A stretch of 33,145 bases of DNA, taken from Treponema sp. (GTDB lineage: Bacteria > Spirochaetota > Spirochaetia > Treponematales > Breznakiellaceae). The DNA lies in contig WRIX01000016.1 of the NCBI GenBank assembly GCA_009782495.1, positions 1 to 33,145 of the forward strand, given 5' to 3'. Every line of letters begins with the position of its first letter. Position 1 is the stretch's first letter. Below, one piece after another: positions 1 through 33,145 of the stretch. The position numbers were made by a program, and so were the translations under genes. The notes beneath the pieces were generated by a model. It was not told the origin of the DNA and did not search any database. It saw only the letters and a program-made list of their open reading frames with translations.

Positions 1-183
1 TCCGGCAGAGAGAGAAACCGGCATTGGCCCGTTACCGCTAATCCTTAGCGTGCCGCTGGAAAGAGTCCACGTTAGACCGCTGCCGAATGTGCCTTGAGTC
101 TGTGCTTCGACTGTTGTGGCATTCGAAACAATTTGCATTACGAGCAAAACCGCTACTGCAAAAAATTTACTGTACAACTTCAT
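1..183 (-). CDS. BspA-like surface protein, N-terminal 61 residues only
   Basis: This gene is absent from the ORF track because it runs off the left edge. Reading the minus strand from the ATG at 183 gives a Sec-type signal peptide (basic start MKLYSK, hydrophobic core FFAVAVLLVMQIV), then GSGLTWTLSSGTLRISGNGPMP. That pattern is the usual opening module of BspA-like, LRR_5-containing surface proteins of treponemes and gut bacteria, which place leucine-rich repeats outside the cell for adhesion or binding. The repeats themselves would lie outside the window. A strong ribosome site (AAAGGAG, about 6 nt before ATG) fixes the start. A GC-rich stem-loop sits just upstream of that site. Family assignment rests on this short module only, so it is probable rather than certain. 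Confidence 0.72.
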   Translation of the reverse strand, partial: MKLYSKFFAVAVLLVMQIVSNATTVEAQTQGTFGSGLTWTLSSGTLRISGNGPMPVSLSAG

Positions 184-198
184 AAAAACTCCTTTATA

Positions 199-218
199 GT
201 GCGGCCGGCTGGCCGCAC
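199..218 (-). promoter_or_regulatory. GC-rich stem-loop in the leader of the BspA-like gene
   Basis: The sequence GTGCGGCC-ggct-GGCCGCAC is a perfect 8-bp inverted repeat with a 4-nt loop. On the minus strand it ends only about 5 nt before the AAAGGAG ribosome site. No T tract follows, so it is not a standard intrinsic terminator. It could stabilise the transcript, control ribosome access or serve as an operator; the role is inferred from position. Confidence 0.5.
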
Positions 219-238
219 AGTTAATTCTTAGAAATTAT

Positions 239-257
239 TATACCAAAAATTGGTATA
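239..257. promoter_or_regulatory. AT-rich palindrome between two minus-strand genes
   Basis: TATACCAA-aaa-TTGGTATA is a perfect 8-bp inverted repeat in the gap between the membrane protein gene and the BspA-like gene. An orphan AGGAGGAG sequence (minus strand) precedes it with no start codon at a useful distance. It could be an operator or a weak terminator, and the sequence does not decide between them. Confidence 0.3.
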
Positions 258-293
258 ACTCCTCCTAAACTATTGGAAATGGTATCACTTTAC

Positions 294-932
294 CTACACC
301 TCTGGAAAGTTCCAGTCGTTGTAACAGGCCAGCCGCTGTTGAGGCGCTTCAATTATCATATTGATCTCCTTTGCCTCTTTCCGTGCTTTTGCCGCACTGG
401 CGCGGGCTATATTCCCAACAACAATTCCACTGCCGATAAATACTATCAGACCGGCCAATAGAATAGGGAACGCACTTTTTACAAAAGCCGGTTTATTGCT
501 TGCCTGTAAATAAAGTTTGACGTAACTTATGGTCATGTAAACCAGTAAGCCGATTGTAATCAGGCAGCCAATTAATATAACAAGAACCAATCCAATAATT
601 TTTGTAATAAGACCCATTATAAACGATTCAGTTCCTCCGTCCGATTTTTTACTGCCGTCGCTGTAGGTCGTTACGACTTCGTACTCATCTGTTTTAAATA
701 CATCCTTTAACCCTCCACCTCTTGCCATGATCCAAAGTATCGGCGCGGAAACAACCGCTCCGCCGAGCAGCATAACCAACGGATTCATCGAATAATTAAA
801 AGCATACAAAAATATAGGCCAGCCGATACAGCAGAAAATGACGGTAATCAGTATCCTTTTATAGGTTGCCGCCAGTTTTTCTTCTGTGCTTACTTCTTTT
901 GTAATGGTTTCGTTTGTTTCTTGTTCACTCAT
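294..932 (-). CDS. Hypothetical four-helix membrane protein (212 aa)
   Basis: I do not recognise a family. The protein has a charged, Glu/Thr-rich cytoplasmic-looking N-terminus of about 25 residues and two hydrophobic segments near residues 27-47 and 52-70. A polar hydrophilic stretch with TYSDGSKKSDGG follows, then two longer hydrophobic segments near 106-138 and 153-173, and a basic AKARKEAKE tail region. This predicts an integral inner-membrane protein with four helices. The start is supported by GGGAG about 7 nt upstream of the ATG. It lies downstream of a 58-aa gene on the same strand and upstream of the BspA-like gene, but the gaps of about 110-125 nt make a single operon uncertain. 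Confidence 0.6.
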   Translation of the reverse strand: MSEQETNETITKEVSTEEKLAATYKRILITVIFCCIGWPIFLYAFNYSMNPLVMLLGGAVVSAPILWIMARGGGLKDVFKTDEYEVVTTYSDGSKKSDGGTESFIMGLITKIIGLVLVILIGCLITIGLLVYMTISYVKLYLQASNKPAFVKSAFPILLAGLIVFIGSGIVVGNIARASAAKARKEAKEINMIIEAPQQRLACYNDWNFPEV

Positions 933-1055
933 AAAAAACTCCCAATCAAAAAATTATGCGCTATAGCCAACGGCTGCACAATACCGCTAATCATAATATA
1001 ACAACAATTACCCTATTTGAACAAATTCACTTATTGGAATTTTTCTTTTATTAAT

Positions 1056-1232
1056 TTATTTTTTTTGCCTTGAAAGAATTTTAGGCGGATTGTTCTGCTC
1101 CTGTCTATGTTCGTCCATTAAAGCCCCTTCGATAAAGCCCAGCACATACGCCTCCTCGGTCTCGGAAAGCATGGATATTTTTTCTTCAAGGGTCAATTTT
1201 TGTTTCTTCTGTATACCTCCCTTTTTATCCAT
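1056..1232 (-). CDS. Small charged protein (58 aa), missed by the ORF track
   Basis: Reading the minus strand from ATG at 1232 gives MDKKGGIQKKQKLTLEEKIS, then LSETEEAYVLGFIEGALMDE and a basic tail, stopping at TAA (1058-1056). A GGGGGCGG ribosome site lies directly upstream. The middle segment has the spacing of the helical 'LS.E....V..FIEG.L' tail found at the C-terminus of many short XRE-type regulators. A similar tail (LSAEKQKVVEDIIDGFI) ends the XRE protein encoded at 2086-2481 in this window. There is no helix-turn-helix domain here. It may be a free-standing tail-like regulator or an orphan small protein; no function is assigned. Confidence 0.55.
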   Translation of the reverse strand: MDKKGGIQKKQKLTLEEKISMLSETEEAYVLGFIEGALMDEHRQEQNNPPKILSRQKK

Positions 1233-1336
1233 ACCGCCCCCTATCTACAATTGATATTAAATATCACTCATTGAACTATGTCAATGGCCAATTCTTGCAT
1301 ATTAATACTGTGAAATATTTGATCTGTCTGCCTGTA

Positions 1337-1390
1337 AAATCTATTGGGTTAATAGGTTTGAAAGGGTTTTTACCTATTAAATCTGTTGGG
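1337..1390. repeat. Short direct repeat enclosing a 9-bp inverted repeat
   Basis: AAATCTATTGGG (1337-1348) recurs as AAATCTGTTGGG (1379-1390), 42 bp apart. Between and overlapping them, TTAATAGGT (1349-1357) pairs with ACCTATTAA (1372-1380). The element lies just past the 3' end of the Sel1-LuxR gene and upstream of the 58-aa gene, both on the minus strand. It could be a terminator-like structure or a regulator site for the small gene. Confidence 0.35.
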
Positions 1391-1405
1391 AATTATAAAA
1401 AAGTA

Positions 1406-1948
1406 TCATTTTCTATCTTTTGCAAAGAGTTCGGCCCTGCTCTGCACTCCTAACTTCCGGTATATATTGTTGATGTGAAAATTAACTGTTGGATAGCTGA
1501 TCGATAGACGAAATGCAATTTCCTTGGAGGCTGTCCCCGAAAGAAGCAGGGTGTATATTTCTTGTTCTCTTTTGGTTAGATTTTGGCTTTCCTCTTCCGT
1601 TGGATCATTACCTTGTTGTATTACATCATCGGGTTCCTGATTTTCATTCTGGGGTGATGAGGGTATAAATGTATTACCTGAAGCAAGTCTTTTCTCTGCG
1701 TAATCATTGCCGAGTTTAGCCGCCTTTTGATACCATTCTTCCGCTTTTTGGTTGTTTTTTCGCAAGCCCATGCCGCCCAGTTCGTAACAAAGACCCGCCA
1801 TATAGGCGGCATAGGAGTGTTTTTTCTTTGCAGCTTTTTCGTAACATACGACGGCCAGAGAATAGTCTTTTTCCTCGCCTTCCAGTCCGTAAAAAAAGTC
1901 ATCTCCGCAGCTTGCCCACATTTCGATTTTCTTTTTGCTTGCAAACAT
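1406..1948 (-). CDS. Sel1-repeat protein with C-terminal LuxR-type helix-turn-helix
   Basis: Residues of about 15-90 form two Sel1-like repeats (DYSLAVVCYEKAAKKKHSYAAYMAGLCYE and KAEEWYQKAAKLGNDYAEKRL), which build TPR-like protein-binding helices. After a Gln/Asn/Glu-rich linker, residues of about 123-178 form a GerE/LuxR DNA-binding domain (LTKREQEIYTLLLSGTASKEIAFRL...TVNFHINNIYRKLGV). There is no receiver, autoinducer or kinase domain, so signal input would have to come through the repeats. This predicts a cytoplasmic transcription regulator whose activity depends on a protein partner. A GAGG site about 7-8 nt upstream supports the start. It diverges from the XRE gene at 2086 across about 137 bp. 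The domain calls are secure, the targets unknown. Confidence 0.75.
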   Translation of the reverse strand: MFASKKKIEMWASCGDDFFYGLEGEEKDYSLAVVCYEKAAKKKHSYAAYMAGLCYELGGMGLRKNNQKAEEWYQKAAKLGNDYAEKRLASGNTFIPSSPQNENQEPDDVIQQGNDPTEEESQNLTKREQEIYTLLLSGTASKEIAFRLSISYPTVNFHINNIYRKLGVQSRAELFAKDRK

Positions 1949-2046
1949 ATATAGCCTCAGTAAATAGTATCAAGAAATATAATATCGACAAAACTCTAAA
2001 AAACATAGAAACTTCCAAAATTACCTTGCTGTCCGAGATACAGGAA

Positions 2047-2075
2047 TTGACCCAGTGAAAGGCATTATTTATAGT
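2047..2075 (+). promoter_or_regulatory. Candidate promoter of the XRE gene
   Basis: TTGACC (2047-2052) and TATAGT (2070-2075) are separated by 17 nt. The GTG start at 2086 lies 10 nt after the -10 hexamer and no Shine-Dalgarno sequence stands at a useful distance. The predicted transcript would start within about 0-4 nt of the start codon. A second TATAAT at 2077-2082 lacks a properly spaced -35. Confidence 0.5.
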
Positions 2076-2085
2076 TTATAATAAC

Positions 2086-2481
2086 GTGAAAAACACTTTA
2101 GCTGACCGTTTGGCTTACCTTCTTTCAAGTTTGGGTATAAAACAACTGGATTTTGCAAAAAGGATACGGTTTGCTCAATCCTATGTTTCTATGGTTCTGA
2201 ACGGCACGACAACCAGCGCCGGCCCGCGGTTTATCGAAGCTATTTGCCGGGAATTCAATGTTAATCCCGAATGGCTTACCGGCGGAAAAGAACCGGTATT
2301 CACTATACCTGATGTTTCGCTTTCATCAAGAAAGGCAGCAATTCTAACAAAAATCCAATTGTTATCTGCCGAAAAACAAAAAGTCGTGGAAGATATAATT
2401 GATGGCTTTATATGGAAAGAACAATCTTATGAAGACGAAAAAAAGCCCAGGAAAATCAAGTCTGAAAACCGGAAAAAATAA
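2086..2481 (+). CDS. XRE-family helix-turn-helix regulator (131 aa)
   Basis: Residues of about 5-65 form a lambda-repressor-like helix-turn-helix (LADRLAYLLSSLGIKQLDFAKRIRFAQSYVSMVLNGTT, then FIEAICREFNVNPEWLTGG). This is the standard fold of short cytoplasmic transcription regulators. The C-terminal part carries a helical tail (LSAEKQKVVEDIIDGFI) and ends in a very basic stretch. No sensor or peptidase domain is present. The start is a GTG with no clear ribosome site but with a well-spaced promoter immediately upstream, so a leaderless transcript is likely. It diverges from the Sel1-LuxR gene. It could belong to a mobile or stress-related set, but no phage or toxin partner is adjacent. Confidence 0.75.
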   Translation: MKNTLADRLAYLLSSLGIKQLDFAKRIRFAQSYVSMVLNGTTTSAGPRFIEAICREFNVNPEWLTGGKEPVFTIPDVSLSSRKAAILTKIQLLSAEKQKVVEDIIDGFIWKEQSYEDEKKPRKIKSENRKK

Positions 2482-2502
2482 GGCTTGCCTCGGAAAACCT
2501 CA

Positions 2503-2781
2503 TTACGCCGGAAGCCGTTCGCCAAGACATTTTTTTTCAATCTCTTTATTAAAATAAGCCCTGAAAAAAACCTCGTCTGCTTCAATAACCGCCTTTTTTA
2601 TATTTGTTCTGCCGTTCGGGTCATTCTTCCATTTTTCAAACAATTCACAGGGTATATCCTTGATTTTGCCTTCAAGCGTATTCCCTTTTTTCTCAAAACC
2701 AACAACCATTTGGTTTTCCGGATTGTAGCAGGTTAAATTTTTTAAATCGACAATCCATTTACTTTCAGTTTTTCTGTTCAA
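2503..2781 (-). CDS. Hypothetical 92-aa protein, TTG start
   Basis: The ORF track extends this frame to 2832, but the best start is the TTG at 2781. It has a textbook ribosome site (AAGGAGG) 5 nt upstream and gives MNRKTESKWIVDLKNLTCYN. The protein is soluble and mixed-charge, with an early part that reads like a small beta-rich domain (WIVDLKNLTCYNPENQMVVGFEKKGNTLEGKI) followed by helical segments (CELFEKWKND, NIKKAVIEADEVFFRAYFNKEIEKK). I do not recognise a family. Its 3' end faces that of the XRE gene across only 21 bp, so the two are convergent. Confidence 0.6.
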   Translation of the reverse strand: MNRKTESKWIVDLKNLTCYNPENQMVVGFEKKGNTLEGKIKDIPCELFEKWKNDPNGRTNIKKAVIEADEVFFRAYFNKEIEKKCLGERLPA

Positions 2782-2890
2782 GTACACCTCCTTGCATACT
2801 ACAAATATAAAAAAAGAAGGTGTAAAAGGCAAATTTTACCAGAAAGTCCGGGTTAGTTCTTAGCGCGGCAGAGCAAATGCAGCCTGGCGT

Positions 2891-3247
2891 CTATCGGTTC
2901 CGGCGCTCTTCGGCGGTTTTACATTCAATACACATTAAAGCATAGGGAATCGCTTCAAGCCGTTCCTGGGGTATAACCGTGCCGCATTTTATACATAAGC
3001 CGTACTTGTCCTGCTCAATTCTGGTAAGAGCGGAATCAATAAGTTTGAGCCGTTTTAATTCCTGGGAACCCAATGCTTCTATCATCTTACGGTCGATATC
3101 ATCGGAAGCAATATCGGCCAAATCCTTGGGCTCCATCCCTTCCACAATCTCCTTAAAATCTTCGTTACTTGCCACAAGATTATCAATAATCTCCGACTTG
3201 AGTTCGAAAAGGGATTGTTTCATCCGTTCAATGAAGTTCTTATCCAT
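2891..3247 (-). CDS. DksA/TraR-family zinc-finger protein
   Basis: This 118-aa protein has a helical, acidic N-terminal half that fits the coiled-coil of the DksA/TraR fold. Its C-terminal zinc finger has four cysteines (C85-x2-C88 in CIKCG, C106-x2-C109 in CIECK) followed by AEERR. DksA-like proteins enter the RNA polymerase secondary channel and, often with ppGpp, tune stable-RNA and stress promoters. The sequence around the finger (GTVIPQERLEAIPYALMCIEC) is typical of the family. AGGGGA lies about 6 nt before the ATG. The gene diverges from def and its upstream region abuts the 53-bp tandem repeats. Whether it is a true DksA or a TraR-like paralogue cannot be told from sequence alone. Confidence 0.85.
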   Translation of the reverse strand: MDKNFIERMKQSLFELKSEIIDNLVASNEDFKEIVEGMEPKDLADIASDDIDRKMIEALGSQELKRLKLIDSALTRIEQDKYGLCIKCGTVIPQERLEAIPYALMCIECKTAEERRNR

Positions 3248-3304
3248 AAAAATTCCCCTGTTTTACATTAATCGCTTGCGTACATTGTCGTATTCAAAAG
3301 ATTT

Positions 3305-3310
3305 TGTCAA
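3305..3310 (-). promoter_or_regulatory. Candidate -35 box of the DksA/TraR gene
   Basis: On the minus strand a perfect TTGACA sits 58 nt before the gene. The -10 at standard spacing (CAATGT) is poor, so this may depend on an activator. The box overlaps the first bases of the tandem repeat array. Confidence 0.3.
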
Positions 3311-3428
3311 GAGGGGAACCTTCGTTCTGGCCATTTAATGGCCGAACTCGGTTGAGTATACAAGAGGGGAACCTTCGTTCTGGCCATTTAATGGCCGAAC
3401 TCGGTTGAGTATACAAGAGGGGAACCTT
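3308..3428. repeat. 53-bp tandem repeat, about 2.3 copies, with internal hairpin
   Basis: Two identical 53-bp units (3308-3360 and 3361-3413) start CAAGAGGGGAACCTTCG and end GGTTGAGTATA. A third partial copy of 15 bp occupies 3414-3428. Each full unit contains GGCCAT-tta-ATGGCC, extended by GTTC/GAAC around a one-base bulge, so each can form a long hairpin or bind a dimeric protein. The array fills the divergent region between the DksA/TraR gene and def. There are no unique spacers, so it is not a CRISPR array. Confidence 0.9.
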
Positions 3429-3451
3429 TTCTGTCGCCGTTCAGTACTTTC

Positions 3452-3479
3452 TTGTATCACGGCGCCTTTTATCTATACT
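3452..3479 (+). promoter_or_regulatory. Candidate promoter of def
   Basis: TTGTAT (3452-3457) and TATACT (3474-3479) are separated by 16 nt. The chosen ATG of def is at 3488, 8 nt beyond the -10, giving a predicted leader of only a few bases. Confidence 0.55.
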
Positions 3480-3487
3480 ATGGTGGT

Positions 3488-4006
3488 ATGGAAGTACTGA
3501 CCCTGGAAAATAAGGCTGATTCTGAAAAAGACCGTTGTTTGCGCCAAAAGGCGGCGCAAATCAAGAATATCAATGATGAAATAAGGCAAACGGCCCGGAA
3601 AATGCTGGATATTATGCATGAAGGCAAAGGAGTGGGTCTGGCAGGGCCGCAAGTGGGTCTTTTAAAGCGTATTTTTGTAACTCATGCAGAAGGAGACGAA
3701 GAGCGGGTTTTTATCAATCCTTCCATTATATGGACCAGTCAGGAACAATCCAACCTTGAAGAAGGCTGTCTTTCCATTCCGGGGTTCTATGCGGTTGTCA
3801 AACGCCCTGCAATAATTAAAATCCAGGCATGGAACGAAAAAGGCCGGGCTTTTTCCCTGGAAGTATCGGGAATGCTTGCCAGGATTATCCAGCATGAATA
3901 CGATCACCTGGAAGGAATCCTTTTTATTGACCGGATAAACGAAGGTAAACGGGAAAAGCTCCTTGCCAAACTGAACAAGGCGGAGAAGCAAAAAAAATCA
4001 ATATAG
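3488..4006 (+). CDS. def: Peptide deformylase
   Basis: Peptide deformylase removes the formyl group from the initiator methionine of new proteins in the cytoplasm. All three family motifs are present: GVGLAGPQ (residues 48-55), EGCLS with the metal ligand C94, and QHEYDH with metal-binding H136 and H140 and catalytic E137. The length of 172 aa is normal. The ORF track starts at a TTG at 3452, but that codon is the -35 element of a good promoter, so the ATG at 3488 is preferred; it gives MEVLTLENKADSEK and fits the family. The gene heads a cluster with fmt, which makes the formylated tRNA, so the pair covers both ends of the formylation cycle. Confidence 0.95.
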   Translation: MEVLTLENKADSEKDRCLRQKAAQIKNINDEIRQTARKMLDIMHEGKGVGLAGPQVGLLKRIFVTHAEGDEERVFINPSIIWTSQEQSNLEEGCLSIPGFYAVVKRPAIIKIQAWNEKGRAFSLEVSGMLARIIQHEYDHLEGILFIDRINEGKREKLLAKLNKAEKQKKSI

Positions 4007-4024
4007 GCCGCTGCCGGGAGGTAT

Positions 4025-5068
4025 ATGACAGCTAAAAACATGGGCAGGCTGCGAATCCTCTTTGCAGGCAGTCCTGCTATAGCGCTGCCTTCTCTGGAAA
4101 AGATTGCGGAAGCAGCAAAACCGGGACGCTGGGTTCTTGCAGGGGTATTAACCAATCCCGACAAACGGAAAGGCCGGGGAAACGGAACGGAACCCAGTGA
4201 AGTCGGCCGCAGGGCAGAGTCGCTTGCAGAGGAATTTACGGCAGCCGGATTAAACGCACCGGCAATACTCAAGTTCGAAACCTTAAAAGCGCCGGCAAGG
4301 GCAGCTGTTTCGGAGCTAAAGCCCGATGTGCTGATTTCTTTTGCCTACGGCCGGATTTTCGGCCCTCAATTCATGTCCCTCTTTCCTTTGGGCGGGATCA
4401 ATGTACACCCTTCCCTGCTTCCCAAATACCGCGGAGCTTCTCCCATTCAGGAAACAATTCTGCACCGGGACAAGGTTGCCGGAATAAGCATCCAGCGTAT
4501 TGCTCCCGAAATGGATACGGGGAATATCCTGGCACAGGCAGTAATTCCCCTTAACGGAAGAGAAACCACTGCTTCGCTTGGCAATCTTGCGGCAATCAGG
4601 GGAGCGGAATTACTCATTGATGTTCTGGGGCAGTTTGAAAAGGCAGAATTACCCGAAGGAATTCCCCAGCAGGGAGAGCCCAGTTATTGTACGGTACTGG
4701 AAAAAAGCAGCGGCCTTGTCGATTGGAACAGGAGCGCCCCGGAAATCGACGCCCACATACGGGCCTGTAATCCCTGGCCCCTTGCGCATACAACCCACAA
4801 CGGGCAGCTGCTGAATATACTGGAAGCAACTCCTTACTCCGGCGCTGCCCATTACCGCAACGATTCTGCAGCCATACCCAATGTTCCGCCTGATCCGGCC
4901 GGGAGTATCTTGGGTATCGACAAAAAATCCGGTATACTGGTACAAACGGGCGATGGGATTCTTGCAATTACGCTGCTTCAGTATCAAAACAAGAAAATCC
5001 TTCCCTGGCAGGCGTTTTTGAACGGCGCCAGGGATTTTATCGGTTCCCGTTTTTCGATTCTCGTTTAA
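4025..5068 (+). CDS. fmt: Methionyl-tRNA formyltransferase
   Basis: This enzyme transfers a formyl group from 10-formyl-tetrahydrofolate to initiator methionyl-tRNA. The N-terminal formyltransferase fold carries ILFAGSPAIALPSL near residues 11-24, the hallmark HPSLLPKYRG at 128-137 and the conserved catalytic-loop D164 in MDTGNIL. The C-terminal tRNA-binding domain follows from about residue 215. At 347 aa it is somewhat longer than the usual 310-320, with extra residues in the C-terminal half (region around AAHYRNDSAAIPNVPPDPAG). GGGAGG 5 nt upstream supports the ATG. It follows def by 18 bp and was probably transcribed with it. Confidence 0.95.
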   Translation: MTAKNMGRLRILFAGSPAIALPSLEKIAEAAKPGRWVLAGVLTNPDKRKGRGNGTEPSEVGRRAESLAEEFTAAGLNAPAILKFETLKAPARAAVSELKPDVLISFAYGRIFGPQFMSLFPLGGINVHPSLLPKYRGASPIQETILHRDKVAGISIQRIAPEMDTGNILAQAVIPLNGRETTASLGNLAAIRGAELLIDVLGQFEKAELPEGIPQQGEPSYCTVLEKSSGLVDWNRSAPEIDAHIRACNPWPLAHTTHNGQLLNILEATPYSGAAHYRNDSAAIPNVPPDPAGSILGIDKKSGILVQTGDGILAITLLQYQNKKILPWQAFLNGARDFIGSRFSILV

Positions 5069-5086
5069 CAAGGGGTTCTGGACATT

Positions 5087-6115
5087 ATGGCGTTTAAAAA
5101 CTTGGGTTTTGACCTGGAAAGTATAGAAGATCACATGGGAAGCAACCTGCGTCTTTTTATTTCCTTTACTATAGGTTTAATTGTTTTTGTGGGACTGATT
5201 GCACTTTCGGTTTTCTTTATTGCAATCCGGGGTAAAGAGGAAGTAATGGTTCCCGATGTGATGGGAAAAGAATTGGCCCAGGCGCTGATAGAACTCCAGG
5301 AAAAAGAACTTTACCCCCGGATAAGTCTGCGTTCTTCGGCAGACGGGCAGGAAAAAGGTATAATCCTTGAACAGAATCCCGAAGCCGGAACGTTGGTTAA
5401 AGCCGAAAGGCGGATTAACCTTGTTATCAGTTCGGGTTTGGCCCTGGACAAAATGGTGAGTTTTTTGGGAAAGAACATCAATGATGTCCGTTTGGAACTT
5501 CAGGCATTTAACGCCAATTCATCCGAAATTCAATTTACCATTCATGAACCTTTTATGTACCAGTATTCAAATGATTCCGCCGCCGGAACGGTACTGCAGC
5601 AAAACCCTCCGCCGGGAGCGGACTTAACCGGATCGGTTGTTTTGGAACTGGTGGTAAGCCGGGGCAGGGAAAACACCCGCATAACTGTTCCTGATTTAAC
5701 AGGGCTTACCTTTACCGATGCTCTGGCAAGACTGGGGCAGCTAAAGATTGGTTTTAACTTTATTGTTAATAATACAGGAGAAAAACCCGGAACCGTTATT
5801 TCTCAAAATCCGGTCGGGGGAACAGAAATCAGTACAGACCAAAAAGTAACGGTTACGATTATTGCTCCCCAGGCGGAGAATTCCGGGGAAACGGTGGGGC
5901 TTTTCAGCTATAATTTGCCGTTAAATCCTTATCCCCTTCCGCTGACAGTAGAAACTGAGCTGCCCAATGGGTCAAAGCAAACTCTTGTTAATACCAATCA
6001 TTCGGGAGGTGAATTCAGCATGCCGTATAAACTGCCTTCCGGCTCTGTGATAATACTTTCAATGGTAGACAGGGAGATCTACCGGCAAACAATCAGGGAT
6101 ACAGCAGAAGAGTGA
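5087..6115 (+). CDS. Membrane-anchored PASTA-domain protein without a kinase
   Basis: A short cytoplasmic N-terminus of about 20 residues is followed by one transmembrane helix (about 22-47) and a periplasmic part. That part holds three PASTA-like repeats near residues 54-115 (VPDVMGKELAQAL...ILEQNPEAGTLV), 118-190 (weaker, VLQQNPPPGADL) and 197-262 (VPDLTGLTFTDAL...VISQNPVGGTEI). PASTA modules bind muropeptides or beta-lactam-like ligands in PrkC kinases and some penicillin-binding proteins. No kinase or transpeptidase domain is present. A further ~80-residue C-terminal domain of unknown type follows. The gene lies 18 bp after fmt and overlaps the next gene, so it is part of the def operon. 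It probably senses or scaffolds the cell wall. Confidence 0.85.
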   Translation: MAFKNLGFDLESIEDHMGSNLRLFISFTIGLIVFVGLIALSVFFIAIRGKEEVMVPDVMGKELAQALIELQEKELYPRISLRSSADGQEKGIILEQNPEAGTLVKAERRINLVISSGLALDKMVSFLGKNINDVRLELQAFNANSSEIQFTIHEPFMYQYSNDSAAGTVLQQNPPPGADLTGSVVLELVVSRGRENTRITVPDLTGLTFTDALARLGQLKIGFNFIVNNTGEKPGTVISQNPVGGTEISTDQKVTVTIIAPQAENSGETVGLFSYNLPLNPYPLPLTVETELPNGSKQTLVNTNHSGGEFSMPYKLPSGSVIILSMVDREIYRQTIRDTAEE

Positions 6116-6555
6116 GAAAAATATTTTGTTGTTTCCTGGTTGTCTTTATTTTACTTCCTGCCTTATTGGTTTTTTCCCAGGCAGACAATATTTCAGATCC
6201 GGCTTCGCTAATAGGAATGACCCTGCCGGATCTTATAAAAAATTACGGTGTTCCCAAAAACGTTTATGCGGTACGGGGAGTTGAAGTCTGGCAGGATGAC
6301 GTTGTCTTTGTATATGACCGCATTGAGTTTTTTATTTACGGAAACCGTGTTTGGCAGGTAAAAGTACGCTCTGCCTATAACATTAAAAACGGGGATAACA
6401 GAACTGCTGTAGGCAGGGTAATGGGAGAAGGCCGCAATTTTGAAGGATATACGCTGTATCAGCTTCCCGGAAAAGCCTGGCCTCTTATGCTGAGGATTAA
6501 CTGGGATACATCGGGACGAGCCGAAGGTCTGTACATTTACCGTTCTGATTTTTAG
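6112..6555 (+). CDS. Secreted or periplasmic hypothetical protein (147 aa)
   Basis: The gene begins with a GTG that overlaps the stop of the PASTA gene (GTGA), a sign of translational coupling. The first 22-25 residues (MRKIFCCFLVVFILLPALLVFSQA) form a clear Sec signal peptide with cleavage likely after SQA; the cysteines at 5-6 do not make a proper lipobox. The mature part of about 120 residues has GMTLPDLIKNYGVPKNVYAVRG and EVWQDDVVFVYD, resembling small periplasmic domains of the SmpA/BamE-like or treponemal hypothetical type. That resemblance is impressionistic. Context suggests a role with the PASTA protein at the cell envelope. Confidence 0.7.
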   Translation: MRKIFCCFLVVFILLPALLVFSQADNISDPASLIGMTLPDLIKNYGVPKNVYAVRGVEVWQDDVVFVYDRIEFFIYGNRVWQVKVRSAYNIKNGDNRTAVGRVMGEGRNFEGYTLYQLPGKAWPLMLRINWDTSGRAEGLYIYRSDF

Positions 6556-6584
6556 AATCGGCAACCGCCGGGAGTGGATTCTGT

Positions 6585-8138
6585 ATGTCCAAAATTTGCC
6601 TTTGCCTGACCGAAAAAACAATTTCCCGGAATCTCGAACTAATAGAAAAGTACCATAAATACATCGACATGGCAGAATTGCGCGTGGACTGCCTGCATCC
6701 GGATGAAAATTTTTATATACGGCAATTTCCCCGGCAGGCAGGAATTCCGGTAATCCTGACCATACGGCGAAAACAAGACGGCGGGTTTTATTCAAGCGGC
6801 GAAGGTTCCAGGGTCGCCCTGCTTTCCAGGGGTCTTGCTTTTGCGGAAGCGGATAAACGGTATAATTTTGCCTATGTGGATTTGGAAGAAGATCTGGAAG
6901 TACCGGGTCTGGAAGAGGCGGTACGTACTTTTGGTACCAGAATTATACGGTCATACCACAATTTTACCGGAATAGGTAATATTTACGAAAAAATCAAAAG
7001 TTTACGAAGAATAGGAGACGAAATTGCCAAAATAGCGGTAATGCCGCAGGACTTAAACGATGTCATGTCAATTTACAATGCAAGCAGGGAAACCCTGGGG
7101 TTGGAAAAAATTATAGTTGGTATGGGGCCTTATGGCCTTAATACCAGGATTCTTTCGGAAAAACTCGGTTCTTTTTTAAGTTACACTTCCGAAACTGAAG
7201 GATCGGATCAGGCTTCCGCCGTACTGGGACACATTAGCCCCAGAGACCTGGTGGAAAAGTACCGTTTCAGGGATATCAGCTCGGCAACAGATATATACGG
7301 CGTTGTTGGGTTTCCTTTAAGTACAACCTACAGTCCGCGGATATATAACACTGTTTTCAGCCGTGAAAAGATAGATGCCGTTTATATTCCCTTTCCGGCC
7401 CATAACCTTGACTACTTTCTGGAACTGGCGGAAGACCTGAATATTAAAGGCGCAGCCGTTACTATCCCATACAAAGAAGAAATTATCCATCATCTTAGCA
7501 ATGTCTCCGGTTCTGTCCAGATAGCCGGAGCATGTAATACCATTAAGGCTCTAGGGATGATTACCAGATCATTGCCGGGCGAATCTGTTTCCAAGGTCTG
7601 GAGCGGCACCAATACCGACACTTTGGGATTCACCGAATCACTCTTAAGCTTTTTGGAAAGAAAACATCTGCGCGGCCAAAAAATAACCGTCATTGGCGCC
7701 GGAGGTGCAGCCAGGGCGGCGGTATCGGAGATTTTCCGGTTAAAAGGAAAATGCCTTATTCTAAACCGTAATGCTGTCCGGGCCAGGGAATTGGCGTTAA
7801 ATTACGGTTATGCCTGGGGAGGGCTGGACAGCCAGGCTCTTGACAGCATGGAACGGTATTCAGATATTATTATTCAGACTACGCCGGTTGGAACATTCCC
7901 CAACACGGAAGATGATCCTTTTGAATTGTACCATTTTAACGGCCATGAAACCGTAATGGATCTGATTTATAATCCGATGCAGACGGCTTTTCTAAAAAGA
8001 GCACTGACAGCAGGCTGCCGGGTACTGAATGGCATGGATATGCTGCTCAGACAGGCAAAACACCAGTATGAGTATATTCTTGAACGGGATTTCCCCGAAC
8101 ATCTCATACCGGCCCTGTTGGGATTATTAAAGAAATAG
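6585..8138 (+). CDS. aroDE: Fused 3-dehydroquinate dehydratase / shikimate dehydrogenase
   Basis: This 517-aa protein carries out two successive steps of the shikimate pathway, 3-dehydroquinate to 3-dehydroshikimate to shikimate. Residues of about 1-228 are a type I dehydroquinase: ELRVD (31-35), LTIR (58-61), catalytic H125 in RSYHNF, and Schiff-base K149 in AKIAVMPQ. Residues of about 236-517 are shikimate dehydrogenase: substrate-binding STTYSP (246-251), catalytic K297 in VTIPYKE, NTDTLGF, an NADP-binding GAGGAARAA and a C-terminal GMDMLLRQA. Such fusions are known in plants and Chlamydia. The usual APGQ near the end of the dehydroquinase half reads VLGH here. GGGAG lies about 10 nt before the ATG. 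Confidence 0.93.
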   Translation: MSKICLCLTEKTISRNLELIEKYHKYIDMAELRVDCLHPDENFYIRQFPRQAGIPVILTIRRKQDGGFYSSGEGSRVALLSRGLAFAEADKRYNFAYVDLEEDLEVPGLEEAVRTFGTRIIRSYHNFTGIGNIYEKIKSLRRIGDEIAKIAVMPQDLNDVMSIYNASRETLGLEKIIVGMGPYGLNTRILSEKLGSFLSYTSETEGSDQASAVLGHISPRDLVEKYRFRDISSATDIYGVVGFPLSTTYSPRIYNTVFSREKIDAVYIPFPAHNLDYFLELAEDLNIKGAAVTIPYKEEIIHHLSNVSGSVQIAGACNTIKALGMITRSLPGESVSKVWSGTNTDTLGFTESLLSFLERKHLRGQKITVIGAGGAARAAVSEIFRLKGKCLILNRNAVRARELALNYGYAWGGLDSQALDSMERYSDIIIQTTPVGTFPNTEDDPFELYHFNGHETVMDLIYNPMQTAFLKRALTAGCRVLNGMDMLLRQAKHQYEYILERDFPEHLIPALLGLLKK

Positions 8139-8151
8139 CAGGAGTTATACT

Positions 8152-8706
8152 ATGACTGATGAAACAAAGGATATTATTGACAGGGTTAAAGTACTCAGAG
8201 AAATTGCGGAAATATCACGGGAAGAACTTTGCCGTGAACTGGGTTTTGATTGCGCCGAATATCAACAATGGGAAGAAGGCGTAACGGACTTTCCAATAGG
8301 CGCTCTGGTAGAAATAGCCGCCCATTTTAAAATTGATCTTACAGAGCTGATAAACGGCCGTCCGTCAAGGCTTACAACCTATTGCATTACCAGGGCAGGC
8401 AACGCTCCGGAAGTAAGCCGGCGGCCCATGTACGGTTACTGGAACCTGGCCTTTAAGTTTCACAATAAAAGGGGAGAACCCTTTTTGGTAGAAGCCAATC
8501 CGGAAACAGAAAATAAACCTCTGAGCCTGAATACCCACCCTGGTCATGAATTTGATTATGTCCTGGAAGGGCGGCTCCTTATGTCTGTTGGAGGGCACGA
8601 GGAAGAGCTAGGGCCGGGAGATTGCATTTACTATGATTCCAACGAACCCCATGGAATGAAAGCCCTGGGAGGCAGCAAAGCCAAATTTTTTGCAATAATC
8701 ATGTAG
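8152..8706 (+). CDS. XRE helix-turn-helix / cupin regulator
   Basis: The N-terminal XRE domain (about 10-70, IDRVKVLREIAEISREELCRELGFDCAEYQQWEEG) is joined to a C-terminal cupin (about 110-184, HPGHEFDYVLEGRLLMSVGGHEEELGPGDCIYYDSNEPHGM). The cupin keeps the two sequence blocks expected for a metal or small-molecule pocket (H-x-H-x-E-like HPGHEFDYVLEG and PHGM). Proteins of this layout are one-component regulators, often controlling transport or metabolism of the ligand they bind; the ligand here is unknown. AGGAG lies 8 nt before the ATG. The gene starts 13 bp after aroDE, so it probably shares its transcript. The downstream terminator is broken (see the citrate synthase fragment). Confidence 0.85.
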   Translation: MTDETKDIIDRVKVLREIAEISREELCRELGFDCAEYQQWEEGVTDFPIGALVEIAAHFKIDLTELINGRPSRLTTYCITRAGNAPEVSRRPMYGYWNLAFKFHNKRGEPFLVEANPETENKPLSLNTHPGHEFDYVLEGRLLMSVGGHEEELGPGDCIYYDSNEPHGMKALGGSKAKFFAIIM

Positions 8707-8710
8707 TTAA

Positions 8711-8724
8711 GCCTGTTCCAAAAC
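8711..8724 (+). repeat. Left half of a TGTTCCAAAA hairpin repeat, ending at a breakpoint
   Basis: GCCTGTTCCAAAAC matches the left arm of the complete hairpin at 19256-19282. The right arm is missing, and homology to citrate synthase begins about 8 bp later. The element was probably the terminator of the XRE/cupin gene before the DNA to its right was lost or misjoined. Confidence 0.55.
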
Positions 8725-8731
8725 CTGAACG

Positions 8732-9520
8732 GCGCATTACTACGACCATGAAAGTTTAATCATCCACATGCCGGAACAGGATAGTTCCATTGCCGAAAGC
8801 CTTCTTTCCCTGATACGGCCCGACCAGCGCTTTACCCAACTGGAAGCGGAAATCCTGGACCTGGCATTAATCCTCCATGCCGAACACGGAGGAGGCAATA
8901 ACTCTACATTTGCCGTACACCTTGTTTCTTCCGCCGACACCGATACTTTTTCCGCCATCTCTGCGGGAATTGTTTCTCTGAAAGGCTACAAGCACGGCGG
9001 TGCGAATATCAAAGTAATGCAAATGATGGACGACATCAAAAAGAATGTAGAGCATTGGGACAGCGAAGCGGAAGTGGCTGATTACCTGGAAAAAATCCTT
9101 TTAAAAAAAGCCAACGATGGTTCCGGGCTTATCTACGGTCAGGGCCATGCTGTGTATACCATAAGCGATCCCCGTGCACGGCTGCTCCGCGACAAAGCCG
9201 CCAGCCTTGCAGAAGAAAAAAAACTAATGGATGAATTTAACCTGTACTGCCTTATTGAACGCCTTACACCGGAAGTGTTCAGTAAAATAAAAGGTTCCGA
9301 CAAAAAGATTTGCACTAACGTGGATTTTTATTCAGGTTTTGTTTATGGAATGCTGGCAATCCCGCCGGATCTCTATACAACACTTTTTGCCATAAGCCGT
9401 GTCGCCGGGTGGTGCGCTCATCGTTTGGAAGAAATAATTGCCGGAGGAAGAATAATACGCCCCGCTTACAAATGCGTCCAGAAAAGGCATGGGTATACAC
9501 CTCTTGCGGAACGAAAATGA
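8732..9520 (+). pseudogene. Citrate synthase, 5'-truncated (C-terminal ~60% only)
   Basis: The open frame from ATG 8768 encodes 250 aa; a complete citrate synthase has about 430. In-frame homology actually extends upstream of the ATG to about 8732 (AHYYDHESLIIHMPEQ) and then meets TGA at 8726, so the ATG is an internal methionine. What remains is the C-terminal catalytic portion with active-site histidines in HAEHGGGNNST and YKHGGAN, YGQGHAVYTISDPRA, the aspartate in NVDFYSG and RVAGWCAHRLEE. The N-terminal helical part is gone, and no ribosome site precedes the ATG. It is most likely a remnant, or the result of a bad assembly join. If expressed it would probably not fold as a normal dimer. 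Confidence 0.85.
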
Positions 9521-9529
9521 TGTTGTCTG

Positions 9530-9565
9530 AAGCTGCCCCAAAATAGTTGATTTAAGAACAGCTTT
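9530..9565. repeat. Degenerate copy of the TGTTCCAAAA hairpin repeat
   Basis: AAGCTGCCCCAAAATAGTTG and GATTTAAGAACAGCTTT line up with the left and right arms of the hairpin at 19256-19282 with several changes. AAGCTG/CAGCTT still pair. It lies between the citrate synthase fragment and the tRNA gene. Confidence 0.4.
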
Positions 9566-9574
9566 CTACAATTT

Positions 9575-9649
9575 TCGGGCAACCCGGATTTGAACCGGGG
9601 ACCCCAAGTCCCCCAGACTTGTACGCTAAACCAACTGCGCTATTGCCCG
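9575..9649 (-). tRNA. tRNA-Pro, anticodon GGG
   Basis: The minus strand folds into a complete 75-nt cloverleaf. The acceptor CGGGCAA pairs with TTGCCCG, the D arm is GCGC/GCGT, the anticodon stem CAAGT/ACTTG encloses loop CTGGGGG (anticodon GGG), and the T arm CCCGG-TTCAAAT-CCGGG is perfect. The discriminator is A, and CCA is not encoded. It reads CCC and CCU proline codons. It lies downstream of the mnmG::hinT gene on the same strand. Confidence 0.95.
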
Positions 9650-9672
9650 ATAAAAGGTTTTTGTTTAAAAAC

Positions 9673-9692
9673 CATCTGTATAATAACAGATG
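9673..9692 (-). terminator. Candidate intrinsic terminator of the mnmG::hinT gene
   Basis: On the minus strand CATCTGT-tattat-ACAGATG forms a 7-bp stem followed directly by GGTTTTT. It lies about 90 nt after the mnmG::hinT stop and about 25 nt before the tRNA, so it would separate the two. Confidence 0.5.
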
Positions 9693-9783
9693 CTGCATTT
9701 TACAATTTATTTATCCGGAATTTCAACTCCTCTGCAAGTCCTTTATCATTAATTTCGTATATCTATACCGGTATACATATGGA

Positions 9784-11049
9784 TCACCCCGGCGGCCAGC
9801 CCAGAGTACGCCCGCCAAGCACATGAAGATGAATATGCTCCACAGTCTGCATACCGTCGGATTTGCAGTTGATCACAAAACGGCCTCCTTTTTCGGCACA
9901 GCCCTGCTCTGCCAGTAATTCCTGGGCTTTGTGGAGCAGTTTTCCAAGAAGAGCTGCATCTTCCGGTTTGGTTTCCATTACGTTAGCCAGGTGTTTCTTG
10001 GGGATAACCAGGAAATGAACCGGAGCCTGGGGCGAAATATCATGGAAGGCCAGTACATCATCATCTTCGTAGGAAAGTCCATTAAGATATTTTTCTGTTG
10101 TATAAAGCCCTTCAGGTTCAATAAAAACATGATGACGGTTCCTGTCGGGAAAACGCACCACCTTGTCTTCTATGGAAGGACAATATCGCGCCCCTGTTCC
10201 TTTTATTTTTCCGCCGTAAAGAGGTGAACGATGAATATTATCCCTGATAATCCGGTGAGTTTCCGCCGTTGTATAGCAGATCCAGCACGGTACAGATTTC
10301 CGATTGATGAATTTTTCCGGAATTGATTCAAAATCAAACGAAAACGGAGCAAATTCTTCTCCATCCTGTTTTTCCATACTGCTGTAATCAACAGAATCTC
10401 CGTCTATGCGCGCAGGTGTCCCCGTTTTTAACCTGCCCACCGGAAAACCATTGTTACGCAGAAATTTTCCAAGTCCCAAAGCAGCTTCTTCACCCAGTCT
10501 GCCATGAAGAGCATCGTATTCTCCAATAAAAATTTTCCCTTCCATGAAGGTTCCTGCTGCCAGGATCACTGTTTTTGCACTGATTCTGTGTCCGCGGACT
10601 GTAATTACGCCTGTAACACAGCCCAACATCGTGTAAATTTCATGATCTTTCGATCGATTTTTATCTTTATCAATAATTAATTCCGTTACTGTGTCCATCA
10701 TAACCGAAAGATATCTTTGATTCTCGATAATATTCCGTGCTGCACACTGATATGCATTTTTATCCGCCTGAGCACGCGGAGCTTGAACTGCAGGACCCCT
10801 GGCTTTGTTTAAAATTCGATATTGAATCATCGTTTGATCGATCAAATGAGCCATTGCTCCGCCTAAAGCATCTACTTCACGTACCAAATTTCCTTTGGAG
10901 AGGCCGCCAACTGCGGGATTACAGGATAAAGCGCCGATACGATCGGGATTCTGTGTGATGAGAAGTGTGTTTAATCCAAGTCTTGATACGGCAAGAGATG
11001 CTTCTATACCTGCATGACCTCCGCCAATAACAATACAATCGTAATCCAT
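9784..11049 (-). CDS. In-frame chimera: N-terminal half of MnmG fused to most of a HinT (HIT) protein
   Basis: Residues 1-326 are the start of MnmG (GidA), the FAD-dependent tRNA uridine-34 modification enzyme. They include the FAD motif IVIGGGHAG, GALSCNPAVGG, KTGTPARIDG and IEPEGLYTTEKYLNGLS. A normal MnmG has about 620-630 aa and continues NGLSTSLP. Here, at about 10069-10074, the frame switches without interruption into a histidine-triad protein: YEDDDVLAFHDISPQAPVHFLVIPKKH through the triad HIHLHVLGG and the usual ending WPPG. HinT has lost only about its first 20 residues. The product lacks the MnmG C-terminal domain that binds MnmE and tRNA, so tRNA modification is unlikely; the HIT half could still hydrolyse phosphoramidates. 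It is either a deletion fusion or a chimeric assembly. Confidence 0.9.
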   Translation of the reverse strand: MDYDCIVIGGGHAGIEASLAVSRLGLNTLLITQNPDRIGALSCNPAVGGLSKGNLVREVDALGGAMAHLIDQTMIQYRILNKARGPAVQAPRAQADKNAYQCAARNIIENQRYLSVMMDTVTELIIDKDKNRSKDHEIYTMLGCVTGVITVRGHRISAKTVILAAGTFMEGKIFIGEYDALHGRLGEEAALGLGKFLRNNGFPVGRLKTGTPARIDGDSVDYSSMEKQDGEEFAPFSFDFESIPEKFINRKSVPCWICYTTAETHRIIRDNIHRSPLYGGKIKGTGARYCPSIEDKVVRFPDRNRHHVFIEPEGLYTTEKYLNGLSYEDDDVLAFHDISPQAPVHFLVIPKKHLANVMETKPEDAALLGKLLHKAQELLAEQGCAEKGGRFVINCKSDGMQTVEHIHLHVLGGRTLGWPPG

Positions 11050-11159
11050 ATAAATAAAAGTTATTTAAAAATATCAAAGTTTCAGAAAGAGCTCAACAGC
11101 ATAAAAAATTAATAATAAAGAAAAAAATTAAAAAAAATTCATTTTTTTTAAAATTTCTC

Positions 11160-11188
11160 TTGCAATGTTTTTAATATGACGATACATT
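11160..11188 (+). promoter_or_regulatory. Candidate promoter of the histone H1-like gene
   Basis: TTGCAA (11160-11165) and TACATT (11183-11188) are separated by 17 nt. Unlike several other promoters here, a normal leader of about 20-25 nt with AAGGAG precedes the ATG. Confidence 0.45.
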
Positions 11189-11218
11189 AATATCAACTTT
11201 TTTAGTAAAGGAGTTTTT

Positions 11219-11611
11219 ATGCCTACTGCAAAGAAGCCTGCAGCGAAAAAGCCCGCAGCGAAAAAACCCGCAGCGAAAAAACCTGCAGCGAAAAAGCCCG
11301 CAGCAAAAAAACCGGCGGTAAAAAAACCCGCAGCGAAAAAACCCGCAGCGAAAAAACCCGCGGTAAAGAAAGCAGCGGCAAAGAAACCGGCGGCGAAAAA
11401 ACCCGCGGCGAAAAAACCTGCAGCAAAGAAGCCTGCAGCAAAGAAGCCTGCGGCGAAAAAGCCTGCGGCAAAAAAACCCGCAGCGAAAAAGCCTGCGGTA
11501 AAGAAACCTGCAGTAAAGAAGGCAGCGGCAAAAGCGGTAAAAAAAGTTTTAGTTAAAAAACCCGCAGACAAGCCCTCAGAACCTTCTGGCTCCAGTTTTC
11601 CCTTCTTTTAG
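11219..11611 (+). CDS. Lysine/alanine/proline-rich histone H1-like protein
   Basis: Nearly the whole 130-aa protein is tandem repeats of a five-residue unit, KKPAA or a close variant (KKPAV, KKAAA), about 20 copies, ending in a short polar tail (DKPSEPSGSSFPFF). This is the composition of histone H1 tails and of bacterial H1-like proteins such as chlamydial Hc2 and AlgP, which bind DNA and compact or regulate the nucleoid. Homology to any one of them cannot be claimed from such low-complexity sequence. AAGGAG 6 nt before the ATG and a spaced promoter support real expression. The DNA is a run of imperfect 15-bp repeats, so copy number may vary between strains. The long minus-strand frame opposite it (GFFAAGFF) is a shadow. 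Confidence 0.85.
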   Translation: MPTAKKPAAKKPAAKKPAAKKPAAKKPAAKKPAVKKPAAKKPAAKKPAVKKAAAKKPAAKKPAAKKPAAKKPAAKKPAAKKPAAKKPAAKKPAVKKPAVKKAAAKAVKKVLVKKPADKPSEPSGSSFPFF

Positions 11612-11661
11612 CCTTTCATAATTCTTTTGAACAGTAATTTTTTTATTGTTCGCCCTTGAGC

Positions 11662-11703
11662 TTCAGCCGTTTCTGCTTATTTTCCAAGGCAGAAGCGGCT
11701 GAA
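11662..11703 (-). terminator. Hairpin spanning the mnmE stop codon, likely terminator
   Basis: TTCAGCCGTTTCTGC (11662-11676) pairs with GCAGAAGCGGCTGAA (11689-11703) over 15 bp with one wobble. On the minus strand its 5' arm lies inside the last codons of mnmE and its loop contains the TAA. An A/T-rich stretch follows only after about 15 nt, so termination may be imperfect. Confidence 0.5.
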
Positions 11704-13062
11704 CATTATTTCCAGAACATCGGCAGTAGATACTTCACCGGTAATTTCACCCAGCGTATTCAGACTTTCCCTGAGTAATGGAGCAATAAGGTCCAAACTC
11801 TCGTCTTTTTCATCCAATAAAAGAGCTTCTTCCAGACATGCAACAGTTTTTTCCGTCAATTCTTTCTGTCTTTGGGTACCCAGACCGGCGCTTAGTTCAT
11901 CTGACACGGATATTTTTTGCGAAAAAAGATCGGCTATTGAAGTACAAAGTTCATCTAAACCTCTTCCTGTAGCAGCGCTGACCGGAATACATAACGCCAA
12001 ATAATTATTATTTTCCGGTTGGGGAACTGACAATGCTTCTGTTGAATCAATTTTGTTCCAAACCAGTATCAGCGATTCGCCGGAATGTTCAGTAAGAAAT
12101 TTTTTATCTTCTTCACAAAACCCTATACACGAATCCACCGTATAAAGGATGATATCAGCCTCTTCAATCAGGTTTCTGCTTCTTTCAATCCCCTGAATTT
12201 CAGCTTTATTTTGATCTACTGTAAAATCACGGAGTCCGGCAGTATCAATCAAACGCAGCGGAATCCCTTTAAATGAAACGGAACCTTCGATCCAATCACG
12301 GGTAGTACCGGGTATTTCTGTTACAATGGAACGATCTTCATTCAACAAGGCGTTAAAAAGGCTTGATTTTCCGGCATTGGGCCTTCCGGCAATCACAACT
12401 GCCGCCCCTTCCTGAAAAAGCCGTTCCCTGCCATAGGAAACCAGGAGCAATTTTAGTTTTTTAAGCGCTTCTTCGGCCGCTTTACGGTAAGGAGGAGGCC
12501 CTTCGTCGATTTCATCCTCCGGATAATCCAAAAAAAGTTCGGCGGCGCTGACCGCTTCCAAAAGAGAATTCCGAATTGCTTTTATTTCTCTTTCCAATGC
12601 GCCGGACAGGCGTTTAACGGCCAGTTTTAAAGCATTTTTGGTTTTGGCAGAAACTAATTCCATTACCGATTCACTGCGGGTAAGGTCTATTTTACCGTTA
12701 ACAAAGGAACGGAAAGTAAATTCTCCCGGTAAAGCATCGCAGAATCCCGCCTTTCGCAGCGTTTCCAGTATTGTATTTGCCGCCGTACTCCCGCCATGAC
12801 AGGAAATATCAACCCCGTCTTCTCCGGTATAGGAACGGGGCGCCCGGTATACATTTACCAGCACTTCGTCAACAGGAGAACCTTCCTGGTCCAGAATCCA
12901 GCCATAAATAACCGAATTTCCGGCGGCTTCCAGCAGTGTCTTGGGCCGGGAAAATACCTTTGCCAGCAATTCCAGACAGCCATTTCCGCTTGTACGTATC
13001 AAAGCAACAGCCCCTTGAGAAGCTTGAGCAGCTATAACACAGTCATCTCCGTAGTTTCTCAT
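11677..13062 (-). CDS. mnmE: tRNA uridine-34 modification GTPase MnmE
   Basis: MnmE works as a complex with MnmG to place a carboxymethylaminomethyl group on the wobble uridine of several tRNAs. The 461-aa length is normal. The N-terminal folate-binding domain (residues about 1-118) begins RNYGDDCVIAAQASQGAVALIRTSG and keeps CHGG and LPGEFTFRSFVNGKIDL. A helical part carries the inserted G domain with GRPNAGKS (226-233), TTRDWIE, DTAGL and WNKID, and the essential C-terminal FCLGK motif is present. The gene is therefore intact, while its partner MnmG is truncated next door. No good ribosome site is seen before the ATG. It follows the lipoprotein gene by 36 bp and probably shares its transcript. 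Confidence 0.96.
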   Translation of the reverse strand: MRNYGDDCVIAAQASQGAVALIRTSGNGCLELLAKVFSRPKTLLEAAGNSVIYGWILDQEGSPVDEVLVNVYRAPRSYTGEDGVDISCHGGSTAANTILETLRKAGFCDALPGEFTFRSFVNGKIDLTRSESVMELVSAKTKNALKLAVKRLSGALEREIKAIRNSLLEAVSAAELFLDYPEDEIDEGPPPYRKAAEEALKKLKLLLVSYGRERLFQEGAAVVIAGRPNAGKSSLFNALLNEDRSIVTEIPGTTRDWIEGSVSFKGIPLRLIDTAGLRDFTVDQNKAEIQGIERSRNLIEEADIILYTVDSCIGFCEEDKKFLTEHSGESLILVWNKIDSTEALSVPQPENNNYLALCIPVSAATGRGLDELCTSIADLFSQKISVSDELSAGLGTQRQKELTEKTVACLEEALLLDEKDESLDLIAPLLRESLNTLGEITGEVSTADVLEIMFSRFCLGK

Positions 13063-13098
13063 CCGGGGAAGAACCTTGGTATTAATGCGGAGAAAATA

Positions 13099-13809
13099 TC
13101 AAAACTGTTCAAAAAAATGCTCCTTTATAAGATCAAAAGCCGCATTTTGTTCCTTTGTGGCAGGACGACCCTCCTTGGTTTTTGAATTGGATATTTTTGA
13201 AAGTAGCTCATGTACCTGGATCTCCAGCGTTTCCCGGGGTATGCTGACCAGAATAAAGCCCCAATAACGGCTTTGTTCCGGTTCTGGAAACTCTTCCTGA
13301 ACAGCGGGAATGGCCAGTACCCAACTATCATCAATCTTTACTGCGCCCCAAAATGTATTACCATAGGCAGCTTTGATAGCTTTTTCATAGTTGGGGCCAT
13401 ATACCATATCGGGAGGCTTATCGGTTAAGTCCTGTTCAAATCTCTTCTGAACCCGCTGAGCCGCAAGCCGGTTAAAATCCCTGTCGGGATAATAATTAGC
13501 CAGCCACTGGGTAATTACAGGCAGTCTTGCAGAACGTATTGAAGCAATAAACAGATATGATTCCTGATATGGTAATAAAGATTCGGTTCCGGTAATTCCA
13601 TTGTCCAGATATCTGCGAAGCCAAACGGCTAAATTTGCCCCTTCATTTCTGTTTTTGTAGTCTAAAATCCGTAGAGCCGGCATATCCTGCCTGGGAGGGA
13701 GGTCAAATTGAACATCCGAAACAGCAGAATCCCTGATTACTTTCCGGTTTGAGCAGGAAAAAACAAAAAAAAGAATAAAAATGCCGGTTAAAATCGAACG
13801 AGAAGCCAT
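13099..13809 (-). CDS. Lipoprotein of unknown function
   Basis: The ORF track starts at 13935, but the sensible start is the ATG at 13809 (or ATG 13827, six codons earlier). It gives a signal peptide MASRSILTGIFILFFVFSC with the lipid-accepting cysteine at about residue 19 followed by SNRK. The mature part of about 215 residues is soluble, with LRILDYKNRNEGANLAVWLRRYLD, YQESYLFIASIRSARLPVITQWLANYYPDRDFNRLAAQRV and WVLAIPAVQEEFPEPEQSRYWGFILVSIPRETLE. It looks like a conserved treponemal lipoprotein; I do not know its function. No ribosome site is obvious. It sits upstream of mnmE and diverges from the alr fragment. Confidence 0.75.
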   Translation of the reverse strand: MASRSILTGIFILFFVFSCSNRKVIRDSAVSDVQFDLPPRQDMPALRILDYKNRNEGANLAVWLRRYLDNGITGTESLLPYQESYLFIASIRSARLPVITQWLANYYPDRDFNRLAAQRVQKRFEQDLTDKPPDMVYGPNYEKAIKAAYGNTFWGAVKIDDSWVLAIPAVQEEFPEPEQSRYWGFILVSIPRETLEIQVHELLSKISNSKTKEGRPATKEQNAAFDLIKEHFFEQF

Positions 13810-13818
13810 TATTATGAA

Positions 13819-13837
13819 CATTATCATAAGGATAATG
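13819..13837. promoter_or_regulatory. Inverted repeat in the lipoprotein/alr divergent region
   Basis: CATTATC-ataag-GATAATG is a 7-bp inverted repeat just before the lipoprotein start and about 40 nt before the alr start. It could be an operator for either gene. Confidence 0.3.
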
Positions 13838-13840
13838 TAA

Positions 13841-13869
13841 TTGTAAGGATTATATACTCTTGATATACT
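13841..13869 (+). promoter_or_regulatory. Candidate promoter of the alr fragment
   Basis: TTGTAA (13841-13846) and TATACT (13864-13869) are separated by 17 nt. The alr ATG at 13876 lies 6 nt after the -10, so the transcript would begin at or next to the start codon. No Shine-Dalgarno sequence is present. Confidence 0.6.
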
Positions 13870-13875
13870 CCGTTT

Positions 13876-14484
13876 ATGAACGATACAGGCGCCTTGCGGG
13901 CAAGCAGAGCGCTCATACATATTGATTATTTGCATGACAACATCTCTTTAGTCCGAAAAAAAACAGGAACAAAGATCTGTATGCCCGTTAAAGCAGATGC
14001 ATACGGCCACGGCGCCCTGCACATTGCAAAAGCCGCACTGAATTCGGGAGTGGAATATCTGGCGGTGGCTACTGTCGGGGAGGGAAAAGAATTACGGGAC
14101 GGAGGGATTCTGTCTCCCATTATCCTTCTTTCTTTAGTCCTGCCCGAAGAAATTGATGCTCTTATCGCCGCAGATCTTGAACCCCTGGTAAGCGACACCG
14201 AATATATAGAAATACTGGAAAGAAGCGCGGCCAAAGCAGGAAAAAAAGTTCCTGTTCACCTTAAAGTTGATACAGGTATGGGGCGCATAGGATGTAAACC
14301 CGAAGAAGCGGCAGAGCTTGCTGTTACCATTGCAAAAAGCAAAAATCTTGATATGGCAGGCACAGCCACGCATTTGGCAGTGTCCGATTCGCCGGACAGC
14401 GGAGATATTGCCTATACCAAAAACCAGTTGGATAGTTTTTCTACTGCCGTAGAAAACATTAAAAAAGCCGGTATTGATCCATAA
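13876..14484 (+). pseudogene. alr: Alanine racemase, 3'-truncated
   Basis: Alanine racemase converts L- to D-alanine with pyridoxal phosphate for peptidoglycan. The first 202 residues are a good match to the TIM-barrel half: ALIHIDYLHDNISLVRKKTG, the cofactor lysine in MPVKADAYGHGA and LKVDTGMGRIGC. The family length is about 370. The frame ends right after NIKKAGIDP with TAA, where a normal gene continues toward the C-terminal beta domain that supplies the catalytic tyrosine. From here on the DNA encodes ClpP in another frame. The product could not racemise alanine on its own. If this is the only copy, the join is suspect or the cell has another D-alanine source. Confidence 0.88.
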
Positions 14485-14962
14485 GGATCTTGCAGAACGT
14501 ACCATACGCCAGCTTTTGCTGCTGGATGAAGAAAACGAAAAACCGGTAAGGATTTTTATAGATTCGCCTGGCGGAGACGCTGACGCCGGCTTTGCAATCT
14601 TTGATATGATACGTTTTGTAAAAGCGCCTGTTTGGACAGTGGGCATGGGTTTGGTGGCAAGCGCCGCTGCAATAATACAACTGGCTGCCCCCAAAGAAAG
14701 AAGGGTTGGCCTTCCCAACAGTCATTACCTTATTCACCAGCCGCTTTCGGGAATACGCGGGGTGGCTACGGACATCGAAATTCATGCCAGAGAACTGGAA
14801 AAACTCAGGGCAAAGATCAACATACTTATTGCCGGGGAAACAGGTATAGAGTTAAGTCAGGTGGAAAAAGACACCGACAGAGACTACTGGATGAACGGAG
14901 AAGAAGCGGTAAAATACGGCCTTATCTCCAAAATAATTTTACACAGGGAGGAAATGCCATGA
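14474..14962 (+). pseudogene. clpP: ClpP-family serine protease, 5'-truncated
   Basis: The frame encodes about 162 aa matching ClpP from KDLAERTIRQLLLLDEEN onward. ClpP is the barrel-shaped protease that degrades proteins fed by Clp ATPases. The catalytic residues are present: Ser in GLVASAAA, His in YLIHQPLSG and Asp in DTDRDYWMNGEEA. About 35-45 N-terminal residues, which normally form the axial loops and first strands, are missing. The only start is a TTG inside the alr coding sequence with no ribosome site. Its stop overlaps the start of the next gene (ATGA), so the intact ancestor was probably co-translated with it. It is likely a remnant of a divergent ClpP paralogue, or a mis-assembly. 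Confidence 0.82.
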
Positions 14963-15777
14963 TATTGCATGGCTTAAAATACTCAAAACTTCTTTGTGTA
15001 CTGATTTTAATCTGTCTGGTCTTGCCGGGTTTTTCCGCAGGCCCTGTAAAACCAACAATGATTTCCGTCCGCGGCGGTACTTTTTTTATGGGAAGCAACG
15101 AAAACCGTGTTACCGAACGTGTGCATGAAGTAACGATTCGTTCCTTTTTACTCTCCGAAACTCCGGTAACCCAATGGCTTTACAAAGCCGTAATGGGAGA
15201 TAACCCTTCTGTTTTTAAAGACGACAATAATCCCGTCGATTCTGTCAGCTGGTTTGATGCGGTACAGTTCTGCAATGCCCTGAGCGCCCTTAATAACCTT
15301 CCTCCTGCTTATGTTATTGACGGAGAAAATGTTACCTGGAACCGGACATCCAAAGGTTACCGCCTTCCAACCGAAGCGGAATGGGAATTTGCCGCACGAG
15401 GCGGGATTAATGGCCCTTCCGGCCCTCAAGACCGGATCTTTTTTGCAGGGGGAGATGACACAGCAAATCCGCAGGACTACTGTTGGTTTTCCGTAAATGC
15501 CAAAACAGCTACACGCACTGTACGGGGAAAACTCCCCAACCAGTTAGGTCTTTATGACATGAGCGGTAATGTCTGGGAATGGTGCTGGGACTGGCACGGC
15601 GACTACCCCGTCGATCCTGTAGTGGATTATACCGGACCCGCAACAGGAAGGCGCCGCATCTACCGGGGCGGTTCTTACTACAATAACCTGAATCTGCTTC
15701 GCGTCAGTTTCCGCATTTCCGATCCGCCGGAACATACCGCTGCAAGCAGGGGATTCAGGATAGCACAGAACGGATAA
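14959..15777 (+). CDS. Secreted FGE/SUMF1-domain protein lacking the catalytic cysteines
   Basis: The track begins this frame at 14632, but GGGAGGAA before the ATG at 14959, and overlap with the clpP stop, fix the start there (272 aa). A signal peptide (KYSKLLCVLILICLVLPGFSAG) leads to a formylglycine-generating-enzyme fold: ISVRGGTFFMGSNENR, RSFLLSETPVTQWLYKAVMG, PVDSVSWFDAVQFCNAL, YRLPTEAEWEFAARGG, LYDMSGNVWEWCWDW and the ending RGFRIAQNG. The site RGGSYYNNLNLLRVSFR lacks the paired cysteines used for sulfatase activation. It probably binds a ligand or supports surface display rather than making formylglycine. Treponemes often carry many such paralogues. The start of clpP, but not this gene, was affected by the upstream junction. 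Confidence 0.85.
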   Translation: MILHGLKYSKLLCVLILICLVLPGFSAGPVKPTMISVRGGTFFMGSNENRVTERVHEVTIRSFLLSETPVTQWLYKAVMGDNPSVFKDDNNPVDSVSWFDAVQFCNALSALNNLPPAYVIDGENVTWNRTSKGYRLPTEAEWEFAARGGINGPSGPQDRIFFAGGDDTANPQDYCWFSVNAKTATRTVRGKLPNQLGLYDMSGNVWEWCWDWHGDYPVDPVVDYTGPATGRRRIYRGGSYYNNLNLLRVSFRISDPPEHTAASRGFRIAQNG

Positions 15778-15827
15778 ATATTGCACAATACTAAGGCTTT
15801 ACAGAAATAAAGCAGCGCTTCTAAAAG

Positions 15828-15856
15828 TTGACAGCCTCATTAACAAATGCTAAATT
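15828..15856 (+). promoter_or_regulatory. Promoter of hicBA
   Basis: Consensus TTGACA (15828-15833) is followed after 17 nt by TAAATT (15851-15856). The hicB ATG at 15863 is 6 nt further on and no ribosome site fits in between, so the transcript should be leaderless. Confidence 0.65.
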
Positions 15857-15862
15857 AAAAAA

Positions 15863-16048
15863 ATGGAATTATCATACACGTATGAAAAAGGCGAAAAATA
15901 TCTCGTTGGCCATTTTGACAATTATCCCGAATTTCCTACGCAAGGCAAAGATTTGCAGGACTTAGAGGATCACTTAAAGGAAATTTTCAACTGGATACAG
16001 GATGGTACACTTGAGCCAAAACGCCATGGGGTTTTAAAAATCGCTTAA
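15863..16048 (+). CDS. hicB: HicB-like antitoxin (short form)
   Basis: This 61-aa protein has the HicB partial RNase H-like fold pattern: YTYEKGEKYLVGHFDNYPEFPTQGKDLQDLEDHLKEIFNWIQDG. HicB proteins bind and neutralise the HicA mRNA interferase. The DNA-binding domain seen in longer HicB proteins is absent, which is common in the short form. Its stop codon overlaps the start of hicA (TAATG), the usual tight coupling of toxin-antitoxin pairs. A strong, probably leaderless promoter lies immediately upstream. Here antitoxin precedes toxin, the less common order for this family. Confidence 0.75.
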   Translation: MELSYTYEKGEKYLVGHFDNYPEFPTQGKDLQDLEDHLKEIFNWIQDGTLEPKRHGVLKIA

Positions 16049-16230
16049 TGAAGCGTTCCGAGTTTATAAAAATTCTTGCAAAAAATGAGGTGATATTTTT
16101 TCGCAACGGATCAAACCATGATATTTACATACAGAGTAAAACAGGAAAAAAAGTTTCTGTTCCCCGGCATGGTGAAATAGATAATATACTTGTAAAAGAA
16201 ATTCTTAAAGAACTGCAAATTGTAAAATAA
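16048..16230 (+). CDS. hicA: HicA-like toxin (mRNA interferase)
   Basis: This 60-aa protein fits the double-stranded RNA-binding-like fold of HicA/YcfA: MKRSEFIKILAKNEVIFFRNGSNHDIYIQSKTGKKVSVPRHGEID then an LVKEILKELQI helix. The conserved catalytic histidine lies in GSNHDIY. HicA toxins cleave mRNA and slow growth when not held by HicB. Length is normal. The start overlaps the hicB stop, so translation is coupled. It converges with the transporter gene at 16262. The pair is the only toxin-antitoxin module I recognise in the window. Confidence 0.8.
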   Translation: MKRSEFIKILAKNEVIFFRNGSNHDIYIQSKTGKKVSVPRHGEIDNILVKEILKELQIVK

Positions 16231-16261
16231 ATTCCGGTGCGGCTGGGCTGCCACCTCAGGA

Positions 16262-17563
16262 TTACCGCCACACCACCCAAACAAACAGGGCAGAAAATGC
16301 CGTGGTAAGCGCCGTAAAAGGCAGGCCTATCTTTAACCACTGGGCAAAGTTCATCTTAACGCCCTGTTTGCGGAGTATCCCGACGGTAACAACATTGGCG
16401 GAGGCGCCGAAGGGTGTAAGGTTCCCGCCCATGCAGGAACCTACAAGCAGGGCAAACATAAACAGTTCCGGTTTAAGGGAAAGATCATTTGAAAGTGTAG
16501 CGGCTACAGGTAGCATAACGATGATATATGGCACATTATCCACAAAGCCGGAAATCAGGACAGAAACTACTACGATCAACACAAAGCCAAGAAGTACATT
16601 ATCGCCAATAATACGACAAAGGAAAGCGACAAAGTCTTCGAGGAGCCCTACGGAAGAAATGGCGCCTACCGCTACAAATATTCCAATTAAAAAAAACGTT
16701 GTGTCCCAATCTAGGCCTTTAATAAGTTCCAGGACTTTTTCAGAACTTTCCTTTCGGACCCAGCGGTACCACACAAGACCAGCTATGGCAAGGATAACCA
16801 CAACAAGCCCCGAAGCCAGGGAAAGACCGCCGTATATATAAGATGCACCGGCAAGCCCTGCAATCATCAGGATTAAAAGCCAGGAAGGAACCATGGAAAG
16901 GTTTTTTTCCTTTTCCACTTCCACTTTTTTTCCGCCGTCTTTGGCAAAGATCCAGTAAAAGTACAAAGCGCCGACAATCATCCCAACCTGAATGGCAAAG
17001 AAAATCGACATCTTTCCCTGATAAAAGATAAAGTCGTTAAAGCCATAGCCTGAATAATCGGCAAAGATCATCGATGGAGGATCGCCTACCAGAGTGGCCG
17101 TCCCCTGAAGGTTCGCCATTACGGCAAGGCCTGTCATAAAGTACATGGGGTTAAGATTCAGTTTGCTGCACATGGCCAGGGCAATGGGCGCCATAACAAG
17201 AACTGTAGCAACATTCTCAACAAAAGCGCTGATAAGCCCTGTCATAATAAGGATCAGCACCATGGCAATACCCACATTGGGGCTTTTCAGGACAATGGTA
17301 TCGGCAATTACCGCCGGGGCACGGGAATAAATAAACAACTCGGCAATAACAAGGCTGCCTATGAAGATCATCAATACATACCAGTTTATTAATTCTGTTC
17401 CGGCTTCATGTATAAGATAACCGGCTGATTCTCCTCCTGTTGCACGGACAAGGATCATTGCCAGTGCAGCTCCCAGGGCGCTCCAGGATTTCTTTTCGGG
17501 AAAGATCACAACCAGCACATACATAAGAATCGCAATGCTGAGTACTATCCATTTTACAGGCAC
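16262..17563 (-). CDS. ArsB/SLC13-type (ion transporter superfamily) permease
   Basis: This 433-aa protein is hydrophobic throughout, with about 11-12 membrane segments. It shows the internal duplication typical of the family: GLISAFVENVATVLVMAPIALA in the first half and SGFVDNVPYIIVMLPVAAT in the second. The paired re-entrant-loop signatures GTATLVGDPPSMI and GGNLTPFGASANVV are also present. Relatives move arsenite, sodium, citrate or other anions. The sequence does not say which, and there is no arsenic-resistance gene nearby. The start is a GTG with AAGGAG 5 nt upstream. It diverges from coaW across 47 bp. Confidence 0.85.
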   Translation of the reverse strand: MPVKWIVLSIAILMYVLVVIFPEKKSWSALGAALAMILVRATGGESAGYLIHEAGTELINWYVLMIFIGSLVIAELFIYSRAPAVIADTIVLKSPNVGIAMVLILIMTGLISAFVENVATVLVMAPIALAMCSKLNLNPMYFMTGLAVMANLQGTATLVGDPPSMIFADYSGYGFNDFIFYQGKMSIFFAIQVGMIVGALYFYWIFAKDGGKKVEVEKEKNLSMVPSWLLILMIAGLAGASYIYGGLSLASGLVVVILAIAGLVWYRWVRKESSEKVLELIKGLDWDTTFFLIGIFVAVGAISSVGLLEDFVAFLCRIIGDNVLLGFVLIVVVSVLISGFVDNVPYIIVMLPVAATLSNDLSLKPELFMFALLVGSCMGGNLTPFGASANVVTVGILRKQGVKMNFAQWLKIGLPFTALTTAFSALFVWVVWR

Positions 17564-17572
17564 AAAGGCTCC

Positions 17573-17600
17573 TTACAAAAAAAGCATTTTAAACTATAAT
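17573..17600 (+). promoter_or_regulatory. Candidate promoter of coaW-ymdB
   Basis: TTACAA (17573-17578) and TATAAT (17595-17600) are separated by 16 nt. The coaW ATG at 17611 lies 10 nt beyond the -10, with only A/T bases (TATATATAAC) before it and no Shine-Dalgarno site. Confidence 0.5.
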
Positions 17601-17610
17601 TATATATAAC

Positions 17611-18435
17611 ATGATTGTTGGTATTGATATAGGCAGCACAACTACTAAAGCGGTTTCCATCGAGAAGGGCCGCGTGAACCACAAAATAAAAACCAAAGCG
17701 CTGGACGCCGTAACATCTGCTACCGGAGCTTTTGGCAAAATGATCGTGGAAAACGGCATTAAAATCAGCGAAATTCAACGGATCATGATCACCGGCGCAG
17801 GATCGGGAAAGTTAAAGGATGATCTTTTTGGTATTCCCACAGGCAAGGCGGATGAAATTAAATCGATCGGTATAGGAGGAATATTTCTGGCAGGCCGTGA
17901 GAAAATTATCATCTCCAATATCGGAACAGGTACGGCAATTATCTATGCCCAAAACGACAATATTTTCCATATGGGCGGATCCGGCGTAGGAGGCGGTACC
18001 ATACTGGGTTTGGCAAAAAAACTTTTGTCCGTGTCGGAATTCAACGATGTAATGCATCTGGCAGAAAAAGGCAAGCTCAATCAGGTTGATCTTTTATTGG
18101 AAGACATAATGGAAACCGACCTGAGTTTTCTTAACAAAAAAAACACCGCATCAAACTTTGGAAAGATGCTGGACAATGCCCGTAACGAAGATATAGCTTT
18201 AGCCCTGGTCAACATGGTGTATCAGGTAATCGGCATACTTTCGGTCTTTGCCGCAAAAAACAAAAACACAGATCGTGTGGTGGTTACAGGAAACGGCAGC
18301 AGTAACCTTTTGGGGCGGCGGGTGCTGGAAGAAATTACCTCCATATATCACGTACAGTTTGAATACCCGGAAAATGCCGAATATACAACTGCCATAGGGG
18401 CAGCATTAAGCTGGGAAACGCATATTGAATCATGA
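17611..18435 (+). CDS. coaW: Type II pantothenate kinase
   Basis: The enzyme phosphorylates pantothenate, the first step of coenzyme A synthesis, in the cytoplasm. The N-terminal nucleotide-binding segment IVGIDIGSTTTKAV places it in the ASKHA (actin/hexokinase-like) fold. NIGTGTAI, MGGSGVGGGTILGLAKKLL, LLLEDI and TASNFGK are the characteristic blocks of the type II (CoaW, eukaryote-like) family, as opposed to bacterial CoaA or type III CoaX. The length of 274 aa is normal. The N-terminus also resembles BadF/CoA-activase proteins, but the iron-sulfur cysteines of activases are absent. Its stop overlaps the start of ymdB (ATGA). It probably has a leaderless start. Confidence 0.87.
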   Translation: MIVGIDIGSTTTKAVSIEKGRVNHKIKTKALDAVTSATGAFGKMIVENGIKISEIQRIMITGAGSGKLKDDLFGIPTGKADEIKSIGIGGIFLAGREKIIISNIGTGTAIIYAQNDNIFHMGGSGVGGGTILGLAKKLLSVSEFNDVMHLAEKGKLNQVDLLLEDIMETDLSFLNKKNTASNFGKMLDNARNEDIALALVNMVYQVIGILSVFAAKNKNTDRVVVTGNGSSNLLGRRVLEEITSIYHVQFEYPENAEYTTAIGAALSWETHIES

Positions 18436-19247
18436 TAATAATTATGCTGGGTGATGTGGTAGGCGAGCCAGGACTTATGATCCTGGAAAAACGTCTGCCT
18501 GAACTTATTAAAGAATACAAAGCGGATTTTACCGTAGTGAACGGAGAAAACGCCGCCGCAGGTTTTGGCCTTACACCGGAAACACTGGATCGCATTCTTG
18601 AAGCCGGCGCTGATGTTGTTACCAGCGGGAACCACATTTGGGAAAAGCGGGAAATCTGGCCGGTGCTTGAATCTTCTGCACTGCCAAACGGCAAGCCCCT
18701 TCTGCGCCCGGCCAATTACCCTGTCGTAGAAGAAATTGATGCAGCAAAACCAAATGCAGTCCCCGGCCGCGGCTGGATGCTTTTGTCCAAAAACGACCTT
18801 TCTGTTTTAGTGATGAACCTTCAGGGCAGGGAACTAATGACTCCCATCGACTGCCCTTTCCAATGTTTTGATACAGTAGCGGCGGAACACAGCAATGTTC
18901 CCGTTATAATAGACTTTCATGCCGAATCTGCCGAAGAAAAAGAAGCTCTTGCCTATTACCTTGACGGCCGCGCCGGCATTGTGGCGGGAACCCATACCCA
19001 TGTTCAAACAGCCGACGAACGGTTGCTTCCCCAGGGCACCGCTTACATCAGCGATTTGGGAATGACAGGCGCAACAAACGGAGTAATCGGCATGGATAAG
19101 GATATATGCATCAACCGTACACGCAGCCAAATTGCCCGCCGTATGGAATGTGCAGATGCAAAAGAACAGGACTGCGCAATTCAGGGTATTGTTGCTGAAC
19201 TTGATGAAAAGGGTAAAGCTTTAAACATCAGAAGAATTAACCGCTAA
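18432..19247 (+). CDS. ymdB: YmdB-family metallophosphoesterase
   Basis: This 271-aa protein belongs to the TIGR00282/YmdB group, known in Bacillus as a 2',3'-cyclic-nucleotide phosphodiesterase with regulatory effects. The metal-binding motifs are all visible: MLGDVVGEPG, VVNGENAAAGFG, TSGNHIWEKREI, IIDFHAES and GTHTHVQTADE. The conserved GMTGATNGVIG-type block (ISDLGMTGATNGVIGMD) follows. It is cytoplasmic with no signal peptide. The ATG overlaps the coaW stop by 4 nt, so both are translated from one message; a functional link between them is not established. The gene ends at a bidirectional terminator hairpin shared with the convergent diguanylate cyclase. Confidence 0.9.
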   Translation: MIIIMLGDVVGEPGLMILEKRLPELIKEYKADFTVVNGENAAAGFGLTPETLDRILEAGADVVTSGNHIWEKREIWPVLESSALPNGKPLLRPANYPVVEEIDAAKPNAVPGRGWMLLSKNDLSVLVMNLQGRELMTPIDCPFQCFDTVAAEHSNVPVIIDFHAESAEEKEALAYYLDGRAGIVAGTHTHVQTADERLLPQGTAYISDLGMTGATNGVIGMDKDICINRTRSQIARRMECADAKEQDCAIQGIVAELDEKGKALNIRRINR

Positions 19248-19255
19248 TTTTAGGC

Positions 19256-19282
19256 TGTTCCAAAATGTCAGATTTTGGAACA
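19256..19282. terminator. Bidirectional terminator hairpin, TGTTCCAAAAT type
   Basis: TGTTCCAAAAT-gtcag-ATTTTGGAACA is a perfect 11-bp stem with a 5-nt loop, placed between convergent ymdB and the cyclase gene. The A/T runs are inside the arms, so each strand presents a T run within the stem. The same word occurs at 8714 (half) and, degenerate, at 9533, so this is a repeated intergenic element of the genome. Confidence 0.6.
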
Positions 19283-19291
19283 AGCTCATCT

Positions 19292-20815
19292 TTACTTTTC
19301 TTCACCGGTATAAAAAACAACCCTGTTTCTGCCCTGTTCCTTGGCCATGTAAAGCGCTTTATCTGCCCTGTCAATAAGGCTTTCTATTGTACAATCAGGA
19401 AAGCTCTCCGCAACGCCTATACTCATCGTAACCGGAATTTTTAAAACGTTATAGACACAAGGCGTGGCAACAATGGCTTCGCGTATACGTTCTGCCAGGT
19501 TCAGTGAAGCTTCTTTTGTTGATTCGGCAACAAGAACAACAAATTCTTCTCCTCCGTAACGGCATAGAAGATCATAGGAACGCAGTGTATTCTTCATTAC
19601 ATTGGCAGCGTTTTTTAACACTTCGTCCCCTGCCAGATGTCCATAGGTATCGTTTACCTTCTTAAAAAAATCCAAATCCATAATCATCGCATAGCAAAAT
19701 TTGCCAAAACGTTTTGCTTTATCCAGCGGATTCTGGGCCAATTCCATAAAATGCCTGCGGTTGTAAATACCTGTTAAGGTGTCGGTATAGGCGAATTTTT
19801 CCAGCACTTCCGCTTTTATGGTAGTAGTATTGATTTTATCCACTGCCAGATAAAGGTTTTTGTTTAAATCGTTACGGATAAGCGAGTTAGCCAGCAGCAA
19901 ACCCGCCGAACACAGTATTGCTGCTTCATCGGCGCTGAAAAGTTTTTCTTCAGCCCATTCATAACCTACAAAACCCCACAGCAAATCTCTAAGAAAGATA
20001 GGTGCAAAAAGAACAGCCCCTATTCCCTTGGGGGTCATCTCCTGAATTTCCAGCGGTGTATCCTTGAGCAGCTTGTTGTAAGTATGGCCTCCGCTTAATA
20101 CATCCTCAAGACCCGGCCAGGTATGAATCGGGATATCCTTGGTATAATCTTCTCCCAATGTTACCTCAACACCGTCTACCCATTCATGAATTTCCGTACA
20201 ACAAGCGGTTCCTTCAACAAGATGATTTTTATAAATATACAGCCTGCAAAGACCGACAGTATGGGCAATTATTTCCAGACAGGTTTGAAATGTTGTATCA
20301 AAGCTTGTTTCATCCGCATTAAGAAGAATTTCGGTAATGTCAAATATACATTTGTTCAATTCATCTTTTCTGTTTAGTTCTTTGGTAATATTATCAAGCA
20401 TGGCATTGAACACATCCAGCGCCCTGCCTTCGATAAGCTGACTGGTGCCCAAAATAACCATATTTCCCTGATGAAGGTAACTCTTTCCCATGATCCTTAC
20501 CCAGGAATAAACATTGGTTTTTTTGCTGCAGATCCGGCATTCGGCAACTGCATTTTTATTGGGAACATCCGTTATCGTGTCAAGAACACCTTTAAATTCC
20601 TGCCGGTCTTCTTCGTGTACCAAATCAATAATATCATCCAGTTTTACCAGGTTGTCTCCTTCAAGACCAATAATTTCGGAAGTCTTTTGATCCAGAGTCA
20701 TTATTCCGCCTGATATTTCCCACAGACCAAGACCATTTGCATTTATTACATCCAACAGAGCGAGAATACGATTTGAGAAAAGTCCTTCCGACTGCAATTT
20801 CCCCTCTAAATTCAT
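19292..20815 (-). CDS. Diguanylate cyclase with PAS and GAF sensor domains
   Basis: The ATG at 20815, which overlaps the stop of the upstream GerMN gene (ATGA) and has GGAG 6 nt upstream, is better than the track start at 20848. The 507-aa product has a PAS-like domain (about 15-130), a GAF-like domain (about 150-315) and a GGDEF domain (about 340-505). The active site is GGEEF (421-425), the metal-binding MDLDFFKKVNDTYGH is present, and an RxxD inhibitory site (RSYD, 412-415) lies exactly five residues before it. The protein should make cyclic di-GMP and be feedback-inhibited. There is no membrane segment, so it senses an internal signal. It is co-transcribed with the GerMN gene. Confidence 0.92.
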   Translation of the reverse strand: MNLEGKLQSEGLFSNRILALLDVINANGLGLWEISGGIMTLDQKTSEIIGLEGDNLVKLDDIIDLVHEEDRQEFKGVLDTITDVPNKNAVAECRICSKKTNVYSWVRIMGKSYLHQGNMVILGTSQLIEGRALDVFNAMLDNITKELNRKDELNKCIFDITEILLNADETSFDTTFQTCLEIIAHTVGLCRLYIYKNHLVEGTACCTEIHEWVDGVEVTLGEDYTKDIPIHTWPGLEDVLSGGHTYNKLLKDTPLEIQEMTPKGIGAVLFAPIFLRDLLWGFVGYEWAEEKLFSADEAAILCSAGLLLANSLIRNDLNKNLYLAVDKINTTTIKAEVLEKFAYTDTLTGIYNRRHFMELAQNPLDKAKRFGKFCYAMIMDLDFFKKVNDTYGHLAGDEVLKNAANVMKNTLRSYDLLCRYGGEEFVVLVAESTKEASLNLAERIREAIVATPCVYNVLKIPVTMSIGVAESFPDCTIESLIDRADKALYMAKEQGRNRVVFYTGEEK

Positions 20816-21618
20816 AGCATACTCCGACTGATGGGGCTTCCTATCCAAATACCTTCGCCCAAATAATCTACCCGTTTTCCGTCAATAAGAATCTGTACAT
20901 CCTTTACATTACTGAATTCTGTAGCAGTTAGTATAATTTGTCTACGCTGTCCTGCATAGCCTTCCATGCCATAAGTATTAAATAAAAAATCCTCGCTAAA
21001 AGAGATATATGCGGTATTGCCCCGGACAGCGGCGTTCTGAATCTTTACATTCTTCGGTATCAGGGAAATCAACCCTTGTTTTTCCTCCGCGGCCGAAGGC
21101 CCTTTAATTAACGACTCCAATACGTCTAATAACGGGCTGTCACTGGCAGGCAGATCCCGCTTAACATTCGTCCAAAGAATTGTTCCTGCAGAATCGACCC
21201 TCATCAAATAAACTGACCTTGTTACCGTTTTTCCCGGCAAACCTGCCCCTACAGCCGTTTCGGACTGCAAGTCTGTATTCCCTTCCGGCGGCTGAGTTTC
21301 CAGCTCTGCCGAATTGCCCGGCTGTACAGAACCCTCCGATGGGACAATCTGTTCTGCCAAACTTCCTTCCCGCGTAAAACCGGGGTTTTCTGCCGCACCA
21401 TTGGCAAGCTCCGGAATTTGGCGCTCAAGTTCACCCGCAGCGTCTTCCTCCGGACTGGCTATGCCCTTCCTGAACAGTTTTTCCAGCACATCGGCTTCAC
21501 TAAGGGTCACTTTTATACGCTCCATATTCAGCATAAAGAGCAAAGTTACCCCTATTAAGAAAACCAGCCAAAAAAGGAGCCAAGCTCCGCCAGCCTTTTT
21601 TCTTACCGCGGCAGACAT
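20812..21618 (-). CDS. Membrane-anchored GerMN-domain protein
   Basis: A single N-terminal membrane helix (about 12-30, WLLFWLVFLIGVTLLFML) is followed by a long acidic, Pro/Gly/Glu-rich linker (about 35-130) and a GerMN domain (about 135-268). The GerMN domain contains VYLMRVDSAG, SPLLDVLESLIKGPSAAEEKQGLISLIPKNVKI, NTAYISFSEDF and RRQIILTATEFSNVKDVQILIDGK. GerMN domains occur in spore germination GerM and in LpqB-like envelope lipoproteins. In a non-sporulating spirochaete the role is presumably at the periplasmic face of the membrane, linked to wall or protein handling. Its stop overlaps the cyclase start, so the two are translationally coupled. A promoter with a short leader lies upstream. 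Confidence 0.82.
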   Translation of the reverse strand: MSAAVRKKAGGAWLLFWLVFLIGVTLLFMLNMERIKVTLSEADVLEKLFRKGIASPEEDAAGELERQIPELANGAAENPGFTREGSLAEQIVPSEGSVQPGNSAELETQPPEGNTDLQSETAVGAGLPGKTVTRSVYLMRVDSAGTILWTNVKRDLPASDSPLLDVLESLIKGPSAAEEKQGLISLIPKNVKIQNAAVRGNTAYISFSEDFLFNTYGMEGYAGQRRQIILTATEFSNVKDVQILIDGKRVDYLGEGIWIGSPISRSML

Positions 21619-21627
21619 TTATACCCT

Positions 21628-21657
21628 ATAATAAATAACTTTTGTCCCTCTCGTCAA
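21628..21657 (-). promoter_or_regulatory. Candidate promoter of the GerMN-cyclase operon
   Basis: On the minus strand TTGACG (21657-21652) and TATTAT (21633-21628) are separated by 18 nt. The ATG at 21618 is 9 nt beyond the -10. An AGGG in that gap could act as a weak ribosome site only if transcription starts unusually early. Confidence 0.5.
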
Positions 21658-21679
21658 TGGTTTCCTGGTGATGTATACT
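21651..21679 (+). promoter_or_regulatory. Candidate promoter of the mla operon
   Basis: TATACT (21674-21679) lies 8 nt before the mlaE ATG; the -35 at 17-nt spacing is TCGTCA (21651-21656), a weaker match. It overlaps the opposing -35 of the GerMN promoter, so the two transcription units may compete. No Shine-Dalgarno site precedes mlaE. Confidence 0.42.
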
Positions 21680-21687
21680 TTGTTCCA

Positions 21688-22452
21688 ATGTTTCAAGGCA
21701 TTATTCGGAAACTCGAAGGGCTGGGAAGGTACTTTTCCTTTCTTGGAGAGCTTTTACGGAGTGTTATAAGGCGTCCTTTTCGTCCCAAACAGTATATTGC
21801 TGAAATTGAACACCTTGGTGTCGATTCTGTACTGATAATCCTGCTTTCAAGCGGCGCTATCGGGGCTATTTTTGCCCTTCAAATGATAGTAATGATGCAA
21901 ATGTTCCAGGCAGAAGTCGGTATCGGAGCAGCGGTGGGTCTGGCAATGGCCAGGGAACTGGCGCCTATCATAACAACCCTTATGCTGATTGCAAAAAACG
22001 GCTCGGCAATGGCTGCGGAATTGGGAACCATGCGGGTTACCGAGCAGATAGATGCCCTGGAATCAATGTCTATCGATCCTGTCCAGTATCTGGTTCTGCC
22101 CAAGGTAATAGCTTCGATGGTGGTTTTCCCGGTTCTTACCCTGTTAGCCAATGTAATCGGCGCCATAGGCTCCTATGTAATTTCAATTTATCTTCATTCC
22201 ATTGATTCGGCAAACTATCTGGACTATATGTTTCATCTGCTTAATCCCAGGGACATAATTGTCGGCATGATAAAAGCCGTTGTTATGGGGTTTATAACCG
22301 CCACGATATGCTGTTTCTACGGCCTTAACACCACTCAGGGGGCAAAGGGCGTGGGGGACAGTGCAACAAAGGCGGTAGTTGCGGCCTCCGTGTCAATTTT
22401 ATTGGCAGACTATGTGCTTAGCACCATGATGCTTGAAGTAATCTACCTATGA
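21688..22452 (+). CDS. mlaE: MlaE-type lipid ABC transporter permease
   Basis: MlaE is the inner-membrane permease of the Mla system, which moves phospholipids between the inner and outer membranes. The 254-aa length and sequence fit the family: an amphipathic N-terminus, then hydrophobic segments, with LLSSGAIGAIFALQM, VGLAMARELAPIITTLMLIAKNGSAMAAELGTMRVTEQIDALESMSIDPVQYLVLPKV and a C-terminal GVGDSATKAVVAASVSILLADYVLS. The central ELGTMRVTEQIDAL segment is the coupling helix region that contacts the ATPase. The first gene of a three-gene operon, it overlaps mlaF by ATGA. The start codon lies just beyond the -10 box. Confidence 0.95.
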   Translation: MFQGIIRKLEGLGRYFSFLGELLRSVIRRPFRPKQYIAEIEHLGVDSVLIILLSSGAIGAIFALQMIVMMQMFQAEVGIGAAVGLAMARELAPIITTLMLIAKNGSAMAAELGTMRVTEQIDALESMSIDPVQYLVLPKVIASMVVFPVLTLLANVIGAIGSYVISIYLHSIDSANYLDYMFHLLNPRDIIVGMIKAVVMGFITATICCFYGLNTTQGAKGVGDSATKAVVAASVSILLADYVLSTMMLEVIYL

Positions 22453-23204
22453 ATGAAGCCATTATACGCACCAAGAACCTTTCCAAAGCCTTTGGAGAAA
22501 ACCATGTTCTCCGTGACATATCGATTGGTATTCCGGAAAAATCGCTGTATGCCGTTATTGGTCAAAGCGGTACCGGCAAAAGCGTATTGATCAAAACCAT
22601 CATTGGGATGATCAAACCCGATAAGGGCAGGATTTGGTATAAAGAAACAGAGCTTACTTCTTTAAACCGGAAAGAATTAATTTCTTTTCGAAACCGCTTC
22701 GGCTATTCTTTTCAGAATGCGGCTCTTTTTGATTCCATGAATGTTGAGGAAAACCTGAGTTTTCCCCTTATTGAAGTTCAGGGGATTAAAAACAAGGCGA
22801 AAATTAAAAAACAGGTGGCTGAACTTCTTGAATGGATTGAACTTCCCGGTATAGAATCAAAAAGGCCGGATGAACTGTCCGGCGGTATGCGAAAACGGGT
22901 GGGTGTTGCACGGGCGCTTATCCTGCACCCGGAAGTACTCTTCTTTGACGAGCCGACTACAGGGCTTGATCCGGTGCTGTCGGAAACAATAAATAACCTG
23001 GTACTGCGGGTTAATAAGGAACTGGGAATAACCTGTGTGATGATCACCCATGATATTTCTGCTGCTTTTAAGTACGCAGACCTGATTGCATTTCTGGATC
23101 AAGGATATATAATTGCAAACGGAACACCCGGGGAATTGGGAAAATCAGAACACCCTATGGTTAAAGACTTTTTAAGAATATCCCTTGGCGGTTTGGAATC
23201 ATGA
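22449..23204 (+). CDS. mlaF: MlaF-type lipid ABC transporter ATPase
   Basis: This 251-aa cytoplasmic ATPase powers the MlaE permease. It has the Walker A motif GQSGTGKS, a Q-loop region (FGYSFQNAALFDSMNVEENL), the signature LSGGMRKRVGVARAL, Walker B VLFFDEPTTGLDP, and a switch histidine in MITHDI. The PxxGLDPV stretch and the MNVEEN segment after the Q loop are characteristic of the MlaF/Ttg2A subfamily. The start overlaps the mlaE stop, and the stop overlaps the mlaD start, both by ATGA, so the three proteins are made in linked amounts. Confidence 0.96.
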   Translation: MNEAIIRTKNLSKAFGENHVLRDISIGIPEKSLYAVIGQSGTGKSVLIKTIIGMIKPDKGRIWYKETELTSLNRKELISFRNRFGYSFQNAALFDSMNVEENLSFPLIEVQGIKNKAKIKKQVAELLEWIELPGIESKRPDELSGGMRKRVGVARALILHPEVLFFDEPTTGLDPVLSETINNLVLRVNKELGITCVMITHDISAAFKYADLIAFLDQGYIIANGTPGELGKSEHPMVKDFLRISLGGLES

Positions 23205-24616
23205 GTATATCACGTTACGTGAAAATAGCCCTTTTCTTTGTTATTGTCGGCGGCTCCGGAATTGGGTTCATGATGATGACCATGGACGGTCTTTCAGCTT
23301 TAAATACAAAGAGCTATGTAGCCGTACTTTCGGACGCTACGGGCCTCTCTACCCGTTCCAAAGTTTATATGGCGGGAGTTACCGTAGGCAAAGTCAGGGA
23401 AATACATCTGGAAGAAACCAATGCCCGGATACGAATAGCCCTGCTTAAAGATGTGGAAGTGCATGAAAATGCCGTTATTTCACGTAAAGCCTCGTCCATA
23501 CTTGGAACTTACATATTAAGCCTTGATCCAGGTACGGAACTAAGTCCCATACTGCCTTCCGGCGGAACTATACAAACAGATACTTCAATGGATATGAACG
23601 CAATAATGGGTTCCGTTTCAGATATAGGAAACCAGGTTTCCGATATACTTGCGGAATTTCAGCAAAACCAAATGGTTCTTTTGGCGCTGTCACTTGAATC
23701 AATTGCATCCATTGCATCCAAGATTGAATCCCGGACAGATGAAGAACTGGATTTAATAACTCAAATTTTGCAAAATGCAGCCCTTATTACGGAAAGAACC
23801 GACAGGATCCTGGAATTCAGCGAAGCCGACATCGGCATTTCTCTGATGGAGATCCGGCTGGCTATTGAAAATATACGCATGATTTCCGATGAAATCGCCC
23901 AGGGACGGGGTAATATCGGCCAGGCGATTTACGACGACCGTCTGTATAATTCACTGTTAAGTACGGTGGAAGAGACAGAAACAGCAATAGTAAAACTCCA
24001 GCGTGTACTGGACGGAGCCGGAGATTTTGTAGACAGGACAAACGGCATAGGACTTCTGGTTGATACACGTGTAAACTACGGCCTTAACAGCAAATATGTC
24101 AGAGCCGGCGCTTCGATCAGGCTGGAACCGGCATCCGGAGATCGCTGGTACCGGGTAGGCATAAATGGCATGCCGGAAGGGATAAGTACCAGGACTGTAA
24201 CTACCACTTCCGGTCCCAGCGGTACTGAAACTGAGGATGTAACCGAAACCAAATACACATATTCTATGGATGTGGAATTGGCGCGCCGTTTTGGCATAGT
24301 AACACTTCGCGGAGGTCTTTTGGAAAGCACTGCAGGCTTTGGGGTTGATATTCAACCAATACCATGGGTTGCGCTTTCCGGTGAACTTTTTAATTTTCGT
24401 ACCGGATATTTGCCAAACCTGAGAGGAACCGCTACAATCTATCCATTCTTTAATCCGGACAAAAACAATCCGTTAAACTGGCTTTACATCCAGGGCGGTG
24501 TCTATAATACATTAAACAAAAACCGTGATATTTTCCTTGGGGGAGGTTTACGATTTACCGACCGTGAAATAAAAGGACTTGCAGGACTGGCACTTACCGC
24601 CGCTGCGGGACAGTAG
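23201..24616 (+). CDS. mlaD: MCE-domain lipid-transfer protein with long C-terminal, barrel-like region
   Basis: A single N-terminal helix (about 7-27) anchors the protein in the inner membrane. An MCE domain follows (about 37-115, YVAVLSDATGLSTRSKVYMAGVTVGKVREIHL...ISRKASSILGTYILSLDPG), the ring-forming module that carries lipid. A helical stretch of about 150 residues (about 130-280) follows. The last 190 residues are rich in alternating hydrophobic/aromatic strands (YVRAGASIRLEP, YRVGINGM, YSMDVELARRFGIVTLRGGL, WVALSGELFNF, LYIQGGVYN, FLGGGLRF), like an outer-membrane beta-barrel. MlaD of E. coli is about 183 aa; this one is 471. Such MCE-barrel fusions, reported in the diderm Veillonella, could span the periplasm alone. 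Confidence 0.88.
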   Translation: MSISRYVKIALFFVIVGGSGIGFMMMTMDGLSALNTKSYVAVLSDATGLSTRSKVYMAGVTVGKVREIHLEETNARIRIALLKDVEVHENAVISRKASSILGTYILSLDPGTELSPILPSGGTIQTDTSMDMNAIMGSVSDIGNQVSDILAEFQQNQMVLLALSLESIASIASKIESRTDEELDLITQILQNAALITERTDRILEFSEADIGISLMEIRLAIENIRMISDEIAQGRGNIGQAIYDDRLYNSLLSTVEETETAIVKLQRVLDGAGDFVDRTNGIGLLVDTRVNYGLNSKYVRAGASIRLEPASGDRWYRVGINGMPEGISTRTVTTTSGPSGTETEDVTETKYTYSMDVELARRFGIVTLRGGLLESTAGFGVDIQPIPWVALSGELFNFRTGYLPNLRGTATIYPFFNPDKNNPLNWLYIQGGVYNTLNKNRDIFLGGGLRFTDREIKGLAGLALTAAAGQ

Positions 24617-24651
24617 CGGAACCGCTTTTAATATTCCATTTATTTTGATAC

Positions 24652-24681
24652 TTGATCATTGCTTGTTTTCTAACCTAATAT
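24652..24681 (+). promoter_or_regulatory. Candidate promoter of the DUF4230-addBA unit
   Basis: TTGATC (24652-24657) and TAATAT (24676-24681) are separated by 18 nt. The ATG at 24691 is 9 nt further, with no ribosome site. Confidence 0.4.
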
Positions 24682-24690
24682 TAAACTGTT

Positions 24691-25356
24691 ATGAAACGTT
24701 TTTTACTCCCGGCTTTTTTAATTGCGGTTATTGTTTTTCTTTTGCTGAAAACCGGTATTCTGCCGGGAGGAAAAAAATTCGGCTTCGGCCTGCTGCCCGA
24801 AATAACCGAAAAATCAGAAGTTTCTGCCCATACTACAGTCAGGGAAGTACTTCCCATAGGTGAATACGCAAGTCTTGCCTATCACTATACTTCGGTTGTT
24901 AAAGATATTAATGCCAAAGACATCAAAGGCTGGACCATTCCATTTACCACAAGAAAATATATCTTTACCTTTGACGGAAGAATAAAGCTGGGTATTGACG
25001 GAAGACAGATCCGTGTGGAAGAGCCGGTACAGGAAGAAGAAGAAAACAATACATCAGCCGCAGCCCCGGATCTGCCTGTAATACGTATTTTTCTTCCCCC
25101 CATAAAAATACTTTCACACGAAGTCCTGGATGATTCCATTGAAATTTTTGACCAGTCGCAGACAATATTCAACGAAATAAAAATTGCGGATGCATTCAGG
25201 GTTACTGCAGAAAGAAAGCATGAACTGGAAAAAAAAGTTATGAACAGTACGGTAGTAAAAGACGCTGAAATATCAACTGAACAGCAGCTTGGCGCATTAA
25301 TTAAATCACTGCCGGGAATAAAAGGACAATACGAGCTTGAATTTGTTTGGCAATAG
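24691..25356 (+). CDS. DUF4230-like membrane-anchored protein
   Basis: A hydrophobic N-terminal segment (KRFLLPAFLIAVIVFLLLKTGIL) serves as signal anchor or uncleaved signal. The rest (about residues 40-221) fits the DUF4230 pattern: EKSEVSAHTTVREVLPIGEYASLAYHYTSVV, RKYIFTFDGRIKLGIDG, PVIRIFLPPIKILSHEVLDDSIEIFDQSQTIFNEI and a helical C-terminal part. The domain's function is unknown. The protein is probably on the periplasmic face. It lies 7 bp upstream of addB and may share its transcript, though no functional link with DNA repair is evident. Assignment is by motif impression only. Confidence 0.7.
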   Translation: MKRFLLPAFLIAVIVFLLLKTGILPGGKKFGFGLLPEITEKSEVSAHTTVREVLPIGEYASLAYHYTSVVKDINAKDIKGWTIPFTTRKYIFTFDGRIKLGIDGRQIRVEEPVQEEEENNTSAAAPDLPVIRIFLPPIKILSHEVLDDSIEIFDQSQTIFNEIKIADAFRVTAERKHELEKKVMNSTVVKDAEISTEQQLGALIKSLPGIKGQYELEFVWQ

Positions 25357-25363
25357 ATAATAC

Positions 25364-28189
25364 ATGAAGTCAGTTTTTGAAACCATTGTCGAAAAAATAA
25401 AAGAAAAATCAGGAACTTTTTTTGTATTTCCTTCGGAAACTGCTGCTTCACTTTGGGCCCGGAAGATTTGTATTCATGGCGAACTGCGTTCTCTTTCTCC
25501 TGAACATTTTCTTGCCTGGGATCGTTTTAAAGAAGAAGCAATCCGTTCCGGAGAAAAAAAACGAAAGCCTGTTTCGGCTTTGATCAGACGGCTTTTTGCG
25601 TATTCCCTGACTCAAAAAAATACAAATGAACCGTTTCTTCAGGCGCTAATCCCTGTCCGGTATGCAGAAAACAGTTTGGTATTTGCCGATTCCATCGCTT
25701 TGTTGTTAAGTTCCCTGAAACGCTGGGAAGAATTGCATACAGCCGGGCATTTTAAAGACGACGATGAAGACAGGGATCTGCGCATCATTAAAACCGGCTA
25801 CACCGCTTTTCTGCAGGAAAACGATCTTTTTGAACCGTCGTGGGAAGAAATGAGCTTTCAGAAAAACGGTAAGAATTATATTATTTTCTTTCCCGAAGCG
25901 ATCGAGGACTTTGAAGAATTTAAAGAACTGCTTAATATTCCGGAAGTTAATCTTTATTCCTGCGAACAAGCAGCATATTTTACAAAAGAAAAACCAACAC
26001 TTAACTTTTTCAACTCAGCACGGACAGAAATCCGCAGCGCTGTTCTGGAGATTCGCCGTCTTAATGATGCTGGACTGCCTTACGAAGAAATAGCCGTGAC
26101 TCTGAGCGATTACAAAAATATTGCGCCTTATATGGAAAGGGAACTAACACTGCATGACATTCCATTTGTCAGCCGTTCCGGTAAAACCCTTGGAGAATAT
26201 CCTATTGGAAAACTTTTTTCCCTTATAAGTGAATGTTCTGCTTCTCTTTTTTCTTTTGACAGTGTAAAACGTCTGCTCCTTGACTGCAGCATACCGTGGA
26301 AAGACCCGGAAAAAAACAAAGCGTTGATTGAATATGGCATTAAGAATCACTGTGTTGCTCCTTTCAGGGATCGTTCCCGTATTGCAGATGCATGGGAAGA
26401 AGGCTTTAAACAAAACCCAAACGATAATTTATCCGCCCGCTACAGACAACTGAAAAAAACTATACAGGCTATGACCGGAGCAAAATCATTCCGGAAGATA
26501 CTGGAACAGTACTACGTTTTCCGGTCTTATCTGGTATATTCAACCGGGGAACCTTTGACCGATGGCTCTCCTGATGCGGAGAACCGCAGCGCCGAAAGCG
26601 ATGCAGTGCTGGCCCGCTGCATTGAAGAACTTACCATATTAATTGAGGCAGAAGAAACATTCCGGCAGCTTGCTGTTGCTGTTCCTTTTAATTTTTATGT
26701 ATCGCATTTAAGGAAGAAAAACTATGTTTACAACAGCAACGAAGGCGGGGTAAATCTTTACGATTATCCTGTAGCGGCAGGCACTCCGTTCGGCTGCCAT
26801 ATACTGTTAAATGCTTCCCAGGCAGCAGTGGTTTTTCAGCACAGACCCCTTCCCTTTCTGCAACCGGACACACGCGCCAGACTTGGCATAACAGACACAG
26901 ACGCCTCGGCAGCAATGTTGTCCCTGTATTCCATTGCTTCCCATAAAAACTATAGCTGCCATACCCGCATCAGCGCTTCGGAAAAAACATTTACCGGGTG
27001 GGCTATACCCCACAGTTTCTTTGCACATAATCAACAAAAAGCCGATCTTGTTACGGGAACAGCCGGCGATATTCACGATCTGTTTAGCACAGAACAGCAA
27101 TGGAGAGCAGGAAGCGCAGAAAAACCGGCGCAATTCTACCCGGTTCAAAAAGAGGGGTTTAAACGGTGGAGTACAATACTGCTGGAACCGCAGCCGATCA
27201 ATTCCGGCGGCCTTTACACCGGCAACGCTGCACAAAAGCTTCGGGAAAAGATTCGCAGTAAAAATACCGGTATAGAAAGCAGTGGCACTGCAGAACTGTC
27301 TGTATCGGCCTCGGATTTAAACGAATTTTTTACCTGCCCGGTAATGTGGCTGTACGGCAGAATTTTCCGCCTGGAAAAATTCGAGTTGGATGCCTCCTTG
27401 CTGGATGCCGAATCGCTGGGGCTTATTTACCATAAAATACTGGAACATCTGTTCGAGCGTATTAAGGATAATCATTCCTGCTTTATAAAAGAAAATCTTG
27501 GCATGTACTTTAACTGGATTGAAGAAATAACCGCCGGTGTTCTGCAAAGTCACGACACTTTCCGCGGGCCGCTGGTTTATCCGCTGCGTCCTTCCCTTGC
27601 TTCGGCAATAAACAGGAAACTCCGCGCCCTTTTAAAAACCGAAGCGCAGTATTTTGACGGCTATGAAGTAAAAGAACTGGAACAGGGCTATAAAGTAATC
27701 CGGGGAAAGCTTCTGCTTAATGGTTACATAGACCGGGTTTGCGAGGGTTCTTTGGGGCCGATGATCATAGACTACAAAACCGGCAGCACTCCTTTACAGA
27801 GTCATTGCCGTTTGAACGAAGAAAACGAACTTCTGGATTTTCAGATTCCCATGTATATCAAGCTGTACGAAGAGGCTGCAGGAGAAAAAGTAAGCAGTGC
27901 ATTATTTGCCAGTATCAACAAAAACGAATTCGTTTCTGTGGTTGGTACATTCGGAAAAAAAGAATATTCCAGAGAACAATATCAAAGCACCATAGACGCC
28001 CTCTGCGGGGCAATAGAAGACTTTGAAACTGCCGTATCAGAATTAAACTTTACCCGTGAAAATACTCACATAAAAACATGCACTAAATGTACTTACAGAA
28101 CCATGTGCCGTTCACAGTATTCCCTTAACCCTTCTGATGATCGCTGCAGCGGAGAATTCCCGGATGAGGAGGAAGAAGATGACTATTGA
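25364..28189 (+). CDS. addB: AddB/RexB-type exonuclease subunit
   Basis: This 941-aa protein is the partner of AddA in the helicase-nuclease that processes double-strand breaks for RecA. The N-terminal two thirds resemble an inactive helicase core (FFVFPSETAASLWARKI, LSPEHFLAWDRF). The C-terminal PD-(D/E)XK nuclease (about 645-925) has YHKILEHLF, GYIDRVCEGSLGPMIIDYKTGS and QIPMYIKLYEE. A cysteine in FFTCPVMWLYG plus CTKCTYRTMC near the end form the iron-sulfur cluster typical of AddB. No ribosome site is seen before the ATG, which lies 7 bp after the previous gene. It overlaps addA by 11 bp. Sequence diverges strongly from Gram-positive AddB, so subfamily naming is tentative. Confidence 0.82.
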   Translation: MKSVFETIVEKIKEKSGTFFVFPSETAASLWARKICIHGELRSLSPEHFLAWDRFKEEAIRSGEKKRKPVSALIRRLFAYSLTQKNTNEPFLQALIPVRYAENSLVFADSIALLLSSLKRWEELHTAGHFKDDDEDRDLRIIKTGYTAFLQENDLFEPSWEEMSFQKNGKNYIIFFPEAIEDFEEFKELLNIPEVNLYSCEQAAYFTKEKPTLNFFNSARTEIRSAVLEIRRLNDAGLPYEEIAVTLSDYKNIAPYMERELTLHDIPFVSRSGKTLGEYPIGKLFSLISECSASLFSFDSVKRLLLDCSIPWKDPEKNKALIEYGIKNHCVAPFRDRSRIADAWEEGFKQNPNDNLSARYRQLKKTIQAMTGAKSFRKILEQYYVFRSYLVYSTGEPLTDGSPDAENRSAESDAVLARCIEELTILIEAEETFRQLAVAVPFNFYVSHLRKKNYVYNSNEGGVNLYDYPVAAGTPFGCHILLNASQAAVVFQHRPLPFLQPDTRARLGITDTDASAAMLSLYSIASHKNYSCHTRISASEKTFTGWAIPHSFFAHNQQKADLVTGTAGDIHDLFSTEQQWRAGSAEKPAQFYPVQKEGFKRWSTILLEPQPINSGGLYTGNAAQKLREKIRSKNTGIESSGTAELSVSASDLNEFFTCPVMWLYGRIFRLEKFELDASLLDAESLGLIYHKILEHLFERIKDNHSCFIKENLGMYFNWIEEITAGVLQSHDTFRGPLVYPLRPSLASAINRKLRALLKTEAQYFDGYEVKELEQGYKVIRGKLLLNGYIDRVCEGSLGPMIIDYKTGSTPLQSHCRLNEENELLDFQIPMYIKLYEEAAGEKVSSALFASINKNEFVSVVGTFGKKEYSREQYQSTIDALCGAIEDFETAVSELNFTRENTHIKTCTKCTYRTMCRSQYSLNPSDDRCSGEFPDEEEEDDY

Positions 28190-31100
28190 AAACCTTCCTT
28201 TTATTCAGGGACTTGATGACGAACAGCGTGCTGCCGTTATTACGGAAGAAGATACTGTCGTCAGCGCCGGAGCAGGTTCGGGGAAAACCAGGGTACTCAG
28301 CGCCCGTTACGGTTATCTTATTATGTCGGGACGATGTGAGGTAGATCAAATTCTTACCATCACCTTTACCAACAAGGCGGCGAATGAAATGTACCGCCGC
28401 ATCTATTCCCTTCTTTCGGAACATGCGTCAGGGAATGAATATGCCCGGAAAGCGGTAGAAAGCTTTCACAAGGCATGGATTTCCACCCTTGATTCATTTT
28501 GTCTGGGTGTAGCCCGTAATGTTTGCAGGCGTTTTGGAATAAGTCCCGGTTTTGAAAGTAACGATATGAGGGTAAAGGAAGAAGCCTGTTCTCTGGCCCT
28601 GCGCTTTGTGCTGGATAAACGGAACGATCCTGCCCTGCAGAGACTTATTGCGGAAAAGAATATACGCCAAACAGCGGACGAACTTTTTGTCCGGTCCGTA
28701 CTGTTCAACAGCACCGTTTCTTCCCCGCTTGATTTTAACCGTTTTGAAAAAATCCAGCGTGAAGAAATATGTAAACAGTGGCGGATTTATGCCAATGCTT
28801 CCGATGAACAAATTGCCTTGATCAAGGAAAAGTACGGAGAACTTCCGGAAACATTAAAACTTCGTGAATATCTTTCTGCAGTACTTCCGGACACAAAAAA
28901 TGCGCCGGAAATAAAACCATTGTTTGCAGATACGGAAGATCCGGAAACTCTGCGGAATGAAATCGTTTTGTTTTTACAATTTATTTTTAAATTAAAAAAC
29001 TGTAAGTTAAACGTCGGTAAAAACGAAACTGCGCTTATTATAAAAGAAGCTGTATTTAAATTAAGAGAGAGCTGTGAACTGCTCCATGCACTGGCAAGTC
29101 AAGCCTTTCAATGGGACATTGTAAAGCAGGTGTTTCCCTTAATCGAAGAATACCAGGAGCTGCTTAACCAAAAAAAAAGGGAAGCGGGTATACTTACCTT
29201 TAGTGACATTGCCCATTTGGCAGTAGACGGCCTCAGACAGCACGAAGACATAAGACAAATGTACCGGAATTCATTCAGGATGATTATGATCGACGAATTC
29301 CAGGACAACAATAGTCTGCAGCGGGATTTGGTAGATCTGCTTGCAGGGCCGGCAAAAGTATTTTATGTGGGAGACGAAAAACAATCCATTTACCGGTTCC
29401 GCGGAGCCGATGTCTCGGTGTTCCGCAGTCTTGTTCAAAACACCGGTCATGCCCTAAGGTTGAACCGGAATTACCGGTCAGAACCTGTGCTGATCAGCGC
29501 GTTTAACCTGATCTTCGGCGGTTACCGCAATAAAGATGATAATGAACCTGAACCGGCAGTATTTCCGCCTGATGGTACAAAAACCGAAAGCTATCAGGCA
29601 ACATACCGTTGGATTAAAAGCAGAGATACCGGCGGCAGCAATAAGCCGCAATTGCATTTTGCCTTTTTTGACACAGGCCGCCGGGACAAGGAAGATTCTT
29701 TAAAAGCGGAAGATCATGAAGCGTATTATATTGCCGCAGAAATCAACAATTTAATTACACAGAAAACCATTGTTTACGACAAAGAGTGCGCGGAAGAACG
29801 AGCCTGCGATTACGGTGATTTTGCCGTACTCCTGCGAAGCTATACCCATCAACACTCTTTGGAACGGGCATTTAAACAATACGGCATTCCTTTTAATGCA
29901 GACAGGCCCGCTTCGCTTTTTAACGAAGCGCCGGTAAACGATCTTTGGGCCTGGTTAAAACTGCTTGTGTATCCCGGCGATCGTATTGCCTACGGCGCCC
30001 TGCTCCGTTCTCCCTTCGTCCGTCTGAGCGAAGACGCATTTACTGTTTGCATGCTTAGCGGCGGAAAACCATTTGACGAATCGCTGGATGAATTATTGCC
30101 GCCTCCGGATCGTTTTCGTTACCAACAGGCACGCAACTGTTACCGGAAACTTCAGGTTGATGCACGGGATTGTTCCGTCAGTTCCCTGATCACAAAGCTC
30201 TGGTACGAAGAAGGTTACCGTAACGAAGTTCTTTGGTCTGCATCAACCCAGGTTTATCTTGACCTCTACGATTTATTTTTCGAGAAAGCCCGTGTTACGG
30301 AAGAACAGGGCGGCTCACTGGTAGATTTTCTGGATTATCTCGAAAGCCTTGCAAATAAAAAAGAAAAACCCGATGATTCGATCCTGTCCGGCGAGGAAAG
30401 CAGCGGCGTAAGGATCATGACAATTCACCGTTCTAAAGGCCTGGAATTTCCCATTGTGTTTGTATACAACTGCGGTAATGCGGAAAAAGTTAATTTGAAC
30501 CGGGGACTGGCGCTTTATTCCGATCGATGGGGAGTTTTTTTAAAACTTCCCCGGCCGGAGGAACTGTCTGAAGCATACTCAGCTTCTGGCGAATGCGATT
30601 ATTTTTACCTTTCGGAAAAGAGTGAACACCGTGACAAAACAGAAGCGGAACTCCGGCGGCTTCTTTATGTTGCCATGACCAGGGCAGAACAGAAACTTTA
30701 TGTTACTGCGGTTATCCCGGCCCAGAACAAGGCTGAACGCGAAGAGTTAAATTACGAAGACAGGGACGGATACGGAAAAGAATATATCATTGAACGGCTG
30801 GAACAGTACAGGAGAAACCCAAATATAGAATCAATGAGTTTCTTAAGGCTTCTTCCTGCTTTAAACGGCAGCAACCCCCTATACACAATCGAAGCAATAG
30901 ACTGCCAAAAACATATTGAACAACCGAAAAAAGCCGCAGAACTTTCTATTGAAGAAGCGGCACGGAAGGCAGCATTGGACTATGAAACCATTCCGGTTGT
31001 TTCTCCGTATTGCCATATTCCGCAGATAATTTATGCCAGCAGCCTGCATACACAACCATTTTCCGAATCACCTGCGTTCTCTGGCAGAATCGACGAACTA

Positions 31101-31634
31101 TTGCAGCAAACCGGAATTCCGGCTCAGGAATTCGGAACCATAGTTCACTCTTTTATTGAAGCGATTTTTAACGAAGAAGAACCAAAACTTCATTCCCGTT
31201 TTTCCGAATCCCTTGGAATTACAAACCGGAAAGCCTTAACAGAAACAGCGCTTGCCCTGGCAGACGGATTTTTTAATTCCCCTCTGGGCCGAAAAGCTGT
31301 TTCTGCAGGTTTCCGGAAAACAGAGTATCCTGTATTAACCGCGGTACAATGCCGGCAGCACAAGTATATTGTTTCGGGTAAAATCGATCTGCTCTTCGAT
31401 AACGGTTCTTCGGTATATGTAGTTGACTTTAAAACCGACAAAGACGAAGACATCACCCGCCATATCGGACAGCTTGCTGTTTACAAACGGGCGGCGGAAG
31501 ACATCTTTGGTAAACCCGCAGAATGCCGGCTCTTCTATCTTCGGACCGGTCATGAAGCAGATCTTAACGAAGAAATCAGCAAGACCAGTCCGGAAGAATT
31601 AGTTGCAGAGTGGAATTGCCAATATGACACCTAA
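28179..31634 (+). CDS. addA: AddA-type helicase-nuclease
   Basis: The track starts at 28137, but AGGAGGAAGAAG immediately before ATG 28179 marks the start (1151 aa). The superfamily 1 helicase core has Walker A SAGAGSGKTR (about 29-38), TFTNKAANEM, Walker B MIMIDEFQD, GDEKQSIYRFRGADV, LNRNYRSEP, MTIHRSKGLEFP and LLYVAMTRAEQKLYV. The C-terminal PD-(D/E)XK nuclease has GTIVHSFIEAIF, GKIDLLFDNGSSVYVVDFKTDKDED and QLAVYKRA. AddA unwinds and cuts DNA from broken ends. The overlap with addB shows a translationally coupled AddAB pair. It converges with the YfcC-type gene with a gap of only 16 bp. Confidence 0.93.
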   Translation: MTIENLPFIQGLDDEQRAAVITEEDTVVSAGAGSGKTRVLSARYGYLIMSGRCEVDQILTITFTNKAANEMYRRIYSLLSEHASGNEYARKAVESFHKAWISTLDSFCLGVARNVCRRFGISPGFESNDMRVKEEACSLALRFVLDKRNDPALQRLIAEKNIRQTADELFVRSVLFNSTVSSPLDFNRFEKIQREEICKQWRIYANASDEQIALIKEKYGELPETLKLREYLSAVLPDTKNAPEIKPLFADTEDPETLRNEIVLFLQFIFKLKNCKLNVGKNETALIIKEAVFKLRESCELLHALASQAFQWDIVKQVFPLIEEYQELLNQKKREAGILTFSDIAHLAVDGLRQHEDIRQMYRNSFRMIMIDEFQDNNSLQRDLVDLLAGPAKVFYVGDEKQSIYRFRGADVSVFRSLVQNTGHALRLNRNYRSEPVLISAFNLIFGGYRNKDDNEPEPAVFPPDGTKTESYQATYRWIKSRDTGGSNKPQLHFAFFDTGRRDKEDSLKAEDHEAYYIAAEINNLITQKTIVYDKECAEERACDYGDFAVLLRSYTHQHSLERAFKQYGIPFNADRPASLFNEAPVNDLWAWLKLLVYPGDRIAYGALLRSPFVRLSEDAFTVCMLSGGKPFDESLDELLPPPDRFRYQQARNCYRKLQVDARDCSVSSLITKLWYEEGYRNEVLWSASTQVYLDLYDLFFEKARVTEEQGGSLVDFLDYLESLANKKEKPDDSILSGEESSGVRIMTIHRSKGLEFPIVFVYNCGNAEKVNLNRGLALYSDRWGVFLKLPRPEELSEAYSASGECDYFYLSEKSEHRDKTEAELRRLLYVAMTRAEQKLYVTAVIPAQNKAEREELNYEDRDGYGKEYIIERLEQYRRNPNIESMSFLRLLPALNGSNPLYTIEAIDCQKHIEQPKKAAELSIEEAARKAALDYETIPVVSPYCHIPQIIYASSLHTQPFSESPAFSGRIDELLQQTGIPAQEFGTIVHSFIEAIFNEEEPKLHSRFSESLGITNRKALTETALALADGFFNSPLGRKAVSAGFRKTEYPVLTAVQCRQHKYIVSGKIDLLFDNGSSVYVVDFKTDKDEDITRHIGQLAVYKRAAEDIFGKPAECRLFYLRTGHEADLNEEISKTSPEELVAEWNCQYDT

Positions 31635-31650
31635 TATGTAATTCATACAC

Positions 31651-33087
31651 TCACGGCCCATAACCGGCAGCTTTGGCAAGCATCAGCAACGCCGTGGTGA
31701 TGACAAGCACCCCAATCTGGAATTTTGCACTCCACTTTGCCCATGTTATATAATTAACGCCGACCAAACTAAGACATATCAGCAAAACGGGATTGGTGGG
31801 ATAAAACAAATTGCTGAATCCATCGCCGTAAATGAATGCAAGTACAGACAACTGCCTTGTAATACCATTAAGCTGTGCAAGCGGTACAATCAGGGGAATC
31901 AGTAAAAAAGCTTTTGCCGAGGCAGAAGCGATAAAAAAATTCATGAACAGAACCAATGCGTAGATAATCAGCACAACTGCATAAGACGGAAGCCCTTTTG
32001 TTAATTCCACGGCAAAGTTTAAAATAGTGTCCAGGGTTTTTGATTCCATTAACGTGTATTTTATGGAACTTGCCATAAGGATAACCCCGACACCGGGTAA
32101 CATGGTCAATATACCTTTGCCCAATAGTTTAAAAAATTCTTTTGTCTTCATCCCGGCTGTGAAACATGCTATAGTTCCGGCCATAAAGAATATCAAAACC
32201 ATAATAACGGTTATAACAGCCTGCAAAAATTCAATAAAGGAAGACAATATTATAAGAACCAGACCAAACCCGATAATCATTGCAAATCGTTTGACTGATT
32301 TTTGCAGCTTGTCATTGCCGACAAATTCGGCATTGGCCGTAACAATGCTGTTATTGGAAACATTGCCCTCTGCGAATGCATTTTTTGGGTCTGCATCAAT
32401 TTTTTTCGCATAACTTTTCAGCAGCCACAACAGAAAGGCATATATTAAAACAAAAGAAAGAATTCTGAAACCAATGCCGGAGAAAAGCGGTAATCCTGCC
32501 AGGCGCTGCGCAATACCAACCGTATAAAGATTACATATTCCTGTGGAAAACCCAAAACCAAGCGGCAGCAGGCTCATACCAAGCCCCAAAAGGGCATCCC
32601 AGCCCATGGAATAAGAAAGAGCTATAACAACAGGGACAAGGGGAATTGCTTCTTCAAAAGAACCTACAAAGCTTCCAAGCGCCATAAAAAACAATGAGGT
32701 TACTGCAAGTAACGTATATCGTTTTTTCCGGTATTTATGCGCAATCGTATCCAGCATATAGCGCATACATCCGCATTCATCAAGGGGGAGTATCGCACCG
32801 CCAATAACAAGCAAAAAAAGGCAGATAACAATAACGGATGCTCCATCCGTGGTTCCAAACAGGAGAAGCGGCGAGAACAGCCATTTTAAAAAGGAAATAC
32901 CGCCTTCTACATGATGGTATGTACCGTTTATTATGGTAACCTGGCCGGTTTCCGATATCTCCCGCCGGAATTCACCGGCCGGAAGAAAAAATGTCAGCAC
33001 ATAGGTGAGAACCATCAGAAACAACAGCATAAAAACCGCTGTTAAAAATGGCTTAACGCTTAATTTTACAATACGTTTGTCTTCCAT
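31651..33087 (-). CDS. YfcC/DcuC-family membrane carrier
   Basis: This 478-aa protein has about 12 membrane segments and the DcuC/YfcC (C4-dicarboxylate anaerobic carrier-like) layout. A short basic N-terminus is followed by FLTAVFMLLFLMVLTYVLTFFLPAGEFRRE, a conserved GSFVGSFEEAIPLVPVVIALSYSMGWDALLGLGMSLLPLGFGFSTGICNLYTVGIAQ block and the C-terminal FFIASASAKAFLLIPLIVPLAQLNGITRQLSVLAFIYGDGFSNLFYPTNPVLL. Relatives carry dicarboxylates, arginine or short-chain acids; the substrate is not decided here. The remaining bases upstream end another gene on the same strand 19 bp before this one, so the two form an operon. GGGG lies 8 nt before the ATG. Confidence 0.85.
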   Translation of the reverse strand: MEDKRIVKLSVKPFLTAVFMLLFLMVLTYVLTFFLPAGEFRREISETGQVTIINGTYHHVEGGISFLKWLFSPLLLFGTTDGASVIVICLFLLVIGGAILPLDECGCMRYMLDTIAHKYRKKRYTLLAVTSLFFMALGSFVGSFEEAIPLVPVVIALSYSMGWDALLGLGMSLLPLGFGFSTGICNLYTVGIAQRLAGLPLFSGIGFRILSFVLIYAFLLWLLKSYAKKIDADPKNAFAEGNVSNNSIVTANAEFVGNDKLQKSVKRFAMIIGFGLVLIILSSFIEFLQAVITVIMVLIFFMAGTIACFTAGMKTKEFFKLLGKGILTMLPGVGVILMASSIKYTLMESKTLDTILNFAVELTKGLPSYAVVLIIYALVLFMNFFIASASAKAFLLIPLIVPLAQLNGITRQLSVLAFIYGDGFSNLFYPTNPVLLICLSLVGVNYITWAKWSAKFQIGVLVITTALLMLAKAAGYGP

Positions 33088-33106
33088 GAATTACCCCAAT
33101 GAATTA

Positions 33107-33145
33107 TTAATGTCCCGCAACAGCTTCCAGCAGCTCTTTTGTCCC
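33107..33145 (-). CDS. 3' end of a gene upstream of the YfcC-type carrier
   Basis: The minus strand reads GTKELLEAVAGH and TAA, then a 19-bp gap to the carrier ATG. The ending is compatible with an amidohydrolase or M20 peptidase, which often accompany this carrier family, but twelve residues cannot establish that. The rest of the gene lies outside the window. Confidence 0.4.
   Translation of the reverse strand, partial: GTKELLEAVAGH

Follow-up and report, generated by a model that had tools for sequence, protein, structure and literature searches.

What happened where a truncated alanine racemase gene (alr) runs straight into a clpP gene that lacks its beginning? The window analysed here is the whole of contig C16, 33,145 bases, in a 2.41-Mb, 150-contig draft genome of a termite-gut Treponema with an estimated completeness of 86%. 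An arrangement of this kind may record a deletion in a living lineage, or it may have arisen while the genome was being put together. We favor the second answer: the alr-clpP junction is probably a local assembly collapse in a scaffolded draft.

Those relatives of the alr fragment that have names are metagenome-assembled genomes (MAGs) of termite-gut Treponema. The closest relative compared is another termite-gut Treponema MAG, Treponema sp. Nt197P3bin20 (WRIB01000009.1; hereafter G004). The comparison drew on 831 kb from the draft and 1.62 Mb from G004, of which 480 kb aligned. G004 is only ~84% identical to the draft in DNA, and the parent sequence described below is the one inferred from it.

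The alr-clpP junction

The window follows G004 alr through position 14480 and G004 clpP from position 14483, placing the junction at 14481..14482, where 2 nt replace 755 nt of G004 with almost no microhomology. On either side, the window is colinear with G004, with ~82% identity to the left and 85% to the right. G004 has both genes whole and adjoining, alr with 389 aa and clpP with 217 aa. Gene order and directions are the same as in the window in all four relatives examined at this locus (G001-G004), but G001-G003, which belong to the same genus, have a complete alr adjoining clpP, unlike the window. Across these relatives, the alr open frames span 373-402 codons and the clpP frames 217-236 codons, with a short spacer or an overlap between them; the window is 755 nt short of G004. 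The alignment with G004 thus confirms what an earlier note had read from the window, namely that a single breakpoint takes the 3' part of alr together with the 5' part of clpP, leaving both genes incomplete. The same note proposed looking for intact copies elsewhere in the genome; profile and sequence searches found none in the draft, and a search of the draft with the missing 755 nt returned chance-level matches only.

The alr fragment (13876..14484, + strand) encodes residues 1-202 of alanine racemase, matching positions 1-187 of 220 in PF01168 and positions 5-191 of 369 in TIGR00492, the latter with a score of 161, below the cut-off of 168. It is 85% identical in amino acids to the intact 389-aa G004 protein and contains the N-terminal PLP barrel with the PLP lysine, K39, within VKADAYGHG. 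As had been noted, the protein is intact as far as NIKKAGIDP and then stops; the TAA at 14482-14484 is created by the junction. Residues 203-389 are absent relative to G004, including SVSYG at 267, so the loss of the catalytic-tyrosine domain claimed earlier is real at the sequence level, and the fragment lacks the C-terminal domain of a functional alanine racemase. Searches of the 86%-complete draft did not find that domain (PF00842), and the alr fragment used as a query matches only itself there.

The clpP fragment (14474..14962, + strand) lies in a different frame from alr and encodes 162 aa from a TTG. This TTG, at 14474, is the only common start codon in frame ahead of the ClpP homology, and it falls inside the end of alr. 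The PF00574 match begins at position 25 and the NF011089 match at position 37 (266 bits against a cut-off of 251), and the fragment is 94% identical in amino acids to residues 57-216 of G004 ClpP. The catalytic serine (LVASAAA), histidine (SHYLIH) and aspartate (DRDYW) motifs are all present, in agreement with the earlier statement that the triad survives and the start does not. The N-terminal loss was also seen correctly, but its size, given as ~40 residues, was underestimated: ~58 of the 217 G004 residues are absent, the larger figure arising because G004 ClpP carries an acidic N-terminal extension. The missing part includes the N-terminal axial-loop region and the first helix. In known ClpP proteins, the N-terminal region forms axial loops. 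With this region lost and only a TTG inside alr as a start, we would not expect the fragment, if translated, to make a normal protease.

Could the two frames be joined during translation? A programmed frameshift from alr into clpP was considered and rejected; the AAAAAAG run is out of slippage register by inspection, and it is also present in the intact G004 alr. As for other copies, the Clp protease family was found in the draft solely at the alr-clpP locus, with no second clpP, and most relatives do have a second ClpP. No full ClpX was found in the draft either; the best match, on contig C5, is partial, falls below the cut-off, and is putatively HslU. Since a full ClpX is missing as well, the second ClpP may sit in the unrecovered part of the genome.

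A palindrome without a role

The earlier note drew attention to the 14-bp inverted repeat GATCC-ATAA-GGATC (GATCCATAAGGATC, 14475..14488), which is indeed present. Its arms are native sequence from the two coding ends, GATCC from alr and GGATC from clpP, and each is also found in G004. The window contains 41 hairpins with 5-bp arms and a 4-nt loop, where Markov-generated sequence leads one to expect ~38. A part for the palindrome in forming the junction therefore has no support, and its chance-level frequency led us to reject it as a signature of recombination or restriction. Simple ligation at a cut site was rejected too, because both GATC sites persist with bases between them. The palindrome is a chance product of two coding ends and needs no explanation.

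Other blunt losses in the draft

The alr-clpP junction does not stand alone. Two further losses lie in the window, both less than 6 kb from it. At 8706..8735, 2,487 nt of G004 are absent, running from a cupin-regulator gene to the middle of the citrate synthase gene and covering, besides the start of the latter, an AMP-dependent acyl-CoA-ligase-like gene (named by eye). The remaining citrate synthase fragment (8768..9520, + strand) matches positions 143-357 of 357 in PF00285 and shares 96% amino-acid identity with the C-terminal part of the G004 enzyme. At 10072..10072, another 1,171 nt of G004 are absent: the 3' part of mnmG, the 5' part of a gene for a HIT-family protein, and the spacer between them, which contains a dispersed repeat. 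This third loss produces an in-frame fusion ORF (9784..11049, - strand) that joins MnmG residues 1-326 to the C-terminal 95 residues of the HIT-family protein. In G004, mnmG and the HIT gene are distinct and intact, and the ends that match those joined here lie 1,171 nt apart. The fusion would read as a new domain architecture.

Within the 480 kb aligned, there are nine blunt, gene-cutting losses in the draft and about one in G004. Three of the nine are in the window, contigs C2, C4, C5 and C36 have one each, and C29 has two; the other genes cut (named by eye) include epmA-like, xerC-like and purF-like genes and further genes. The count comes from a sample, 831 kb of 2.41 Mb, so we speak of at least eight losses besides alr-clpP. 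The apparent microhomology at the loss junctions is 0-3 bp.

Do the lost segments have a common cause? The ~175-bp dispersed repeat in the G004 HIT-mnmG spacer (L107 ~6735-6910) has ~30 copies or part copies across the draft. Repeats within the lost segments were rejected as a common cause, since only some of the segments hold any. An assembly bubble, with the missing segments lying on another contig, was rejected as well; only the dispersed repeat from the mnmG-HIT spacer and short repeat pieces were found. A different kind of artefact would be chimeras from whole-genome amplification, if the draft was made from amplified DNA. Such chimeras can be local, with tiny homology at the junction, but most of them are inverted, and joins between distant or inverted places are nearly absent here, with only three non-colinear joins of any kind in the sample. 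We regard this explanation as hardly credible.

Some other features of the window deserve mention. At 15783-16262, ~480 nt that are not in G004 encode a HicA toxin-family protein (PF07927), preceded by a small ORF with a HicB-like look and no Pfam match; the segment is a whole-module insertion or loss between genes. A lysine/alanine/proline repeat protein encoded at 11219-11611 (+) matches the histone H1-like HC2 family (PF07382), and aroDE at 6585-8138 (+) encodes a type I 3-dehydroquinase fused with a shikimate dehydrogenase.

Gene decay or assembly error?

Genes in natural decay usually gather small indels and stop codons as well as large losses. Among 306 G004 genes testable in the draft, 273 are intact, ~10 are interrupted by large losses, and frameshifts are absent. 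In-frame stops in the translated search fall close to gene ends and can be put down to start choice or a slightly shorter protein. The one exception is a stop at position 126 in a frame of 201 residues; a long antisense frame overlaps this frame, which may be no gene. Swapping draft and G004 gave a similar background. dN/dS is 0.15 for alr, 0.03 for clpP, 0.05 for citrate synthase and 0.12 for mnmG, in the same range as their whole neighbours; the substitutions in alr and clpP that can be polarised by lineage are too few to bear on relaxed selection. The frameshifts, nonsense mutations and relaxed selection of decaying pseudogenes are thus not seen, and the supporting sign of local assembly error, recurring clean joins that cut genes without point lesions, is seen nine times. 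Nine large clean losses with no small indels or stops beside them point to assembly.

How might such a collapse arise? The living cell would carry an ordinary alr-clpP pair, of which the draft assembly skips ~755 bases. The flanks would then be joined bluntly over unassembled sequence, yielding an alr cut short, a clpP without its head and a small palindrome without meaning. Several such local collapses would exist in the draft, three of them within the window. The draft's scaffolding shows in 15 N-runs across the 831 kb sampled, and in both N-runs that can be checked cleanly, the count of Ns and the distance in G004 differ by more than 100 nt. Removal of N-runs was rejected as a blanket cause, since the draft still contains them.

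Four points weigh against a collapse. First, de Bruijn assembly as a rule links two contigs only where reads or shared k-mers connect them; here the parental ends have almost no sequence in common, so each join must come from some molecule or from a gap-closing step. Second, the losses reach ~2.5 kb, more than the scaffold gaps of ~100-550 bp elsewhere in the draft. Third, the parent sequence is taken from a relative with a DNA identity of only ~84%. Fourth, real short deletions would likewise be local, forward and blunt.

These points leave room for a true deletion of recent date. Illegitimate end joining would have removed ~755 bp in this lineage and inactivated alr and clpP at one stroke, within a wave of short deletions in a genome that is losing genes, with D-alanine coming from another enzyme or from neighbours. 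We consider it unlikely. The junctions do resemble blunt or microhomology deletions, but several conserved genes would have been cut simultaneously while the fragments stayed under purifying selection and ~306 genes acquired neither a frameshift nor a convincing internal nonsense mutation. Losing alr in truth would also be costly: the D-Ala-D-Ala ligase is intact in the draft, no other Alr was found there, and the sole class-IV aminotransferase recovered is of the IlvE type, resembling a branched-chain enzyme, so the cell would have to obtain D-alanine in a way that the draft does not show. Within the genus, PF00842 is present in all four other genomes. In the wider family, however, the Alr C-terminal domain was not found in about 35 of 150 genomes, including 3 of the 39 high-quality ones, which makes loss of alr conceivable in the family; alr may be dispensable in some relatives. 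Six family genomes (G011, G012, G014, G018, G020 and G022) yielded neither a homologue of the alr fragment nor the Alr C-terminal domain, and alr has possibly been truly lost in, for example, G014, which is 98% complete.

The broader proposal has this lineage in a burst of short blunt deletions, with the functions of alr, a clpP, mnmG and citrate synthase gone before point decay set in; it seems to us more doubtful still. If true, it would be symbiont genome reduction caught in the act, and the deletions, if real, would offer a rare view of gene loss at an early stage in a symbiont of the gut.

An intermediate explanation is a mixed population, in which the assembler picked a deletion path while other cells carry intact genes. 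Real reads would then span the junction without costly gene loss in every cell, and blunt joins are compatible with this. Assemblers usually keep the majority variant, however, and the intact path is absent from the draft; moreover, several such loci would have to coincide. We give this explanation a slim chance.

Implications and comparison with known assembly errors

Assembly error thus remains the most likely explanation, because the same clean gaps recur at no fewer than eight other places and the ordinary mutations of gene decay are absent. Of the deletion put forward in the earlier note, the absence of sequence stands; that it is a true deletion is doubtful on the same grounds. The living cell probably has both genes intact, with no change of function, and we infer that reads would not support the alr-clpP join. 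Claims of a lost essential gene or a new fusion drawn from this draft, for alr, clpP or MnmG-HIT, should not be trusted without reads.

The problem is a general one. MAG curators describe local assembly errors that are left uncorrected as a route by which incomplete or incorrect genes enter databases (PMC7111523). The local assembly errors described in draft metagenome genomes leave truncated or fused genes at joins in a contig that is otherwise colinear (PMC7111523), and the window looks the same.
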